From Gemmatimonadaceae bacterium (GTDB taxonomy: Bacteria > Gemmatimonadota > Gemmatimonadetes > Gemmatimonadales > Gemmatimonadaceae): a DNA stretch of 64,000 nt. The stretch is taken from assembly GCA_016742275.1 (NCBI GenBank), contig JACVCD010000009.1, forward strand, positions 1-64,000, read 5' to 3'. Positions within the stretch are counted from its first letter, which is position 1; each line of letters starts with the position of its first letter. The notes below the pieces were generated by a model, which was given only the letters and a program-made list of their open reading frames with translations, had not been told where the DNA came from and did no database searches. The position numbers and the translations under genes are program-made. This document shows, one piece after another, positions 1 to 64,000 of this stretch.

Positions 1-735
1 GCCTTGCACCGGTGTGACCTGTGGACTGGCAGCGAGCAGTGCGGTTGTTGCGGCGAGTATGGCATCGCTCACAGCATGCGCATCCCATGGTCGCACATCG
101 AGTGTCGCACATCGTGCGCGCGCTTCGGCGATGGTCATGCCGGCGCGTATACCGAACCGTCCAGCGGCCAGCGAAACCACTTTAAGTGTGGTGTCGATAC
201 TGAGTGCGCGTGGGACGGTGTCCCAGTGTCGCAACTCAGGCGGACGTAGGGCGCGGTTTTCGCCCGAACGTGGACTCTGCCGCGCGCCGCCGCCCGCGGT
301 ACGTGGTCCAGTCGCGGACACCACTTTGCTCCCGCCGTTCGATGCGGTGTTCGCTCCAGCGATCGAGGCCGCCGCTGATGCAGTTGGGGACTCTGCTACT
401 CGTCTGCTCCGCGCGGTCGCGGTCGCGGTTGATGCTGCGATCGGCGTTGGGCGCGTGACGGTCGGATAGCGGGAGCGTGATCCTGTCGCCGGGCTCGGTG
501 TCGAGTCGGGCAGCAATTCGAGCTGGATGTCCCGGAATGTTAGTTCCGTACAAGTCGTGGCCGGCGACTCCAAGTCCGCCCCAGGTGACGGGATGTTCTC
601 CGGTGTCTTGGGTGTGTGGTTGCTGGTCGGTGCTGTTTCCGCGCGCGACCCAGGCACGACGCGCGCTTCGCGCCACGCCGCGCCGATCGGGAATCTCGGA
701 ATTCGCACACATGCGACGCGCCATGACGATGACAC
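1..735 (-). CDS. imuB: ImuB, Y-family polymerase-like mutagenesis protein (N-terminal part, runs off the window)
   Basis: Read on the minus strand from a GTG at 735. The first strand (RVACVRIPRFPIG) and the later block with SLAAGRFGIRAGMTIAEARARC match the ImuB N-terminus, where Y-family polymerases have their palm and fingers. ImuB has lost polymerase catalytic residues and works with ImuA and the error-prone polymerase DnaE2 in damage-induced mutagenesis. Between the two blocks lie about 140 residues rich in Ser, Thr, Pro, Ala and Gly, which the family normally lacks. The GTG lies where the conserved part of ImuA ends, and the two genes overlap by about 500 bases in different frames. An in-frame ATG at 813 is a possible earlier start. 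No stop occurs before base 1. Identity is fairly sure; the exact start is not. Confidence 0.72.
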   Translation of the reverse strand, partial: MSSSWRVACVRIPRFPIGAAWREARVVPGSRAETAPTSNHTPKTPENIPSPGADLESPATTCTELTFRDIQLELLPDSTPSPATGSRSRYPTVTRPTPIAASTATATARSRRVAESPTASAAASIAGANTASNGGSKVVSATGPRTAGGGARQSPRSGENRALRPPELRHWDTVPRALSIDTTLKVVSLAAGRFGIRAGMTIAEARARCATLDVRPWDAHAVSDAILAATTALLAASPQVTPVQG

Positions 736-1414
736 GGTCCACCTCGATGGTCTGATGAGGAATGCCGGTGCCGCCCTTCTCGACGGTGATCCGGATGCGA
801 GGAGAAGTCGCATGGGTTGTCGCTACGCGCAGGCGCAACGTGCCGGCCAGACGACCGCGCCCCGTGTTGGTGCCGGTATGAACGAGGCCATGTTCGAGTA
901 CCACGCAGGCCGCATCCCGCTCGCGAGCCAACTGTGCGAGTCGCACACCATGCACACGCGAGAGCGCAGGGGCGCCATCGAGCACCACGAGCCCGAACAC
1001 CCCACTGCGCAGCAACAGATCGGCGGTCCACGCCGCGCGATGCCGTTTCTCGTGCGGCAGGCGAATGACCACCAATCGTGAGCCCATGCCGGTGAGGGCG
1101 GCCGGTGCCAACGTACGCGAGGCATCGATCCAGGCCACCCAACTGCCGGTGCGCAGCACCGCTTCGGCCACTCGTCGCAGCAATGCGGTTTTGCCCACGG
1201 CCAGCGCACCGGTGATCTCAGTGACCCGACCACGCGGAATGCCACCACTCAGGGCTTTGTCGAGCGCCCGGATACCGGTGGCCCAGGGCGCACTTGCTGC
1301 CCGGCCTCCTGCCACCACCGCCTGCACCTTGGCCACCACAGCAGCCGGTACCGGGGCCGGTGCGCGATGGGTCGAGGTGAAAGACGGAGTGGAGGAGGCC
1401 GGAAGTGCGCTCAT
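236..1414 (-). CDS. imuA: ImuA, RecA-like SOS mutagenesis protein with long out-of-frame overlap
   Basis: A RecA-fold ATPase relative with a P-loop-like GALAVGKT at about residues 69-76, after the family lead-in GIRALDKALSGGIPRGRVTEI. ImuA recruits ImuB and DnaE2 to stalled replication. ATG at 1414 is chosen. It lies inside the predicted -10 box, so the real start may be downstream, for example a GTG near residue 26. The RecA-like part ends near base 735. The frame then stays open for about 166 Arg/Ser-rich residues that overlap imuB and look non-native. At 392 residues it is longer than usual for the family (roughly 230-280). Either a true long overlap or an indel near 735-780 could explain this. 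The next gene upstream on the same strand is a radical SAM gene sharing the same operator. Confidence 0.72.
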   Translation of the reverse strand: MSALPASSTPSFTSTHRAPAPVPAAVVAKVQAVVAGGRAASAPWATGIRALDKALSGGIPRGRVTEITGALAVGKTALLRRVAEAVLRTGSWVAWIDASRTLAPAALTGMGSRLVVIRLPHEKRHRAAWTADLLLRSGVFGLVVLDGAPALSRVHGVRLAQLARERDAACVVLEHGLVHTGTNTGRGRLAGTLRLRVATTHATSPRIRITVEKGGTGIPHQTIEVDRVIVMARRMCANSEIPDRRGVARSARRAWVARGNSTDQQPHTQDTGEHPVTWGGLGVAGHDLYGTNIPGHPARIAARLDTEPGDRITLPLSDRHAPNADRSINRDRDRAEQTSSRVPNCISGGLDRWSEHRIERREQSGVRDWTTYRGRRRAAESTFGRKPRPTSA

Positions 1415-1440
1415 GATACCAAACAAAAACCGAAAGTCAA
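1413..1440 (-). promoter_or_regulatory. imuA promoter with direct-repeat operator
   Basis: On the minus strand: -35 TTGACT (1435-1440), 16-bp spacer, -10 TATCAT (1413-1418). The spacer (1419-1434) is a TTCGG-N6-TTTGG direct repeat. The same element abuts the -10 box of the genes starting at 2513 and 60623. This is probably a damage-responsive operator (LexA-like by analogy). The promoter call is by eye. Confidence 0.6.
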
Positions 1441-1475
1441 CAGGTGAAAGAAACCGCCGAGTGGCGGTTGCAGGT

Positions 1476-2513
1476 CTAGCCGAACAGATTGAGTTGATTG
1501 GTGGATATGTGTAGTTCAGTATTTATTTCTTGAATCTCTTCGCGCTCATTTTCATCATACCCATAAACACGGAATCGCAAGCCATTGCGGTCACACAACT
1601 TCTGCATCGCATCCCGGAGACCGGTGCGATAACTCTCGCGGGCATACGCGCTATCGCGGTACGTGGACTCATACCGCGAAGCCAGAGCAGGGAACTGCTC
1701 GCGGATCACCGGCAGATACCGCCGCCGCGAGGCCGCCCGAAGCCTGAGAGCACAGGCCCCGAGACTTTGTGCACCTGTTTCCGCCACCTGCTGCACCAGA
1801 GCCGACAGCTGCTCCGGTGCATCGGTGATACCCGGCAGAATGGGCATGCAGTTCACACTCACTTCCACCCCCGACTCGGCCAGTCGCCGTATGCCACGCA
1901 GGCGGGCCTGTGGAGTGGGAGCCCGTGGCTCGATGCGCCGCGCCAATTCGTGATCCACCGTAATCAGCGAGACATGCACGGCCATCCGATTGTGCTCGGC
2001 CAGCCGCTGCAACAACGGAATGTCCCGCGTGACCAACGGACTTTTGGTGATGATCACGATGGAGAGTTCGCGGACCACGCCCAGTGCCTGGAGCACGTCG
2101 CGGGTAACACCAAATCGGCGCTCGGCGGGCTGGTAGGGATCGGTAGCCGATCCAATGACCAGTGAGTCGCCGGGCTTGGGCGACCGCGAGGAGCGCAGTG
2201 CCTCACGCACCCGCGCCCCGGCGTGTTCCTTGACCAGTACACGTCGCTCAAAGGCCTGCCAGGGGGGCAACGATGCCGCAACAGCTTCCCCAATGGGACC
2301 GGCCCGTTCGAGTGTGTAGCGATGCGTGTCGCGGGCATAGCAGTACGCACAGCCAAACGCGCAGCCCACATAGGGATTGATGGACCAGAACCCCATGTGC
2401 GTGGCCGACGGGGGATTGAAAATCCCTCCGCCGGGAGCCGCGTGGTACTGCAGGTCCGCCTGAGTGGTCAGCGGACGGAGCGGTACCGGGAGAACCGGGA
2501 GCGCGTACGTCAT
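1476..2513 (-). CDS. Radical SAM protein, Rv2578c/PA0069 family (spore-photoproduct-lyase-like)
   Basis: A 345-residue protein with the cluster-binding motif CAFGCAYC (C51, C55, C58), which holds a [4Fe-4S] cluster that cleaves S-adenosylmethionine. The HMGFWSINPYVGC lead-in and the later KSPLVTRDIPLLQRL block are typical of the Rv2578c/PA0069 group, distant relatives of spore photoproduct lyase. The substrate is unknown in the family. Its context is informative: it lies just upstream of imuA-imuB on the same strand, and its own promoter carries the same direct-repeat operator. This suggests a DNA-lesion repair role, which is my inference. There is no Shine-Dalgarno sequence before the ATG; the predicted -10 box places transcription start at the ATG, so the mRNA is probably leaderless. 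Confidence 0.85.
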   Translation of the reverse strand: MTYALPVLPVPLRPLTTQADLQYHAAPGGGIFNPPSATHMGFWSINPYVGCAFGCAYCYARDTHRYTLERAGPIGEAVAASLPPWQAFERRVLVKEHAGARVREALRSSRSPKPGDSLVIGSATDPYQPAERRFGVTRDVLQALGVVRELSIVIITKSPLVTRDIPLLQRLAEHNRMAVHVSLITVDHELARRIEPRAPTPQARLRGIRRLAESGVEVSVNCMPILPGITDAPEQLSALVQQVAETGAQSLGACALRLRAASRRRYLPVIREQFPALASRYESTYRDSAYARESYRTGLRDAMQKLCDRNGLRFRVYGYDENEREEIQEINTELHISTNQLNLFG

Positions 2514-2518
2514 GCCTG

Positions 2519-2547
2519 ACGCTACCGAACAAAATCCGAAGCTGCAA
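2519..2547 (-). promoter_or_regulatory. Promoter with direct-repeat operator for the radical SAM gene
   Basis: Minus strand: -35 TTGCAG (2542-2547), 17-bp spacer, -10 TAGCGT (2519-2524). The direct repeat TTCGG-N6-TTCGG occupies 2525-2540 and touches the -10 box, exactly as upstream of imuA. Predicted transcription start falls at or near the ATG at 2513. Confidence 0.55.
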
Positions 2548-2610
2548 GAGACAGGGTGACCGAACCTCAGGCTGCTGGCCCCCCGTGATCCCGGGCCCTA
2601 CTCTATCCGC

Positions 2611-2904
2611 ATGACACCGGCCCCAGTCCTTTCCGATATCGAGATCCAGCGCAATCTGGGCGCGCTGCCCGGCTGGTCGCGCAAAGGCGATGTGCTGCAG
2701 AAGACGTATCACTTCGCCGCCTTCCCGGATGGCATCGCTTTTCTGGCGCGCGTGGCGGATGTGGCCGAGTCACTGCAGCATCACCCGGACATTGATATTC
2801 GCTATACGCGTGTGCTGTTCTCGCTCAGTACACACGACAGCGGTGGGATCACGCAGAAGGACTTTGAACTCGCGACGCGTATTGAGCAGTTGGCGGCGGA
2901 GTAA
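2611..2904 (+). CDS. Pterin-4a-carbinolamine dehydratase
   Basis: A 97-residue protein, the full length of the PCD/DCoH family, which dehydrates 4a-hydroxytetrahydrobiopterin to recycle pterin cofactor. The active-site region is clear: HHPDIDIRYTRV near residues 52-63, followed by STHDSGGITQKD near 69-80. It is usually paired with an aromatic amino acid hydroxylase, but none is present here, so it may act as a stand-alone pterin-handling enzyme. It is divergent from the radical SAM gene at 2513; the 97-bp gap between them carries that gene's operator. It ends 30 bases before the convergent toxin gene. Confidence 0.9.
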   Translation: MTPAPVLSDIEIQRNLGALPGWSRKGDVLQKTYHFAAFPDGIAFLARVADVAESLQHHPDIDIRYTRVLFSLSTHDSGGITQKDFELATRIEQLAAE

Positions 2905-2934
2905 CGTCGCGCCTCCTTATTCCAATGTTGCTGT

Positions 2935-3276
2935 CTATACAGCGAACATGGCCTGCAGAATGCCGAGGACTTTCGTCATGGTCGCACTGGTGAGTGCTCC
3001 CAATCGCTTGCCGAGTCGTTCGTCATCAACGGTGCGAATCTGGTCAAGGATGACATGCCCGTCCTTGCCTCCAAAGCGACACGCCACGCGAAACGGGTAC
3101 GGATGACTGCCACTCGTCAGGGGGGCGACGATAAACGTGCCCATATGAGTATTCAGCTCATCTGGTGATACAACAACACAAGGTCTCGTCTTGCGGATTT
3201 CGCGTCCGCGCGTCGGATTCAGGGTGACAAGGAATACATCCCCCCGTCGGACTGTCGCGCTACTCACCACGTCCAT
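2935..3276 (-). CDS. mazF: MazF/PemK-family toxin (endoribonuclease)
   Basis: A 113-residue protein with MazF hallmarks: RRGDVFLVTLNPTRGREIRKTRPCVVVS at the N-terminus, then FIVAPLTSG and DQIRTVD in the second half. MazF toxins cleave mRNA or tRNA at short sequences when freed from the antitoxin. The start overlaps the end of the upstream antitoxin gene by 13 bases, the usual translational coupling of a type II toxin-antitoxin operon. The key Arg of the RP dipeptide and the downstream Asp-Gln are present, so it looks intact. Confidence 0.92.
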   Translation of the reverse strand: MDVVSSATVRRGDVFLVTLNPTRGREIRKTRPCVVVSPDELNTHMGTFIVAPLTSGSHPYPFRVACRFGGKDGHVILDQIRTVDDERLGKRLGALTSATMTKVLGILQAMFAV

Positions 3277-3503
3277 TCCTCTTCATCGAACTTGGTGTTG
3301 CTTGGCGGATCAATGAGCTTGGAAGCGCCATGTTTGGCAGCTGCTTCTGCCCATCCAGCTCGCGGAGATTGAACTGCTGTGATGATGAGCGCTCCTGCTT
3401 CCGCTCGAATTTCAACTTCGTCAGCAAGACCTGCTTCTTCAAGAAGGGGTTTCGCTAACCGCAGACCTCGAGAGTTGCCGATCTGTATGAGACGCGCGCG
3501 CAT
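3264..3503 (-). CDS. mazE: MazE/AbrB-type antitoxin
   Basis: A 79-residue protein with a SpoVT-AbrB swapped-hairpin DNA-binding domain: the N-terminal IQIGNSRGLRLAKPLLEEAGL is the characteristic IGNSxGxxLPK-type strand. The acidic C-terminus ending FDEEEWTW should bind and neutralise the toxin. The ATG is supported by AGGAGG five bases upstream. First gene of the toxin-antitoxin operon, with a palindrome upstream that suggests autoregulation. Confidence 0.92.
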   Translation of the reverse strand: MRARLIQIGNSRGLRLAKPLLEEAGLADEVEIRAEAGALIITAVQSPRAGWAEAAAKHGASKLIDPPSNTKFDEEEWTW

Positions 3504-3508
3504 GTAAC

Positions 3509-3542
3509 CTCCTAAATAGGTAATTACAAAGTATGTACTTTG
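3509..3542 (-). promoter_or_regulatory. mazEF upstream palindrome and ribosome binding site
   Basis: CAAAGTA-TG-TACTTTG (3527-3542) has perfect 7-bp arms around a two-base centre, 24 bases upstream of the antitoxin ATG. A strong AGGAGG lies between. MazE-type antitoxins bind such palindromes to repress their own operon. The operator role is inferred. Confidence 0.6.
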
Positions 3543-3594
3543 CGTTTCCCGCGCTAGTTAGTCTTGATGCGAGCACGTATATAGAATGAGAAAA

Positions 3595-3631
3595 CCGCGC
3601 GCGGCATCCGACTATCGGATACCGCGCGCGG
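3595..3631 (-). terminator. Rho-independent terminator of the sigma/DUF4097 operon
   Basis: A 17-bp stem (3595-3611 with 3615-3631) closed by a three-base loop, with only a G-T wobble. Read on the minus strand it is followed by TTTTCTC. It lies just after the stop of the DUF4097 gene at 3650. Confidence 0.8.
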
Positions 3632-3649
3632 CTTCTTTCAGGAGTGGCT

Positions 3650-4456
3650 TCAGCGCCCGCGCCGCAACGTCACGCTCCCATTGACCGTGCTGGCGCGCAC
3701 ACGGGTGCGGCCATCACCGACAGTGCCACGCAGTTTGCGCGGGGACAGCGTGCCCGACACGGTGATTGGGAAGTCCGTCGTGACACGACCATTCACCGTA
3801 GAGAGTTCGAGTTCGGCGCCAAAATTGGACGGCAGTTCGAGGGTGATGGCGCCATTCACGGTTTCGTACTCGAGATCATCGGCGCGGCCGAGTGAACCCA
3901 TGGCCACATCAATGCTGCCGTTGACGGTGTGTGCTCGTACTGGACCCCCGGCACTGCGGGCGGTAATGCTGCCGTTCACTGTGCGGGCTTCCACTTCGGT
4001 GGTCACGTCGCGCACTTCGATACCGCCATTCACGGTCACGAGGGCCACGCGCACACCTTCCGGCACGCGCACCACGAAACGCACCGATACATCGTTGTTG
4101 CGATTGTTGTTGCGAGAATTGCGCTCGGAGCGAATGCCGCGCTCTTCGCAGGTGGAGCCCGGAGTCCACAGGGCGCAGATCACGACATCATCGCCGAATG
4201 ACTTCTGCTCGATGCGCACATCATCCGGGTCACCGCGGCGCCAGCGCTTTTCACCGGTGACTTCCACGCGGCTGCCGCTGCTGCGGGTCACTTCGATGCC
4301 GCCGTTGATGTTGTGAATGCGGATGGTGTTCCCGCTCGGGATGCGTCCCGACCAGGAGAAAGCATCATCGCGACGTGATTCCTGCGCCCCCGCAGCGGGG
4401 GCAATGGTTGTGGCCACGACGAGCGCGGACACAGACAGCATGAGGCGAACAGACAT
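3650..4456 (-). CDS. DUF4097 family beta-strand repeat protein, secreted
   Basis: A 268-residue protein with a signal peptide (MSVRLMLSVSALVVATTIAPAAGA). The rest repeats short beta strands with TVNG motifs (for example VNGGIEV, VNGSITA, VNGSIDV, VNGAITL), which should form a right-handed beta-helix-like solenoid typical of DUF4097 putative adhesins. It is the last gene of the operon that starts with the ECF sigma factor at 6883, 62 bases after its paralogue. The products probably act in the periplasm or at the envelope. The biochemical role of DUF4097 is not known. Confidence 0.8.
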   Translation of the reverse strand: MSVRLMLSVSALVVATTIAPAAGAQESRRDDAFSWSGRIPSGNTIRIHNINGGIEVTRSSGSRVEVTGEKRWRRGDPDDVRIEQKSFGDDVVICALWTPGSTCEERGIRSERNSRNNNRNNDVSVRFVVRVPEGVRVALVTVNGGIEVRDVTTEVEARTVNGSITARSAGGPVRAHTVNGSIDVAMGSLGRADDLEYETVNGAITLELPSNFGAELELSTVNGRVTTDFPITVSGTLSPRKLRGTVGDGRTRVRASTVNGSVTLRRGR

Positions 4457-4518
4457 GAGTGACTCCCGAACCAGGGATGACGATGTTGATGAATGCGAGA
4501 AAGGAATTCGGCGTCGGC

Positions 4519-5451
4519 TCAGCGCTGTGGAGTGCGCACGAGGCGGATGTTGCCGTTGAAGGTAGAGATTTCGAGCTGCATGGGACCGCCATTGCCCAAC
4601 TGATAACGGCGGCTGTTACGCCCAGCGCGCGACCGGTTCACGTCGCCGGGAAGCATGGTGAGTGGTGTAGCGGTATTGATGGTGCCGTTGAACGTGGAGA
4701 CTTCCATCATGCCGTGCGCTTCGTCGGGCAGGCGAAGGGTCACGTTGCCCGAATGCGCCGTAATGCGTACGCGGGCTTCGCGATCGAGCAATCCATCCAT
4801 GCCCACGTTGCCGCTGATGGATTCGACGGTGAGACGAGTGATCTGTTCGCCGCTGATGGAGACATCACCACTGGTGGTGTGCACTTCCAGTTCTCCACGC
4901 ATCTCACGCAGCCGCAGGTCACCGCTTACGGTGGTGGCACGCAAGCCAGCCGTTCGTCCGGTCACCGAGATGTCTCCCGTCATGCTTTCGACGTTGAGGC
5001 GGCCGCTCACACCTTCGAATCGCAGTGTACCGGATGCCGTGCGCACATCCACGCTGCCACTCATGTCACGCACTTCGACATCGCCCGACAACGAGCGCAC
5101 TACGAGCCGTGCGCCACGAGGCACATCCACTTCGAGCAGATCACTGTCACGGCTGGACGACTGTCGCTCGCTGCTGCGATCGCTGCTTTCGCGCGGCTGC
5201 ACGGACATGGTGGTGCCAGTCGTGCGCAGTTCATAGCTCCGATGATCACCGCGAACGGTGCCACTGTTTCCGTCGACACCACGCACCAGCAAGCGGCCGC
5301 CACGCAGCGAGATATCCACGACGGCGTTACTCGACACACGCACCGACGTGTCGTTCTGTGCTGTCAGTGTGCGGGGGAGCGCACCAACACTGCCCAAGGC
5401 CATGGCGCAGACGATCATGCGGGCCGCCTGACGGATGCGTGAACTGCTCAC
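4519..5451 (-). CDS. DUF4097 family beta-strand repeat protein, secreted (second copy)
   Basis: A 310-residue paralogue of its downstream neighbour. The N-terminus has a hydrophobic signal (ARMIVCAMALGSVGALPRTLTA). Repeats of the type VSGDLRL, TSGDVSI, ISGNVGM, HSGNVTL and FNGTINT run through the body; here SG turns replace many of the NG turns of the neighbour. A Ser/Arg-rich linker (SSDRSSERQSSSRDS) lies near residue 90. Its GTG start overlaps the anti-sigma stop by four bases, so the two are translationally coupled. Function unknown; the operon suggests an envelope role under control of the sigma factor. Confidence 0.8.
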   Translation of the reverse strand: MSSSRIRQAARMIVCAMALGSVGALPRTLTAQNDTSVRVSSNAVVDISLRGGRLLVRGVDGNSGTVRGDHRSYELRTTGTTMSVQPRESSDRSSERQSSSRDSDLLEVDVPRGARLVVRSLSGDVEVRDMSGSVDVRTASGTLRFEGVSGRLNVESMTGDISVTGRTAGLRATTVSGDLRLREMRGELEVHTTSGDVSISGEQITRLTVESISGNVGMDGLLDREARVRITAHSGNVTLRLPDEAHGMMEVSTFNGTINTATPLTMLPGDVNRSRAGRNSRRYQLGNGGPMQLEISTFNGNIRLVRTPQR

Positions 5452-6302
5452 AGCAGGGCCACTCGACGCATGAGTTGCAGCTTGGCTTCAAGCGCGCGAT
5501 CGAGCTGTGTGGACAGCAGCGCACTGCGTGGATCCCGTGCGAGCGCCGCCTTGCTGTCGGAGATCGCGCGATCGATGATGTCGAGATTGCGCCGCAGTTC
5601 GTTCACCGTGGAGGTGTCGAGTTCTGCGAAACGTTCATCCACGATATTGCGCAGGCCGCGAATTTCGCGTTCGTAGGTCGCGTCCACATCGGGCAGATCG
5701 TCGTCGACCACCAGACGTGTATTGGACGTGCCCGTAGTACGCGATGTGGCAGGCGTGATGGAGTCGGTGTTGCTGGCCACCACAGTGCTCGGCGCACGCG
5801 ACGTATCGGTGAGTGAGTCCGTCGATGGCTGCACAGCCACATTGCTTTCATCAACCATCGGACGCGATGAGCCCGACGGACGGGTGAGCTGCCACGTGAC
5901 ACCCGAGCTCACCGCCACGAGCAGCGTGGCGGCGATGGCCAGGGTGCGGATACCGAAGGTGCGGGTCGATGGCGTCTTCGCCGTCGATGTAGCAACTGGT
6001 GCCGCAATTAGCGGCGCGGCCGCGATGCCACGTCCAATCGGGATGACCTGTGCTTCGAGTCGCGATTCGATATCGGCCCAGAGATCCCGCGAAGGCGCGA
6101 TGGGCGGCAGCGCCGCAGCATCGCTCACCAACTGTTCCAGATCGGCCACGAGGGCGGCGCACATGGGACAGCTGTCCCGATGGGCGGTCATCCACTCGTT
6201 GGTGTTCCCATCGGTGTCCCGCTCAAGCCACGGACCGAGCGTCGCTTCGAAGCGCACGCAATCGTCGGTGGTGTGGGGAGATGGATTTGGCATGGTGCTC
6301 AT
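5448..6302 (-). CDS. Membrane-anchored anti-sigma factor
   Basis: A 284-residue protein. The N-terminal HRDSCPMCAALVADLEQL (about residues 41-58) is a zinc-finger anti-sigma (ZAS) HxxxCxxC motif. A single transmembrane segment follows near residues 127-145 (IRTLAIAATLLVAVSSGVTW). The Ser/Thr-rich periplasmic part ends in a helical domain. It should hold the ECF sigma factor inactive until an envelope signal arrives. It starts 17 bases after the sigma gene and overlaps the first DUF4097 gene by four bases, so the DUF4097 proteins are likely part of the signalled response or sensor. Confidence 0.85.
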   Translation of the reverse strand: MSTMPNPSPHTTDDCVRFEATLGPWLERDTDGNTNEWMTAHRDSCPMCAALVADLEQLVSDAAALPPIAPSRDLWADIESRLEAQVIPIGRGIAAAPLIAAPVATSTAKTPSTRTFGIRTLAIAATLLVAVSSGVTWQLTRPSGSSRPMVDESNVAVQPSTDSLTDTSRAPSTVVASNTDSITPATSRTTGTSNTRLVVDDDLPDVDATYEREIRGLRNIVDERFAELDTSTVNELRRNLDIIDRAISDSKAALARDPRSALLSTQLDRALEAKLQLMRRVALL

Positions 6303-6319
6303 GGAAGTGCCTGTGCGGT

Positions 6320-6883
6320 CTAACGGGTCAACGCGGTCCGCAGGAGCATGCGGGCGCGGTGCAACTGGGCCTTGCTGCCACCCGGCGTGATGCCGAGTTG
6401 GTCGCCGATCTCTTCGTGTGTGAAGCCTTGGACATCGTGCAACACGAACACCATGCGAGCCCCCTTGGGGAGTCCGGCGATGGCTCCTTCGAGATCCATC
6501 CGATCACCCACGGCTTCGTGGCGACCGGCGGCATCATCGAGGGCGTCGTCGTCTGCGTGCCGCGCATTGTGAATGCCGCTGGTCTTGCGCCGCGACAGGA
6601 TCACATTGACGGCCACCCGATGGAGCCAGGTGCTGAACGCCGATTCCCCCCGGAATCCGGGCAATTTCTGCCAGACCCGCACGAAGACGTCCTGAACGAC
6701 TTCTTCGGCGAGCACCCGATCCCCCAGCATGCGAACGCAGAGGGCAAAGACCCGATCCACGTGGGCGCGATAGACACGCTCGAACGCCCGCCGGTCGCCG
6801 CTGGCAGCGGCGGCCACGTCGTCACGTCCCGGACCAGGGGGCAGGACGATGGCTGCGGTGTTTTCGAGTGAATGATCGGTCAC
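6320..6883 (-). CDS. ECF RNA polymerase sigma factor (RpoE-like)
   Basis: A 187-residue sigma-70 factor of the ECF type. Region 2 is seen in FERVYRAHVDRVFALCVRMLGDRVLAEEVVQDVFVRVWQKL (about 35-75), and region 4 in GARMVFVLHDVQGFTHEEIGDQLGITPGGSKAQLHRARMLLR (about 140-182). The start is a GTG at 6883; no nearby ATG fits. It heads a four-gene operon with its anti-sigma factor and two DUF4097 proteins, and probably drives its own promoter, though I could not pick a clear -35/-10 pair. Confidence 0.9.
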   Translation of the reverse strand: MTDHSLENTAAIVLPPGPGRDDVAAAASGDRRAFERVYRAHVDRVFALCVRMLGDRVLAEEVVQDVFVRVWQKLPGFRGESAFSTWLHRVAVNVILSRRKTSGIHNARHADDDALDDAAGRHEAVGDRMDLEGAIAGLPKGARMVFVLHDVQGFTHEEIGDQLGITPGGSKAQLHRARMLLRTALTR

Positions 6884-6967
6884 GCGGGCGGCAAGCAGAT
6901 GGACTCCGGAAACTTGTACCCGATTCGATCACTCGGCCCGGCAAAGGGTTTGAACGGACTTGTCCGG

Positions 6968-7618
6968 TCAGACGGGCAATTGGGCAATGATGTTGGGCAA
7001 TTGGTCGAACCGGGTCATCCAGAAGGTGGGGGCTGCCGGTTCCAGTTCGTCACGGCGGAAGGGGCCCCAGAGAGCGGCGGCGGTGCGAACGCCGGCGGCC
7101 CGACCGGCATGCATGTCGTGGGGTGAGTCACCCACGAAGATGGCGCGATCCGGCGTGGCACCGAGTCGTTCGAGGGCCAGGAAGACCGGATCGGGGAGCG
7201 GCTTGTGGCGCGAGGTTTCCTCGAAGGTGACGATGGCATCGAAGGCCTGTGCCAGTCCCACATGCTCGAGGGAACGGCTGGTCATGCCCTTGCCCTTGCT
7301 GGTCACGATGGCGGTGGGGTGCCCCTGAGTCCTGGCCCACGCGAGTGTCTCGATCACACCAGGGAATGGCGTGGTAAGGCGCTCCAAGTGGAGGTCCTGA
7401 TAGTCACGATACTTCGTGACCAGAGCCTCGACTTCTTCATCGCCAGCGCACCATTCAGCCAGCTGCGTCCGAAGTGGTGTGCCAATGCCCGCCACCCACT
7501 GCGCCGTCGTGGGCCGCGGCACGCGGTCGGTAAACGCAAACTCCATGCATTCGAGCAGGAGGCCGATGGAGTCGATGAGGGTGCCGTCGAGATCGAAGAG
7601 CAGGGCGTGTCGCGTCAT
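6968..7618 (-). CDS. HAD-family phosphatase (phosphoglycolate-phosphatase-like), coupled to the helicase gene
   Basis: A 216-residue haloacid dehalogenase-fold hydrolase. Motif I is LLFDLDGTLIDS with the nucleophile Asp near residue 8, motif II is the ...IVTSK stretch, and motif III/IV is KPLPDP...IFVGDSPHDMHAG. The four-helix cap region sits between motifs I and II. ATG at 7618 is chosen: it forms an ATGA overlap with the stop of the helicase gene, so it is translationally coupled to the methyltransferase-helicase operon. Such enzymes remove phosphate from small molecules; the substrate here is unknown. It could be an ordinary metabolic enzyme or a member of the defence-like operon. Confidence 0.85.
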   Translation of the reverse strand: MTRHALLFDLDGTLIDSIGLLLECMEFAFTDRVPRPTTAQWVAGIGTPLRTQLAEWCAGDEEVEALVTKYRDYQDLHLERLTTPFPGVIETLAWARTQGHPTAIVTSKGKGMTSRSLEHVGLAQAFDAIVTFEETSRHKPLPDPVFLALERLGATPDRAIFVGDSPHDMHAGRAAGVRTAAALWGPFRRDELEPAAPTFWMTRFDQLPNIIAQLPV

Positions 7619-10026
7619 GCTGAAGGATAATCGGATGCCGACTTGGGATATCCGATCAGCAGGGCCGCCAGCGATGGTCCTGGCGCAGACAATAAGAAAT
7701 GGTCGGATGGTGGGCTGGGCTCGGCATGTGTATTCAACGCGGGCTCGCGTTGCCACGTGGTGATCCATTCTGTGAGGTCCGCATCGGATGATTCTGGAAA
7801 AGAGCGCAGCCATCGTTGATTTGCCGCGTCCGCTGCCGCTCCCTGTGCACTGCGCGCGCGATATCGTGCTGCTGCGATGAGCGCCCCGTACTGCGCGCGC
7901 TTGATAGTGCTCCACTGGCGATGGCACTGGTCGAGTCGGCGGAGCAACTGCTGTGTCACAAGAGGGAGTTGTTCAGGCCCCGGACCGGTGAGCATTCGAA
8001 TGCGTGCGCGGTTGATCCAGCGATCAACGATGCGCTCGATTCCTCGTGCATCGTCGAGCGCGCGGACTTCGGAGATCCCATCCTTCGGGGTATCGACATC
8101 GGATTCTGCCTCCAGCCGTTTCGCCACTTGCGACAGCACTCGACTTCGCTGCGAAACGCGCCATCCCGTTCTCGTGCGGACTATGGCCAGCAATGACGAG
8201 GTCCCGTCCATTTCAGTTCCAGTTACGAGCGCGAGCGCTACGAGTGTTGGCGTTGATCTCATTCGCAGAATGGCAAACGGAATACGTGGTGCTCGTGTAA
8301 ACGATGCGGATGATGAGTCGGGTTCTGACCGTGCATCCCAGCGCTGGAGTCGTGCCAGGAGCGCTGTTCGCCAATCAGCGGCACTTCGATGGTGCGCTCG
8401 ATGTATGTCAGCTCCGATCAACTCTACACCAAGATGACGTTTTGCAATGATCCGCTGTTCTGCACGAAGTGCGTCGGCCACTCTGGAGTTCGGTCGGAGT
8501 CGATACACGTGCACGTTGGAGTGCAACGATCCAATGCGGGCAACGCGCCCCACACGCTGAACACGCAGTGCGTTGGTCCATGGCAAATCCAGGTGAACGA
8601 CAACGCCAGCGTCCTGGAGGTTCACACCTTCAGCAAGCAGGTCGGTGGTGAGCAGGAGTCTCACACGCATGTGATCGGGCGGTGGCGGACGACCGGAAGC
8701 GCGCGGTGCAAACAGCGCAAGAAGTTCCTCACGAGGCAGTGGTCCACTGGCGATGCAAGCTCGACGCCCCGAGATCGATCCGATGCCAGCGATATCGGAC
8801 AGTGCACGAAACAGCGCATTGATGGTGTGCGTGTATTGGGAAAACGCGACGATGGGCACATTGTGGTGTTCTTCAAGCAGTGCACGGAGGTGTCCGGCGC
8901 GCACGGGGTCACCCTCCGCGCTTCTGGCGTGGTGGCGAGCGAGTTCACCGACGGCGTCCAGGTGCTTCTGCAAGACCTCGATGAGTGGGCCAGACTCCGT
9001 GGTGTGTGATACCAGCAGTTCCGGAAATGCCAACTGCCCAGCGTCGTCGCCGACGACCCAGTGGCGGAGTTCCTCTCGCGTCGGATGGCGGCCCTCGCGC
9101 AAGGCATCGTGCAGTGCTTCTCCCCGAAGCCGACGCTTGGTGAGCGCCAGTGTGAGCTCGGCGTCGCTGGAGCACCACGCACGCAATAGGCCAAGACGGA
9201 TGAGCGCACCGGCCACGGCGCCGTCATGAGCAGGAAGTGGTGCGGGCAGTGCAAGGATACGAGAGAGTGTCTCTCGATCCTGGGGAATGGAGAGCGGAGG
9301 ATGTGTAAGAATGGTCGGCGTGACTGCACCTGGTCGCTGATCATCCTGCGTGCTCGACTGCTCATTCAGGTCGTGCTGGCGTCGTCGCACGATTAATTGC
9401 GAGAGCACGTGTTGCGCGATGTTGTCTTCGCGATCCCCGCGAAAGAGGCTGATGATTGCATGAAGATCGCGAGGGCGGTTGTGAATTGGCGTGGCCGACA
9501 AAAGTAAGACATCGCAATCCACCAGTGCTTCAGCGATGCGCCGGTATCGCTGGGTCGCGGGATTCCGCAGATGGTGCGCTTCGTCGATGATCACGAGCGC
9601 AGGCTTGCCAATCACCAATGTAGGAGGAATGGAAGTCGACCAGGTGTGCATCGAGTGGCATTGTGCGTGCGCCATGCCTGCATGTGAGCAGGCCGTGCGC
9701 CACATAGGCAGCAGTGCGGCCGGAGCGATGACTTGCACCGATTGGTACTGACGTGCGACACCGAGTGCGACGTAGGTCTTGCCCATCCCGACTTCATCTG
9801 CAAGCAGGGCACCACGATGGTCGGCAATGATTCGGGTGATGCGGGAGACCGCGTCGCGCTGATGCGGCAGCAGCGTGATGTCGCCGAGCCCGGCACTCGA
9901 GGACGAAGGCAATACGGCTCTTGCCATCATCCCTCGTACGTGATCTGCGGATATGCGCCGATATCGCGTGGCATGTTCAGTGTGGTCACGGACACGGTTC
10001 GATTCAACGAGCTTTGGCGGACGCAT
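7615..10026 (-). CDS. SNF2/DEAH-type helicase of a methyltransferase-helicase module
   Basis: An 803-residue superfamily 2 helicase. Motif I is DEVGMGKT (77-84), motif II DEAH (148-151), motif III SATP (177-180), motif V TTDLLAEGVNLQDA (460-473) and motif VI QRVGRVARIGS (490-500). The LLPHQRDAV Q-motif region precedes them. This order matches SNF2-like translocases such as DrmD of DISARM. No nuclease motif is evident in the roughly 290-residue C-terminal part. Its start overlaps the methyltransferase end by 23 bases; its stop overlaps the HAD gene by four. It most likely moves along DNA to detect or remodel unmodified invading DNA. Function is inferred from family and context. Confidence 0.8.
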   Translation of the reverse strand: MRPPKLVESNRVRDHTEHATRYRRISADHVRGMMARAVLPSSSSAGLGDITLLPHQRDAVSRITRIIADHRGALLADEVGMGKTYVALGVARQYQSVQVIAPAALLPMWRTACSHAGMAHAQCHSMHTWSTSIPPTLVIGKPALVIIDEAHHLRNPATQRYRRIAEALVDCDVLLLSATPIHNRPRDLHAIISLFRGDREDNIAQHVLSQLIVRRRQHDLNEQSSTQDDQRPGAVTPTILTHPPLSIPQDRETLSRILALPAPLPAHDGAVAGALIRLGLLRAWCSSDAELTLALTKRRLRGEALHDALREGRHPTREELRHWVVGDDAGQLAFPELLVSHTTESGPLIEVLQKHLDAVGELARHHARSAEGDPVRAGHLRALLEEHHNVPIVAFSQYTHTINALFRALSDIAGIGSISGRRACIASGPLPREELLALFAPRASGRPPPPDHMRVRLLLTTDLLAEGVNLQDAGVVVHLDLPWTNALRVQRVGRVARIGSLHSNVHVYRLRPNSRVADALRAEQRIIAKRHLGVELIGADIHRAHHRSAADWRTALLARLQRWDARSEPDSSSASFTRAPRIPFAILRMRSTPTLVALALVTGTEMDGTSSLLAIVRTRTGWRVSQRSRVLSQVAKRLEAESDVDTPKDGISEVRALDDARGIERIVDRWINRARIRMLTGPGPEQLPLVTQQLLRRLDQCHRQWSTIKRAQYGALIAAARYRARSAQGAAADAANQRWLRSFPESSDADLTEWITTWQREPALNTHAEPSPPSDHFLLSAPGPSLAALLIGYPKSASDYPSA

Positions 10027-13000
10027 GTCGATACCAGGCGATCAAGGGTGAGAGCACGGAGAGTGAAAGCCCAAAGCACTGTGCGACTGCAGCATCGAGG
10101 AGCGGTGCAGGGACGGGGTCACCAAGGGCGAGCCGGCGGCCGATTGGAGCGAGAAGACAGACCGCGCGCGGCCAGTCAGCCGGCGTTGGCAGGGAACTCA
10201 CGGTCCAGCCGAGGAATCGTCTGAATCCGCCGCGCGCCGGTTCGGCGATGGCGTCAAGCCAGGCAGCAGCAATGGTGGAACTCAGTAGGGCTTGTGCTGC
10301 AAAGGCGTCATCGATGGTCGAGAGTCGGAGCACATAGCACGTGTTGAGCGGGATCGTTGGGTCGTGTGCAGGCAGGACGCGCACGTGCAATGTTCTGCCG
10401 ATGTCCGCCCATACCAATCGTGGCAGATCGTTGCGGGCGGCTTCGGTGCGGAAAAGAGTCCACCAGGGTTGCTTGGCGCGTGCATCGCGGCGGGTTTGCA
10501 ATCGGGATCGCCATTGAGCGAGCCAGCGTGTCGTGGCCGGTGGTAGAGCCTTGAGTGGCAATCCATTGGTGTCGTGTGTCCAGATGATGCGGACATGTTG
10601 TTCATCCCTTTCATCAGGCGCGGGGAATGCTGTTCGCGACTCTCTGTCGTTGCGGGTACGGGATAGGGACTCACCTCGCAGGGCGGGACGGAGCATGGTG
10701 CGCTCAACCACTCCCTGCATAGGCATCGATGCCGCGAGTGAGGTGATGGTGGCTCCGGCATCCTGGTGTTCAATGGCATGCACCAGGAACGCCGCATTGC
10801 AGCCGCACTTTACGCCGAGTGTTGGGCGGCCGAGCGCAGAGGTCGCGAGTGAGGGGCCTGCGTGTCGTAGCGCATCAAATGCGGCGCGTGCGGCAGGTGG
10901 TAGCAGAATCCACGGAGCGGCCGGGTCGTCTGGCTCGAGAGTGAGCGAGTGTGCGGGAATTGCAAAGTGTTCCGTCTTTCTTCGTACGACGGTACAGTGG
11001 ACTTGCGGAGATATATGCGACGAATCATTTCGGGCACTGCGTGGTGAACGCCGCTGAGCGACAAGCAATGAGGGATAGGTTGCCGCATCGAACTGTGCGG
11101 GAGCGTCGCTCCAATCGTGCACAGCGCGGATGTGCGTTTCATGGTGGAGGAAGCTCCGGATGCCTCCGCCAGCGAGTGTTCGCCACAGCTTTGACGGAAC
11201 GAGAAGGGAGAGCGTTCCGCCCGGTGCCAGCAGCTGCACCGCGCGTTCGACAAATGCGACCGCCAGATCCGCCTGCGCGGCAAATCCTGTCCCGGCACCG
11301 GCGCGTGTGGCCCCGGCGTGCCACGCAGCGCGACGCATGGTGCGGAACTCGGTACGTAGCCATTCGCGCTCCGTGGCGACCATGGCATGCGGTCGCACCC
11401 ATGGGGGATTACCGATGAGCAGGTCAAAGCCACCGGTCGCCGCGATATCGGCGAACATGCTGGCAAACCGAAACGGGAGTGCGCCGCCCGCGCGCAGGCG
11501 ATTGCGCTGCGACTGCAGATCTCGTGAGTGCTGGCGCAGTTGCTCCAGCCGGGCCGTGTCGGCGCGAGCGGGTTTACGGCGATTGCCGAAGAGATCTCGT
11601 CCTCGCAGGGCGGTAAGGAGCAGTCGACGTTCCCTGCGCAGCGCATCGAGGCGCCGGGCGTGTTCGGCGAGCGCGCGCTGACGTTCTTCATGATCGAGCG
11701 TTTGCGCAACGGTGTGCTTGCGGCGACCCGTGGAACGCGCGTATCGCTCGCGAAGACGGGAAAGGTGCGCTGAGCCCGGTGGCGCGAACTGCAGGGTGCC
11801 GCCCGTCAGTGCATCGCCGACGCGGATGTGATGATCGAGATTGGGCAGCGGCGAGATGCTGTCAATGTCTTGCGTGTTGTATTCAATGACGACCGAGAGC
11901 CAGAGACGGAGCTCGCAGAGCCATACCGCCATTGGTTGCTTGTCTACGCCAAAGATGCAGCGGGTGAGAATTGACCGGCGCCTGAGATGTGCAGGGCGAT
12001 CATCACCGGCGATGGCGCAACGCGCGTCGAGTTCCTCCAGCGTGTGAACGAGAAACGCACCCGAGCCACAGGCGGGGTCAAGGATACGAAGCCGTTCGAT
12101 TTGTGCGACGGATGGTTGATCGCTGCAGGATGCGAACGCCGACGCGAGTGCGGCATCGACGGCATGGGCAACCAGGTGCGGCGGTGTGTAAAAGCTGCCG
12201 GAACGTCGGCGTTCATCGTCGGCCATGAGGCCTTCGAAGGCGCGACCGAGCATTTCCGGATCTACGGCGGCTTCAGACCATGCGTGAGAATCTTCGCGGG
12301 CGGTGAATCGATAGCGATCGAGTAGGCCGCCTATCAATGACGTGAGCGCATCGTCACCGAAATCCAGGCGGTGCGCGCGTCGTTCAAGTGGTGTTGGAGT
12401 AAAGAGCCCGCCGTTCAGGAATGGGATGGCGCCGAATCGACGCGCATCGGGTGCGCGCTGCGCACGTGGCGTGTTCAGTGTCCCGAAGAAGAGTGGGCGC
12501 AGTGTTCGCGTATGAATGCGCCCGCCGCGTTCGAGGGCCTGAATCGCGTGTCGGAGCAGAAACTCTCGTTCACCATTCATCCAGCCTTTCGCTTCAAGGA
12601 ACGACAGGAAAAGGCACCGTGATGCGCAGAGGAGGGCGAGTTCACGTCGTTCCCTGGATGACAGGGTGATGAGGGCCTGTCTACCAGTGGAGGGCGCGTG
12701 CAGTGAGTCGGCCAGGGCGCTGACGCGTTGCTCAAGTTCGCGATAGAAGCGACTGGACAATGCATCACGCCCGAGGATATCGGCAAAGCGGGCGTGTCTT
12801 GTGAGTGCGTCCGACTCTGTGACCGCGCTTAGGGCGCGCATGGTGTCCGCGTCGGAGTCGAGGACACGGTGTCGTTCAACACGGAGTGCGGTCAGTCGTG
12901 TTCCCCGAGCATGCGGGGCGGCTACGGCTATGCAGAGCGTATTGCGCGATTGATCGAGCAGGCAGAGGCACCAAAGCCTGGTTGGTGCCTGGCGTAGCAG

Positions 13001-13300
13001 CGCGGTCCCAATGCGATGCGCCTGCTGCCTAATGTCGCCGGTGTCCGAAAGCGTGCCGGGTGCGGCGAGCGTTGCGCAGAACAGCGTGAGACCACCTGGC
13101 GCTGAGGCGAGCGCGGCGGCATCGCAGGAGACCGGAACGCCAATATCGCGTTGAGAGGATGGCGGGAGCGGAAGTGGTTGGGCTGGAAAACCCAAGGCAC
13201 TGGCGATGGAGTGCATCGCTTCGACCGAGTCGGTGCGAGCGAGGAGTTGGGCGGCGGCGCGGAGAGTGAGCACGGCGCCATGATGCGGTGGGGCGGCCAA
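10004..13300 (-). CDS. Eco57I-type N6-adenine DNA methyltransferase (large, DrmMI/PglX-like)
   Basis: A 1098-residue class I DNA methyltransferase. SAM-binding motif I is DPACGSGAFLVHTLEEL (about 408-424) and the catalytic motif IV is NPPW (about 631-634), so the target is adenine N6. The preceding FEGLMADDERRRSGSFYTPPHLV (about 365-387) is typical of Eco57I/PglX-like enzymes. The N-terminal 200 residues match no nuclease motif I can see. Motif VIII and a target-recognition region should lie in the C-terminal 400 residues. The start is uncertain: TTG at 13300 or GTG near 13273. It is the first gene of the operon with the helicase and HAD phosphatase. Possible role: marking self DNA for a restriction-like system. 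Confidence 0.82.
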   Translation of the reverse strand: MAAPPHHGAVLTLRAAAQLLARTDSVEAMHSIASALGFPAQPLPLPPSSQRDIGVPVSCDAAALASAPGGLTLFCATLAAPGTLSDTGDIRQQAHRIGTALLRQAPTRLWCLCLLDQSRNTLCIAVAAPHARGTRLTALRVERHRVLDSDADTMRALSAVTESDALTRHARFADILGRDALSSRFYRELEQRVSALADSLHAPSTGRQALITLSSRERRELALLCASRCLFLSFLEAKGWMNGEREFLLRHAIQALERGGRIHTRTLRPLFFGTLNTPRAQRAPDARRFGAIPFLNGGLFTPTPLERRAHRLDFGDDALTSLIGGLLDRYRFTAREDSHAWSEAAVDPEMLGRAFEGLMADDERRRSGSFYTPPHLVAHAVDAALASAFASCSDQPSVAQIERLRILDPACGSGAFLVHTLEELDARCAIAGDDRPAHLRRRSILTRCIFGVDKQPMAVWLCELRLWLSVVIEYNTQDIDSISPLPNLDHHIRVGDALTGGTLQFAPPGSAHLSRLRERYARSTGRRKHTVAQTLDHEERQRALAEHARRLDALRRERRLLLTALRGRDLFGNRRKPARADTARLEQLRQHSRDLQSQRNRLRAGGALPFRFASMFADIAATGGFDLLIGNPPWVRPHAMVATEREWLRTEFRTMRRAAWHAGATRAGAGTGFAAQADLAVAFVERAVQLLAPGGTLSLLVPSKLWRTLAGGGIRSFLHHETHIRAVHDWSDAPAQFDAATYPSLLVAQRRSPRSARNDSSHISPQVHCTVVRRKTEHFAIPAHSLTLEPDDPAAPWILLPPAARAAFDALRHAGPSLATSALGRPTLGVKCGCNAAFLVHAIEHQDAGATITSLAASMPMQGVVERTMLRPALRGESLSRTRNDRESRTAFPAPDERDEQHVRIIWTHDTNGLPLKALPPATTRWLAQWRSRLQTRRDARAKQPWWTLFRTEAARNDLPRLVWADIGRTLHVRVLPAHDPTIPLNTCYVLRLSTIDDAFAAQALLSSTIAAAWLDAIAEPARGGFRRFLGWTVSSLPTPADWPRAVCLLAPIGRRLALGDPVPAPLLDAAVAQCFGLSLSVLSPLIAWYRHASAKAR

Positions 13301-13401
13301 ACGAGTTGCACCAGAATGACGCCGATCGGATCCTCAGAACGCATGGGGGCTGCTATCTTGAAAACGCCCCGTCTCCCTCCCACATCCGACTCGAACGCGT
13401 C

Positions 13402-14274
13402 ATGCGCACCTGCTGGCTGAACGGCTCCTTTGTCCCGGAAGATGAGGCCCATGTGTCGATCTTCGATCGCGGTCTGCTATTCGGTGATGGCGTGTACGAA
13501 GTCGCGGCCGTGTTCCAGGGGCGCCTGCTTGATGCAGACCGCCATCTCGTGCGACTCGAGCGCTCGCTGCGCGAACTGGCCATGCCGTCGCCGTATACGG
13601 CGGCTGCGTGGCTTGAGGTGATGCAGGCCCTGGCCACCCAGAATCGCATCGACGAGGGGCTGGTCTACCTGCAGGTGACACGTGGCGCGGCCGAACGCGA
13701 TTTTGCGTTCCCGGCAGCCATCAAGCCCACGGCCTTTGCCTACGCGCGGTCCAAGCGCCTCTCGGATGATCCGGCGGCAGCGGGGCTCACCGTGCACGTG
13801 GTGCCCGATATTCGCTGGGGGCGCTGCGACATCAAGAGCACGGCCATGCTGGCCCAAGTGCTGGCCAAGCAGGCGGCGCGTGAAGCCGGCGCTGCAGAAG
13901 CGCTCATGCACGAAGATGGTGTGGTCACCGAGGGCGGTTCCAGTAATATCTGGATCGCGCAGGATGGGGCGCTGCACACGCGGCCCCTTTCCAGTGACAT
14001 TCTGGCCGGCATCACCCGCGACGTGGTGATCGAAGTGGCGCGCGAGTTGAACATTCCCGTGGTGGAGCGTGCATTCACCGTCGATCAGGCCATCGCCGCA
14101 GATGAATGCTTTCTCACCAGCGCCACGAGTTTTGTTTTGCCCATCACCCGAATCGATGCCGCGGTGGTTGGCAATGGGGCGCCGGGGCCGATCACGCAGC
14201 GCATTCGCGATGGCTATCTCGCACGTGCCGCTCGACTCACTGGAGATTCGGCGGCACTCTCCCGTTCGGCGTGA
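13402..14274 (+). CDS. Class IV pyridoxal-phosphate aminotransferase (branched-chain or D-amino acid type)
   Basis: A 290-residue fold-type IV aminotransferase. The N-terminal WLNGSFVPEDEAHVSIFDRGLLFGDGVYEV is characteristic. The lysine that binds PLP is in WGRCDIKSTAMLAQVLAKQAA. The EGGSSNIWI and ILAGITRDVVIEVA blocks also match D-alanine and branched-chain aminotransferases. The sequence resembles D-amino acid transaminase (Dat) most, consistent with the peptidoglycan-linked LD-carboxypeptidase that follows. ATG at 13402 precedes MRTCWLNG; an earlier in-frame start at 13288 would add non-conserved residues overlapping the divergent methyltransferase gene. Confidence 0.85.
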   Translation: MRTCWLNGSFVPEDEAHVSIFDRGLLFGDGVYEVAAVFQGRLLDADRHLVRLERSLRELAMPSPYTAAAWLEVMQALATQNRIDEGLVYLQVTRGAAERDFAFPAAIKPTAFAYARSKRLSDDPAAAGLTVHVVPDIRWGRCDIKSTAMLAQVLAKQAAREAGAAEALMHEDGVVTEGGSSNIWIAQDGALHTRPLSSDILAGITRDVVIEVARELNIPVVERAFTVDQAIAADECFLTSATSFVLPITRIDAAVVGNGAPGPITQRIRDGYLARAARLTGDSAALSRSA

Positions 14275-14276
14275 GC

Positions 14277-15242
14277 ATGTCGCACGCGTCTGTTTCCGCC
14301 TTGCGTGAACCCGCGCCACTGCCGCCGGGTTCACGCGTCGCGCTGGTGTCGCCATCAGGGCCGCTCAACGGACCGCACGAACTTGAGCGCGCGGTAGCAG
14401 CCGTTGAGTCGTTCGGGTGGGTGGCGGTGCCAGGTACGCATGCACTGGCGCGCGACGGTTATCTCGCCGGATCGGATGAGGCGCGTGCGGCGGATCTCAT
14501 TCACGCACTCGAAGACGACGACATCCACGGCATCTGGTGTCTGCGTGGCGGATACGGTGCCGCGCGTCTGATGCCGGTTCTTGACGAAGTGCTGACGTCA
14601 GTGTCAGCCAATCAGCCGCCCAAGACGCTGATTGGCTATTCGGATATCACGGCGTTGCATGCGCTGTGGCAACGTCATGGTCTTATCAGTTTTCACGGGC
14701 AGACGGCGCGTGCCACGATTACACCGTTCACCCGCGAAACACTTACCACCATTGTTGCCGCCGGACGGGAAACCACGTGGCAGGCCGAGAACGCGAGTGT
14801 GTTGCATGCCGGGCGCGCGACCGGCCGATTGGCGGGTGGCAATCTGGCGCTAGTGGCGTCGCTCTTGGGAACGCCGTGGTCCTGCAACTTCGATGGCGCG
14901 TTGGTGGTGCTGGAGGACGTGGGTGAGGCCGTGTACCGCATCGATCGCATGCTCACACAGCTCGTCCTGGCCGGTGCGTTCGATCGCTGCGCAGGACTGG
15001 TGCTGGGGCACTTCACCGAGCGGCCCGACGATTCGGGTGGCGCACGTACACTTGAATTGGTGGTACAGGAAGTGGCGGATCGGTTGAAAGTCCCGGCCCT
15101 GTTGGGCGTGCCAATTGGCCATATTGAAGATCAGTGGACGCTGCCGTTTGGCGCGCTGGCCACGCTGGATGCCGATGCGCGCACGCTGGCGATTCACCGT
15201 ACGGTTCACCTCGCGGTTCACCGTACCGCTCTTCGTACTTGA
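14277..15242 (+). CDS. LD-carboxypeptidase, peptidase family S66 (murein tetrapeptide recycling)
   Basis: A 321-residue S66 peptidase. The N-terminal GSRVALVSPSGPL, the WCLRGGYGAARLMPVLD block and the nucleophile Ser in LIGYSDITALH are the family signature. The later GGNLALVASLLGTPW and GVPIGHIEDQWTLPFG carry the Glu and His of the triad. It cleaves the L,D-bond of murein tetrapeptides in cytoplasmic recycling. The ATG at 14277 lies two bases after the aminotransferase stop, so the two genes are one transcript. Confidence 0.9.
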   Translation: MSHASVSALREPAPLPPGSRVALVSPSGPLNGPHELERAVAAVESFGWVAVPGTHALARDGYLAGSDEARAADLIHALEDDDIHGIWCLRGGYGAARLMPVLDEVLTSVSANQPPKTLIGYSDITALHALWQRHGLISFHGQTARATITPFTRETLTTIVAAGRETTWQAENASVLHAGRATGRLAGGNLALVASLLGTPWSCNFDGALVVLEDVGEAVYRIDRMLTQLVLAGAFDRCAGLVLGHFTERPDDSGGARTLELVVQEVADRLKVPALLGVPIGHIEDQWTLPFGALATLDADARTLAIHRTVHLAVHRTALRT

Positions 15243-15278
15243 TCGCTTTTTGTCCGGTCACCCCTGACTGCATCTGCC

Positions 15279-15635
15279 ATGAAGACCGCCCAACAGTTGA
15301 TCGCCGACGCCAAGGCGCAAATTTCTGAAGTCACTGCACGTGAGGTGCAGGATCAGTTGGCTCGTGGAGAATCCCTCGTACTCATCGACATTCGTGAACA
15401 GAACGAATGGGCCATAGGGCATGCTGCACCGGCGCAGTATATCGGCCGTGGTGTGCTCGAAAGTCAGATCGAAGCCAAGGTGCCGCGTGACGCGCGTGTG
15501 GTGCTGATGTGCGCCAGCGGCAATCGTTCGGCGCTATCGGCTATCACGCTGCGCGAGATGGGCTACAACAATGTAGCGTCGATGGCTGGTGGCTTCCGCG
15601 ACTGGGTCGCCACCGGCGGTGCTGTCGCCGAGTGA
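15279..15635 (+). CDS. Rhodanese-like domain protein
   Basis: A 118-residue single-domain rhodanese. The N-terminal helix region is followed by LVLIDIREQNEWAIGHA and the active-site loop CASGNRS, with Cys near residue 78, then MAGGFRDWVATGG at the end. Such proteins move sulfur as a cysteine persulfide. It starts 36 bases after the LD-carboxypeptidase stop, and overlaps the NUDIX gene by four bases. Confidence 0.9.
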   Translation: MKTAQQLIADAKAQISEVTAREVQDQLARGESLVLIDIREQNEWAIGHAAPAQYIGRGVLESQIEAKVPRDARVVLMCASGNRSALSAITLREMGYNNVASMAGGFRDWVATGGAVAE

Positions 15636-16240
15636 GTACACGGGCGCTTGAGCGTGCGCTGCAGCACGCCGATGTGTCCCGACTCACGCGGCGTATCCTG
15701 TCACGCACAGCGGTAGATGCCACGATCGAGGACGGTATGCGTCTGGCGGCCGTGGCAGCCGTGCTTCGTGTGTTTGATGACGAGCCGGAATTGTTGTTCA
15801 TCAAACGTGCAGAAAAGGCCGGCGATCCGTGGAGTGGCCACATGGCGTTCCCGGGTGGCCGGCACGAACCAGGCGATGTCTCACTCGAGATGACGGCGGT
15901 TCGTGAGACGCAGGAAGAATTGGCGCTGGATCTGTCCGCCGGTCACATGATCGGTCGACTGGATGATCTGGCGCCGCGTACTCCGTCGCTGCCTCCCATC
16001 ATCATCCGGCCGTACGTGGCGCTGGTGGCCGACGATGTTTCATTCGAACCCAACGTGGAAGTGGCAGCCACTTATTGGGTGCCGTTGCGCTCACTTCGTG
16101 GTGAAGCAGGGCAGGCCGAGCATGTGATGCTCATCAATGGTGTGCGTGCGCGGTTTCCCGGCTACAAGGTGCATGAGCATGTGGTGTGGGGACTGACGGA
16201 GCGCATTGTCCGTCAGCTGTTGTCGCTTCTCGATCCCTGA
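15632..16240 (+). CDS. NUDIX hydrolase (coenzyme A pyrophosphatase type)
   Basis: A 202-residue NUDIX protein. The box GGRHEPGDVSLEMTAVRETQEELAL (near residues 73-97) has the GX5EX7REUXEEXGU pattern, with the EET/QEEL variant and the preceding LLFIKRAEKAGDPWSGHMAFPGG typical of CoA diphosphatases. These remove damaged CoA. The GTG start at 15632 overlaps the rhodanese stop (GTGA), giving a coupled pair; an in-frame start inside the rhodanese gene is less likely. Confidence 0.85.
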   Translation: MSTRALERALQHADVSRLTRRILSRTAVDATIEDGMRLAAVAAVLRVFDDEPELLFIKRAEKAGDPWSGHMAFPGGRHEPGDVSLEMTAVRETQEELALDLSAGHMIGRLDDLAPRTPSLPPIIIRPYVALVADDVSFEPNVEVAATYWVPLRSLRGEAGQAEHVMLINGVRARFPGYKVHEHVVWGLTERIVRQLLSLLDP

Positions 16241-16250
16241 GGATTCTGCT

Positions 16251-18071
16251 GTGTCGCACCTCTCTCCTTCGTTGCATGCGTTGCATGCGTTGCATTCGCT
16301 GCGAGCGCGCGGCGCAGTAGCTGCCTCTCTGGCCTTAGGCCTCGCCCTATCGGCCTGCGCTCCCGGTGCACCAGCAAGCGGTGTGGTCTCGCCCATGTCG
16401 GGCAAGCGCGCAGAAAGTTCGCGTGGCATGGTGGCCGCGTCGCACCCTGATGCCGCAGCGGCTGGCGCAACGGTGTTGGCGCAGGGCGGTAACGCCATTG
16501 ACGCATTTGTCGCCACGGCGTTTGCGCTGTCCGTCACCGACATATCGCAAACAGGGCTCGGCGGCGGTGGTGCGATGACGTACTACGACGCACGTACCAA
16601 ACAGACCGAGCATCTCTCGTTCTATCCACGGAGTGGTGCCGATTCGGCGTGGGCGCGTCCATCGGCCGGTGGCAACAGACAACCCGGTACGGCGGCGGCT
16701 ACGCCCGGTATGGTGGCCGGTCTGCTAGAAGCGCACGGCAAGTGGGGCAAGTTGTCGCGTGCACAGGTCATGGCACCGGCCATTCGGCTGGCGCGTGACG
16801 GATTCATAGTGTCGCCGCTGCTGGCACGCACGATTACGTCATCGCGTGCCAAGCTAACGGCTGATCCGCAGGCGTCCGCTCTGTTCCTGCCCAACGGTCA
16901 GCCGCTGCGTCCCGGTGATCGACTGGTGCAGCCGGAACTGGCGTCCACGTTGCAGCGCATTGAGTCAGATGGACGCAATGGCTTCTACACCGGTGCTGTT
17001 GCCGAGGCGTTGTCGAGCAAGGTGCGTTCGCTCGGAGGTCTGATCAGTGTGGGGGATATGGCGGCGTATCCGGTTGCCGTCATGCGTCCGCTGTGTGCGC
17101 CGTGGCGCGGGTACACCGTTCTGGGTGCCCCGCCGCCAATGGGCGGTGCCGTCGTATTGCAGATGCTGCAGATGGCGGATCGCAGCGGCATTGCCGATGC
17201 GGGTGGCTTCACCGATCGCCCCGATGCGGTGGTCAAGCTGGCCGATATCATGCGATTGGGAAATGCTGACGGTTATCGCTGGCGCGGTGATCCGGCGTCG
17301 CTGCGTGTACCGGCACGCGGGATGTCGCATCCCGCCTATGCCGCGCTCCGCGCTGCGCAGGTTGGCGCACCCATGATCGATACGGCGCGCGCTGGTGATG
17401 CGGCGGCCTACGATACGGCCGCCGTGCCTTCCGTATGCACGCGATACAACCCGTATCCGGTGTCGACCGTGACGGCGAACGGCGCGAATGATGCGAACGA
17501 CGCGTCGGCTGCTGAAATCGAGCATGCTGCCGCGCAGAGCTTCACCTCGCACCTTTCGGTGGTGGATGCTGATGGCAGCGCCGTGTCGGCCACGACCACT
17601 GTTGGTGTGCTGTTCGGCTCCGGTGTGTACACCGGTGGATTCTTCCTCAATTCATCGGCCAGCAACTTTGACGCCCGCACGCGTGGCACCAATCGCTACG
17701 CGAACTCCACGATGTCGCCCACGCTCATTCTGCAGGGTGACAAGGTGCGTCTCGTGATCGGTGCTGCAGGATCGCAGTACATCCAGCCGGCCATCACGCA
17801 GGTCACACTGCGTACCTTGGCATTCGGTGAGGACCCATTCGTGGCCATTGCCGCACCGCGCATTCACGCCAGTGCCAATGGCATCGATGTAGAGGTCGAG
17901 CCGGGCTTCACGTCGTCGGTTTACCAGGCCTTGGTGCAGCGCGGCTATGTGCCGACGAGTCGTGTTGCGGACATCACGTTCGGTGGGGTCCACGGAGTGT
18001 ACGTGAGTCCCGATGGCCGTCGCATTGGCATTGCCGACCCGCGGCGTGATGGCGTGGCCGTCGGCAACTGA
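16251..18071 (+). CDS. ggt: Gamma-glutamyltransferase, lipoprotein-like precursor
   Basis: A 606-residue Ntn-hydrolase proenzyme of the gamma-glutamyltransferase family. The signal ends in a lipobox-like ALSACAPG. The large-subunit signature GGNAIDAFVATAFALSVTDISQTGLGGGGAM is near the N-terminus. Self-cleavage should occur before the catalytic Thr of TSHLSVVDADG (about residue 432), giving the small subunit. It degrades extracellular or periplasmic glutathione and gamma-glutamyl compounds. GTG at 16251 has GAGG upstream. The codons just after carry three copies of a 9-base repeat (about 16271-16297) coding for the HALHALHS stretch before the hydrophobic core. Confidence 0.88.
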   Translation: MSHLSPSLHALHALHSLRARGAVAASLALGLALSACAPGAPASGVVSPMSGKRAESSRGMVAASHPDAAAAGATVLAQGGNAIDAFVATAFALSVTDISQTGLGGGGAMTYYDARTKQTEHLSFYPRSGADSAWARPSAGGNRQPGTAAATPGMVAGLLEAHGKWGKLSRAQVMAPAIRLARDGFIVSPLLARTITSSRAKLTADPQASALFLPNGQPLRPGDRLVQPELASTLQRIESDGRNGFYTGAVAEALSSKVRSLGGLISVGDMAAYPVAVMRPLCAPWRGYTVLGAPPPMGGAVVLQMLQMADRSGIADAGGFTDRPDAVVKLADIMRLGNADGYRWRGDPASLRVPARGMSHPAYAALRAAQVGAPMIDTARAGDAAAYDTAAVPSVCTRYNPYPVSTVTANGANDANDASAAEIEHAAAQSFTSHLSVVDADGSAVSATTTVGVLFGSGVYTGGFFLNSSASNFDARTRGTNRYANSTMSPTLILQGDKVRLVIGAAGSQYIQPAITQVTLRTLAFGEDPFVAIAAPRIHASANGIDVEVEPGFTSSVYQALVQRGYVPTSRVADITFGGVHGVYVSPDGRRIGIADPRRDGVAVGN

Positions 18072-18091
18072 TCACGCTGGGTAGGGTGGGG

Positions 18092-18120
18092 TTGTTGAAA
18101 TATTTAGGGCGTGCTAAAAT
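18092..18120 (+). promoter_or_regulatory. mntH promoter with MntR/DtxR-like operator, leaderless
   Basis: -35 TTGTTG (18092-18097), 17-bp spacer, -10 TAAAAT (18115-18120). The predicted transcription start falls on the ATG at 18127, so the message is probably leaderless. TTTAG-N6-CTAAA (18103-18118) overlaps the spacer and -10 box, a plausible site for the DtxR-type repressor encoded downstream. Confidence 0.6.
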
Positions 18121-18126
18121 CACGCT

Positions 18127-19536
18127 ATGGCACACCCAAATGATCCGGTCACACCCGTGAGCGATACCGCCGCATCGGATGCGGCGGTTCGTGTATCAGC
18201 GACCGTCGCTCCCGATCCAGGCTGGCGGCGGGCCCGTCTCGCTCCGTCGCTGGCCGAAGTGCATCGGTCGGTCGAGATCCATGGTACGACCTGGTTCCGC
18301 AAGTTGCTGGCCTTTGCCGGGCCGGGATATCTGGTGGCCGTGGGCTATATGGACCCGGGCAATTGGGCCACAGATCTCGCGGGTGGTTCCCGCTTTGGAT
18401 ACGCGCTGCTGTCGGTCATTCTGCTGTCCAATTTGATGGCGGTCCTGCTGCAGGGCCTCTCATCCAAGTTGGGAATTGTCACTGGACGTGATTTGGCGCA
18501 GGCGTGCCGTGATCACTATTCACCCCGCATTTCATTTGCGCTGTGGGTGTTGTGCGAACTGGCGATTGCCGCGTGTGATCTCGCCGAAGTGATCGGTACC
18601 GCCATTGCGCTCAACTTGTTGTTCAATATTCCGTTGCCGTGGGGCATTGCGATCACCGCGCTCGACGTGATGATCGTGCTCTGGCTGCAGAACAAGGGTT
18701 TTCGCATGCTGGAAGCCCTCGTGATTGCCCTCGTGGCCGTCGTGGGCGGGTGTTTCGTATTCGAACTGTTCATCTCTCGTCCCGATATCGGGGAAGTCGC
18801 GCGCGGATTCATTCCGACCACCGAGATCGTGCGCAATCCGGAGATGCTGTATATCGCGATTGGCATTCTTGGTGCGACCGTGATGCCCCACAATCTCTAT
18901 CTGCACTCGTCCATTGTGCAGACGCGCAAGTATGAAGAAAGTGCAGAAGGCAAACGGGAAGCGGTGCGATTTGCATTTCTCGACTCGACCATTGCGCTCA
19001 CTTTTGCGTTGTTCATCAACGCGGCCATTCTCATCGTGGCGGCTGCCACGTTCCATCGCTCGGGCAATACGCAGGTCGCGGAAATCCAGGATGCCTACCA
19101 GCTGTTGACGCCGCTTCTCGGTGTGGCGGGCGCGAGCGCAGTGTTTGCCTTGGCGTTGCTTGCGTCGGGTCAGAACTCCACGCTCACCGGTACTCTGGCC
19201 GGTCAGATTGTCATGGAGGGCTTTCTTGACCTCCGCATCCGTCCATGGCTTCGCCGGCTCATTACCCGCGCCATTGCCATCGTGCCGGCGGCCATCGTGG
19301 CGATAATTTATGGCGAGAGCGGAACCGCCAAGCTGCTCGTATTCAGTCAGGTCATCCTGTCGTTGCAATTGTCGTTCGCGGTATTTCCGCTGGTACGATT
19401 CACCTCCGACCGCATCAAGATGGGAGAGTTCGTCAACTCGCCGGTGCTGCGATTCGGAGCCTATGGCGTGGCCACGATCATCGCGTCGCTCAACGTATGG
19501 CTGCTCGTGCAGACCGTGCGGGAGTGGCTGACCTGA
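18127..19536 (+). CDS. mntH: Nramp-family Mn2+/divalent metal transporter
   Basis: A 469-residue inner-membrane transporter of the Nramp family. The first helix motif [18 protein letters not shown] (near residues 72-89) has the DPGN metal-binding residues. The helix-6 motif [16 protein letters not shown] holds the MPH signature. About 11 transmembrane helices are visible. The soluble N-terminus of about 55 residues is longer than usual. Proton-driven Mn2+ or Fe2+ uptake is expected. Followed by a universal stress gene (one-base overlap) and a DtxR/MntR regulator, so metal control is likely. Confidence 0.92.
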
Positions 19537-19976
19537 TGTATCGCCGCATACTCGTTCCACTCGAGCATTCGGGCTACGACCAGGTGATCGTGGACCATGT
19601 GCGCCAGTTGGCGACCATGTGCCGCTCGTCGCTCGTGCTCATCCATGTCGCCGACGGATGGGCGGCTCGGCATCAGATGTCGCTCAAGCTGCGTGAGTCC
19701 GAGGAGATGCGGGTGGATCGCGACTATCTCGAGCAGTGGTGCGCCACACTCCGAGCTGACGGTTTCGAGGCCGAGTCGATCCTGGCCGGTGGTGACCCGG
19801 CTACGGAGATTGCGGCGGCGGCCGACCGCGAGGCCTGCGATCTGATCGCCATGGCTGTGCATGGCCACAAAGGGCTTCAGGATGTGATCTACGGCAACAC
19901 GGCCAATGGGGTGCGCCACAAGACCATGGTGCCCGTTCTCATGGTCCGGGGTCCCGCTGGCGGCCGTCCGCGCTGA
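19536..19976 (+). CDS. Universal stress protein (UspA family)
   Basis: A 146-residue UspA domain. The N-terminal RRILVPLEHSGYDQVIVDHVRQLA and C-terminal VHGHKGLQDVIYGNTANGVRHKTMVPVLMV show the fold, but the usual ATP-binding GxxGxGxxxxGS is altered to HGHKGLQDVIYGNTA. The ATG overlaps the mntH stop by one base (TGATG). It sits between the transporter and its regulator, an arrangement suggesting a role in metal stress. Confidence 0.88.
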   Translation: MYRRILVPLEHSGYDQVIVDHVRQLATMCRSSLVLIHVADGWAARHQMSLKLRESEEMRVDRDYLEQWCATLRADGFEAESILAGGDPATEIAAAADREACDLIAMAVHGHKGLQDVIYGNTANGVRHKTMVPVLMVRGPAGGRPR

Positions 19977-19986
19977 TCTTTAGGGC

Positions 19987-20766
19987 ATGTCTGCCCGCAC
20001 ATCTCCAGCTTCTGCGCAAAGTGCTGCCGCGCCGCCGTTCCTGACGGAGCCGGTTGAGGACTACCTCAAGGCCATCTACGAGTTGGAGACGCGCACCGGT
20101 GCGGCAGCGACCACCGATGTGGCCAATGCATTGCAGGTCGCGCCGGCCTCAGTGACGGGTATGATCCGCCGGCTGGCGGCGCAGGGACTACTGGACCACG
20201 TGCCGTATCGCGGCGTGCAGCTCACCGAGATGGGTCGGCGTGCTGCTCTGCGCACGATCCGCCGTCATCGCATCCTCGAGACATATCTCACACAGGTGCT
20301 GGGTTACGCCTGGGATCGCGTGCACGATGAAGCGGAGCGCCTGGAGCATGCCGCGAGTGATGATCTCATTGAGCGCATGTCGGCCGCACTGGGACATCCG
20401 ACGGTGGATCCACACGGTGCGCCAATTCCTACGGCAGACGGCACCGTAGACGAGCGCAACCACCGCACGATTGCCGATCTGACGGTTGGTGAGACGGTGC
20501 GTATGCTGCGTGTGAGTGACAAGGATCCTGAGCTTCTGCGCTACCTTGCCGAAATTGCCATGCAGCCCGGTGTGTCCATCACGCTGCTGCAGCGCGCACC
20601 ATTCGATGGCCCGCTCACACTGCGTGTCGGTAGCGGTGAGCAGGTCGTTGGTTCGACGCTTGCGGCGCAGGTGTTGGTCGAGTCCTTGCCTGTGCCTGAA
20701 GCGTCTGCGAGCGATGCAGGGTCACCAAGCACACGTCCCCGCTCCGCACGAAAGTCTTCGCGCTGA
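19987..20766 (+). CDS. DtxR/MntR-family metal-dependent transcriptional regulator
   Basis: A 259-residue regulator. A winged helix-turn-helix spans EDYLKAIYELETRTGAAATTDVANALQVAPASVTGMIRRLAAQGLL (about residues 22-66). The metal-binding and dimerisation domain follows, with H, D and E ligands in RRHRILETYLTQVLGYAWDRVHDEAERLEHA and GHPTVDPHG. The C-terminal part is SH3/FeoA-like. The operator upstream of mntH is a likely target. A similar half-site, TTTAGGG, lies just upstream of this gene. The last 35 residues are low complexity and basic. Confidence 0.88.
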   Translation: MSARTSPASAQSAAAPPFLTEPVEDYLKAIYELETRTGAAATTDVANALQVAPASVTGMIRRLAAQGLLDHVPYRGVQLTEMGRRAALRTIRRHRILETYLTQVLGYAWDRVHDEAERLEHAASDDLIERMSAALGHPTVDPHGAPIPTADGTVDERNHRTIADLTVGETVRMLRVSDKDPELLRYLAEIAMQPGVSITLLQRAPFDGPLTLRVGSGEQVVGSTLAAQVLVESLPVPEASASDAGSPSTRPRSARKSSR

Positions 20767-20822
20767 ACGGGGACGGAGCAGCTGGTTGTGGTTGACGCCC
20801 GAACTCAGGGCATATCAAACAC

Positions 20823-21323
20823 TCAGCGCGTACGTGACTTCACATACTCCTTCGTGCTTGCACTGAGGGAACTGTCCTTGAGCAGGGTGCGCAGGCGTGC
20901 GCCATCGGCACGACCCTGAACGCGCTGACCGGATTCGAAGTTGAGCCACATCGCATCAGCGAGCGCCTTTGCCTCGGTGTTCTTGTCGCCGGCTTCAGAC
21001 GCTTCCTCAGCAAGGCGATTCATCACGATCGCGGCTTCGCGCGTGTAGGACAGTGAGTACAGCGTGTTGGCCAGGCCGAACACGGCTTCCGTCGGCAGAC
21101 GACCCGCATCACGATCGAGTGCAGCGGCGATCACGAACTCACGGCGCGCCATATCAAAGTCACCGACTTCAAGTGCTTTGCGGGCCTTCGCAATGTGTTC
21201 ATTGTCGTCAACGGCAGGCGTGCGGGTGGAAACCACCACCGGTGCCGGGCGCGCCACATCGACGGCGCGCAACTGGGCGGGGGCGGAAATGACAACGGCA
21301 GCAGCAAGCAGAATGGGCAGCAT
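20823..21323 (-). CDS. Secreted TPR-like protein of unknown function
   Basis: A 166-residue protein with a signal peptide (MLPILLAAAVVISAPAQLRA). The rest is helical with repeats such as HIAKARKALEVGDFDMARREFVIAAALDRDAG and GLANTLYSLSYTREAAIVMNRLAEEA, suggesting two to three tetratricopeptide-like units. The ATG has a strong GAGGAG upstream. Divergent to glgB. I do not recognise the family. Confidence 0.6.
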   Translation of the reverse strand: MLPILLAAAVVISAPAQLRAVDVARPAPVVVSTRTPAVDDNEHIAKARKALEVGDFDMARREFVIAAALDRDAGRLPTEAVFGLANTLYSLSYTREAAIVMNRLAEEASEAGDKNTEAKALADAMWLNFESGQRVQGRADGARLRTLLKDSSLSASTKEYVKSRTR

Positions 21324-21543
21324 GGTTCTATCTCCTCGGGCAAACGAATGAGTGCCGCAGTGAAACAGGCAGTCGGTCAGCCTGTATGCTTTCGAACGGA
21401 TTTTTGCTGTTTGGGTTTTGATTGCGGGTCAGTACGCCGCCGGGTGGTACGAAACGCCTGCCGATTACGCCGACATGCCATTCGATCGGATCCACGCAGG
21501 TCATATCGATGCCGCCGGGAGGTTCGGCGTCTATCTTTGAGGC

Positions 21544-23703
21544 ATGACGCCGGCTGAACCCACTTCCGACCGCGACATGCCTCCGACGCGCTTTCGTCCG
21601 ACCCTCGGTGCAGTGGACCTGCACCTCTTCAACGAAGGACGTCACCTGCGACTGTGGGAGAAACTGGGTGCCCACCCCACCACACTCGATGGTGTGGCGG
21701 GTACGGCGTTCGCGGTGTGGGCGCCCAACGCCGCACGAGTCTCCGTCATCGGCTCATTCAACGAATGGGACGGGCAGAACCATGAAATGCGGTTGTTGGG
21801 CGCGAGCGGTGTGTGGGAGTTGTTCATTCCCGACGTAGGGCACGAGGACCTCTACAAGTACGAGATCCTCACGCGCGCCGGCACCATTCGTATAAAGACG
21901 GATCCGTTTGCTGCCAAGCTCGAACAGTCACCGGGCTTTGCATCCATCGTGCAGGCGCGCAGCACCTATGCGTGGCAGGATGGTGCATGGTTGACGCAGC
22001 GCGCCGAGTCGAATCCACTGCGTGAGCCGATGCTGGTGTATGAAGTACACCTTGGCTCATGGATGCGTGGCGAAGAGAATCGTCCGCTAACGTATCGCGA
22101 GATCGCTCCGCGTCTGGCGGATCATGTGCGACGATTGGGATTCACGCACGTCGAGCTCTTGCCGGTGCAGGAGCATCCCTTCGGTGGTTCATGGGGCTAC
22201 CAGGTGGGTGGCTACTTTGCGCCTACATCTCGCTACGGTTCACCGGATGACTTTCGTCATCTGGTGGACACGCTGCACCAGCATGGCATTGGCGTGTTCC
22301 TCGATTGGGTTCCCGCGCACTTTCCTCGTGACGATTGGGCGCTCCGGCGCTTCGACGGCACAGCGTGCTACGAGCATGAGGACCCGCGACTCGGCGATCA
22401 TCCCGAGTGGGGCACGCACATCTTCAACTACGCCCGGCACGAAGTGCGAAACTTCCTTGTATCCAATGCGCTGTATTGGATAGAGGAATTTCACATCGAT
22501 GGTTTGCGTGTCGATGCCGTGGCGTCCATGCTCTATCTCGACTACGGGCGTGAGGCTGGGCAGTGGGTGCGTAACCGTCTTGGCGGGCGCGAGAATCTCG
22601 ACGCCATGGCCTTCCTGCGCCAGCTGAATCAGGCCGTGCACACGCTGTATCCCGGCGTGGTAACCATGGCCGAAGAGAGCACCGCGTGGCCCAAGGTGAC
22701 CGCACCGATCAGTGAAGGCGGCTTGGGCTTCACGATGAAGTGGAACATGGGATGGATGCACGACACGCTCGATTATTTCCGCGTGGATCCCTTCTTCCGC
22801 AAAGGCGCGCACGACAAGCTCACGTTCGCCATGATGTACGAGTACAGCGAACGATTCATCAATCCGATTTCGCACGACGAGGTCGTGCACCTCAAGAAGT
22901 CGCTGCTTGAGAAGATGCCGGGTGATGTGTGGCAAAAGCTTGCCAACGTGCGCGCGCTGATAGGCTATTCCGTCACCCGTCCTGGCAAGTCGCTGTTCTT
23001 CATGGGGACGGAACTCGGGACACCACGCGAGTGGAACCACGACGCGTCACTCGAATGGCATCTGTTGGAAGATCCGCGCCGACGTGGTCTGTTCGACTAC
23101 ATGGAAGCCCTCGGTGCCCTGTATCGTGCCGAGTCCTGCTTCTGGCGCGCCGATCACGAGCCGGCTGGGTTTCGCTGGATCGATGTGGCCGACCGTGAGC
23201 AGTCAGTGTTGTCCTATGCAAGAATCGATGGGGCTGCGCATGCGTTGATCGTATTGAATCTCACACCGGTTCCGCGGCAGGCCTATCGACTGGGGGCACC
23301 CAAAGCGGCGCGCTACCGCGTGGCTCTCAACAGCGACGAAGCGCGATTCGGTGGCAGCGCGTATCCGGTTGAAGCAGAAGTCTCCACCGAGAGCGTGCCG
23401 TGGCATGGTTTCCTGCAGTCATTTACCGTGACACTGCCACCACTCGGCATGCTGGTGCTTATTCCCGATGCGACGATCGAGGTTTCAGCGCCTGACGCCT
23501 CAATCGATGGTGATGCGCCGGTCCGCAGCAAGCCCAAGAAGACCAGAAGCGCGCCGAAGGTTGAGAAGCCCAAGGTGGAAAGGCTCAAGGTGGCGAAGCC
23601 CAAGGCTGCGAAACCAAAGCTTGAAAAGCCCAAAGCGGAAAAGCCCAAGGCTCCACGCACACGAAAGACCAAGCCTCGCGACACCGGTACCAACGACACA
23701 TGA
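21544..23703 (+). CDS. glgB: 1,4-alpha-glucan branching enzyme with a basic repetitive tail
   Basis: A 719-residue GH13 branching enzyme. A CBM48 domain (about 20-130) precedes the catalytic barrel. The nucleophile Asp is in GLRVDAVASM (about residue 324), the acid Glu in AEEST (about residue 377) and the transition-state Asp in NPISHDEVVH. It forms alpha-1,6 branches in glycogen. The last ~60 residues are an unusual tail of KPK, EKPK and AKPK repeats (from about residue 660), resembling histone H1 tails and not part of the known enzyme. ATG start follows a weak GAGG. The SURF1 gene overlaps its end by four bases. Confidence 0.93.
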   Translation: MTPAEPTSDRDMPPTRFRPTLGAVDLHLFNEGRHLRLWEKLGAHPTTLDGVAGTAFAVWAPNAARVSVIGSFNEWDGQNHEMRLLGASGVWELFIPDVGHEDLYKYEILTRAGTIRIKTDPFAAKLEQSPGFASIVQARSTYAWQDGAWLTQRAESNPLREPMLVYEVHLGSWMRGEENRPLTYREIAPRLADHVRRLGFTHVELLPVQEHPFGGSWGYQVGGYFAPTSRYGSPDDFRHLVDTLHQHGIGVFLDWVPAHFPRDDWALRRFDGTACYEHEDPRLGDHPEWGTHIFNYARHEVRNFLVSNALYWIEEFHIDGLRVDAVASMLYLDYGREAGQWVRNRLGGRENLDAMAFLRQLNQAVHTLYPGVVTMAEESTAWPKVTAPISEGGLGFTMKWNMGWMHDTLDYFRVDPFFRKGAHDKLTFAMMYEYSERFINPISHDEVVHLKKSLLEKMPGDVWQKLANVRALIGYSVTRPGKSLFFMGTELGTPREWNHDASLEWHLLEDPRRRGLFDYMEALGALYRAESCFWRADHEPAGFRWIDVADREQSVLSYARIDGAAHALIVLNLTPVPRQAYRLGAPKAARYRVALNSDEARFGGSAYPVEAEVSTESVPWHGFLQSFTVTLPPLGMLVLIPDATIEVSAPDASIDGDAPVRSKPKKTRSAPKVEKPKVERLKVAKPKAAKPKLEKPKAEKPKAPRTRKTKPRDTGTNDT

Positions 23704-24455
23704 CGGTACAACGCAGCACGATTCTTTTCGGCATTCTCACCGCCATCGCAGTCGCCGTGTGTGTGCGGCTCGGCATCTGGCAGTTGGACCGTCTGCAGGA
23801 ACGTCGGGCGCAAAACTCCATCGTGCAGGAGCGCGGGAATGCGCCCGCGCTCTCACTACGAGAGTTGCAGGGGCAGGACACGGCTGTAACGCACTGGCGT
23901 CGTGTGCGCGTGGAAGGCGTAGCTGACTATGCACATGAAATGGTGCATGCCACGCGATCGCAGAACGGCAGCCCAGGTGTGCATTTGCTCACGCCCATCC
24001 GTCCGATCGACGGGTCGTGGGGGGATACGGCCATCGTACTGCTGCGTGGTTACCTCTATGCAGCAGATGGGCGCACCGTGGATCTCGACAAGGCACGCGA
24101 GTCGGACACACTGCGACTCGATGCGCTGGTTACCTCATTCCCACCAGTACGCGCCGGGACGGCACGTATGGCGTCAGGTGGGCGTGCGCTGCGGTTGCTC
24201 GATCGCGACACGTTGGCCACGATGATGGAGCGTCCGCTCGGCGCCATGGTGCTGTTGGCGCTCGGCGACACGATCATGCAGGACATATCCCGTCCTACGC
24301 GTGTACCGCCGCCAACCGTCAACGACGGTCCGCATTTGTCTTACGCATTGCAGTGGTTCGGATTTGCCACCGTATTTGCGGTGGGCTTTCTGGTCTTTGC
24401 GCGTGGCCGCAAGACGCGACCACGCGCCGCCAGCACTCAGTCCGCGATGCCGTAG
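23700..24455 (+). CDS. SURF1 family protein (cytochrome oxidase assembly)
   Basis: A 251-residue membrane protein. An N-terminal transmembrane helix (about residues 8-24) ends in the family [14 protein letters not shown]-terminal helix ([22 protein letters not shown]) follows the HLSYALQWF motif that defines SURF1. It should help insert haem a into cytochrome c oxidase. The ATG overlaps the glgB stop as ATGA. The end overlaps the convergent epimerase gene by 19 bases. Confidence 0.85.
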
Positions 24456-25453
24456 TACTCGCGATACCAGGCCACGAAACGGGACACGCCCGTTTCGATT
24501 GGCGTCTTGGGCGCAAAGCCCACGTCCTGCACAAGCGCCTCAACATCGGCGTAGGTCGCCGGCACATCGCCCATCTGCAGCGGCAACATGCGCTTTTCCG
24601 CAGTGCGGCCGAGTGACTGTTCGATCGTGCCAATGAGATGCATCAGCTCGACCGGATTATTGTTGCCGATATTGTACACGCGCCACGGCGCCTTGCTGGT
24701 GGCCGGGTCCGGACGATCGGAATTCCACTCCGGGTTGGGCTGCGCGATGTGATCGCTGGTGCGAATCACGCCTTCGACGATGTCGTCGATGTATGTGAAG
24801 TCGCGCTGCATCTTGCCGTGATTGAACACATCGATCGGCTTGCCTTCGAGAATGGCCTTGGTGAACAGGAACATGGCCATGTCCGGACGGCCCCAGGGAC
24901 CATACACGGTGAAGAAGCGAAGACCGGTGGTAGGCAACCCGTACAGGTGACTGTACGTGTGCGCCATCAGCTCATTGGCCTTCTTGGTGGCCGCATAGAG
25001 CGACACCGGATGGTCGACATTCTGGTGCACCGAGAACGGCATGGCCGTGTTGGCACCATACACGCTGGACGACGACGCGTAGGTGAGATGCTTCACCCCG
25101 TGATGACGGCATCCCTCGAGGATGTGTAGAAACCCGACAAGGTTGCTGTCGATGTATGCATGCGGGTGCGTGAGCGAGTACCGCACACCGGCCTGCGCGG
25201 CCAGGTGGATCACCCGATCAAAACGCTCCTCGCGGAACACTCGTTCAATGCCCTCGCGATCCCCAAGCTCCATGCGGAGGAACCGGAATCCGGCGTGGCG
25301 ACCCAGTCGCGCCAGTCGCGTTTCCTTGAGGGTTGGGTCGTAGTAGTCGTTGACGTTGTCGAGTCCAACCACTTCATCGCCGCGTGCCAGAAGGCGTTCG
25401 CTGGTGTGATATCCGATGAAGCCGGCTGCGCCGGTGACAAGAATCTTGGCCAT
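24437..25453 (-). CDS. NAD-dependent nucleotide-sugar epimerase (UDP-glucuronate 4-epimerase type)
   Basis: A 338-residue short-chain dehydrogenase/reductase. The NAD motif GAAGFIG is at residues 8-14. The catalytic Ser is in YASSSSVYG and the Tyr-Lys pair in [17 protein letters not shown]. The [19 protein letters not shown] segment after the first fold is typical of CapI-like UDP-glucuronate 4-epimerases that supply galacturonate for capsule or LPS. No sugar-polymer genes flank it here, so the pathway is unknown. Confidence 0.88.
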
Positions 25454-25527
25454 GACCTACGTGCGAAGGAGAGAGAAGACGATTCGAACACCACAGATGC
25501 CCCGAGCAGGGCGCAACGACTGACGAT

Positions 25528-26445
25528 TCAGGCCGACGTCTCGGCACGCACTGGAGTACCGCCTGCGGGTCGTTGCAGGAGCAGCACGGCGGCCATGATC
25601 AATATGCCGCCCACGATCGTGCCGCGCCCCAGGGGCTGCCCGAGCAGGACAATCCCCAGCATGGTTGTCCAGAAGGGCTCCACCGTCGATGTGATGGAGG
25701 TTCGTACCGCACCAAGCTGACGGAGTCCCGCGAGAAAGCCCAGAAAGGACACCGCACCGAGGATGCCTTGCAGCACACTGGCACCAAAGGCCAGCGGGCT
25801 GGGAATGACCCAGAGCGTTCCCGCTGCTACTGACCAGGCGACAAAGCAGATCGAGCCGCCTACAGCGATGGCTCGCGACACATCGAGCGGATCACGCGAA
25901 CGCTGTATGTGCCCGAGGAACGGGATGTACAGCGCATAGACGAGCGCGGCCGAGAGAATAACGATCAATCCGATGGGATTGAGTGAACCCGCGTCGGGCG
26001 CACCAACCATTGCTGCTACACCAGCAAGTGATAGGGCCAGCGCGATCAGTCGCGGACGATCCAGCGGTTCAAGTCCACGCACCGCGGTGATGACTGTGAC
26101 CCACGCGGGATACGTGTAAAACAGAAACGATGACGTCGCAGCCGGCAGCCAGTTGAGTGCCGCCAGCGCGAGTGTGGCGACCAGTGCCTGACCGCCACCT
26201 GTCGGTAACAGAATGCGTAGTGAATACCACGGCTGCACATCGCTCGATGTCGCTGCTGGCGTGTCGGGCGTTCGGCGCAGCGCGCCCAGCAACAGCAGCA
26301 ACACCGCACTTGTGACATAGCGCCACGACTGGATGCTCTCCAGTGCCATTCCCTCACCGGTGGCGATGACCGTGAGGGGAGAAATCGATCCAAAGCAGCA
26401 TGCGCTCAGCAGGACGGCAATCGTCCCGCGCCACGCGGGGCTCAC
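25528..26445 (-). CDS. EamA/DMT-superfamily transporter
   Basis: A 305-residue membrane protein with about ten hydrophobic helices and two EamA halves. The start is a GTG at 26445 giving VSPAWRGTIAVLLSACCFGSISPL; it overlaps the mgtE stop by four bases. The longer frame upstream is out of register with coding content. DMT transporters export amino acids, purines or other metabolites; the substrate is not predictable. Third gene of an operon with mgtE. Confidence 0.83.
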   Translation of the reverse strand: MSPAWRGTIAVLLSACCFGSISPLTVIATGEGMALESIQSWRYVTSAVLLLLLGALRRTPDTPAATSSDVQPWYSLRILLPTGGGQALVATLALAALNWLPAATSSFLFYTYPAWVTVITAVRGLEPLDRPRLIALALSLAGVAAMVGAPDAGSLNPIGLIVILSAALVYALYIPFLGHIQRSRDPLDVSRAIAVGGSICFVAWSVAAGTLWVIPSPLAFGASVLQGILGAVSFLGFLAGLRQLGAVRTSITSTVEPFWTTMLGIVLLGQPLGRGTIVGGILIMAAVLLLQRPAGGTPVRAETSA

Positions 26446-27854
26446 AGCAGTTTGCCGCTGAGCATGAGGTAAGCCATGCTGAAATACAGACTGATGGCGG
26501 ACACGTCCACGAGCGTGGCAACAAATGGCGCCGACGCACTCGCGGGGTCGAAGCCGAAGCGCTTGAGGATGAATGGCAGCATCGAACCAGTCAGTGATCC
26601 GATGGTGACGATCCCAACCAGCGTAAAGCCGATCGTGAGCGCGAGCGATGCGTGATACGGCCCGTAGTCGTAGAAACCGAACACATGCCACGCTGTGACC
26701 CGCAATGCGGCCAATGCCCCGAGCATGATGCCGAGCAGAATTCCGGCGGGCAGTTCGCGTACCACGACACTCCACCAGTCGGAGAGGCGCACTTCACCGA
26801 GCGCCATGGCACGAATGATCAGCGAGGTGGCCTGCGATCCCGAATTGCCGCCCGAGCTCATAACCAGTGGAATGAACTGCGAGAGCAGCAGGACACGGCC
26901 CAGCTCATCTTCGTAATGCGTCATGGCGCTCGCGGTGAACATCTCACCAACCGCCAGGATTGCCAGCCATCCACCGCGCTTCCGCACGTTCTGCCAGAGG
27001 CTGACCTGCATGTACGGTTCTTCGAGCGCTTCCATACCGCCGAACTTCTGCGCGTCCTCGGTCTGCTCTTCCTGAATGACGTCGATGACGTCGTCGACCG
27101 TGACCACGCCGAGCATGCGCCGATTGGTATCCACCACCGGCAGGGCCACAAGGTCGTAGTTGGACGTGACTTGCGACACCTCTTCCTGCGGCGTGTCGGG
27201 CAGTACGCTCACTACTTCGGACCAGGCGTGCTCACTGATGCGCGAACCTTCCGGCGCCGCGAGCAGTTCGCGCAGCGACAAAACGCCGCGCAGGCGACCA
27301 CTCGCATCGGTCGTGTAAATCGTGTACATCGCCTCGCGCCGACCACCTCGCGCCATCGCGCGCACGGCCCGCAGCGATTCTTCCACCGTGAGTGTCTCTT
27401 CGACCGACACGAACTCGGTGGTCATGAGACCACCGGCGGTGTACGGGTCGTACTGGAGCAGTCGTTCGGTCTCGGCTTTTTCCGCCGGCTCGAGTTCCTG
27501 CAGAATTTCGTCGGCCGTTTCCTCGTCGAGCTCTTCGAGCGCGTCGGCGCGCTCATCCGGGTCCATCTCGGCGACAATCTCCGCCGCTTCGCCGATAGGC
27601 AGTTCTTCAAGAACCTGCGTTCGGAGATCGTCGTCGAGATATTCGAGGACTTCGGCGGCACGCTCGCGCGGAAGTGCTGCGAAGAACGCGCGCAGCGCTT
27701 CCTCCGGCATGGCCTCTGCCACATCGGCGAGGTCGGCCGGGTGCATCTCTTCCGTTTGCGGACCGACGCTTTCCGGGTGCTCCTCCAACAACTCGAGCAA
27801 ATCCGGTACGATCAGCGCCGCAAGCGACCGGTCTTCGTTGGAGCGTGGTGTCAT
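26442..27854 (-). CDS. mgtE: Magnesium transporter MgtE
   Basis: A 470-residue MgtE. The acidic N domain (about 1-125) is followed by two CBS domains (about 130-260), then five transmembrane helices with the signature MSSGGNSGSQATSLIIRAMALGE. CBS-domain acidic residues sense cytoplasmic Mg2+ and close the channel. It follows the HMA-like gene by 68 bases and overlaps the EamA gene. No magnesium riboswitch is visible in the short upstream gap. Confidence 0.93.
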   Translation of the reverse strand: MTPRSNEDRSLAALIVPDLLELLEEHPESVGPQTEEMHPADLADVAEAMPEEALRAFFAALPRERAAEVLEYLDDDLRTQVLEELPIGEAAEIVAEMDPDERADALEELDEETADEILQELEPAEKAETERLLQYDPYTAGGLMTTEFVSVEETLTVEESLRAVRAMARGGRREAMYTIYTTDASGRLRGVLSLRELLAAPEGSRISEHAWSEVVSVLPDTPQEEVSQVTSNYDLVALPVVDTNRRMLGVVTVDDVIDVIQEEQTEDAQKFGGMEALEEPYMQVSLWQNVRKRGGWLAILAVGEMFTASAMTHYEDELGRVLLLSQFIPLVMSSGGNSGSQATSLIIRAMALGEVRLSDWWSVVVRELPAGILLGIMLGALAALRVTAWHVFGFYDYGPYHASLALTIGFTLVGIVTIGSLTGSMLPFILKRFGFDPASASAPFVATLVDVSAISLYFSMAYLMLSGKLL

Positions 27855-27922
27855 CGGCGAAGGGGCGGCTGGCTGAGGGGCAACTTAGTAGCCGTCTCGC
27901 GAGGCGCAAAGCACAGCCGCGA

Positions 27923-28189
27923 TTAAACTTCCGTGTTGTTGGGCGGTGCTCCGAATACCGGCAGGAATCGGGCCTCGATCCGCCAATCGGTGACCCGTTG
28001 ACCAACCAGTGCCAGAGCCTCGTCCACTTCCTCACGAGTGAGCGTTCGGAGGACTTCGAGGACGGCACCGCGCATAGAGACCTCGGCGCTTTCCACGCCC
28101 GGGATCAGGCCGAGCGCCATTCGCGCGGCACGCACGGCATGTACCGAAAGCAGTCCGTCGATCTGCACGTGGATGCGCTGTCGTGGCAT
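27923..28189 (-). CDS. Small HMA-fold-like protein lacking the CxxC metal site
   Basis: An 88-residue protein. The beta-alpha-beta pattern IHVQIDGLLSVHAVRAARMALGLIPGVESAEVSMRGAVLEV resembles heavy-metal-associated domains, including the GVxxxxVS segment, but the metal-binding Cys pair is replaced by LLSVHA. The C-terminal 35 residues are distinct. It is the first gene of the mgtE operon. Possible roles are protein-protein interaction or an ancestral fold with no metal. I do not know its function. Confidence 0.6.
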   Translation of the reverse strand: MPRQRIHVQIDGLLSVHAVRAARMALGLIPGVESAEVSMRGAVLEVLRTLTREEVDEALALVGQRVTDWRIEARFLPVFGAPPNNTEV

Positions 28190-28259
28190 CTTTCAATCTC
28201 CACGGCACTCGTTTCCTGTTCAATGCCCGACCGTGGAGAGGCCTTCACCCGTTGCCCGC

Positions 28260-29192
28260 ATGCTTCGCGTCGCCTTCATCGGTCTTGGTGCCATCGGAGC
28301 GCCCATGGCGCGTCACCTGGCGCATCCCGGAATCGACCTGGTTGTCTGGAACCGGACCCGTGCCAAGGCTGACGCCTTTGCCCAGGCCACGGGCGCTCGT
28401 GTAGCGTCCACGCCCGCTGAGGCGGCGCGCGGACGTGACGTGATCGTGACCTGTCTTCCCGTCTCGCGCGACGTGCACGCGTTGCTTGATGGACCGGATG
28501 GCATGCTCGAAACCATCAGTGCCGGCGCGGTGCTGGTGGATTGCACGTCGGGTGATGGTGCCACTTCCCGCACCATCGCCACGCGGCTGGCCGCGAAACA
28601 GGTGGGATTTCTCGATGCCCCGGTGTCGGGTGGTGTGGTCGGCGCTGAGAATGCGGCGCTGACCATCATGGTTGGCGGCGACGAAACACTGCTCGAACGC
28701 GTGCGTCCGGTACTCGAACGATTCGGCAAGCGCATCGTGCACTGCGGTGAGATTGGTGCGGGCAATGCGCTCAAGGCCGTGAACAACGCTTTGCTTGCCA
28801 TGCACATCTGGGGCACGGCGGAAGGTCTGGTGGCGCTCGAGAAGGCGGGCGTGCGTGCCGATGTCGCGCTCGATGTACTCAACACCTCGAGTGGTCGTTC
28901 AAACGCCAGCATGAATCTCTTCCCTGAGCGCGTGCTGACGCGTGCGTTCCCGCGCACGTTCCGCCTGGCGCTGCTCGACAAGGACGTTGGCATTGCGGCC
29001 AGTCTTGCACGTGAAACGCAGGTGGTTGCGCCGCTGTTGCAACTCACGTCGGAGCTTTTCCGCCAGGCGCATCGCGAACTCGGAGAAGAAGCCGATCATG
29101 TGGAAGCCGTGCAGGTCGTCGAGCGCCTCGGTGGTGCGGTGATTGGCGCCGAGTCCGCGCCCAAGTCTGACGCGACAGGAGTGGCCACATGA
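28260..29192 (+). CDS. NAD(P)-dependent beta-hydroxyacid dehydrogenase (6-phosphogluconate dehydrogenase superfamily)
   Basis: A 310-residue enzyme. The N-terminal FIGLGAIGAPMARHLAHPGIDLVVWNR is the dinucleotide-binding signature of 3-hydroxyisobutyrate dehydrogenases. The catalytic lysine lies in GNALKAVNNAL, after DAPVSGGVVGAENAALTIMVGG. Typical substrates are 3-hydroxyisobutyrate, glyoxylate or succinic semialdehyde. ATG at 28260 begins the fold directly; upstream codons are not conserved. The stop overlaps the next gene by four bases. Confidence 0.88.
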   Translation: MLRVAFIGLGAIGAPMARHLAHPGIDLVVWNRTRAKADAFAQATGARVASTPAEAARGRDVIVTCLPVSRDVHALLDGPDGMLETISAGAVLVDCTSGDGATSRTIATRLAAKQVGFLDAPVSGGVVGAENAALTIMVGGDETLLERVRPVLERFGKRIVHCGEIGAGNALKAVNNALLAMHIWGTAEGLVALEKAGVRADVALDVLNTSSGRSNASMNLFPERVLTRAFPRTFRLALLDKDVGIAASLARETQVVAPLLQLTSELFRQAHRELGEEADHVEAVQVVERLGGAVIGAESAPKSDATGVAT

Positions 29193-30466
29193 GTCTCCAC
29201 TCCAGTGGAGTCATGGATGCCGGCCACGCGTCGACCATCACTGGGGTCGACGCGATTCGCGCACAATTCCCGGCGTTGTCGAGGCGGGAAGGCGAGCACA
29301 GCGTTGCCTACTTCGACGGACCCGGAGGTACACAGGTGCCGCGTTCAGTCGCGGAAGCGATGACGTATTACCTGCTGCACCACAACGCCAATACACATTG
29401 GGCGTATCCGACGAGCTCAGAAACGGACGCGCTCCTTGCGCAGTCGCGCGAGACGCTCGCGGATTTCCTTGGCGGAACACCGGGCGAGATTGCCTTCGGC
29501 GCCAACATGACCACGCTGCTGTTTCATATCGCGCGTGCAATTGGTCGTCAGATCATGCCTGGTGATGAAATCATCGTGACCGAGCTCGATCATCACGCGA
29601 ACGTGGCGCCATGGCAGGCTTTGGCGCAGGAGCGTGGCGCCGTGCTCAAGTGGTTGCCGCTTGATCTCACCACCTATCGCCATGAAGCGGGTGCACTGGC
29701 CAATCTCCTGTCGTCGCGTACGAAGGTGGTGGCGGTTGGTGCCGCGTCCAACATTCTCGGCACGGTGAGTGATGTGGCCGAGATCGTAGCCATGGCGCGT
29801 GCCGCAGGTGCCATTACGGTGGTCGATGCTGTGCACTATGCGCCGCACGCGTTGGTGGATGCGGCTGCGTTGGGCGCCGACTTCATTCTGTGCAGTGCCT
29901 ACAAGTTCTATGGCCCGCACGTGGGTGTGGTGTACGGGCGCACGGAGACGGTCGGTGCGCTTGATTTACCACGCCTTGAGCCAGCCCCGGACTGGGTGCC
30001 GGAATGCCTCGAAACCGGAACGCAGAATCATGAGGGCATCGTGGGCGCGGCGGCCGCAGTGGAGTTCCTCGCGTCGCTGAGTGGTGATGTGGCGGCACCG
30101 CGGCGGGATCGTCTCGCGCAAGCCATGCACGGTTTGCATGAACGTGGCGATGCGCTGGTAAGGCAGCTTTGGGATGGTCTGTCGGCGATTGATGGCGTCA
30201 CCGTGCATGGCCCCAGGCCCGGTACACCGCGCACACCCACCATCTCGTTCGCGGTGCAGGGATACACCTCCGAAGCCGTGGCCCGCGCGCTGGTGCCGCA
30301 GGGGCTTTACGTGTCTCACGGTGATTTCTATGCCACGACGGTGGCACGCAGGCTGGGTGTGGTCGAAGAAGGGCTCGTGCGCGCAGGCTGTGCGTGCTAT
30401 ACCACATCCGAAGAAGTACAGCGACTCGTGGATGGTGTCGCCTCCCTCGTATACGGCGGTCGTTGA
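29189..30466 (+). CDS. Cysteine-desulfurase-like aminotransferase class V (VC1184 subfamily)
   Basis: A 425-residue PLP enzyme. The PLP lysine is in ILCSAYKFYGPHVGVVYG, with TELDHHANVAPW near residue 130 as in SufS-like proteins. The usual active-site Cys loop (GHHC) is replaced by SHGDFYATTVARRLG, which matches the TIGR01976/VC1184 subfamily with no mobilised cysteine at that position. The true reaction is unknown. Its start overlaps the preceding dehydrogenase as ATGA, suggesting shared metabolism. Confidence 0.87.
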   Translation: MSLHSSGVMDAGHASTITGVDAIRAQFPALSRREGEHSVAYFDGPGGTQVPRSVAEAMTYYLLHHNANTHWAYPTSSETDALLAQSRETLADFLGGTPGEIAFGANMTTLLFHIARAIGRQIMPGDEIIVTELDHHANVAPWQALAQERGAVLKWLPLDLTTYRHEAGALANLLSSRTKVVAVGAASNILGTVSDVAEIVAMARAAGAITVVDAVHYAPHALVDAAALGADFILCSAYKFYGPHVGVVYGRTETVGALDLPRLEPAPDWVPECLETGTQNHEGIVGAAAAVEFLASLSGDVAAPRRDRLAQAMHGLHERGDALVRQLWDGLSAIDGVTVHGPRPGTPRTPTISFAVQGYTSEAVARALVPQGLYVSHGDFYATTVARRLGVVEEGLVRAGCACYTTSEEVQRLVDGVASLVYGGR

Positions 30467-31717
30467 ATGTTGCGATGCGTAAAACTCGTGTGGGGCGCAG
30501 CGATGACGCTGGCGCTGACAGGGTGCGGTGCTGATGGAGGTGGCGCCAGCGGTGGCACATTGCCGGCGGCAGAGTTCCTCTTTGCTGCGGGTGATTCCAC
30601 CTACTGGGTGCGCAGCAGCGAGGAGGGGCTTCGCGTACGCAGTGCGCCCATCTTGCTCACACAGGTGGATGGTCGTCTGTTCGAGATCTTCATCGGTGAC
30701 GATGGCGCCGAGTATCCCGATGCTTCGTTTGCGACGGCGCGTCTCTGGGCGCGCGCGCTCGAGTCGCGCGACAGCACGCTACTGTTCGCCGACAGCACGG
30801 TCATGCGGGAGCTGGCCGCATGGCGCAAGGCGCATCCGCGTGAGAGTGAGATCGATCCGAGTGCAGACGATGTTCCGGATGATCCGCAGACCGTGGTTCA
30901 GGATGACATCGAAATCATCGATGTGCATGGACCGTATCTCACCTTCGAACATCTGCTGAACGCGGATATCGATGGTGGACCGCCGCACATTCACACCGGC
31001 CGTCGTTTTGTCGTTGACGTGCGCACGGGCCACAAGGCGACGCTGGCCGATGTGCTGGGTGCAACGGAAGCGCAGCGCGTGGTGCAGGCGGCGCGCGCCA
31101 GCCTCTCGCAACTCACTGATAGTATCCGCACCGCCGGTGCTGCCGGCGACGAGCGCGCCGCAGCGGCAGTGGAAACGCTAGACAGCTTCGTGTTTGACAG
31201 CAGTAGCTTCGGTATCACGGATCTCGCGCGTGATCCTGCGATTGCGTTCATGATTCCCGGCAACGCGCCAGATGGCGAAGCTCTCGCGCTCTACTTGCCG
31301 CCGATCAAGGTGAAGGCACTGGCATGGTGGAACCCTGTGCAGCGCACGCTTCCCGAGTGGGCCACCGATTCTTCTTTGGTGCGTTGGCGCCGCGATCGGT
31401 ATGACGTGAGTGCGACGCCTTCTCCGGAAGGCGAATCGCTGGCGTTGAAGCTGCAGCCCAAAGGGGCGCGTGATTCCAGCGCATCGTGGCCGGTGACCAC
31501 GGTGAGTGCACCTGCCTACCAGTTGATCGCATTGGAATCACCGCCGCTCGATAGCACGGCACGTGCTGCGTTGGCCCGCGCATTTGATGTCTCCACCGCG
31601 CTCGATGGTTTGGTCCAGCGCGCCCGTTGGAATCGGCCGAATCAGGCGCGGACACCGAACACTTCTGATATCTCGCGCACGCCCGCCAGGCGCGCCTCCT
31701 ACACATTCCGCCCATGA
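30467..31717 (+). CDS. Lipoprotein of unknown function (possible DUF3298-like)
   Basis: A 416-residue protein with a lipoprotein signal ending LALTGCG. The middle block DGGPPHIHTGRRFVVDVRTGHKATLADVLG resembles DUF3298/RsiV-type domains, but I am not sure. It starts directly after the preceding stop and overlaps the thioesterase gene by four bases. The last 60 residues are low complexity. Confidence 0.6.
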   Translation: MLRCVKLVWGAAMTLALTGCGADGGGASGGTLPAAEFLFAAGDSTYWVRSSEEGLRVRSAPILLTQVDGRLFEIFIGDDGAEYPDASFATARLWARALESRDSTLLFADSTVMRELAAWRKAHPRESEIDPSADDVPDDPQTVVQDDIEIIDVHGPYLTFEHLLNADIDGGPPHIHTGRRFVVDVRTGHKATLADVLGATEAQRVVQAARASLSQLTDSIRTAGAAGDERAAAAVETLDSFVFDSSSFGITDLARDPAIAFMIPGNAPDGEALALYLPPIKVKALAWWNPVQRTLPEWATDSSLVRWRRDRYDVSATPSPEGESLALKLQPKGARDSSASWPVTTVSAPAYQLIALESPPLDSTARAALARAFDVSTALDGLVQRARWNRPNQARTPNTSDISRTPARRASYTFRP

Positions 31718-32205
31718 GCGATTCCGCGTCGCGTCCGGTTTCAGCATCGCAGCACGAAACCAGTGAACTCATCATGCCCCATGACGCCAATATCCTGGGA
31801 CATGCATTCGGCGGTGCAATCATGGCCATGGTCGACAAGGCTGCAGCGGTGGCGGCGTTTCGGCACGCGCGGAATGCCTGCGTGACTGCCAGCATTGATC
31901 GCGTGGACTTCCGTGAGCCCATTCACGTGGGCGATCTGGTCACCTGCAAGGCGTCGGTCAATTTCGTCGGCAATACGAGCATGGAAATCGGCGTCCGTGT
32001 GGAAGCCGAAGACATGATCAACGGCACGCGACGTCACACGAATACGTGTTATCTCACGTTCGTGGCGATTGATCGCAATGGTCGCCCAGTGTCCATTACA
32101 AAGGTCTTGCCGGAAACGGACGAACAGAAGCGACGCTACGATGCAGCGCAGGCACGTCGTCGTCGCCGGCTCGAGGAGCGCCAGGCCGAGGCACGCAGCG
32201 AATAG
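31714..32205 (+). CDS. Acyl-CoA thioesterase (hotdog fold)
   Basis: A 163-residue single-hotdog thioesterase. The family motif MPHDANILGHAFGGAIMAMVDKAAAVAAFRHA contains the N/D active-site residues, and VDFREPIHVGDLVTCKASVNFVGNTSMEIGVRVEAE is the second strand region. It hydrolyses medium or long acyl-CoA. The C-terminus is a basic helix (ARRRRRLEERQAEARSE). It is coupled to the preceding lipoprotein. Confidence 0.88.
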   Translation: MSDSASRPVSASQHETSELIMPHDANILGHAFGGAIMAMVDKAAAVAAFRHARNACVTASIDRVDFREPIHVGDLVTCKASVNFVGNTSMEIGVRVEAEDMINGTRRHTNTCYLTFVAIDRNGRPVSITKVLPETDEQKRRYDAAQARRRRRLEERQAEARSE

Positions 32206-32229
32206 ACCTCACGCCTGCGCTTCGATCTC

Positions 32230-33501
32230 ATGAGTGATACCACTGGTGCGGCGGCGAGTCAGGACAGCACCGCTGCGCTCCGCATTCCGAATTTCCGTCG
32301 CTACATTCTCGCGCTCTTCACACTGACTCTGGGCATTCAGATTCAGGGTACGGTCGTAGGGTGGCAGATCTATGATCTTACGCGTGATCCGCTCGCACTG
32401 GGTCTTGTTGGACTGGCCGAAGCCCTGCCGGCCATCAGCATGGCGCTCTATGCGGGACATGTTGCCGATTCACACGATCGACGGCGCATCGCACTGATCG
32501 CGCTCTCGGTGTTGGTGGGATGCTCGCTTGCGTTGTGGTGGTTGGCGGCTCCCACACCGGCGGGGCTTCGTGATCTCGCTGTTCCCGGGCGAGTACGCGC
32601 GATCTATGCGGTGATTGTGGTCAGTGGTGTGGCGCGTGCTTTTCTACAGCCTTCACGGCAGGCACTGAGTGCCGAACTGGTCCCGCGCGAGCTCTATCGC
32701 AATGCTGTTACCTGGCGGAGCGGCTCGTGGCAGCTCGCCGCTGTTCTTGGGCCAGCACTTGGCGGATTGCTCTATGCGGTAGGTGGACTGACGCTGAGCT
32801 ATGCGGTGGACGCCGCGTTAATGGCTCTCGCCGTCGTATGGCTGCTGCAGGTGCGACATCGTTCGCCTGTTCGCGAGACCAGCTCCGAGCCCATTCGGTC
32901 CAGTATCATGGGCGGACTGCGTTTCGTATTCGGTGATGCGCTGCTGCTCAGTGCATTGACGCTGGATCTGTTCTCCGTCCTGTTCGGCGGTGCAATTGCC
33001 CTGCTGCCAATCTTCGCCGGCGAAATTCTGCACGCTGGCCCAACAGGGCTTGGTCTGCTGCGCGCGGCTCCCGCAGTGGGCGCCGTCATCTCGAGCGTGT
33101 TGCTGACACGCTTCCCGCCCTTTGCGCATACGGGACGCAACTTGCTGCTCGCCGCGACGGGCTACGGTCTGTTCACGGTGGGCTTTGGACTCAGCACGAG
33201 TCTGCCGCTTTCTGTCGCCATGCTCGTATGTGCCGGAGCAAGTGACATGGTGAGTGTGGTCATTCGCAGTCTCATGCTGCAGATGCGCACACCGGAAGCG
33301 CTACTCGGGCGCGTATCGAGCGTGAATCAGATCTTTATCGGCAGCTCGAACGAAATCGGCGCGTTTGAAAGTGGCGTGACCGCGCGTTGGTGGGGCGCGG
33401 TCACGGCCGTGGTTTTTGGAGGTCTTGCTACGCTCGGTGTGGTTGCCACGGTGGCCTGGCGTGTTCCATCGCTGCGTCGTCTCAAGCAACTCGGATCGTA
33501 A
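32230..33501 (+). CDS. Major facilitator superfamily transporter (EntS-like exporter)
   Basis: A 423-residue membrane protein with twelve hydrophobic segments. The N-terminal PNFRRYILALFTLTLGIQIQGTVVGWQIYDLTRDPLALGLVGLAEALP and AGHVADSHDRRRI (the MFS signature loop between helices 2 and 3) fit EntS-like exporters. The exported substrate is unknown; siderophore genes are not nearby. It starts 24 bases after the thioesterase. The stop lies ten bases from that of the convergent lipoprotein. Confidence 0.87.
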   Translation: MSDTTGAAASQDSTAALRIPNFRRYILALFTLTLGIQIQGTVVGWQIYDLTRDPLALGLVGLAEALPAISMALYAGHVADSHDRRRIALIALSVLVGCSLALWWLAAPTPAGLRDLAVPGRVRAIYAVIVVSGVARAFLQPSRQALSAELVPRELYRNAVTWRSGSWQLAAVLGPALGGLLYAVGGLTLSYAVDAALMALAVVWLLQVRHRSPVRETSSEPIRSSIMGGLRFVFGDALLLSALTLDLFSVLFGGAIALLPIFAGEILHAGPTGLGLLRAAPAVGAVISSVLLTRFPPFAHTGRNLLLAATGYGLFTVGFGLSTSLPLSVAMLVCAGASDMVSVVIRSLMLQMRTPEALLGRVSSVNQIFIGSSNEIGAFESGVTARWWGAVTAVVFGGLATLGVVATVAWRVPSLRRLKQLGS

Positions 33502-33510
33502 GACGATCGT

Positions 33511-35346
33511 TCAGTAGGTCAGGCGTGTTACGGTCGAGGATAGCGACAGCGTGCGTCCTGAACCACTCGGGGTAAACTGCCCACTCGAGAAGAGCCCATC
33601 GGTGGACGGGCTCGATGCGTTTCCACCCAGGTACAGCGTGTAGTTGCTGCCTCGCGTCAGCGTTGGCGTAGACACCACGAGCGACTGGAAATTTCGTGAA
33701 GGCACGAAGTCCAGCACACTGGTGCCGTTTGCATCCGCCACATGCACCACGGTGTTGGCCGTTTGGACGCTCCCGAAAGTGACGAACAGTGATGGCTGCG
33801 TGGATGTCGTGCCCGGTGCCTGCGCCATGCCCATGCTGCCGGCAGCGACCAGATAACCTCCGGTCATCGTGAACGTGCCATCGTAGTCGACCGGTGCATT
33901 GTTGTTGGCCGTGGGGCCATGCACAACGAGACAGCCGCCCGACATGGCGATATGACCATTGGCATCGATGCCGTCGCCGCCTGATGTGCTGACCACGCGT
34001 CCGCCATTGATGCGGATAGTGTAGTTGCCGGGGGCTCGGCCAGGTGCCGTGTCGCCATTACCGGCGAGATTGATGCCGTCGTCACTCGAGACGACGCGCA
34101 CACGTCCGCCGTTGAAGGTGAGGTCTGCTGAGCCAGCCTCGATGCCTTCGTAGCTGCGGGTCACGTCGATGGCGCCGCCATTGATGGTGAAAGCCGAATC
34201 AGCATGCACGCCGTCATCGGCCGTCGCCACGGTGAAGGTTCCACCGTTCACGACCACATTGGCGTTGGCGTGCAAGCCATCGTCTGCCGCATCGATGCTG
34301 TACGTGCCACCATCCACCACCAGCGTGCGTGTCGCCTTGAGCGCCTTGGCAGAAATGGAATCGGCGATGACAGCAGTCGCGCCACCACCGGTCTTGATGG
34401 TGAATGCTCCATCGGAGAGCAGGACATCCGTTTCTGCCTGAATACCGTCGTTGCGCGCCGTAAGCGTATGCGTGCCACCGGAGACGAGCACGTAGCCAAG
34501 CGTCGCATCTCCCTCTTCGTCGGACTTGTAGGCATCACCACCCGCATTCACCACGAATGTCCCGCCGCGGATGACGAGATAGTCCTTGCCGCGAATACCG
34601 TCGTCCACTGCCGTGACCGAGATCGTGCCACTGCGGATTACCAGACCATCTTTCCCCGTGATGCCGTCGAGATAGCGCCCAGTCACCGTGAGCGCGCCTG
34701 TGCCGCCGATACTGAGATTGGCTTTGCTGAACAGGGCAGCGTTTTGATCGACACCGGCCGGGTAGGTCGCGCCGTCGGTGATGGTATTGCTCGAGCCACT
34801 GGCCAGAATGATGGCCGCGCGTTTCGCCTTGGATATGAATAGTGCGGCATCGGCGCTACGCGAAAGCGAAACACCATCAAGCACGAGCTTTACAACACCG
34901 GTATCCGATGTGTGTACCATGACTTGTCCATCGGCGAGTGTGCCACGCAGACGATACGTGCCGGCACGGGATATCGTGACACTACTCCCGGCAATGACCA
35001 CACCGTCTGCGCTGCTGCTGGTGATGGTCGCGCCACTGAAGGTGAGTTGTGTTGTGGTCGATGCGTCGTAGGTGTAGTCGGACACCACTTCATGGTCGAC
35101 CACTTTCGTCGCCATGGCAGACGATACGGTGTACGCGTTCGTGAGCTTGGCTTCTTCGCTGCAAACAAACGACGCCATCGAGAACGTGGTCAGCGTACCC
35201 GAGCCATTGCCGCCGGATGTTTCGTCGTCCGGTGCGGTCGACGCGGCATCACTGCATGCAGCAACGGAGAAGAGAGTCAGTAATCCGATCGGGACGGCGC
35301 GAATGGACGCGCGAAGCGATGGTAGCGATGGTGACGTATGCCGCAC
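33511..35346 (-). CDS. Carbohydrate-binding lipoprotein, Cthe_2159/DUF4353 family
   Basis: A 611-residue lipoprotein. The signal ends in a lipobox (LLTLFSVAAC). The body has beta-helix repeats of the type DDGIRGKDYLVIRGGTF, DAYKSDEEGD, NDGIQAETDVLLSDGAF and DDGVHADSAFTINGGAI, with the conserved DDGI/DAI turns that mark the Cthe_2159 family of acidic-sugar and cellulose-binding proteins. The C-terminal 90 residues form a separate small domain. The start is a GTG. It should sit on the outer surface and may bind plant-derived polysaccharide. Confidence 0.85.
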   Translation of the reverse strand: MRHTSPSLPSLRASIRAVPIGLLTLFSVAACSDAASTAPDDETSGGNGSGTLTTFSMASFVCSEEAKLTNAYTVSSAMATKVVDHEVVSDYTYDASTTTQLTFSGATITSSSADGVVIAGSSVTISRAGTYRLRGTLADGQVMVHTSDTGVVKLVLDGVSLSRSADAALFISKAKRAAIILASGSSNTITDGATYPAGVDQNAALFSKANLSIGGTGALTVTGRYLDGITGKDGLVIRSGTISVTAVDDGIRGKDYLVIRGGTFVVNAGGDAYKSDEEGDATLGYVLVSGGTHTLTARNDGIQAETDVLLSDGAFTIKTGGGATAVIADSISAKALKATRTLVVDGGTYSIDAADDGLHANANVVVNGGTFTVATADDGVHADSAFTINGGAIDVTRSYEGIEAGSADLTFNGGRVRVVSSDDGINLAGNGDTAPGRAPGNYTIRINGGRVVSTSGGDGIDANGHIAMSGGCLVVHGPTANNNAPVDYDGTFTMTGGYLVAAGSMGMAQAPGTTSTQPSLFVTFGSVQTANTVVHVADANGTSVLDFVPSRNFQSLVVSTPTLTRGSNYTLYLGGNASSPSTDGLFSSGQFTPSGSGRTLSLSSTVTRLTY

Positions 35347-35401
35347 ACAGTACTCCGGTGAAGTGAGTTACTGCCTGCGACACCTCGCGTGCACGGATAC
35401 C

Positions 35402-36403
35402 CTATCCGGCTTGCTCCACTTCGGCCTGTTGCAGTCCGGTGGATTCCGCAGCGCCCTCTGCATCTCCAGCGCCTGCTGCGAGTTCTTCGGTCAATGCGAG
35501 TTCGATCTCGGTGCCGTCCTTGGCTACCAATGTGTTGGCAAAGACGCTGCGCGCTTCGCGTTCAAGCTCACGCGCATTTTGTGAATAGCGCGCCGAGATG
35601 TGTGTGAGAACGAGTTGGCGGACCTGCGCTGCCAGTGCGACCTGCGCGGCTTCACGGGCCGTGCTGTGGCCAGTCTCGAGGGCACGCGCTGCCTCTTCGT
35701 CGGCGAACGTGGATTCGTGGATCAACACGTCTGCATCGCGCGCCGCATCGATGGTGGCCTGACAGGGGCGGGAGTCACCGGTCAGCACGATGCGACGGCC
35801 ACGGCGAGCCTCACCTACCAGCATCGAGGAGGGAATGACTCGACCGTCCTCGAGCGTGATAGGCTCGCCTCGATGGATGCGTCCCCAGAGTGGCCCCTCG
35901 GGAATTCCCAGCGACCGCGCCAATTCGGGGTTGAAGCGGCCCTTCCGGTCTTCCTCCACCAGAGCGTAACCCAGTGACACCGATGGACCATGGTCGACGG
36001 GGAACGTCTCGATGCGGTACTCGCCGCGTGACAGTGACGCCCCGGCTTCGAGTTCGGTGATATCGACCGGAAATGTGGTACGCTCGCCACCCAGACTGAT
36101 GCATTGGCGCAACGTCTTTGCCGCGCCACGCGGTGTCCAGATCCGAAGCCGCTCGGTCCGGCCCTGTAACGCCAGGGTCCGGATCAGTCCGGTTACGCCA
36201 AGGATGTGATCGGAGTGCACATGCGTGATGAACAGGTCTTCAAACGCAAAGGACACCCCGAACCGCATCATTTGCCGCTGAGTTCCCTCCCCGCAATCGA
36301 AGAGCAGAGTCTGCCCTTCTCGAATGATGGCGAGAGAGCTGACCCCCCGTTCAACGGTTGGCCTGGAGGCCGCTGTTCCGAGAAAACGCACGAGCAAAGG
36401 CAT
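35402..36403 (-). CDS. rnz: Ribonuclease Z (tRNA 3' processing endonuclease)
   Basis: A 333-residue metallo-beta-lactamase enzyme. The zinc motif HxHxDH is THVHSDHILG (near residues 51-60), and FDCGEGTQRQMM precedes it. DSRPCQATIDAARDADVLIHEST and LTHISARY hold the later zinc ligands. It trims the 3' end of tRNA precursors, needed here because the tRNAs in this window do not encode CCA. ATG at 36403 begins MPLLVRFLGTAA; the longer start at 36433 is less likely. The last 30 residues are an acidic Ala/Glu-rich tail absent from typical family members. Confidence 0.92.
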   Translation of the reverse strand: MPLLVRFLGTAASRPTVERGVSSLAIIREGQTLLFDCGEGTQRQMMRFGVSFAFEDLFITHVHSDHILGVTGLIRTLALQGRTERLRIWTPRGAAKTLRQCISLGGERTTFPVDITELEAGASLSRGEYRIETFPVDHGPSVSLGYALVEEDRKGRFNPELARSLGIPEGPLWGRIHRGEPITLEDGRVIPSSMLVGEARRGRRIVLTGDSRPCQATIDAARDADVLIHESTFADEEAARALETGHSTAREAAQVALAAQVRQLVLTHISARYSQNARELEREARSVFANTLVAKDGTEIELALTEELAAGAGDAEGAAESTGLQQAEVEQAG

Positions 36404-36633
36404 GGCTCGAATATAGGCAGCGCGATCTGACAAACTGCTCAGCCTGCCACGTGATAGCCTATTCCACCACTGAAATGTTGAAGATTGTGCACTGTGTCAC
36501 GTACAGAGGACACCGCGGCCCGTGGTTTGCAGAGAGGTAGAGGAGTGTTTCCCGCGGAGGCTGGCCTGGATGCTGTTCTGATCCTGTGGTTGGGTCGCCG
36601 CACAATTCTCACTTCCGGACGGCCGGGGGGCGT

Positions 36634-37041
36634 ATGACCGGAAAAAGCCGACGTGGATTCGCGTCGATGGATCCAGCGCGACAGCGCGAGATTGCCAGCA
36701 AGGGCGGGCGTGCCGCTCATGAGAAGGGAACGGCCCACGAGTGGTCGTCAGATGAGGCGCGTGAAGCGGGACGTAAGGGTGGTGTGACGGTGAGTCGTGA
36801 TCGTGCCCACATGGCGGCAATAGGCCGCGAGGGCGGAGAATCACGCAGTGCCGCGGCCCGAACTGCCCGTATGGGACATGGATCCGAACGTGAAGTGCCG
36901 ATGCCGTTTGCCGCGCGGAGTGATACGGCCCGTGATATCTCACGGGACATGCCGTCGATTCCACGTGGTGACCAGCGGCCAGCTCTCACGGTGGATCGCG
37001 GGCGTGTTGATGCGCCACGCGCCAACGACCTTCCGCGCTGA
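36634..37041 (+). CDS. KGG-repeat stress protein (GsiB/ConE-like)
   Basis: A 135-residue hydrophilic protein. RRGFASMDPARQREIASKGGRAAHEKG and SSDEAREAGRKGGVTVSRDRAHMAAIGREGG are KGG stress-protein repeats (two clear, one partial). Such proteins are induced by stress or desiccation and are thought to be natively disordered or DNA-linked. ATG at 36634 follows GGGGGG; the GTG at 36586 is an alternative. The C-terminal half has no recognisable repeat. Confidence 0.8.
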   Translation: MTGKSRRGFASMDPARQREIASKGGRAAHEKGTAHEWSSDEAREAGRKGGVTVSRDRAHMAAIGREGGESRSAAARTARMGHGSEREVPMPFAARSDTARDISRDMPSIPRGDQRPALTVDRGRVDAPRANDLPR

Positions 37042-37057
37042 TATCGCGCAACAACAG

Positions 37058-37100
37058 CTGAAAGGGCCCTGTCGCATTCCTGCGGCAGGGCCCTTTTCAG
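37058..37100. terminator. Bidirectional terminator between KGG gene and threonine dehydratase
   Basis: CTGAAAGGGCCCTG (37058-37071) pairs with CAGGGCCCTTTTCAG (37086-37100) across a 14-base loop. A-rich and T-rich flanks allow use from both convergent genes. Confidence 0.8.
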
Positions 37101-37137
37101 TTGTTTACGAAAGTTGTTTATGAACGACTTGATGAAA

Positions 37138-38157
37138 CTATGCCTGATACACCGACTCGAGCTGAGCGATGCGGGAAGGATCGATATTGCGTCCCGACAC
37201 AATGGCAACGATCGGGCCGGTCTTGTGCCATTCCGCGTTGTCGTCAGTCGATGCCACCGGTGTTGTTTTCGCTCCATGCCGAAGCGCTGCGAGGGTGACG
37301 GCGCCGGCGCCTTCAGCCACGAGACCAGTAGTGCGTTTGAACCAGACAATGGTTTCACCGATTTGGGCTTCAGTTACCAGCGCCAAGGCATCGGCGCACG
37401 TCTGCCCAATGTGCAGAGCATCGTCATCGATCTGGCCTGCCAATCCATCGGCGAGTGTTGGAGTGACCACCGTGTCGACCACATGACCGGCGCGCACGCT
37501 GGTGCTCATCGCGTGTGTCTCCACGCTTTGTACGCCGACGACATGCACCTGCGGGGCTTCGCGTCGCAGGACAGCGCCAACACCACCAAGCAGTCCACCG
37601 CCACCCGTGCACACGTAGAGCGCGCGCATCTCGGGACATTGTGACAACAGCTCGAGTGCAACCGTGCCCTGACCGGCCAGCAAGTCCAGACCGAGGCAAG
37701 GATTGATGAAGCGCACTCCTTCGCGGGCAGCATGTGCTTTGGCCAGTACCATCGCCGCGTCGTAGTCGGGCGCGTCATCGTTCACGATGGCACCAAGCGC
37801 CCGTATCCCATCCTTTTTGACCTGCGGTGCGGTGGATGGGACGTACAACACGGCCGGCGCATCGAAGGCCTTTGCTGCGTAGGCAACACCTAAACCGTGA
37901 TTGCCAGCGCTCGATGCCACGACGCCGCGCGCGCGTTCATCTGCCTGCATCCCGGCCAGCACATTGTATGCACCGCGCACCTTGAATGAGCCGGTGGGAT
38001 TCTCCAGTTCGAGCTTGAGCAAGACTTCGACGCCAAGCTGTTCAGACAGCGCATCGCTGCGAAGTAATCGGCTGGGCGGGAGGAACGAGCGCAGCCGTTC
38101 GGCTGCCAAGTGCACCGCTGAGACTGCAGGAAGAACCGACGGATTGAGCGTTTTCAT
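37138..38157 (-). CDS. Threonine/serine dehydratase
   Basis: A 339-residue fold-type II PLP enzyme. The PLP lysine is in ENPTGSFKVRGAYN (K59), the phosphate-binding loop is CTGGGGLLGG, and SSAGNHGLG binds the substrate carboxylate. It deaminates threonine to 2-oxobutanoate (or serine to pyruvate). No C-terminal ACT regulatory domain is present, so it resembles the catabolic or short biosynthetic type. It is convergent to the KGG gene. Confidence 0.9.
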   Translation of the reverse strand: MKTLNPSVLPAVSAVHLAAERLRSFLPPSRLLRSDALSEQLGVEVLLKLELENPTGSFKVRGAYNVLAGMQADERARGVVASSAGNHGLGVAYAAKAFDAPAVLYVPSTAPQVKKDGIRALGAIVNDDAPDYDAAMVLAKAHAAREGVRFINPCLGLDLLAGQGTVALELLSQCPEMRALYVCTGGGGLLGGVGAVLRREAPQVHVVGVQSVETHAMSTSVRAGHVVDTVVTPTLADGLAGQIDDDALHIGQTCADALALVTEAQIGETIVWFKRTTGLVAEGAGAVTLAALRHGAKTTPVASTDDNAEWHKTGPIVAIVSGRNIDPSRIAQLESVYQA

Positions 38158-38329
38158 ACCGCCAAGCTACGAATGTGACCGGATCGGCGGGAGCGCCGAA
38201 CTGAAGCATTCGCGACTTCGCCGCGAACCTGAGACGAACCCGACGTGAGCCTGCGCATCGGATTCCTGCGCGTGGTGAGGTGCACACATGTGCCTTCCTG
38301 GCACTTGAGCCCTCCCTCCGGTGACTCTC

Positions 38330-41300
38330 ATGTCGCGCCCTCTCTCCTTCTTTCTGATTGTATTTGTTGTTGCCTGTGGTGGCAGCGGTGGTGACACGAC
38401 CGCTCCACCACCACCAACGCCAGTAAGCGTCGCCATCTCTCCCTCGGCGTCCACCGTGAATGCAGGGGCGTCGGCGGAGTTTACGGCCAGTGTGTCCAAT
38501 GCGAGTTCAACAGCCGTAACCTGGACGGCGTCGGGCGGCACTATCAGTGGAAGTGGAGCCACGGTGAGTTGGGCGGCTCCTGGAGTGGGCGGGAGCTACA
38601 CCATTACGGCTACCAGTGTGGCCGATGCCACCAAAAGCGCCAGCGCCAATGTCACGGTGAACAGCGTGGGACTCACGCTCACACCAGCGACACTTACCGC
38701 CGGTGCCGGAGATACGGTGCCGGTGGCGGTGAGTGTCACCAACAGCTCCAATACTGCCGTCACCTGGAGTGCATCGGCCGGAACCATCATCGGCACTGGA
38801 AGCAGTGTGCAGTGGGCGGCACCGATCGGTGGTGGCAGCTACACGGTTACTGCCACCAGCGTACTCGATCCCGCACGCCGCGCCACGGCCACGGCAACAG
38901 TGACGCCGGTTGCGGTGGCAGTCACAGCGACGACGCCGGCACTGCTGCGCGGAGAAGGCACTTCACTCACGGCGGCCGTAACCGGAACCACTGCACGTGG
39001 CGTAACCTGGAGCAGCACCTGCGGCACGCTGTCGGGTACTGGCGCCACCGTGCAGTATGTGGCGCCGACAACGGTTGGCAGTTGCACCGTGCGCGCCACG
39101 AGCACGCGCGACACATCGCGCAGTGGCACAGCCACGATCACAGTCCGCCCGGTGTTTCGTGTTGGTGCCCTGGATGATGCCAACGATGGCGCATGCACAC
39201 CGCAGCATTGTACGCTGCGCGAAGCGATCATCGCGGCGAATATTGCACCCGATCGGGACTCCATTCAGATCGTCACCGCGGCACCTACCACGCTCACACT
39301 GGGTTCAGCATTGCCGTTCCTGAGTGAAGATGTCGATATCGTGGCGAGCGGCCCGACGCAGTTCATCATTGATGCCGCTGCAACCACGGCTGCGCAACGC
39401 GGTGTGCTCTACGCCAGCAACTCGGCAGTGGTGAGTGTACGTGGCATGACGTTGCGTGGTGGCCGCAGGAATGGTGGTGGCGGCCTGATTATCGATGACA
39501 GCGCGACGGTCACGATGCGCGAGGTGCATGTGCGCGACAACGAGTCGATTGGCGGTACCGGTGGCGGTGTTCTCGTACTGCGTGGTGGGCAGGCCACCTT
39601 CACGGACGTGGAGATCTTCAGCAATCGTTCCGGTATTGGTGGTGGTGGCATGCTGGTGGATGCCGGCAGCAGTGTCACCATGCGGCGGGGACGTATCGCC
39701 GACAATGAAAGTGTTGGTGGCAATGGCGGCGCCGTGCGCGTGGTGCGCGGCACGCTCACGTTCGACAGCGTTACGATCTCCGGCAATCGCGCCGTAGGTG
39801 CGCAGGGCGGCATCGGTGGGGGTATCCTCGCCGAGACTGAATCTCGCGTGCAGCTGAACGCTGTCACGTTTGCGGACAACAGCTCGAGTCTTTCGGCAGG
39901 TGCACTGGGTGTCCGCAGTGCTGCGCAGGCCACTATTGTGGCGTCCACCCTTCGTGCCAATCGCGCCGCTGCGGGTGCAGGCATTGAAGTCGGTGATGCC
40001 ACAGTGAACGTGTCGGGCACAACACTCACCGAGAATCGTGCATCGCAGCGCGGCGGCGGTGTGCTGCTCTACGGTGCAGCGCGCTACACACAGGATGGTG
40101 GTGCGATCCGAGACAACACGGCCGGTGTTCTGGGTGGCGCCGGTCTGTTCCTTCAGCAGGATGCCGATCTGACGCTCACGAGCGTGACGATCAGCGGCAA
40201 TCGCAGCGATAGTACCGGCCACGGCGGTGGGCTGCTGTCGAGTGGCAATTCGCGTGTCACGATGACGGGTGGCGCGGTCTCAAACAATCGTACCAATGGC
40301 GTTGGTGGTGCTGTTGTGGTGTCGGCTGGACGGCCATCGGCATTCAACAATGTCACGATGGCTGACAATGTCGCCGGTCTAGGTGGTGGCGCGGTGTTCA
40401 TCACGGCCAACGCGAACGTGACAATTACCGGTGGTACGTATTCCGGCAACTCGGCCACCGCTGGCGGTGGTGGCGGCATCTACGCGGACAATTCCACCGT
40501 GACCATGCAGAATGGCACGGTGAGTGGCAATCGCGCGCTACAGGGCGGTGGTGGCGGTCTGCTCGCGAATGTTGCTGGAACCTACGTGCTGCGTAACGTC
40601 ACGGTGCAGGACAACGAAGCCAACGTCGGTGCTGGTCTCGGCTTCACCGGTGCGATGACCATCACGGTGGACAGCGGCATTGTACGGAGGAATCGTTCTG
40701 CTACAGTCGGCGGCGGCGTGTGGAAGACGGGACAGTCTGCGCTCACCATGACGGGCACGCAGGTGCTCGAGAACACGGCGGAATCGCAGGGTGGTGGTAT
40801 ACAGCTGGTGGCTCCCGGAGCGGCGGCTACGCTGCGGCGATTGAACGTGCGCGGCAACAGTGCGGCCACCGGTAGTGGTGGTGGCGTGACCGCTGGTGTC
40901 ACCACGCTCATCGAAGAAAGCACATTTGCCGATAACACCACCGGTGCCATTGGTGGTGGCGTGTTTGCGGCATCACTGGGCAATGCCACCATTCGCAACA
41001 GCACGTTCTCCGGCAATCGGGCATTGGTCGGTGGAGGTGTGGCAGCCACCGGCCCGGCGTCACTGGTGAACGTGACATTGGTGAACAACACGGCCACGGA
41101 CTACGGCGCGGGCATTGGTACCAACAATTCGGGTGCCATGGCGGTAACCAATCTCGTGTTGAGCAACAACCGCGTGGGCGAGTTGTCACTCAACTGCGGT
41201 CGCGGTGGAACGAGTACGATCACGTCGAGCGGTGGCAATGTGGCATCGGATACGTCATGCTCGATGTTGACGCACACCACCGACAAGCGGAACGTCAGCG

Positions 41301-41584
41301 TCGGCATAAGCGCCACACTGGCCGACAATGGTGGTAGCACCGCGACACATGCGCTACTCGAGGGCAGTGCGGCCATCAACGCCGGTGTTGCGTCGGCGTG
41401 CTCGACCACCGATCAGCGTGGGTTCGCTCGTGTAGGGATCTGCGATAGTGGCGCGTTCGAGTTCGGCGCGTCGGCGGCGGTGCGAAGCAACATGCGCAGT
41501 GGCGTACGCGCAGAACCATCGAGCGGGTGCACCGCTACAACAGCGTCGTCCCGTGCACGCGCGAGATGTAACCTTCCACGTTGA
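38330..41584 (+). CDS. Giant secreted beta-helix lipoprotein with Ig-like N-terminus (polymorphic outer membrane type)
   Basis: A 1084-residue lipoprotein. The signal LSFFLIVFVVACGG ends in a lipobox. Three Ig-like repeats (about 25-290) each end in a TAT-V or NVTV strand. A CSLREA-type motif follows (GACTPQHCTLREAIIAANIA, about residues 290-310). About 650 residues of right-handed beta-helix come next, with GGG-x-NS/NR turns repeating every 20-30 residues. It ends in a choice-of-anchor Q region (DQRGFARVGICDSGAFEFG). The last 50 bases overlap the convergent photolyase. It probably acts as a surface adhesin or barrier protein. The start is ATG at 38330; a GTG nine bases earlier is possible. 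Confidence 0.87.
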   Translation: MSRPLSFFLIVFVVACGGSGGDTTAPPPPTPVSVAISPSASTVNAGASAEFTASVSNASSTAVTWTASGGTISGSGATVSWAAPGVGGSYTITATSVADATKSASANVTVNSVGLTLTPATLTAGAGDTVPVAVSVTNSSNTAVTWSASAGTIIGTGSSVQWAAPIGGGSYTVTATSVLDPARRATATATVTPVAVAVTATTPALLRGEGTSLTAAVTGTTARGVTWSSTCGTLSGTGATVQYVAPTTVGSCTVRATSTRDTSRSGTATITVRPVFRVGALDDANDGACTPQHCTLREAIIAANIAPDRDSIQIVTAAPTTLTLGSALPFLSEDVDIVASGPTQFIIDAAATTAAQRGVLYASNSAVVSVRGMTLRGGRRNGGGGLIIDDSATVTMREVHVRDNESIGGTGGGVLVLRGGQATFTDVEIFSNRSGIGGGGMLVDAGSSVTMRRGRIADNESVGGNGGAVRVVRGTLTFDSVTISGNRAVGAQGGIGGGILAETESRVQLNAVTFADNSSSLSAGALGVRSAAQATIVASTLRANRAAAGAGIEVGDATVNVSGTTLTENRASQRGGGVLLYGAARYTQDGGAIRDNTAGVLGGAGLFLQQDADLTLTSVTISGNRSDSTGHGGGLLSSGNSRVTMTGGAVSNNRTNGVGGAVVVSAGRPSAFNNVTMADNVAGLGGGAVFITANANVTITGGTYSGNSATAGGGGGIYADNSTVTMQNGTVSGNRALQGGGGGLLANVAGTYVLRNVTVQDNEANVGAGLGFTGAMTITVDSGIVRRNRSATVGGGVWKTGQSALTMTGTQVLENTAESQGGGIQLVAPGAAATLRRLNVRGNSAATGSGGGVTAGVTTLIEESTFADNTTGAIGGGVFAASLGNATIRNSTFSGNRALVGGGVAATGPASLVNVTLVNNTATDYGAGIGTNNSGAMAVTNLVLSNNRVGELSLNCGRGGTSTITSSGGNVASDTSCSMLTHTTDKRNVSVGISATLADNGGSTATHALLEGSAAINAGVASACSTTDQRGFARVGICDSGAFEFGASAAVRSNMRSGVRAEPSSGCTATTASSRARARCNLPR

Positions 41585-43058
41585 ACTTGAGACGTGCACG
41601 TGAAGTGACCATGGGGCGGATTCCGCCCCATACCGGTTTGTTTCCCCACGGCCGATCCCACAGCCCGAGGCACCACATGATGCCGCCGACGCTGTTGGGA
41701 TCGCGTCCGTCGAGGGCGTATTTGTCGTTCAGATGGAACAGCCACGCGCGCGCTTCTTCATAGTCGCGCGTCCAGAGCAGCATGGTCTTGCCCCACAACA
41801 TGCGCGGATAGTTGTGGATGATGCCTTGCGTAACCAATTCCGTCTGTGCCGCATTCCAGAGACGATCACCGGATCGTGCGGCTTCGAGTGTTGGTAGATC
41901 GTACAGCTCAGGACGCGGGTCGCGTTCGTGTTCGCGCATCGTGCGCTGAATCCAGTCCGGCAGACTCGCCAGCGTGTCAAACCCGGGTGTGCGCACACAC
42001 CAGTTGTACGACAATTCGCGCCACGTTGTCACTTGCTGCACAAATGCATCCACGCTCGCGGCCGGTGCACCAGAGGCCAGCGCGGCGCGTACCACTTCGG
42101 CGCCTGCCACATGGCCGAAATGGAGGTACGGTGAGAGGCGCGATGTGCCATCACCGTCGCTGGCTTCGTTGCGGTGCTCGTCGTAGCGCGGGAGCGCGGT
42201 CTCAACAAACTGGGCTAGTCGCGCGAGTGCGGCGTCACGCCCGCCGGGCAGCGCAACCGCCGGCACGTCATGATCGATCTCGCACCGCTGCACGGCCTGT
42301 GCGATGGCGTCATCCGACATATCACCAATGGGCAATGGTGCCAGCGATCCGCCGTCGGCAATCACCTGCCGTAAGGAAGCACGCAGTGCATCAGTGACCG
42401 CCACAAACGGCCACGCTTCCTCGACGGTTTCAAGACACTGATCCAGCACCTTGGCGATCTTGGGCCGAATGGTCCGCGCCGCGAATTCAGCCTTCACAAA
42501 CAGACCACTCGGCACCGAGCACACACTGTCGATCGCCAATACACGACACGCGGCGCGTTCGGCGAATCGCATCGTGCGGGGGTGCACTCCTGCTGTCGGG
42601 AAGAGATCGGTGAACACCACGTACGCTCGCGCGGCGAGTCGGTCCACGACACGACGGTCATCATCACGTCGCTCGCGCAGCACGAACTGATAGTGGAGAC
42701 CGAGCGCGCGAGCACGGCGCGCCGTATCGCGAGCGCCCTGCAGAATGAACGTGTGATGGCGGTCGCTGGCGTGCGGGTAGGTGGGATCGAGCCCCTGATG
42801 AATCACCAGCGGGAGGCGCAGCCGATTGGCCGTACGCACCGCTGCCCGCAGCGCCCAATTTTCATCGAGACGATGCGTGGACTGCATCCAGTACAGCACG
42901 TAGTCGCCGTCGGGCCGATACGTCTTGCCGTTGCAGTCCAACGTGCGATGCACGAGTTGATCGCGCACATAGTCGCTGTCGAGCGCATGTATGGTCTGGG
43001 ACTTCATCGGGGACATCATATGCACGCGGAACGCGAAGAGGCGGCGTACGGTGCCCAT
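41535..43058 (-). CDS. phrB: Class II deoxyribodipyrimidine photolyase
   Basis: A class II CPD photolyase of up to 507 residues. The N-terminal photolyase domain contains RPDGDYVLYWMQSTHRLDENWALRAA; the FAD region has SYNWCVRTPGF, TQGIIHNYPRMLWGKTMLLW and SVGGIMWCLGLWDRPWGNKPVWGG, all class II signatures. It repairs cyclobutane dimers in light. ATG at 43058 has AGGAGG two bases upstream; a start at 43007 (MKSQTIHALD) is closer to the usual family N-terminus, so the first 17 residues are uncertain. The C-terminal 16 codons overlap the beta-helix gene. Confidence 0.9.
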   Translation of the reverse strand: MGTVRRLFAFRVHMMSPMKSQTIHALDSDYVRDQLVHRTLDCNGKTYRPDGDYVLYWMQSTHRLDENWALRAAVRTANRLRLPLVIHQGLDPTYPHASDRHHTFILQGARDTARRARALGLHYQFVLRERRDDDRRVVDRLAARAYVVFTDLFPTAGVHPRTMRFAERAACRVLAIDSVCSVPSGLFVKAEFAARTIRPKIAKVLDQCLETVEEAWPFVAVTDALRASLRQVIADGGSLAPLPIGDMSDDAIAQAVQRCEIDHDVPAVALPGGRDAALARLAQFVETALPRYDEHRNEASDGDGTSRLSPYLHFGHVAGAEVVRAALASGAPAASVDAFVQQVTTWRELSYNWCVRTPGFDTLASLPDWIQRTMREHERDPRPELYDLPTLEAARSGDRLWNAAQTELVTQGIIHNYPRMLWGKTMLLWTRDYEEARAWLFHLNDKYALDGRDPNSVGGIMWCLGLWDRPWGNKPVWGGIRPMVTSRARLKFNVEGYISRVHGTTLL

Positions 43059-43159
43059 GTCCTCCTACCTTGACACTGCCCAGCGACCGGCTACCTTCCC
43101 CTCCGTTACCGGAATGGCCCCGCGCCGTTGGAGCGGGGCCTTTGCTGTCCGGACAACTT

Positions 43160-43232
43160 GGGGCTGTAGCTCAGCTGGGAGAGCGCTGCATTCGCATTGC
43201 AGAGGTCAGGGGTTCGAGCCCCCTCAGCTCCA
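43160..43232 (+). tRNA. tRNA-Ala (anticodon CGC)
   Basis: A complete cloverleaf of 73 bases. The acceptor stem holds the G3:U70 wobble, the alanine identity signal. The anticodon loop UUCGCAU gives anticodon CGC, reading GCG. The T arm is AGGGG-UUCGAGC-CCCCU. No CCA is encoded, so it needs RNase Z processing and CCA addition. Confidence 0.95.
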
Positions 43233-43252
43233 CTAGATCGTTTTGTGACTAA

Positions 43253-43275
43253 AGTTCGGCCAATATGACCGAACT
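43253..43275 (+). repeat. Inverted repeat AGTTCGG-N9-CCGAACT downstream of tRNA-Ala
   Basis: Perfect 7-bp arms (43253-43259 and 43269-43275) around nine bases, 21 bases after the tRNA. The half-site GTTCGG resembles part of the damage-operator motif seen at 1419, 2525 and 60654, but here it is inverted and not beside a promoter I can identify. Function unknown. Confidence 0.4.
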
Positions 43276-43397
43276 GTGACGGAATATCCGCTGGTGTGAC
43301 GCTGGAACCCAGTGCATCGTCCAGTGTATAGCAAGCCAAGCCCGCCGCTGATCGGTAGGACGGAGAGTTCCAATGACAGCGAGCGTGGCACTTGTGT

Positions 43398-43435
43398 AAT
43401 CCCCCGGCCGGGTTCGGTTCGGGGGATTCGCTTTT
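43398..43435 (+). terminator. Terminator-like hairpin in the gap after tRNA-Ala
   Basis: AATCCCCCG (43398-43406) pairs perfectly with CGGGGGATT (43420-43428) and is followed by CGCTTTTT. It sits between the tRNA and the convergent lipoprotein gene. The rest of the 219-base gap has no gene I can support. Confidence 0.65.
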
Positions 43436-43451
43436 TCTGGACCCCCGGTTT

Positions 43452-44795
43452 TCAGCCGCCGAGCACGGCCAGACCATCCCGGCGGAGTGCCTGCATCAAC
43501 TCCACGAAGAGACGGTTTTCCTCCTCTTCTACCTGGCCGGCAAAGTCGCTCATGGCGGTGAAGCCGAGGTTGCCGAGGAAGCGCATGATGGCGCTTTCCC
43601 GCACATGGGTGTCGAGTACCCGTTCGCTCAGTGTCTGGCCTGAAGGTCCTGTACGAAGTCCGAGTTTTACGTAGGTGCCGCTGCCTTCGAACGGACTGCG
43701 TATGGCGCTGCTCAGCATGCGCTCAGCGAACAACGGCAGGTGCCACTTGGGCTCGTGCGTGAATCGCATGGCCCATGCCCGTTCGCGCGGTGGGTCGATG
43801 TGTACGAACTCGCCACGCATGTCCGTCACGCCAACCATCCACGGGCCGAACTTGGCGAGTGCATCGACCATGATGTTGAGTGTGTCGGGCATACGCGATG
43901 GTGTGCCCGTAGGCGCACGATTGAGTGGCTGCAATTCACCGCGCAATGAACGGAATCGCATGGTCAACACGCGATTCACGGCACGTGCATCAAACCACTC
44001 AGCTCCTGACGCATCGTACAGGCGATAGCGATAGCGGGCCGGTTCGACGTATTTCGCGAGGAATCGCGCATAGGCTGGAAACCATGGGCGAATACCCTCA
44101 CTGTTGACACGAATCTGCAGTGTCACGAGCGTCGAGCCGTCACTCTGCGCGACGGTGAAGATCGAGTCGATGCTGAGCATGCGGCCCAGTGCATCCGTGG
44201 TTCGCGGTGACGCACCACGATAGTCCACACGAAGCGCTTGTGCGGGTCTTTCCGCGCTCAGAAACAGCGCCTTGACCATGTCCTCGATGCGCTGAGGTGG
44301 CATGGTACCGACATGGTGCTCCACGCTGGTGTGCCAACTCCAGTGATCACTGGCCCGCTGCGTCAGCGACACCATATGCCGTTGATCGCCCGGCTTTGAC
44401 GGTGCCGCGGCATTGGCGCGCGCGTCGAACTGAAATCGATTGCCGTTGAGCGTGCCCTGGAACTCGAGCTCACGCTCCGCGCCCGTCTTCGAGGTTCGCA
44501 TGGCGGTCCACAGGGACGTATCGGCCACGAGCTTTGAGGGAGCAAACGCATAGCGCCCGACCCGCAGGCGCGACTGCTGAACCTTTGCCGACCGTGTGAC
44601 GTTGGTGAAGCGATACTCGAAGCCTGTGGTGAGTCCTTCGAGGTTGGTTCGTGCGCTGGCCGCATCCGGGCCAGCTGCCAGCGCGGCGCCACGACACCCG
44701 GTGCCGAGCACCAGCACGGCTGCAACGGCCGCCAGGCCCAGGACGGGCAGGCGGCCACGGAGGCGCGTGAATGGTGCGGGTGTCTTCGCGGTCAT
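43452..44795 (-). CDS. Putative lipoprotein of unknown function
   Basis: A 447-residue protein. ATG at 44795 gives MTAKTPAPFTRLRGRLPVLGLAAVAAVLVLGTGCRG, a clear lipoprotein signal with a TGC lipobox. No recognised domain follows; there are YRYRLYDASG and DMRGEFVHIDPPRERAWAM segments. Divergent to glnS. A longer frame upstream is not supported. I do not recognise it. Confidence 0.65.
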   Translation of the reverse strand: MTAKTPAPFTRLRGRLPVLGLAAVAAVLVLGTGCRGAALAAGPDAASARTNLEGLTTGFEYRFTNVTRSAKVQQSRLRVGRYAFAPSKLVADTSLWTAMRTSKTGAERELEFQGTLNGNRFQFDARANAAAPSKPGDQRHMVSLTQRASDHWSWHTSVEHHVGTMPPQRIEDMVKALFLSAERPAQALRVDYRGASPRTTDALGRMLSIDSIFTVAQSDGSTLVTLQIRVNSEGIRPWFPAYARFLAKYVEPARYRYRLYDASGAEWFDARAVNRVLTMRFRSLRGELQPLNRAPTGTPSRMPDTLNIMVDALAKFGPWMVGVTDMRGEFVHIDPPRERAWAMRFTHEPKWHLPLFAERMLSSAIRSPFEGSGTYVKLGLRTGPSGQTLSERVLDTHVRESAIMRFLGNLGFTAMSDFAGQVEEEENRLFVELMQALRRDGLAVLGG

Positions 44796-44907
44796 GCCGG
44801 AGCAATCAAAGGGCCACTGACGGATATCGCACGGAGAAATACGTGATCTGCACACCGATGTATACGAGCCGGGATTAGATTCCAACGTCATCCTTACCCG
44901 TACACCT

Positions 44908-46614
<1,707 letters not shown>

Positions 46615-46639
46615 CGCGTTTTAAGGCTGGGACGTGCGT

Positions 46640-46671
46640 AACGCGGGTGACGAGGATTCGTCACCCGCGTT
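46640..46671 (+). terminator. Terminator after glnS
   Basis: A perfect 14-bp stem (46640-46653 with 46658-46671) closed by a four-base loop, 25 bases after the glnS stop. The T-run is short, so it may also act as an mRNA-stabilising hairpin. Confidence 0.7.
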
Positions 46672-46727
46672 GCATTGTAGGCCATGTTGCCGCCGAGTTG
46701 CCAAACGTGCCGAGAGCCGAGCAGAAT

Positions 46728-47303
46728 ATGAGTATGCCCGCCACCACGGCCCGTCTCTGGACGGTTGCAGAGGTTCACGCCCTGCAGGACCAGGATCCGC
46801 ACCACCGATACGAGGTGGTGGACGGGGAATTGCTCGTGACACCGGCGCCCAGGCGGTCACATCAGCGTGCGGTGTTGCAACTGGCTCGCGCGCTGAGTGA
46901 TCAGGTTGAGCGTTTTGGCTTCGGCGAAGTGTTGATGTCGCCCAGTGATGTGCGTGCAGAAGGTCAAACGTCTGTGCAACCGGATGTTTTTGTCATCCCG
47001 CTGGTGAACGGACGCCCTGCGGCAGATGAGATGGTGGTGTCTCCGGTGCTCGTGATCGAAGTGTTGTCGCCGAGTACTGCGCGTTTTGATCGGTTGACCA
47101 AACGACGCCTCTACCAGCGGATGCAGATCGAGTATTGGATTGTCGATCTCGACTCCGAGCTGATCGAGCGATGGGCGCCGGAGTCGGAGCGCCCGGAGAT
47201 TTGCGCCGATCGGGTGGTGTGGCAGCCGGTGGGGTCGCCGGAGGCCCTGGAACTGGACGTGGCGGCCTTCATGCGAAGAGCACTGGGTGTCGGCACTGGT
47301 TGA
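46728..47303 (+). CDS. Uma2 family protein (DUF820, predicted PD-(D/E)XK nuclease fold)
   Basis: A 191-residue protein of the Uma2 family. LQDQDPHHRYEVVDGELLVTPAP is the N-terminal core; QPDVFVIP and VLVIEVLSPSTARFDRLTKRRLYQRMQIEYWIVD provide the D...E.K pattern (Asp in QPDVFV, Glu in VIEVLSPS, Lys in TKRRLY) of PD-(D/E)XK nucleases. These genes occur in many copies in bacteria and may be mobile, but their function is unsettled. It lies between glnS and tRNA-Gln. Confidence 0.85.
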   Translation: MSMPATTARLWTVAEVHALQDQDPHHRYEVVDGELLVTPAPRRSHQRAVLQLARALSDQVERFGFGEVLMSPSDVRAEGQTSVQPDVFVIPLVNGRPAADEMVVSPVLVIEVLSPSTARFDRLTKRRLYQRMQIEYWIVDLDSELIERWAPESERPEICADRVVWQPVGSPEALELDVAAFMRRALGVGTG

Positions 47304-47405
47304 GGGGCGAACCTTCACTGTGACCTGCCAGGCTGCCCCTTCCACTCGAGGCCGCGTCGCCTATATTAGGAGGCTCACCGAGGCCTTGGCCGCGGTGAAG
47401 CCAGC

Positions 47406-47478
47406 TGCCCCTTAGCTCAACTGGCAGAGCGTCTGACTCTGGATCAGAAGGTTCCTGGTTCGATCCCAGGAGGGGCAA
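47406..47478 (+). tRNA. tRNA-Gln (anticodon CTG)
   Basis: A 73-base cloverleaf beginning with U1 paired to A72, a feature of glutamine tRNAs. Stem UCUGA-CUCUGGA-UCAGA gives anticodon CUG, reading CAG. The T arm is CCUGG-UUCGAUC-CCAGG. No CCA is encoded. Confidence 0.93.
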
Positions 47479-47481
47479 TTT

Positions 47482-47517
47482 CAAACGCCGCGATCACGAA
47501 AGTGATGGCGGCGTTTG
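47482..47517 (+). terminator. Terminator after tRNA-Gln
   Basis: A 16-bp stem (47482-47497 with 47502-47517, one mismatch) closed by GAAA and followed by TGTTTCC. A similar hairpin with shared flanks recurs at 49331-49363. Confidence 0.75.
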
Positions 47518-47640
47518 TGTTTCCGGCCTTCCCGTGCAAGAGCCGCGTGCCCTTGACGGGTCATGAACAGGGCTGGGTATGCCGATGCTCCAATGGACCC
47601 TCCTGGATTGCCTTGAAATTCCGTTCGCCCCTGTGTTCTC

Positions 47641-49281
47641 ATGCGCATTCGCTCTGCCCTTGCCGCGGTACTCGTTCTCTGCACCACCGCCTGCGGTGGC
47701 GGTGACACCACGTCACCGGGTACAAAGGGCAATCCGTCCACGCCAGCGCCAACGACACCGGTGGCCACGAGCATTGTGTTGTCGACCCAAAGCGTCACGA
47801 TCAACGGGCTTGGTGCGACCCAGGGGGTGGGCGCGGAAGTGCGTGATCAGCGCGGGCAACCAATGAGCACGGCCGTTTCGTGGAGCTCGGCCAGCCCCGG
47901 CATCGCTTCGGTATCTAGCAGTGGCCTGATCACGTCGAACGCCGTGGGAGCAACCGATGTGGTCGCAACCGCGGGCACGATCACGGCCACCGTGAGAGTG
48001 GTGGTGGCGCCCAACAATGTCTCGATCACGCTGAGTCCCAATTCGCTCACGCTCAATACGGTTGGCGCGACCGCACAGCTTCAGGCCATGGTGCGCAATG
48101 CCAATGGCGACGTTGTGACGAATGCCGTTGTTGCCTGGAGCGCCAACCCGACATCGGTGGCGACGGTCTCGTCATCGGGTGTGGTCACCGCAGTCGGCAA
48201 TGGCACTGCCTCTATCACTGCTACCTCCGCGGGAGCGAGTGCGACCGCCAATATCGGTGTGCAACTGTCGAATGGACCGTCCACCTGTACGCAGCAACCG
48301 GTGTTTGCATCACACCTGCTTGATCCTTCGATGATCAAGGTCATCACGCAGATTGGCGTGGTGGGCGGCGGCAATACCGAAATCGTGGGACGTTCGTACG
48401 TGTTTCCGATTGACGGCATCGACGGTGTACGGATTCCACTCAATGCACCGACGGCACTGAATGTGGTGGCCGCCAAGCACTACCTGCCATCAGGTGCGCC
48501 AACCAGTGGCTACGTGCCCGATTGGTCACTGCTGCTTGATGCAGGCTGCGGCATTCAGCTGGAACTGTTTCACGTGAAGGATGTCGCGGCATCCATCAAG
48601 GCGGTCGCCGACACCTCCATCAGCAACTCCAGCGCGTGGCAACCTCTCTCGAGGAACGTGCCGTTTGCAGCCGGTGAAACATTTGGCTGGTACATGCGCG
48701 GACTCAACTCCGTTGCCTTCGATGTCATTGTGCACGATCGGAATCACGTCAATCAGTTTACCAATCAGGCACGGTATGTCACCGGGCGCAGCAATCTGCT
48801 GGATGTCGTTTGTCCGTGGACACTCTTCGCACCCAACCTTCGGAGCAGCTACCTCGGCGCCATTGGTTCGCAGACGGGCTTTAGGGTTGCCGGTGCCGGT
48901 TGTGGCGCGGTGAACCGTGATGTTCCGGGCACTCCGGCCGGGCAGTGGTTCACATCAGCGACGGTGACCGCCAATTGGCCGTTCGCCAAGGTTGGACACT
49001 ACGGTGATCCGCTGCCCATAGTGCTCGGTGTAGACAGCACCGTGTACATCGGTCACACGGGCCCTGCCAACGACGTTCGCATCTATCGCGAAAACAGCAC
49101 CTGGAAGGATCCCGCGACCATTACGACGTCGCACTGCTATCAGGCCATGTCCGGAAACACGGCAAGCGGGTGGTTGTGGCTCCGCATGAATAGCGCGACG
49201 CAGATGGACGCCGCCTACGGGGATACCGGCGCCTGTCCAGCGACATTCCCCGCGAGTGGGTTTATGCCTTACTATCGCTAG
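47641..49281 (+). CDS. Lipoprotein with two Ig-like (BIG2) domains
   Basis: A 546-residue secreted protein. The lipobox is TTACGGG. Two BIG2 domains follow (about residues 40-125 and 125-205), with GVGAEVRDQRGQPMSTAVSWSSASPGIASVS and LQAMVRNANGDVVTNAVVAWSANPTSVATVS as matching lead strands. The C-terminal 340 residues match no family I know and contain many aromatic residues. It is flanked by two related hairpins and sits just after tRNA-Gln. Confidence 0.75.
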   Translation: MRIRSALAAVLVLCTTACGGGDTTSPGTKGNPSTPAPTTPVATSIVLSTQSVTINGLGATQGVGAEVRDQRGQPMSTAVSWSSASPGIASVSSSGLITSNAVGATDVVATAGTITATVRVVVAPNNVSITLSPNSLTLNTVGATAQLQAMVRNANGDVVTNAVVAWSANPTSVATVSSSGVVTAVGNGTASITATSAGASATANIGVQLSNGPSTCTQQPVFASHLLDPSMIKVITQIGVVGGGNTEIVGRSYVFPIDGIDGVRIPLNAPTALNVVAAKHYLPSGAPTSGYVPDWSLLLDAGCGIQLELFHVKDVAASIKAVADTSISNSSAWQPLSRNVPFAAGETFGWYMRGLNSVAFDVIVHDRNHVNQFTNQARYVTGRSNLLDVVCPWTLFAPNLRSSYLGAIGSQTGFRVAGAGCGAVNRDVPGTPAGQWFTSATVTANWPFAKVGHYGDPLPIVLGVDSTVYIGHTGPANDVRIYRENSTWKDPATITTSHCYQAMSGNTASGWLWLRMNSATQMDAAYGDTGACPATFPASGFMPYYR

Positions 49282-49330
49282 GTGCAAAGGCCAGAATATT
49301 CCTGGCCCGACCACCGTGAGAGCAATTTCA

Positions 49331-49363
49331 GACGCCGCTTCGATTTGTGTCGGAGCGGCGTTT
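49331..49363 (+). terminator. Terminator after the Ig-like lipoprotein
   Basis: A stem of about 12 bp (GACGCCGCTTCGA with TCGGAGCGGCGTTT) after the stop. The flanking GCAATTTCA and GCGGCGTTTGT blocks match the hairpin after tRNA-Gln. Confidence 0.65.
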
Positions 49364-49380
49364 GTATCCGCAGAATAATT

Positions 49381-49656
49381 TCAGTTGACGAGATCCGTTT
49401 CGGAATCTGGACGGGCTAACAATGGAAAGTCCGAAGGACTACGGATCGACTGAACTGAGAGATCCACGTCCAGCTGAGGCCAGTACAAGTGGTCGGGGCT
49501 GGGCCACTCCACCTGCGTCAGTGCGTCGATGGTGGCTTGTCGGAACCAGGGGAAATCTTCAAAGCGCACGAGGAGTTCGTCCTGACCGAGCAGCAGCCAG
49601 AAGCCGTGTCGGGAAATATGAGTCACTTCAGGTGCCGAAATGGTGTGTCCAAGCAC
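49381..49656 (-). CDS. DUF2442 domain protein
   Basis: A 91-residue DUF2442 protein. The core VTHISRHGFWLLLGQDELLVRFEDFPWFRQATIDALTQVEW and the C-terminal LYWPQLDVDLSVQSI match the family. The start is a GTG with perfect GGAGG six bases upstream. DUF2442 genes often pair with DUF4160 genes in toxin-antitoxin-like pairs; no partner is seen here, so it may be orphaned. Confidence 0.75.
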   Translation of the reverse strand: MLGHTISAPEVTHISRHGFWLLLGQDELLVRFEDFPWFRQATIDALTQVEWPSPDHLYWPQLDVDLSVQSIRSPSDFPLLARPDSETDLVN

Positions 49657-49859
49657 TTCGGACCTCCTTGCGCGAAAAGAAGAACAGACGAAATGGCCCC
49701 TCGCGGAGCACTGTTGGAGACATACCTGAAATATACCCCGGTCGGCCCCTCTGAAATGGCCTCTCGATGCGCCGAGGCCGCGTGCTGCCTCAGCGCAATC
49801 ACTCCTAGTCGAGCGGCCGGCATTCACATGATGGGTTCGCCCACACCATGTTTCGGGCA

Positions 49860-50621
49860 ATGTCCTCTCAACCGTTCCCCGACCACTTCTCCAGCACCGC
49901 CGCCGGATACGCCGCATATCGGCCTAGCTATCCGCCAGCGCTCATCGAGTGGCTAGCGTCACTATGCGCCGGTCATGAACTCGCACTCGACTGCGGCTGC
50001 GGCACCGGACAGCTCGCGGTGCCACTGGCTGAACACTTTGCGCAGGTGGTGGCCACCGACGCGAGCGCTGAGCAGATCCGGCATGCCGTGCCGCATCCGC
50101 GCGTCACGTACGAGGTGCGGCGCGCTGAGTCGAGTGGTCTGCTCGAGGCCAGTGTGGATCTCATCACGGTCGCGCAGGCCGCGCATTGGTTCAAGCTCAG
50201 CGCGTTCTACTCCGAAGTGCTGCACGTCGCATACCCCGACGCAGTCATCGCACTTATCACATATGGCACGCTGCATGTGCCGGATGATGCCGGTGTCGAC
50301 GCGATCATTCAGGAGTTCTATCGCGATACGTTGGACCCGTATTGGCCCCCGGAACGTCGTCATGTCGAGTCCGGTTATCGCACGTTGCCATTTCCCTTCG
50401 ACGAAGTGGACATGCCGGCATTCGACATGGTCACGCATTGGACGGTGAGCGAGGTCATCGGCTACATCCGCACGTGGAGCGCGGTCAGCGCTGCAAGAAA
50501 GGCGCGGGGCGATACGTTCTCAGACGGCTTCGAATCGCAACTCCGTGAAGCATGGGGCAGTAACGATCTGCGTCGAACGATTCGGTGGCCTTTGGCAGGG
50601 AGAGTGGGCCGAGTACTGTAA
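49860..50621 (+). CDS. Class I SAM-dependent methyltransferase
   Basis: A 253-residue small-molecule methyltransferase. FSSTAAGYAAYRPSYPPALIEWLA opens the domain and motif I is LALDCGCGTGQLAVPLAEHFAQVVATDAS. This pattern is shared with trans-aconitate and methylthiol-type methyltransferases; the substrate is unknown. ATG at 49860 is chosen; one at 49848 would add four residues. The next gene starts nine bases after its stop. Confidence 0.83.
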   Translation: MSSQPFPDHFSSTAAGYAAYRPSYPPALIEWLASLCAGHELALDCGCGTGQLAVPLAEHFAQVVATDASAEQIRHAVPHPRVTYEVRRAESSGLLEASVDLITVAQAAHWFKLSAFYSEVLHVAYPDAVIALITYGTLHVPDDAGVDAIIQEFYRDTLDPYWPPERRHVESGYRTLPFPFDEVDMPAFDMVTHWTVSEVIGYIRTWSAVSAARKARGDTFSDGFESQLREAWGSNDLRRTIRWPLAGRVGRVL

Positions 50622-50629
50622 GAAAGCCC

Positions 50630-51445
50630 ATGAACAACACCTCAACATTGCAGCACATCGACACGCCGTACGGACAGTTGTTCGTGCAGGATTGGTATCC
50701 GGAAGCAAGCCGCATCGTACCCGGGCTTTCACCAATACTGCTGCACCACGATTCACTCGGTTGTGTTGCACTTTGGCGGGATTTCCCGCAGCAGTTAGCC
50801 AACGCCACTGGTCGTCGTGTTATTGCCTACGATCGTCTCGGCTTTGGTCAGTCTACGCCGCGTACGGAGCGTGCGCCCAACTCCTTCGTGCACGACGAAG
50901 GCGCGATCATCGTTCCTCTGCTGCGTGAAGCGCTCGGTCTCGATCGATTTGTCGTGATGGGCCACAGCGTGGGCGGCGGCATGTCGGTGGCCACCGCTGC
51001 AGCTGCGGGAGATGTCTGTGATGCGCTCATCACCATGGCCGCACAATCATGGGTGGAGGATCGCACGGCCGAAGGTGTGCGTGCGGCGCGCGTGTCCTTC
51101 GCAGAGCCGGGGCAGATGGAGCGGCTCGCCCGGTACCATGGTGCACGGGCGCCATGGGTGTTGAGCGCGTGGATCGACACCTGGTTGCACGAGAGCTTCG
51201 CCAACTGGTCGCTCGATGACCTGCTACCACGCGTGCAGTGCCCCGCGCTCATCATGCACGGCGACAGCGACGAGTACGGCTCCGTTGCACACCCAGCACG
51301 CATTGCGCGTCAGCTCACCACACCGCGCGAAGTGATCATACTCGAGGGCGTGGGGCATGTGCCGCATCGCGAGCAACCGGATGTGGTGCTATCACACGTC
51401 GCGCGGTTTCTGGCTCAACTTCAACGGAATCCAGCAGATGCGTAG
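50630..51445 (+). CDS. Alpha/beta-fold hydrolase
   Basis: A 271-residue hydrolase. The nucleophile elbow is GHSVGGG (Ser), the oxyanion region PILLHHDSLG, and the acid and His lie in MHGDSDEYG and GVGHVPHREQPD. The substrate is unknown. It lies nine bases after the methyltransferase and overlaps the outer-membrane protein gene by eight bases. Confidence 0.87.
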   Translation: MNNTSTLQHIDTPYGQLFVQDWYPEASRIVPGLSPILLHHDSLGCVALWRDFPQQLANATGRRVIAYDRLGFGQSTPRTERAPNSFVHDEGAIIVPLLREALGLDRFVVMGHSVGGGMSVATAAAAGDVCDALITMAAQSWVEDRTAEGVRAARVSFAEPGQMERLARYHGARAPWVLSAWIDTWLHESFANWSLDDLLPRVQCPALIMHGDSDEYGSVAHPARIARQLTTPREVIILEGVGHVPHREQPDVVLSHVARFLAQLQRNPADA

Positions 51446-51986
51446 TAGCCGGCGTCGCTCGCTTCTTTCTGTCGGTGCGGCTTGTCTTGTGCAATGGTCT
51501 TTTGGGGCTGCACTGCTATTTGGGCAAGCGCCGCGTTCAACCCAAAGAACAGTAGGTTTTGGACTTCACGCGGGGCGAGCACGTGTGCCGGTTTCGCGAG
51601 GTCTCAATGGCAACGGTCCTGCCCAGGGCGACTTCACCATCTTTGGAGCGTCCCTCGACTACCATGCTTCCACTCGAGTGATTCTCGAGGGTCTCGCATC
51701 GTTCGGCGTTCAAGGTGGCGGTTGCGGAGACGCGTGTACAAGCACTGGCTACATCGCCGAAGGGGCCGTGCTGTATTCGCCAACATCCTCACGGCAGACC
51801 TGGGGAATTGCCGTGGGACCGACGGTCGGCGTGGCAGCGTTTGACGGCAACCTTCTTGGTGGTGGAGTGCGGGCCAGCCTCGGCAGTTTGCGCAGCATAG
51901 GTCCGCGCCTCGCTGTTCACTTCCTCCGATTGACCGATGGTCGCCATGTTGCCGGCGTCTATGCCTCGGTCAGGTTTGGGCGCTAA
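51438..51986 (+). CDS. Small secreted, probable outer-membrane beta-barrel protein
   Basis: A 182-residue protein. The signal LLSVGAACLVQWSFGAALLFGQA precedes about eight beta strands such as VGFGLHAGRARVPV and FTIFGASLDYHASTRVILEGLASFG, ending in VAGVYASVRFGR, whose aromatic-Arg end suits outer-membrane insertion. The start at 51438 overlaps the hydrolase stop. No known family. Confidence 0.65.
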   Translation: MRSSRRRSLLSVGAACLVQWSFGAALLFGQAPRSTQRTVGFGLHAGRARVPVSRGLNGNGPAQGDFTIFGASLDYHASTRVILEGLASFGVQGGGCGDACTSTGYIAEGAVLYSPTSSRQTWGIAVGPTVGVAAFDGNLLGGGVRASLGSLRSIGPRLAVHFLRLTDGRHVAGVYASVRFGR

Positions 51987-52018
51987 GAAAGCACAGCGTC
52001 ATGGAGCCTGATCTCACG

Positions 52019-53272
52019 TCAGCCGCCGCGTGAGGACAGGAACTCCGCCGCCGTCATCTTGCCATCGTGCTCGGCCCAGCCGCGTGGCGTACCGCCGTAC
52101 AACTGATCTGTGATACTGAGATCCGCACCGCGATCGACCAGCAGTGACAACACATCCATCCGATCATTCTGCGCCGCGAGATGCGCAGCTGTGACTCCAG
52201 CACCATGCTGCAGACCGCCAAATGTGCCGTGGGCATTCACATCGGCGCCGTGATCGAGTAGCCACGTCGCGGTATCAACTCGTCCTGCCCACGCTGCCCA
52301 GGTCAGCGGCGTCCCTCGATAGGTGTCGGCATCTATCTGCGCACCATTGGCAATGAGCAGCGGCATGACCGCCGTAGCGCCACTACGTGCTGCCCAGGCC
52401 AGTGCTTCGTTCAGCACCTCCTGACGATCCGCCTTTGGTTTCCAGTACGGAAAGCCACTGTGCGGACGATAGAATGCGCGATGCTGCTCCACGTTGTTGA
52501 GCACCTGCTCCGCAAGATCGACATGCCCGAGGGCGGCTGCCACGCGGAGATTGCGCGGCGTGAGTTCGTGCGCCGCGAGCACCGCAGCGACTTCTGCGTG
52601 CCCCCAGAACAGCGCGGCAACGAGTGGTGTGCCGCCATCACCATGCGCTGAAACATCGGTGCGCGCGCCGGCACTCAACAACAGTTCGGCCAGGGCCACA
52701 TCGTTGCGATACCCCGCCTGATGCAGCGGCGTCCACCCGCGTACGTTGGCCAGGTGCACATCGGCACCCGCATCGAGCAAACGCTGAATTGGTGCCAGGC
52801 GCGTCTGCGCGTGGAGATCGCGTAGACCGGCCGGTTCAGCTGCTGGCGGCACACAAGGGATTAATGCGCCCGCCAAGTTGAGTAAGGAATTGCCATTGGT
52901 TCCGCGTGCGCGAAGCAGTTCCGGGTGGGCACCCAGCAATTGCGCGACCCGCGACCAATCACCGGTTGTTCCGGCCTCAAACGCCGCGAGAAAAGGCTCA
53001 CCGTTTGCCGATGCATCGATCGACGACAGGTGTGACATGAACTGATGCCACGTGTCATGCCCGTGTTGGCGCGCGTACACGAGACGCGCGTCTTCGATGG
53101 TGAAGACGGTCGCCTGTATGTCCTGATCGCTTGCACCGGCAAATGCCGGATGCCAGTCGCGGATCTGCTGCATGGTATGCGCCGCGCCATCAGGGCGGAC
53201 GATAAGCAGGCCGTGGGCGCGGTCCTCGTGATAGCGTGGATCGCGGACGCTGATGTGAGTGCGTTCAGGCAT
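52019..53272 (-). CDS. Ankyrin-repeat protein
   Basis: A 417-residue protein. About seven ankyrin repeats are visible, with TPLHQAGYRND, TPLVAALFWGHAEV, TPLTWAAWAGRVDTATWLLDHGADVN and TAAHLAAQNDRMDVLSLLVDRGADLS. The N-terminal 120 residues carry no known motif. Bacterial ankyrin proteins mediate protein binding. ATG at 53272 is chosen; the GTG at 53278 adds two residues. Divergent to copA. Confidence 0.85.
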   Translation of the reverse strand: MPERTHISVRDPRYHEDRAHGLLIVRPDGAAHTMQQIRDWHPAFAGASDQDIQATVFTIEDARLVYARQHGHDTWHQFMSHLSSIDASANGEPFLAAFEAGTTGDWSRVAQLLGAHPELLRARGTNGNSLLNLAGALIPCVPPAAEPAGLRDLHAQTRLAPIQRLLDAGADVHLANVRGWTPLHQAGYRNDVALAELLLSAGARTDVSAHGDGGTPLVAALFWGHAEVAAVLAAHELTPRNLRVAAALGHVDLAEQVLNNVEQHRAFYRPHSGFPYWKPKADRQEVLNEALAWAARSGATAVMPLLIANGAQIDADTYRGTPLTWAAWAGRVDTATWLLDHGADVNAHGTFGGLQHGAGVTAAHLAAQNDRMDVLSLLVDRGADLSITDQLYGGTPRGWAEHDGKMTAAEFLSSRGG

Positions 53273-53337
53273 GCGCACAGTGTATCACCAAACAACGCCC
53301 CCGGTGGATGACAGGGCTTGATTGATAGGGGGAGGGG

Positions 53338-53363
53338 GTATAAATACCATGCAGGGGTATAAT
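53338..53363 (+). promoter_or_regulatory. copA promoter with CsoR-type operator
   Basis: GGTAT-AA-ATACC (53337-53348) then N7 then GGTAT (53356-53360) form overlapping palindromes. TACC-N7-GGTA matches the spacing of the CsoR site of Bacillus copZA. TATAAA (53339-53344) or TATAAT (53358-53363) could be the -10 box; the -35 is unclear. Confidence 0.55.
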
Positions 53364-53394
53364 GTTGGTCTGAGCAGTCAGTCCGGAGCGCCTC

Positions 53395-55791
53395 ATGTCC
53401 AGTACGACGGTCGATACCGTTCTCGATAGCGCGAAAGCGTCGCATACCATTCGCATTCCTGTCAGCGGGATGACATGTGCCGCCTGTCAGAGTCGTGTGC
53501 AGCGCACACTGCAGAAGCAGCCTGGTGTGTCGGATGCCACGGTGAACCTCATGATGAAGAGTGCCACGGTCACCTACGACGCGGCTGCTACTTCACCCGA
53601 TGCGCTGGTGGAAGCGATTCGGGATACGGGGTATGGCGCGCAGTTGGCGCGTGAAGACGAAACGGCGTTTGAAGAGCAGGAAGCGCGTGATCGCGCCAAT
53701 GTGGCGGAGTATCACGAGCTGCGCACGAAGGCTATTGTCAGCGGTGTGATTGGTGTGGTAGCCATGGTGCTCAGCATGCCGCTCATGAGTGCGCTGGCCG
53801 GTCACGCGCATGGTGGAGCGTCTGGTACGATTGCCGATCCATTTATGCGATGGAGCATGGCCACGCTTGATCCGTTGCTGCGCGCTATCATGCCATGGCT
53901 CTATGAGTTGCCAACAGTGGCCACGCTGTGGGCCCTGCTGGCGGTGACTCTCGTGGTGATGCTTTGGGCAGGACGTCACTTCTATGTGCGGGCCTGGGCC
54001 GCCGCACGGCATGGTGGTGCGGACATGAATACGCTTGTGGCGGTCGGCACTGGCGCCGCGTTTGTGTATTCGCTGGTGGCGACGCTCTGGCCGCAGCTGT
54101 TCTTCGATCGTGGTATGACACCGGATGTGTACTACGAGGCGGTGATCATCATCATCGCGCTTATTCTGACGGGCAACATGTTCGAAGCCCGCGCAAAACA
54201 GCAGACCGCCAGCGCATTACGGGCACTTGTTCAGCTGCAGCCCAAGAGCGCACGTGTGTTGCGATTCGGTGAAGAAGTCGATGCGCCAATCGATACGCTG
54301 GAAGTCAATGAGACCGTGATCGTTCGTCCCGGTGAACGCATCCCCGTGGATGGAACCATTGTGCAGGGTGAGAGTGCCGTCGATGAAAGCATGCTCACCG
54401 GTGAAAGCATGCCGGTCGCCAAACGCGTTGGCGATCGTGTCATTGGTGGCACCATCAATGGCACCGGTGCATTCCGACTTTCGGCCACCACGCTCGGCCA
54501 GCAGAGCACACTGGCACAGATCGTTCGACTCATGCGTGATGCGCAGGGCAGTCGGGCGCCCATTCAGCGACTGGCCGATCGCATCAGCGGGATCTTTGTG
54601 CCGGTGGTGATTGTGCTGGCACTGCTCACGCTCGGGGCCTGGGCGGTGTTTGCGGAAACCGCGCCGCTCGTGCGCGGCTTTGCAGCGGCGGTGTCGGTGC
54701 TGATCATCGCTTGCCCATGTGCGATGGGTCTAGCGGTGCCCACTGCGGTCATGGTAGCGACCGGCAAGGGCGCGCAGCTCGGTGTGCTGATCAAGGGCGG
54801 CGAAGCTTTGCAGCGCGCCGGACACATTGATACCATCGTGCTCGATAAGACGGGAACTGTGACCGAAGGCAAGCCCGCCGTAACGGATCTGTTGATTGCG
54901 CCGACGTGGCAGGAAGGTGAGGCGGCATTGTTGCAGATCACCGCATCACTCGAAACGTCCAGCGAGCATCCGTTGGCGGCGGCCATCGTGCAGGCAGCGC
55001 GGGCGCGGGAGTTGACCCTCACATCGCCTGAGACCTTTCTGGCTGTCAGTGGTCGCGGTGCCCAGGGTGTCGTGGATGGGCGCAGTGTGGCGGTCGGCAA
55101 TGCGGCCTACATGCAGGACTGGGCGGTTGATGCGTCCTCGCTCACGAGCCGTGCGGAGGAACTGGCATCACTTGGACGGACACCGATGTATGTGGCCATT
55201 GACGGCGCTTTTGCTGGCGTGGTTGCGGTGGCGGATCCAATCAAGGACACATCGCGCGAGGCCATTGCCCGCTTTCATTCAATGGGTCTCAGTGTCGTGA
55301 TGCTCACCGGTGACAACGAACGCACAGCGCAAGCAATTGCTCGCGAAGCTGGAATCGATCGGGTAGTGGCCGGTGTGTTGCCCGATGGCAAGGTCGCCGA
55401 GATCGCGCGGCTTCAGAGCGATGGGCATGTCGTGGCAATGGTGGGGGACGGTATCAACGACGGCCCCGCCATTGCTCAGTCGGATGTTGGCATCGGTATT
55501 GGCACCGGCACCGATCTGGCTGTCGAAGCGGCGGACGTTGTGCTCATGCGCGGCGATCTGCGTAGCGCCGCGCATGCCATTGAGCTGTCACGTCGCACGA
55601 TGACGACGATGAAGCAGAATCTGTTCTGGGCGTTTGTGTACAACGTGATCGGCATCCCCGTGGCGGCGGGCGTACTCTATCCCGCGTTCGGGCTGCTGCT
55701 GAGTCCCATTCTGGCGAGCGCGGCGATGGCGTTCAGTTCCGTCAGCGTTGTGACGAACTCTTTGCGTCTTCGCTCGGCGCGCATTGCCTGA
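53395..55791 (+). CDS. copA: Copper-translocating P-type ATPase
   Basis: A 798-residue P1B-type ATPase. One HMA domain with GMTCAAC (C28, C31), eight predicted transmembrane segments, actuator TGES (LTGESMP), CPC metal site ACPCAMG (about residues 440-442), phosphorylation DKTGT (about D484) and hinge GDGIND. It exports Cu+ from the cytoplasm. The CsoR-type regulator follows directly, 26 bases after the stop, giving a self-controlled copper operon. Confidence 0.93.
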
Positions 55792-55816
55792 GACCACCAC
55801 ACACACTTTCGTATCC

Positions 55817-56173
55817 ATGCCACGTACCAGCACTACCTCACTTCCCGTGCACGGCTGTGCCTGCGGCACACACGATGCCGATGGACGAAAAGCCGTTGCC
55901 GTCGACCCTGCCGCGAAGGAACGCAATCTCAAGCGACTACGTCGCATCGAAGGTCAGGTGCGCGGTCTGCAGAAGATGGTGGAAGAGGAGCGCTACTGCG
56001 CCGATGTCATGACGCAGATCTCGAGCGTACACGAAGCGCTTCGCTCGGTCGGACGTGAGCTCATGCGCAACCACCTCAAGCACTGCGCCACGTCCGCCAT
56101 CGCCAAGGGCGGTGAGGAACGTGACGCGATGTATGACGAACTGGTGGACATGCTATACAAGCACAGTCGCTGA
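55817..56173 (+). CDS. csoR: CsoR-family copper-sensing repressor
   Basis: A 118-residue DUF156 repressor. The helical core NLKRLRRIEGQVRGLQKMVEEERYCADVMTQISSVHEAL carries the Cu+ ligands C61, H86 and C90 (YC and HLKHC). Cu+ binding releases the operator. The N-terminal extension with HGCACGTH could add a metal site. ATG at 55817 is chosen; a TTG at 55784 overlaps the copA stop. Its target is likely the GGTAT/ATACC sites before copA. Confidence 0.9.
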   Translation: MPRTSTTSLPVHGCACGTHDADGRKAVAVDPAAKERNLKRLRRIEGQVRGLQKMVEEERYCADVMTQISSVHEALRSVGRELMRNHLKHCATSAIAKGGEERDAMYDELVDMLYKHSR

Positions 56174-56176
56174 CGG

Positions 56177-58942
56177 TCAGTCGGCTCTCATGGCCTCGCT
56201 GGGTTCCACCTGCGCGGCCCGTCGCGCCGGTGCGACGCTGGCTACGATGGTTGCAGCAAAGAGCACCACGACCACCAGGGTCAACACAAGCGGATCATTG
56301 GGGCTCACACCAAAGAGGGTGGCCTGGATGAGTCGCGAAACGGCGAATGCGCCAACCAGGCCGACGGCGATGCCGATGACTGCAAGGCGTACGGATTGCA
56401 TCAGTACCAATCGCATGATCTGCGAGACACTCGCGCCGAGTGCCATGCGAATGCCAATCTCGGCGCGACGCTGCGTGACCAGATAGGAAATGACACCATA
56501 GATGCCGACGGCACTGAGCAGGAGCGCCACCGAGGCGGCGATGGCAAGCAGCACCATGAGGAATGTGGTGCGGGCCATCGAGCGTTGCATCACGGTTTCC
56601 ATGGTGCGTGGTGCGACCACGGGAACGCGCGGGTTGAGTTCCGCGATGATCTGACGGACGGCCGGCATCAGTGACAGGGTCTCGATTCCGTCCGTTCGTA
56701 CAAGGTAGGAATGATCATTGAGTGCACCATTACCATCGTCGGGTTCACGGAGTCCGCTGGTAGCATAGAACACCGCTTCCGTGTTTGGCGCATCAAGGGC
56801 TTCGGCTTTGATATCTTCGGCCACACCCACGACGCGATACCAGTAGGTAGCGGTTGATCCATTGCTGTTGATTCCGCGGCCGATGGGATCTTCGTTAGGC
56901 CAGAGGCGATCGGCCAGTGCTCGCGTGACTACCACGGCTTGGGTTCGCTCGTCAACGTCTCCCCATGTGGGGACGCGTCCACGTACCGGGATGCGCAACG
57001 CCGCGAATACACCTGGTGTTGCGGAAGGTGTGGACACACATGGAGTTTGTTCGTCCGGACCGTATGGGCGGGCCTCGCGAAACACCACGCTGCACCCGGT
57101 GCCGAAGTCTTCGAGGGGAACACTGCTGATACTCCCTACATCCTGGACACCAGGCAACGCCCGGAGGCGGCGTTGCAGCTCACGATGGAATGCGATTGCC
57201 TGGCTTCGTTTGCCGAACTCGTTGTACGGGAGCGAAAGATCGAAGGCGAGCACTTGGTCAGTGTCAAATCCCGGCTGTACGCGTCGTAGCTGATCGAAGC
57301 TGCGCAGCATGAGACCCGCTGCCGCGAGCAAGGTGAGCGCCATGGACAATTGAAGCACCACGAGCGCATTGCGCAGTGTGCGCTGGCGTGGTGATGCGGA
57401 GGGGCCGCGACTTCCCGCGCGCAGGGCTTCCATGTCGATGCCGCGCCGGAACAGCGGGAGCAATCCCAGAATCAAAGCGAGCAGGGTGGCAATCATCAGC
57501 GCGAGCACAACGGCTCGCCCGTTCAGGGTAACCGAGGCAAGGCGCGGAATGTCAGCGGGGGCAATGAGCAGCAATGCGCGGAGCGTTGCCGTGGCGAGTA
57601 AGACCCCCGCGATGGCCGCACCGACACAGAGCAGCAACGTTTCCGTGAGGTGATGCGTGGCAATGTGGATACGGTCCGCACCAAGAGCTGCCCGGACAGC
57701 TGATTCCCGCCGACGCACGTCGAGGCGAACGAGATACAGATTGGCGACGTTCATGGTCGCAATACCGAGTACCAGTACGACCGCACCGAACAGCATCCAG
57801 AGCGTTCTGGGAAGACGCGGCCCCAGTACGGTCTGCTGTAAAGCTTCCACCTTCAAGCGAAAGTTGTAGTTGGAGATGAAACCCTTGGTATAGACGGTCG
57901 GAAGCGTTTCGGTGAAGCGCCCGAACAAGACACTGAGATCGGCTTGTGCTTCCTCGGTCGAGATGCCTGGTTTGAGTCGTCCGATGCCAACGTTCGGATG
58001 TTCGTTGAAGAACGGGCCCGTCGGACGGAGCTGCATCGGCAGCCAGACATCCACGCCGAATGCGCTTGCGTCGGCAGACGAAGCGAACGGGCCGGGCATC
58101 GGCAGGACCAATTCCGGTTCAGCGACCCCGACGATTTCAATGGGGCCAATGCTCGTTTCGAGATTGCGCCCGACAATGGTCACATCACCGCCGAATCGTC
58201 TTTGGAAGAATTCGTAGCTCAATACCGCTACGCGAGCGGATTCCGGCTTGTCATCATTGATGGTGAAAAGGCGGCCCAGGTGCGGCTGCGCCGCGAGCAC
58301 GGAGAAAACTGAGGACGTGACCATGGCCAGTCGCGCGCGTTCCGCCTGTTGATCGTTCGTGACCGTGAGGTTGCTGTTGCGATAGATCCCGAAGCTCGAG
58401 AAGCTCCGATTCCCATTGGCGATTTCGAAATACCCACCAGGTGAAATCCCCCAGACACGTTCCCCACTGCCAGGCACCGTCGCTGGGTGTAGCACCGACA
58501 CCAGTTCATTGCTGTTGAGGTATGGCAGCGGGCGCAGTACTACCGCATCGAGGATCGAGAAGATGCCAGTCGTGGCGGCGATGCCGATCATGAGGGTCGC
58601 GAACGCTACGATCGCGAAACCGGGAGATCTGCGCAGCGAGCGCAACGCCAGCCCGACTTCCCGTCTCAGGTGATGCAACCGCTCGCTGCGGTGGCGGATC
58701 TGCAAAGTGTTTTCGTCGATGCGCTTCGTCTGTATGCGATGCTCTTCGTAGTCGCCAAACCTTTTGGCCACCTCGCGCTCCGCATCAGTACGCGTCATGC
58801 CTTCTGCGACGAACTGCTCGACGCGCTCTTCGATATGGAACTGGAATTCGTCGCGTAATTCGTCATCGATCCGGTCGCGGGATGACGGAAGAGAGAACAG
58901 GCGCTTGCGTCGGCGCTCGCCACCGGAGGATTTGTCGCTCAC
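56177..58942 (-). CDS. ABC permease of the orphan duplicated FtsX/MacB type (ADOP)
   Basis: A 921-residue membrane protein with two FtsX-like permease cores. The N-terminal DELRDEFQFHIEERVEQFVAEGMTRTDAEREVAKRFGD is the ADOP leader, which precedes the first core. A MacB-type periplasmic domain follows (LRPLPYLNSNELVSVLHP). Each core ends in four helices (GMALGASVSQIM is the second). No ATPase gene is adjacent, so it is an orphan. GTG start at 58942 overlaps the PadR stop by four bases. Confidence 0.88.
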   Translation of the reverse strand: MSDKSSGGERRRKRLFSLPSSRDRIDDELRDEFQFHIEERVEQFVAEGMTRTDAEREVAKRFGDYEEHRIQTKRIDENTLQIRHRSERLHHLRREVGLALRSLRRSPGFAIVAFATLMIGIAATTGIFSILDAVVLRPLPYLNSNELVSVLHPATVPGSGERVWGISPGGYFEIANGNRSFSSFGIYRNSNLTVTNDQQAERARLAMVTSSVFSVLAAQPHLGRLFTINDDKPESARVAVLSYEFFQRRFGGDVTIVGRNLETSIGPIEIVGVAEPELVLPMPGPFASSADASAFGVDVWLPMQLRPTGPFFNEHPNVGIGRLKPGISTEEAQADLSVLFGRFTETLPTVYTKGFISNYNFRLKVEALQQTVLGPRLPRTLWMLFGAVVLVLGIATMNVANLYLVRLDVRRRESAVRAALGADRIHIATHHLTETLLLCVGAAIAGVLLATATLRALLLIAPADIPRLASVTLNGRAVVLALMIATLLALILGLLPLFRRGIDMEALRAGSRGPSASPRQRTLRNALVVLQLSMALTLLAAAGLMLRSFDQLRRVQPGFDTDQVLAFDLSLPYNEFGKRSQAIAFHRELQRRLRALPGVQDVGSISSVPLEDFGTGCSVVFREARPYGPDEQTPCVSTPSATPGVFAALRIPVRGRVPTWGDVDERTQAVVVTRALADRLWPNEDPIGRGINSNGSTATYWYRVVGVAEDIKAEALDAPNTEAVFYATSGLREPDDGNGALNDHSYLVRTDGIETLSLMPAVRQIIAELNPRVPVVAPRTMETVMQRSMARTTFLMVLLAIAASVALLLSAVGIYGVISYLVTQRRAEIGIRMALGASVSQIMRLVLMQSVRLAVIGIAVGLVGAFAVSRLIQATLFGVSPNDPLVLTLVVVVLFAATIVASVAPARRAAQVEPSEAMRAD

Positions 58943-59277
58943 AATGCCCCCTTGGCGTCGAGGACCATTCCAACGGCTTCGACATAGCGCGTCCAGCGCG
59001 ACACTTCCTGCACAAGCTGACGTCTTCCGAGTGCCGTCAGCTTGTAGTACTTCGCCTTGCGATTGTTCTCGGTCAGACCCCATTCGGCACTGAGCCACTT
59101 CTTCTGCTCGAGACGGTGCAGGGCCGGGTAGAGGGCACCCTCTTCGATTTGCAGACGTTGCCCCGTGGTTTGTTCAATCCATCGAAGAACGCCAAGGCCA
59201 TGCATGGGCCCCCAGCTCAAGGTCTTGAGCAGGATGAGATCGAAAGTGCCGCGGACGAGTTCGAGATCGCTGGACAT
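58939..59277 (-). CDS. PadR-family transcriptional regulator
   Basis: A 112-residue PadR repressor. LVRGTFDLILLKTLSWGPMHGLGVLRWIEQTTG, EEGALYPALHRLEQKKWLSAEWG and NNRKAKYYKLTALGRRQLVQE match the winged helix. It is coupled to the ADOP permease, the usual pair in Acidobacteria and Gemmatimonadota. A perfect inverted repeat overlaps its ribosome binding site. Confidence 0.92.
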   Translation of the reverse strand: MSSDLELVRGTFDLILLKTLSWGPMHGLGVLRWIEQTTGQRLQIEEGALYPALHRLEQKKWLSAEWGLTENNRKAKYYKLTALGRRQLVQEVSRWTRYVEAVGMVLDAKGAL

Positions 59278-59282
59278 GTATT

Positions 59283-59301
59283 CCCCTAAGGTCGTTAGGG
59301 G
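59283..59301 (-). promoter_or_regulatory. PadR operator overlapping its ribosome binding site
   Basis: CCCCTAA-GGTCG-TTAGGGG is a perfect 7-bp palindrome with a five-base centre. It ends five bases before the ATG and contains the AGGGG ribosome binding site. PadR binding here would block transcription or ribosome loading. Operator role inferred. Confidence 0.65.
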
Positions 59302-59345
59302 TGAGATGTCACCAGCGCAAAAAAGGTTTGATCCGGGGGTGGCGG

Positions 59346-60623
59346 CTACCGGAATGTCCCCGGGCTGAACTCGAACACGTCATTTCGCATGCCAAGTGTC
59401 TGGGCTTCTTCCACGTCCCACAGGGACAGCTGTTCCTTCCAGCGTTCAGCACCCAGGCGCTTGCCCTTCCACGCCAGAAATCCCTGAGCCCGGGTGATGG
59501 CCACGCCCAGCTTCTGTAAATCCGACAGTCCGCGCACTGTAGATGCGCGACGTTGCTCCACCAGCCGACGCGCGCTCAAGGGACCGATACCCGGCACACG
59601 GAGCAGAGCACTGTACGATGCTGTGAAGGCGTCCAGTGGAAATTGCTCCGGATGAGCCAGCGCCCACGCGACTTTGGGGTCATGGGCCAGCGGCAGATTT
59701 CCATCGGCGCCAAACACCAGCTCTTCGTAGGCGAATCGATAGTCTCGCAGGAGATGGTCGGCCTGATACAGACGATGCTCACGCAGCGGCGGTGCACCCC
59801 GCGCATTTTCGAGCGGGGTGTCGCGAATGGGGCGGAATGCGCTGAAGTGCGTGTGGTGCACGCCGCCGGCCGCGTAGAGTTCGACGGTCTTTCCCATGAT
59901 GGTGTGATCGGTGTCCGGTGTTGCTCCGACCACGAACTGCGTGGTGAGACCAGCCGCACCCTGCGGAAGCAACGCATCACGCGGGCGTCCTTCACGTTCT
60001 TCGGCGCGCCCTTCCACCACACGCTGTTGAGCGCGACGCAGTGCCACGAGCGTCGTCTCGATGCGTTTCTCCGGTGCAATGGCCGTGAGCGAGTCTCCGC
60101 ACGGTGCTTCGAGATTGACGGACACCCGATTGGCCAGCGCTGTGATGCGATCCACCTGCGCCGTTTCTGCGCCGGGCACGATCTTGACGTGGATGTAACC
60201 ACGAAATGCATGACGTTCGCGAAGCAGCTCAAGCACAGTGATCAAGTCATCCATGACCTTCACGGGATGGGCCGGAATACCCGTGGTGATGAACAATCCA
60301 CTGGCCCAACCGCGTGCCAATACGTGCAGAAATATCCGAACCATTTCCTGCGGCTTGAGCAGCGTGCGCGGCAATTCACGATCGCGACGCATGGGACAAT
60401 AGTGGCAATTGAAACTGCAGGCATTGGTCATGAGGATGCGAAACAACTTGGCCTTGGGGCCCGATGAACCAACGCGCACATCGCGCAGGTTGAATGGGCG
60501 CAGTGCGCCGGCCTTTCGCATGTTGCGCAGCCGCGGCGGGAGCACCACATCGCTTCCCGGGCGGCCTTCGTGATCGTCGGCCGCGAGACTCATCAGAATG
60601 TCGAGTTTTGTTTCGGTATCCAT
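59346..60623 (-). CDS. Putative DNA modification/repair radical SAM protein (TIGR03916-like)
   Basis: A 425-residue radical SAM enzyme. The cluster motif is CSFNCHYC (C69, C73, C76). The C-terminus has a helix-hairpin-helix (LLRVPGIGPLSARRLVEQRRASTV), as expected for DNA binding. In other genomes this family sits beside a uracil-DNA-glycosylase-like gene (TIGR03914); no such gene is in this window. ATG at 60623 has GGAG upstream. The promoter carries the same direct repeat as imuA. A role in repairing damaged DNA is likely but the reaction is unknown. Confidence 0.87.
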   Translation of the reverse strand: MDTETKLDILMSLAADDHEGRPGSDVVLPPRLRNMRKAGALRPFNLRDVRVGSSGPKAKLFRILMTNACSFNCHYCPMRRDRELPRTLLKPQEMVRIFLHVLARGWASGLFITTGIPAHPVKVMDDLITVLELLRERHAFRGYIHVKIVPGAETAQVDRITALANRVSVNLEAPCGDSLTAIAPEKRIETTLVALRRAQQRVVEGRAEEREGRPRDALLPQGAAGLTTQFVVGATPDTDHTIMGKTVELYAAGGVHHTHFSAFRPIRDTPLENARGAPPLREHRLYQADHLLRDYRFAYEELVFGADGNLPLAHDPKVAWALAHPEQFPLDAFTASYSALLRVPGIGPLSARRLVEQRRASTVRGLSDLQKLGVAITRAQGFLAWKGKRLGAERWKEQLSLWDVEEAQTLGMRNDVFEFSPGTFR

Positions 60624-60647
60624 TGTTTGCTCCGGAAATGGGCTTGA

Positions 60648-60675
60648 ATAATACCGAAGAAACACCGAAATTAAA
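60648..60675 (-). promoter_or_regulatory. Promoter with direct-repeat operator for the DNA-repair radical SAM gene
   Basis: Minus strand: -35 TTTAAT (60670-60675), 16-bp spacer, -10 TATTAT (60648-60653). TTCGG-N6-TTCGG occupies 60654-60669 and abuts the -10 box, with the same layout as imuA and the gene at 2513. Confidence 0.6.
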
Positions 60676-60768
60676 TGTACGATATTCGCTCAGCCATTCG
60701 CATGCGGGACTCGGCTTCTGTCGGTACACGTGTAACATTTCCGTTGCAGTCTTCCCGGTGGGACATCC

Positions 60769-63063
60769 GTGAAGGCCGGTCCCACCCGTGCCTTTCCCAT
60801 CCGACCCGTGCTCATCGTGTCTACGTCAGTCTCTCGGTATTTCGTGCCGACGATGCTGGTGGCCATGGTCCCAGTGTCGTCACTGAGCGCTCAGTCGGAT
60901 TCCACACGTGCGGACAGCACCCGGCGACCGCCGGCTGCGCTGACCACGGTCCGCGTCACGGCACAACGCCGCGACGAGGCCGCACAACGTGTGGGGATCG
61001 CCGTTACGCCACTCACCGCCACGCAGCTGGCGGAACGTGGTGTTCAGGGGCCCTTCGACCTGCAACGTGTCACGCCCGGTCTCGAGGTCGAACCGGCGTT
61101 TGGCAGCGGCCAGCCGCAGTATCGTCTGCGTGGCCTGGGCTTCTCCGACTACGCGACCAACAACAGCAGCACGGTTGGTGTGTACGCGGACGATGCCGCA
61201 CTCCCGTTCCCTGTGCAGACACAGGGGCTGTTGTTCGACCTCGATCGCGTGGAAGTGCTGCGTGGTCCGCAGGGCACACTCTACGGCCGCAACAGCACCG
61301 GTGGTGCCATCAACTTCGTGAGTCGCCGCCCCACGGCGGCGCATCATCGGGGTGTGCAAGCGGACATCGGAACCTTCGGAGCCGTGAACGCCGAAGGTTT
61401 CGTGTCCGGCAAGTTGGCTTCGCGATTGCTCGGACGACTGTCTGCGGCCACGCAGCAGGGCGGTGCCTGGCAGCACGATCGCGTGAATGATCGTTCGCTC
61501 GGCGCGCGTGATCACAGTGCGGTGCGAGGTCAGCTCGATTGGCGTCCGCATGATCGGCTGTCGGTGCTCTTCATCGGTAATGCGTTCCGCGATCATTCCG
61601 ATGGGCAGGGTCTCGCACTCTTTGCGCCACTCGCCACGCGCGGCGGTGAAGGGCCAACCATCCCTGCTGATGGAGATCGTCGGGCCACGGGATGGGGATT
61701 GCGTCCTGCCTTTGCCCGTCTGATCGGTGTGGATAGCACCCAGGGCCCGGGGCGTCGCAACACCGGCACGAGTGGATCGATCCAACTGCGTCATGTCGGA
61801 CAGCGCATGCTGTTCACCAGCATCACCAGCTATGCGCGGCTCGATCGCCATGAGATCGGTGACTGGGATGCATCGGCATCGGCTGAATCGGATGAAGCGT
61901 TCCGCACGCGCATTGGCGTGGCGTCGCAAGAGTTCCGACTCACGTCGACGACGGGCGGGGCATTCGAGTGGCAGGGCGGTGTGTACGCCGCGCATGAACG
62001 ACTCGATGATCGCTTCTACTCCGACTTCACGAACGTGCCAGGTCTCGCGGCACCGGCGCTCACGCAGTACGGCCAACGTGCAGACGCGGCGGCCGTGTTT
62101 GCGCAAGCTGGTTATGCGTTCACACCGGAGTGGCGTGTGGTGGGCGGACTCCGTCTCGAGTACGAATCACGCAAGCTCGAAGGGCTGACCACGGGATTCA
62201 TCGATCCGGTGGTGGTGTTTGTACCGCCGACCGATGGTGCATTCACCACGCGTTTGCCATCGGGTAAGCTGGCACTCGAGTATCGACCGACGGCTACGGC
62301 GCTCACGTATCTGTCGTTTGATCGTGGCATCAAGTCGGGTGGTTTCACCGCCTACAACACCACCAATCCGGCGCAGCTCGCGAATTTCGCGCCGGAGATC
62401 GTGAACGCGGTGGAGCTGGGCGCCAAGGTCGACGTGGGTACGCGCATGCGCGTCAACGCAGCGCTCTATCACTACGACTACCGCGACCAGCAGGTGTTGT
62501 CGACGGTGTACGATCAGGTGTCGCGTGGTCCGATTGGTCGTATCGCCAACGCTCCCCGCTCACGCATTCACGGTGCGGAAGTGGAGTGGTTGTGGCAGAT
62601 CACGCCGCAACTCGATGTGCAGCAGTACTGGGCTGTCCGTGCGGGACGCTATCAGGAGTTCACCACGGTGGACGCGCAGGCGTCGATTGCAGCCGGCCGT
62701 GAAGTCACGCGTGATTTTGCCGGCACGTGGCTCAACATCCCGCGGCACAGCCTCGGTGGCGCGGCCACCTACGCCTTCAACGCTGCGCGATTGAGCTGGC
62801 GGGCGCAGGCCAGCTACAGCTATCGGGATCAGCAGGAAGCATCACGCCTCATCTTCTCCCCGGAGTACGATGTGGCGCCGTACGCGCTGGTGAACGGATC
62901 CATCACCGCGCAGCGTGCAGGATCGCCGTGGTCCGTTCAGTTGTTCGGGCGGAACCTGGCTGATCGTCGTTATGAACTCACGCGCAATTTCTTCATCAAC
63001 GCGCGCGTGACCGCCATTGGTCAGCCGGCAACCGCCGGCATTCGCGTGCGCTACGAGCGATGA
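60769..63063 (+). CDS. TonB-dependent outer-membrane receptor
   Basis: A receptor of up to 764 residues. The signal ends SSLSAQS. A plug domain follows with LTTVRVTAQRRDEAAQRVGIAVTPLTATQL and VEVLRGPQGTLYGRNSTGGAINFVSRRP. The C-terminal beta barrel ends in GIRVRYER. The family takes up siderophores, cobalamin or glycans; the substrate is unknown. The start is a GTG at 60769; ATG at 60853 lies within the signal peptide. It overlaps the convergent TetR gene by 13 bases. Confidence 0.9.
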   Translation: MKAGPTRAFPIRPVLIVSTSVSRYFVPTMLVAMVPVSSLSAQSDSTRADSTRRPPAALTTVRVTAQRRDEAAQRVGIAVTPLTATQLAERGVQGPFDLQRVTPGLEVEPAFGSGQPQYRLRGLGFSDYATNNSSTVGVYADDAALPFPVQTQGLLFDLDRVEVLRGPQGTLYGRNSTGGAINFVSRRPTAAHHRGVQADIGTFGAVNAEGFVSGKLASRLLGRLSAATQQGGAWQHDRVNDRSLGARDHSAVRGQLDWRPHDRLSVLFIGNAFRDHSDGQGLALFAPLATRGGEGPTIPADGDRRATGWGLRPAFARLIGVDSTQGPGRRNTGTSGSIQLRHVGQRMLFTSITSYARLDRHEIGDWDASASAESDEAFRTRIGVASQEFRLTSTTGGAFEWQGGVYAAHERLDDRFYSDFTNVPGLAAPALTQYGQRADAAAVFAQAGYAFTPEWRVVGGLRLEYESRKLEGLTTGFIDPVVVFVPPTDGAFTTRLPSGKLALEYRPTATALTYLSFDRGIKSGGFTAYNTTNPAQLANFAPEIVNAVELGAKVDVGTRMRVNAALYHYDYRDQQVLSTVYDQVSRGPIGRIANAPRSRIHGAEVEWLWQITPQLDVQQYWAVRAGRYQEFTTVDAQASIAAGREVTRDFAGTWLNIPRHSLGGAATYAFNAARLSWRAQASYSYRDQQEASRLIFSPEYDVAPYALVNGSITAQRAGSPWSVQLFGRNLADRRYELTRNFFINARVTAIGQPATAGIRVRYER

Positions 63064-63659
63064 ACGCGTGATGATGCTCGTGGACCGGTGCGCTTCTCGA
63101 GGCGCCGGTCCACACCATCCAGCAACAGGGTAACGGCGCGCCGCGTGGATTGTTCGGCGGCCGATTGATCGTCCACGGGAGCCAATGCCGCCCCGTGCAC
63201 CAAGTCCGCCAATGCATGGGCCACTTCCCGGCGATCTGACGCTGTGGCGCGCGTGTCGCTGAGTGCGTCGTTTACTCGCGCCTCCCAGTCGCGCGACAAC
63301 TCGGCTGACGCCGCCACACGCGCCGTCAATGCACGAACCAATTCCGGTTGCCCGGCCACGCCGCGCCAATACGAGAGCGCCAATTGCATGAGACGCGTGC
63401 GCCAGCGCGAATGCCTCTGGATTCGCAGGCGACTGCGCGCCACCACCGAATCAGACATGAGCGCGGGTGCCACCCGTTCGGCCGCAAGCGCTGCCACGAC
63501 CGCATCGCGTGAGGGCAGGTGGTAGTACACCGCCATGGGGTCCACGCCAAGTCGAGCTGCGAGTGCGCGCATCGTGAGTCCCGCAAAGCCGTGGCGCCTG
63601 AGCAAGGCATCGGCGGCGGACAGAATCCGATTGCGATCAAGTGATGCGGGACGGGGCAT
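63051..63659 (-). CDS. TetR-family transcriptional regulator
   Basis: A 202-residue repressor. The helix-turn-helix is RNRILSAADALLRRHGFAGLTMRALAARLGVDPMAVYYHLPSRDAVV. The C-terminal part resembles TetR class C domains. ATG at 63659 is chosen; upstream codons overlap the operator region. A perfect palindrome lies five bases upstream. It likely controls itself and the divergent ion-channel gene. Confidence 0.9.
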   Translation of the reverse strand: MPRPASLDRNRILSAADALLRRHGFAGLTMRALAARLGVDPMAVYYHLPSRDAVVAALAAERVAPALMSDSVVARSRLRIQRHSRWRTRLMQLALSYWRGVAGQPELVRALTARVAASAELSRDWEARVNDALSDTRATASDRREVAHALADLVHGAALAPVDDQSAAEQSTRRAVTLLLDGVDRRLEKRTGPRASSRVHRS

Positions 63660-63663
63660 GTGA

Positions 63664-63686
63664 GTAATTCTACAGTGTAGAATTAC
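63664..63686. promoter_or_regulatory. TetR operator, perfect palindrome
   Basis: GTAATTCTAC and GTAGAATTAC form perfect 10-bp arms around AGT, five bases upstream of the regulator ATG. The site faces the divergent gene at 63792 and is the likely TetR target. Confidence 0.8.
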
Positions 63687-63791
63687 GTTTGTCACGGGCC
63701 GCTTTTTAGATCGCACCAGGGTGTGTTCGCGAGTTGGCGCCCAGCGTGCCATTTTGGACACCATGAATTGTCTTTCCCACGTGCGGACCTC

Positions 63792-64000
63792 ATGACGCAT
63801 CCCCGCTCCGAAGATCCCGCCGATACGCCCTGGCGTCGGCGGTTGCACACCATCGTGTTTGAGGCGGATACGCCGGCCGGACGTGCCTTCGACATGGCGC
63901 TTTTGGCGCTGATCGTGCTCAGCCTGTTGGTGGTGTCGCTGGAAACGATTCCGAGTCTTTCCGAACCCACACGACTCTGGCTGCGTGTGCTGGAGTGGGT
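63792..64000 (+). CDS. Ion transporter (voltage-gated channel family), N-terminal part
   Basis: The first 69 codons are in the window; the gene continues beyond it. The sequence LHTIVFEADTPAGRAFDMALLALIVLSLLVVSLETIPSLSEPTRLWLRVLEW matches the S1 region of bacterial Kv/NaChBac-like ion transporters. ATG at 63792. It is divergent to tetR and may be controlled by the palindrome at 63664. Confidence 0.75.
   Translation, partial: MTHPRSEDPADTPWRRRLHTIVFEADTPAGRAFDMALLALIVLSLLVVSLETIPSLSEPTRLWLRVLEW

Follow-up and report, generated by a model that had tools for sequence, protein, structure and literature searches.

A direct repeat in front of a radical SAM gene and imuA: the very probable LexA operator of Gemmatimonadota

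The window, by which we mean the whole 64-kb stretch of DNA analysed here, belongs to a 4.57-Mb assembly of 33 contigs. A radical SAM gene and imuA stand in tandem near its start on the minus strand, with imuA downstream, and each is preceded by a copy of one direct repeat; a third copy precedes a second radical SAM gene.

2542-2547, minus strand: -35 element of the radical SAM promoter, TTGCAG (from the sequence; kept in relatives)
2525-2540, minus strand: LexA-type box of the radical SAM gene, TTCGGATTTTGTTCGG, a perfect TTYGG-N6-TTYGG
2519-2524, minus strand: -10 element of the radical SAM promoter, TAGCGT (from the sequence and the promoter-context match)
1476-2513, minus strand: Rv2578c/PA0069-type radical SAM protein, 345 aa, with a CX3CX2C motif (NF038135, PF04055)
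1435-1440, minus strand: -35 element of the imuA promoter, TTGACT (from the sequence)
1419-1434, minus strand: LexA-type box of imuA, TTCGGTTTTTGTTTGG, a perfect TTYGG-N6-TTYGG
1413-1418, minus strand: -10 element of the imuA promoter, TATCAT (from the sequence)
236-1414, minus strand: imuA, RecA-like (PF00154, NF033429)
60654-60669, minus strand: third box, TTCGGTGTTTCTTCGG, followed by a -10-like TATTAT at 60648-60653 (motif scan of the window)
59346-60623, minus strand: second radical SAM gene (TIGR03916, UDG-linked putative DNA repair family; 303.7 bits, cut-off 343.5)

A sequence-only reading of this DNA had placed TTCGG-N6-TTYGG on the minus strand before the two tandem genes, and both positions proved exact. 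It had also paired each copy with a -10 box (TATCAT, TAGCGT) and a TTG-type -35 box 16-17 bp away. Both promoters agree with this description and the motif fills the spacer: the 16-bp spacer of the imuA promoter is the box itself, and the 17-bp spacer between TTGCAG and TAGCGT of the radical SAM promoter contains it. The composite pattern TTG-N4-box-TANNNT fits the radical SAM site with zero mismatches, and likewise the sites in most relatives scanned. The same reading spoke of a shared operator, which is accurate for the motif, the same at both genes, and not for the site, as there are two separate copies, one per gene. Across the window the motif has three matches where 0.23 are expected, and none of 100 shuffles reached three.

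The ATG of the radical SAM gene (2513) lies 5 nt past the -10 element, as does the ATG of dnaE2 elsewhere in the genome, a distance that suggests leaderless mRNAs for both genes. The first imuA ATG (1414) overlaps the -10 element, so translation probably starts at a downstream GTG; imuA tblastn matches in relatives often start at residue 24-31. The overlap at imuA (1412-1418) and the ATG spacing at the radical SAM gene (2513-2524) are likely to reflect either leaderless transcripts or mis-set starts.

The first radical SAM protein scores 209.6 bits (E 5.7e-62) against NF038135 (rSAM_Rv2578c) and 191.9 bits against NF033668, below the respective curated cut-offs of 430 and 360, and 61.7 bits against PF04055. 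It is clearly related to the Rv2578c/PA0069 families and is not an equivalog by the NCBIfam cut-off; its closest named relatives come from Gemmatimonadetes/Gemmatimonadaceae, and on that basis we assign the window to Gemmatimonadaceae. A PDB sequence search with this protein returned nothing significant, whereas comparison of folds did find a match: among solved folds, that of spore photoproduct lyase comes nearest to the predicted structure of mean pLDDT 87.5 (VIA-align Z 20.3, against 16.4 for the next other family; Foldseek E 3e-9). Solved spore photoproduct lyase has a further conserved catalytic cysteine beyond the cluster, Cys140. The only invariant cysteines in our alignment of 41 homologues are those of the CX3CX2C cluster (C51, C55 and C58), position 140 not being mapped residue by residue. 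It is reasonable to suppose that the enzyme, as modelled, acts in the repair of DNA lesions.

The imuA product matches PF00154 at 42.8 bits and the ImuA family NF033429 at 50.6 bits (E 2e-13), below the cut-off of 150. Gene order supports the name: G020, a finished genome, has its radical SAM, imuA, imuB and dnaE2 frames head to tail behind one perfect box. The second radical SAM gene has its own box at 60654-60669. Among 40 relatives, only one genome (G039, 63% identity) holds a strong match to this gene, and that match is boxed too (L235). Directly downstream of it in the window we saw no UDG partner; PadR-like and ABC-permease-like genes stand there. At 2935-3276 on the minus strand the window also encodes a MazF/PemK-type toxin, and a probable antitoxin ORF immediately precedes that gene on this strand.

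The sequence-only reading had proposed a search of the full genome for the motif, and the outcome is divided. The bare 10-base motif is barely above its control (19 matches against 10 for the reversed control, about twofold), and roughly half of the matches may have arisen by chance; copies do lie at SOS genes. As the count is so near the control it is weak evidence, and the weight rests on placement and conservation. Six of the 19 perfect matches precede genes expected in an SOS regulon, namely the radical SAM gene, imuA, dnaE2, lexA (two copies) and the second radical SAM gene. Indeed, the three genes singled out for inspection all carry the motif: lexA has two boxes upstream, dnaE2 one perfect box (TTCGGCTTTTGTTCGG-TATATT) and recA one box with a single mismatch (TTCGTACTTTATTCGG). 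The dnaE2 copy lies on contig C29, which opens with an imuB-like gene, followed by a gene matching NF007413, which we take to be YedK-like, the box and dnaE2. Contig C19 has the end of imuA at its start and C29 opens with the imuB-like gene, so these ends probably adjoin each other in the genome. The LexA of this genome scores 208.3 bits in a profile search against TIGR00498 (cut-off 110.95) and is of the canonical self-cleaving type, with an Ala-Gly cleavage site and a Ser/Lys dyad visible in its sequence.

The motif is kept upstream of orthologues across the class, as the comparison of related genomes was meant to reveal. Radical SAM orthologues have a perfect TTYGG-N6-TTYGG upstream in 14 of 15 same-family genomes (shuffle mean 0.03), a count that includes four loci (L035-L038) without an imuA match in the fetched stretch. 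The -35/-10 context of this box is conserved in relatives, and 58.7 kb of same-family loci contain boxes nowhere except ahead of the radical SAM gene and in the sequence that runs from its end into imuA; a perfect box separates the two genes at 9 of 11 such loci. Two other families (f2 and f3) have no box within 160 nt of the radical SAM gene. Their box is more distant, upstream of a small zinc-ribbon ORF that intervenes, and precedes the pair of zinc-ribbon ORF and radical SAM gene at 13 of the 14 loci where the ORF was recognised. This ORF (L039-L052), located between box and radical SAM gene, has 40-60 residues, ends in CP[DE]CG-x6-SGC-x2-C-x2-CGW-x-RCG and matches no Pfam family at its cut-off. 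In some order-level genomes the radical SAM gene has its upstream box in reverse orientation.

At lexA, two boxes are found in almost every genome examined, across seven families of the class. At least two boxes, with at most one mismatch, precede lexA in 30 of 30 same-family genomes; at least two were also found in 20 of 21 further genomes of the family and in 18 of 20 genomes from two other families of the order. Families f4-f7 have two, with one exception that has one, and family f8 has one. The second lexA copies lie downstream of the -10 element and lack promoter elements. At recA, the same one-mismatch box recurs in 22 of 22 same-genus genomes and is perfect in 8 of 8 order-level genomes. 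A box precedes dnaE2 in 19 of 30 relatives.

Beyond the class, the box changes by one base. Within 300 nt upstream of radical SAM orthologues, TTCGG-N6-TTCGG occurs in 31 of 33 named Gemmatimonadota and the TTCGC form in none, whereas of the 43 orthologues outside this phylum, most of them from Acidobacteriota, 34 have TTCGC-N6-TTCGC and none has TTCGG (shuffles about 0.03). Relative to the gene that they precede, these TTCGC boxes are reversed. The lexA genes of the same other-phyla genomes have the TTCGC form in 24 of 29 cases, and so do 5 of 5 lexA loci of family f9, which belongs to a second class of Gemmatimonadota.

The LexA proteins differ in step with the box. The recognition helix reads SLATVH-E-HL where boxes are TTCGG and SLATVH-K-HL where they are TTCGC: glutamate goes with TTCGG at 66 of 66 lexA loci, one of which also has a mixed-type copy, and lysine with TTCGC at 29 of 33, with no perfect box at the remaining four. 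From the Acidobacteriota-type and same-family genomes we had predicted lysine for f9 and glutamate for f2-f8 before the LexA genes were read, and the prediction agreed in 20 of 20 cases. In our alignment, this position corresponds to E. coli LexA Glu45, which is among the listed DNA-contacting residues (PMC3091678). A pairing of glutamate with cytosine, and of lysine with guanine, on the complementary strand would be chemically fitting. On the LexA tree, the glutamate group needs one change. As this amounts to about one evolutionary event, the correlation has little independent replication and is suggestive, not replicated.

Taken together, these data indicate that the motif, TTCGG-N6-TTCGG repeated directly with a period of 11 bp between -35 and -10, is very probably this Gemmatimonadota lineage's LexA operator, or SOS box. 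The regulator had been proposed at the outset by inference, and the boxes at lexA, recA and dnaE2, with their conservation, lend that proposal strong support. LexA is by far the likeliest regulator, since practically all genomes examined have boxes at lexA itself: the copies in this genome and in nearly all relatives are what autoregulation would predict. Core SOS genes would belong to the same regulon, with perfect copies at imuA and dnaE2 and a recA copy that has one mismatch in the genus and is perfect in order-level relatives. Against a LexA operator count the absence of the box at dnaE2 in 11 of 30 relatives and at imuA in 2 of 11 loci, and the imperfect recA site of this genus. In G020 these genes run in tandem after the box of the radical SAM gene, so an operon could explain some of the missing boxes.

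The position of the box in the promoter spacer would also suit a DNA-damage regulator other than LexA, for instance a WYL activator of the PafBC type, as PafBC-type elements act between -35 and -10. We consider this very unlikely: the genome has no WYL-domain protein at E <= 0.001, while the same search was positive in 7 of 14 control genomes, two boxes stand at lexA itself across the class, and the box base changes in step with a residue of the LexA recognition helix. Repeats embedded in promoters at a fixed distance from -35 and -10 might also form part of the promoter, as an alternative sigma-factor element. Such an element is hard to reconcile with second lexA copies that lie beyond the -10 without promoter elements of their own, with the reverse-oriented radical SAM boxes of other phyla and of some order-level genomes, or with the box-bearing genes being SOS genes, and we regard it as highly improbable. 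Chance matches, or relics of a local duplication, would account for the two tandem-gene copies in a genome where about half of all matches could be fortuitous; retention at 14 of 15 and 9 of 11 same-family loci, including genera in which no imuA was found beside the radical SAM gene, renders this explanation extremely improbable.

On the LexA reading, a LexA dimer would bind the box so that each of its DNA-binding domains contacts one half-site, both from one face of the DNA and a helical turn apart, and would keep RNA polymerase from the promoter. DNA damage would activate RecA and trigger LexA self-cleavage, and the radical SAM enzyme, ImuA (with ImuB and DnaE2), RecA and LexA would be derepressed jointly. 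We infer binding, repression and damage induction from sequence. Its box would thereby place the radical SAM enzyme in the SOS response.

The alphaproteobacterial LexA box, GTTC-N7-GTTC, is among the closest known parallels. The boxes of Caulobacter and its relatives share with ours the 11-bp-period direct repeat, a TTC in each half-site and the targets imuA-imuB-dnaE2, recA and lexA. The sequence-only reading had matched the 11-nt period to this box, and the geometry and the shared TTC bear it out; identity does not extend to the half-site, which is GTTC there and TTCGG (or TTCGC) in Gemmatimonadota, another phylum. GTTC-N7-GTTC occurs in neither promoter box of the window (1419-1434, 2525-2540), and the present lineage differs further in its recognition helix, SLATVHEHL, and in having two tandem boxes at lexA as a rule. 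The Gram-positive box, CGAAC-N4-GTTCG, has a half-site, GTTCG, that resembles TTCGG, but it is a palindrome and not a direct repeat. Seventeen LexA motifs have been reported (PMC8565304), with direct repeats among them (PMC8565304, PMC7739468). One of these, the Balneolaeota repeat TTACACATATTTTWTACATA, demonstrated by gel shift, is unrelated to the Gemmatimonadota box in half-site sequence and phylum (PMC7739468).

The damage-repair hint that the shared box gave for the radical SAM family had precedents in several phyla. SplB-type radical SAM proteins (COG1533) and the UDG-COG4277 system are described as SOS-regulated for Bacteroidetes, Gram-positives and Balneolaeota (PMC8565304, PMC7739468). 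In Streptomyces venezuelae, the listed LexA targets include a radical SAM gene (PMC9380542). As SOS control of such proteins had been reported (PMC8565304, PMC7739468), the hint is a confirmation, not a discovery. The likeness lies in a radical SAM repair-like protein under probable SOS control, with a second, UDG-linked radical SAM gene also boxed here; the operator differs, and no UDG partner was seen directly downstream of that second gene. The open literature that we searched yielded no description of a Gemmatimonadota or Acidobacteriota LexA motif. The box would thus provide an SOS operator for a phylum without a LexA motif in that literature, and its damage regulon would become readable from sequence. 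It would also link an enzyme with a predicted spore-photoproduct-lyase-like fold to DNA damage in several phyla at once. Rv2578c of M. tuberculosis and PA0069 of P. aeruginosa probably belong to the respective LexA regulons, a point not used as evidence here.

More broadly, we think it rather likely that one LexA operator architecture, TTCG(G/C)-N6-TTCG(G/C), extends across Gemmatimonadota, Acidobacteriota and several other phyla, with the last half-site base set by the residue at the Glu45 position (glutamate for TTCGG, lysine for TTCGC). If true, a specificity switch of one residue and one base pair would have arisen naturally in LexA, and the Glu/Lys pairing would offer a directly testable account of why the DNA motif of this repressor varies, a peculiarity that has been remarked on. 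S24/LexA paralogues, tried as independent tests of the rule, were set aside; their helices are of other types and therefore have no bearing on it. Four loci (L366, L367, L370 and L375) encode a divergent LexA-like S24 protein with the helix KSTKTVS and have no TTCGG direct-repeat box upstream. Genome G123 (L374) encodes an additional LexA with the helix SSSTVHAHL and the palindrome CGAACACATGTTCG upstream, resembling the Gram-positive LexA and its box.

Follow-up and report, generated by a model that had tools for sequence, protein, structure and literature searches.

The methyltransferase and SNF2 genes that lie side by side in the window (the whole 64,000-nucleotide stretch of Gemmatimonadaceae DNA analysed here) belong to a locus conserved throughout the order Gemmatimonadales. 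From sequence and predicted structure we propose, with a probability of roughly 0.6, that they form a domesticated module: a vertically inherited, chromosomally fixed m6A methyltransferase together with an SNF2 translocase free of nuclease. As a rule, conserved orphan methyltransferases are encoded by a small gene that stands alone. Here an orphan-type methyltransferase is found order-wide and linked to an SNF2 translocase, a combination familiar elsewhere from restriction and from anti-phage systems. If the proposal is true, a machine of the restriction type would seem able to lose its nuclease and become a fixed core cellular function. A literature search found no paper on this pair.

The genes of the locus and the predicted parts of their products are listed in Table 1. 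A first-pass annotation had described three genes overlapping by 23 and 4 bases, and the open reading frames are all present in this arrangement, the SNF2 and methyltransferase genes sharing 23 bp and the HAD and SNF2 genes 4 bp (ATGA). It had also given the methyltransferase as an NPPW protein of 1098 residues with a TTG or GTG start. The TTG does yield this length; since the methyltransferases of relatives begin at a conserved 'VLTLRAAA' in the alignment, the true start is likely the GTG at 13273, for a protein of about 1089 aa. Pfam finds Eco57I (1.2e-22) and N6_Mtase in the first protein, SNF2-rel_dom and Helicase_C in the second and HAD_2 (2.3e-40) in the third, which, with the motifs, agrees with the earlier identification of an 803-residue DEAH SNF2 protein and a HAD phosphatase. 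The SNF2 protein opens straight with the motor and has no nuclease domain ahead of it. A sigma-70 promoter scan gave no match at the locus, and the sigma-70 model may not fit the promoters of this phylum.

Table 1. Genes of the locus in the window, and predicted domains and motifs of the two larger proteins (residue numbers)
Feature	Position	Strand	Description
Methyltransferase gene	10004-13300	minus	Eco57I/gamma-class N6-adenine DNA methyltransferase, 1098 aa from TTG
SNF2 gene	7615-10026	minus	SNF2-family DNA translocase, 803 aa
HAD gene	6968-7618	minus	HAD_2 family phosphatase, 216 aa
Methyltransferase, N-terminal alpha/beta domain	residues about 13-160		approximate
Methyltransferase, helical domain	residues 165-345		approximate
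Methyltransferase, catalytic domain	residues 408-414; 631-634		motif I DPACGSG; motif IV NPPW
Methyltransferase, long coiled-coil insert	residues 510-603		approximate
Methyltransferase, C-terminal target-recognition region	residues about 800-1090		approximate
SNF2 motifs	residues 80-84; 148-151; 490-497		GMGKT; DEAH; QR..R

By its distribution, the methyltransferase-SNF2 pair is a core locus of the Gemmatimonadales. The methyltransferase is present in 94 and the SNF2 protein in 93 of 100 relatives, whose genomes are partly incomplete MAGs in which single absences may be assembly gaps. In a phylum-wide sample the methyltransferase was found in 158 of the 172 genomes of the order, and a further nine genomes of the class that lie beyond the order carry it at E < 1e-200. 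The two genes are side by side, usually overlapping, not only order-wide but also in the closest relatives from the Myxococcales, the Acidobacteriota and the proteobacteria. The SNF2 gene nearly always adjoins the methyltransferase gene, with gaps of -77 to +40 bp in nearly all measured loci, and the two are separate genes in every locus examined. The search for homologous gene sets in other genomes that the first-pass annotation had suggested thus recovers the pair throughout the order, with the HAD gene as an inconstant member. Within the genus and in a large part of the family the pair is flanked on one side by genes for gamma-glutamyltranspeptidase, NUDIX, rhodanese, LD-carboxypeptidase (LdcA) and aminotransferase proteins and on the other by ECF sigma, anti-sigma and DUF4097 genes. 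In the window, positions 3650-6883 hold an ECF sigma factor, a probable anti-sigma factor and two DUF4097-like proteins, an order kept beside the pair family-wide; a PemK/MazF-like toxin gene (PF02452) is found at 2935-3276. In a tree of 57 methyltransferases with SH-aLRT support, Gemmatimonas and the families f1, f2 and f3 are clades (support 99-100), outside which the Myxococcales, Acidobacteriota, proteobacterial and Kutchimonas sequences fall. The tree follows taxonomy and, as judged from it, the locus is vertically inherited.

The three genes had been read as a candidate defence operon. As a conserved unit the methyltransferase and SNF2 genes stand, but our results speak against mobile defence. 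The distribution is not sporadic, the location does not vary and the neighbours are not defence genes. PADLOC found no defence family among the ten flanking proteins, the NUDIX protein giving a marginal 24.9-bit match to a candidate family, and hence no defence-island pattern; scans with PADLOC and Pfam also bear out the earlier remark that DrmA, DrmB, DrmC and a nuclease are missing from these ten. No homologue of either protein occurs among 72,556 plasmids and none of the methyltransferase among 50,697 phage records. The main alternative, possible though we consider it unlikely, is that the pair is a core-fixed anti-phage system, in which the methyltransferase would mark self DNA and the SNF2 motor act on unmarked phage DNA. 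SNF2 would then block replication or recruit a nuclease encoded elsewhere, the system being BREX-like or a split, nuclease-free counterpart of Type ISP. That the locus is core, syntenic and vertical, with no defence neighbours, argues against this reading. Loss in small genomes argues for it: the nine f1 genomes that lack the pair are smaller (median 2.4 vs 3.8 Mb, p = 3e-4). The pair, being more commonly absent from small genomes, is therefore dispensable, as defence systems are, and this also tells against domestication.

Distant homology of the methyltransferase to DrmMI, PglX and IIG enzymes, and of the helicase to DrmD, DpdE, BrxH and ZorD, is likewise consistent with an anti-phage role. 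In PADLOC/NCBIfam both proteins score weakly and below threshold, the methyltransferase with models of IIG, DrmMI and PglX and the SNF2 protein with those of DpdE, DrmD and BrxH. Class 1 DISARM also places a methyltransferase beside an SNF2 helicase, and there is distant HMM similarity to both (DrmMI 104 bits, DrmD 63-85 bits). However, the SNF2 protein falls far short of the curated DrmD equivalog cut-offs (84.9 vs 610 bits, 57.9 vs 950), and DrmA, DrmB and DrmC, which class 1 DISARM has, were not found by PADLOC among the ten flanking proteins; the pair is core and not part of an island. The likeness to DrmMI and DrmD suggested in the first-pass annotation thus stands as distant relatedness, and membership of DISARM was rejected. 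Membership of BREX was also rejected: the methyltransferase reaches 17.7-41.3 bits with PglX/BrxX models against cut-offs of 400-900, and PADLOC and Pfam find no PglZ, BrxC or PglY, nor DUF499, in the ten flanking proteins. BREX-related (BR) systems, defined by a DUF499 ATPase and a DUF1156-type methyltransferase, share with the pair the theme of an N6-methyltransferase joined by a Swi2/Snf2 helicase (PMC12839542). Pfam finds neither DUF499 nor DUF1156 in the three genes or the ten flanking proteins, and this assignment was dropped as well.

The structure model of the methyltransferase (pLDDT 91, pTM 0.90) has CamA as its best solved match (Z 29.3, 3.0 A, 512 residues), followed by M.BseCI (Z 26.6), BrxX (25.4), LlaGI of Type ISP (24.0), MmeI (23.3) and LlaBIII (23.1), and Foldseek agrees. 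The comparison with PglX by structure prediction, proposed earlier, yields a match to BrxX that ranks below CamA and M.BseCI. The SNF2 model (pLDDT 83) matches SNF2 motors in general, ZorD (Z 17.6) among them. The matches to BrxX, LlaGI and ZorD would suit an anti-phage system. The Type ISP enzymes LlaGI and LlaBIII also join an SF2 motor to a gamma-class methyltransferase with a recognition domain, but as a single polypeptide with a nuclease, whereas here motor and methyltransferase have a gene each and no match to a nuclease family was found. By conservation and modelled fold the closest known kind appears to be the core orphan methyltransferases such as CamA of Clostridioides difficile, which has the gamma-class m6A methyltransferase fold and a C-terminal recognition region in common with the window protein. 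As with CamA, Dam and CcrM, conservation here is taxon-wide and vertical, and no cognate restriction endonuclease is linked. CamA is conserved within C. difficile (PMC8407109), a single species, whereas conservation here spans a whole order. The window methyltransferase also differs from CamA in being about twice as long, with an extra N-terminal domain, helical domain and coiled-coil insert, and from CamA, Dam and CcrM in its permanent pairing with an SNF2 translocase.

The nearest outside relatives of both proteins are pairs of a methyltransferase and an HKD-SNF2 protein, usually encoded close together, in cyanobacteria, Sulfurovum, Methanoculleus and Chloroflexota (L131-L151). These SNF2 proteins are about 1000-1170 aa long, with an N-terminal HKD-type domain and the Walker A motif at residue 258-288. 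The motif is at residue 80 in the window SNF2 and at 64-74 in its close relatives, so the core lineage is without the HKD-type domain. In the tree of 57 sequences the methyltransferases of the HKD-SNF2 kind lie past a long branch. Searches for nuclease families found none in the three genes or the ten flanking proteins, the N-terminal domain of the methyltransferase having been searched only within the whole protein. Residues 1-150 are scarcely covered by fold matches, and the domain may conceivably hold a cryptic or degenerate nuclease fold. For an anti-phage role, the result on nucleases in the pair and its ten neighbours is unfavourable and the scatter of HKD-SNF2 relatives over many phyla favourable. 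An HKD-SNF2 gene adjoins that of a large IIG-like methyltransferase in L137, L140, L143, L150 and L151 and lies near it in L131, L145 and L146; in L131 a gene for an OLD/AriA-like ATPase stands between the two. In HKD-SNF2 loci of many phyla the neighbouring genes that were inspected included none of DISARM, and we regard the IIG-like methyltransferase and HKD-SNF2 pairs as a candidate restriction system.

The locus, which the first-pass annotation thought might be a relic, is under purifying selection. DPACGSG, NPPW, GxGK, DEAH and QR..R show no or almost no variation in the alignments of relatives, and dN/dS in the pairs tested is 0.15-0.27 for the methyltransferase and 0.15-0.34 for SNF2; on both grounds it is not a relic. 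Mean identity within the genus is 43% for SNF2, 60% for the methyltransferase and 72% for HAD. The divergence of SNF2 lies mostly in the C-terminal 250 residues (in the window gene at 7615-8376, residues 551-803 show 7-29% identity between Gemmatimonas species and the motor core mostly 48-77%). Such fast evolution also fits an immune protein and counts to that extent against domestication. Specificity switching is usual in restriction-modification. Here, the ratio of recognition-region to catalytic identity is 0.90 in the core family (820 pairs) and 0.70 among 17 HKD-SNF2-type relatives, in which the recognition regions, unlike those of the core pair, are diversified. At a catalytic identity of 0.6-0.7 the mean recognition-region identity is 0.62 in the core family (59 pairs) and 0.35 in the HKD-SNF2 kind (5 pairs). 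The conserved recognition region therefore points to a constant target rather than to specificity switching, and it weighs against an anti-phage function.

Relatives elsewhere pair a similar methyltransferase with an SNF2 protein bearing an N-terminal HKD (phospholipase-D-type) nuclease; in a domesticated module of this kind the core lineage, which is without that nuclease, would have kept modification and translocation. The methyltransferase would bind and methylate a conserved DNA target. The SNF2 motor, translated from a shared mRNA, would move along double-stranded DNA and might clear bound proteins so that the methyltransferase reaches or maintains its sites. Alternatively, SNF2 might begin to translocate when the methyltransferase reads out unmodified sites. 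The expected result would be marking or maintenance of the genome, not cleavage. As a more specific form, which we offer only very tentatively, SNF2 could be needed to place or maintain an m6A mark, conserved throughout the order, on DNA that proteins cover, a logic comparable to that of DDM1/HELLS with DNA methylation in eukaryotes.

Gemmatirosa kalamazoonensis (G045), in which SNF2 is lost, provides a natural control without the partner. Its methyltransferase keeps the motifs intact, no SNF2 gene adjoins it and no full-length SNF2 match was found elsewhere in the genome. The locus L070 (6877-10089) represents the only well-assembled genome found with the methyltransferase but no SNF2 gene; there the end of the methyltransferase and the sigma factor match are separated by about 150 bp, SNF2 and HAD having disappeared. 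The Gemmatirosa genome encodes an MT-A70 methyltransferase, a complete MmeI-type enzyme and HsdM. The Gemmatirosa methylome has three m6A motifs, RGATCY, ATGCAC and CCAGN7TCA (PMC3974934), which can be assigned to these three enzymes by class. The assignment is made by elimination and draws in part on the habit of MmeI-type enzymes of methylating the penultimate A in asymmetric sites. We had considered RGATCY, with its Dam-like GATC core, for the core methyltransferase and dropped it because of the MT-A70 enzyme and because a characterised RGATCY methyltransferase, whose class we infer, is also small (24.4 kDa; PMC10734518). ATGCAC was dropped likewise, the complete MmeI-type enzyme taking this motif. 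The core methyltransferase is therefore left without a motif in Gemmatirosa, a result confounded by the loss of SNF2. This suggests that the enzyme needs SNF2, is silent or has another substrate. For the domesticated module the result is awkward: it fits dependence on SNF2, but equally an unexpressed methyltransferase or a different substrate. If SNF2 acts as a remodeller on which methylation depends, its loss would explain the missing mark. We find it highly doubtful that the methyltransferase acts on RNA, single-stranded DNA or unusual DNA structures instead of bulk chromosomal DNA, SNF2 serving as remodeller and no methylome motif being left. A copy that keeps its catalytic motifs while no m6A motif is left unassigned would agree with this, but the result is confounded as stated, and the recognition region resembles those of M.BseCI and CamA, both of which have structures in complex with double-stranded DNA. 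Single-family searches with PF01555, PF02086 and PF05869 gave no match in five genomes. In G028, probably G. phototrophica, no other adenine methyltransferase was found in the six Pfam families searched, and because no other of a common family is apparent, a G. phototrophica methylome would read out the enzyme directly. In Gemmatirosa the MmeI-type enzyme is followed by overlapping genes for two proteins, one DEAD-box helicase-like (689 aa) and one of T5orf172/MUG113 type (GIY-YIG-like, 399 aa), a methyltransferase-helicase-nuclease row of its own (L176:4935-10952).

The HAD phosphatase is probably a co-transcribed housekeeping gene and no obligate part of the pair. It adjoins SNF2 in each of the seven loci examined in and near the genus and, where contigs are intact, in most f2 and f3 loci; in some of them the two genes overlap by 4 bp. 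Such adjacency would agree with the earlier suggestion of a three-gene operon in which HAD is the working effector, removing nucleotides or phosphate. We now think this extremely unlikely. Orthologues (E 1e-48 to 1e-57) occur in genomes without the pair (G070, G086, G090, G097), none was found in several pair-bearing genomes (G031, G035, G037, G044, G059, G066), and in family f1 the gene is upstream of the methyltransferase in two loci and unlinked in seven loci read. The best models are PpaX and phosphoglycolate phosphatase (Gph), both below equivalog cut-offs, and HAD may be an operon passenger of the phosphoglycolate/pyrophosphatase type. Directly downstream of SNF2 in the pair of a rumen proteobacterium there is a UPF0102 (YraN-type) gene (L122:7762-8268).
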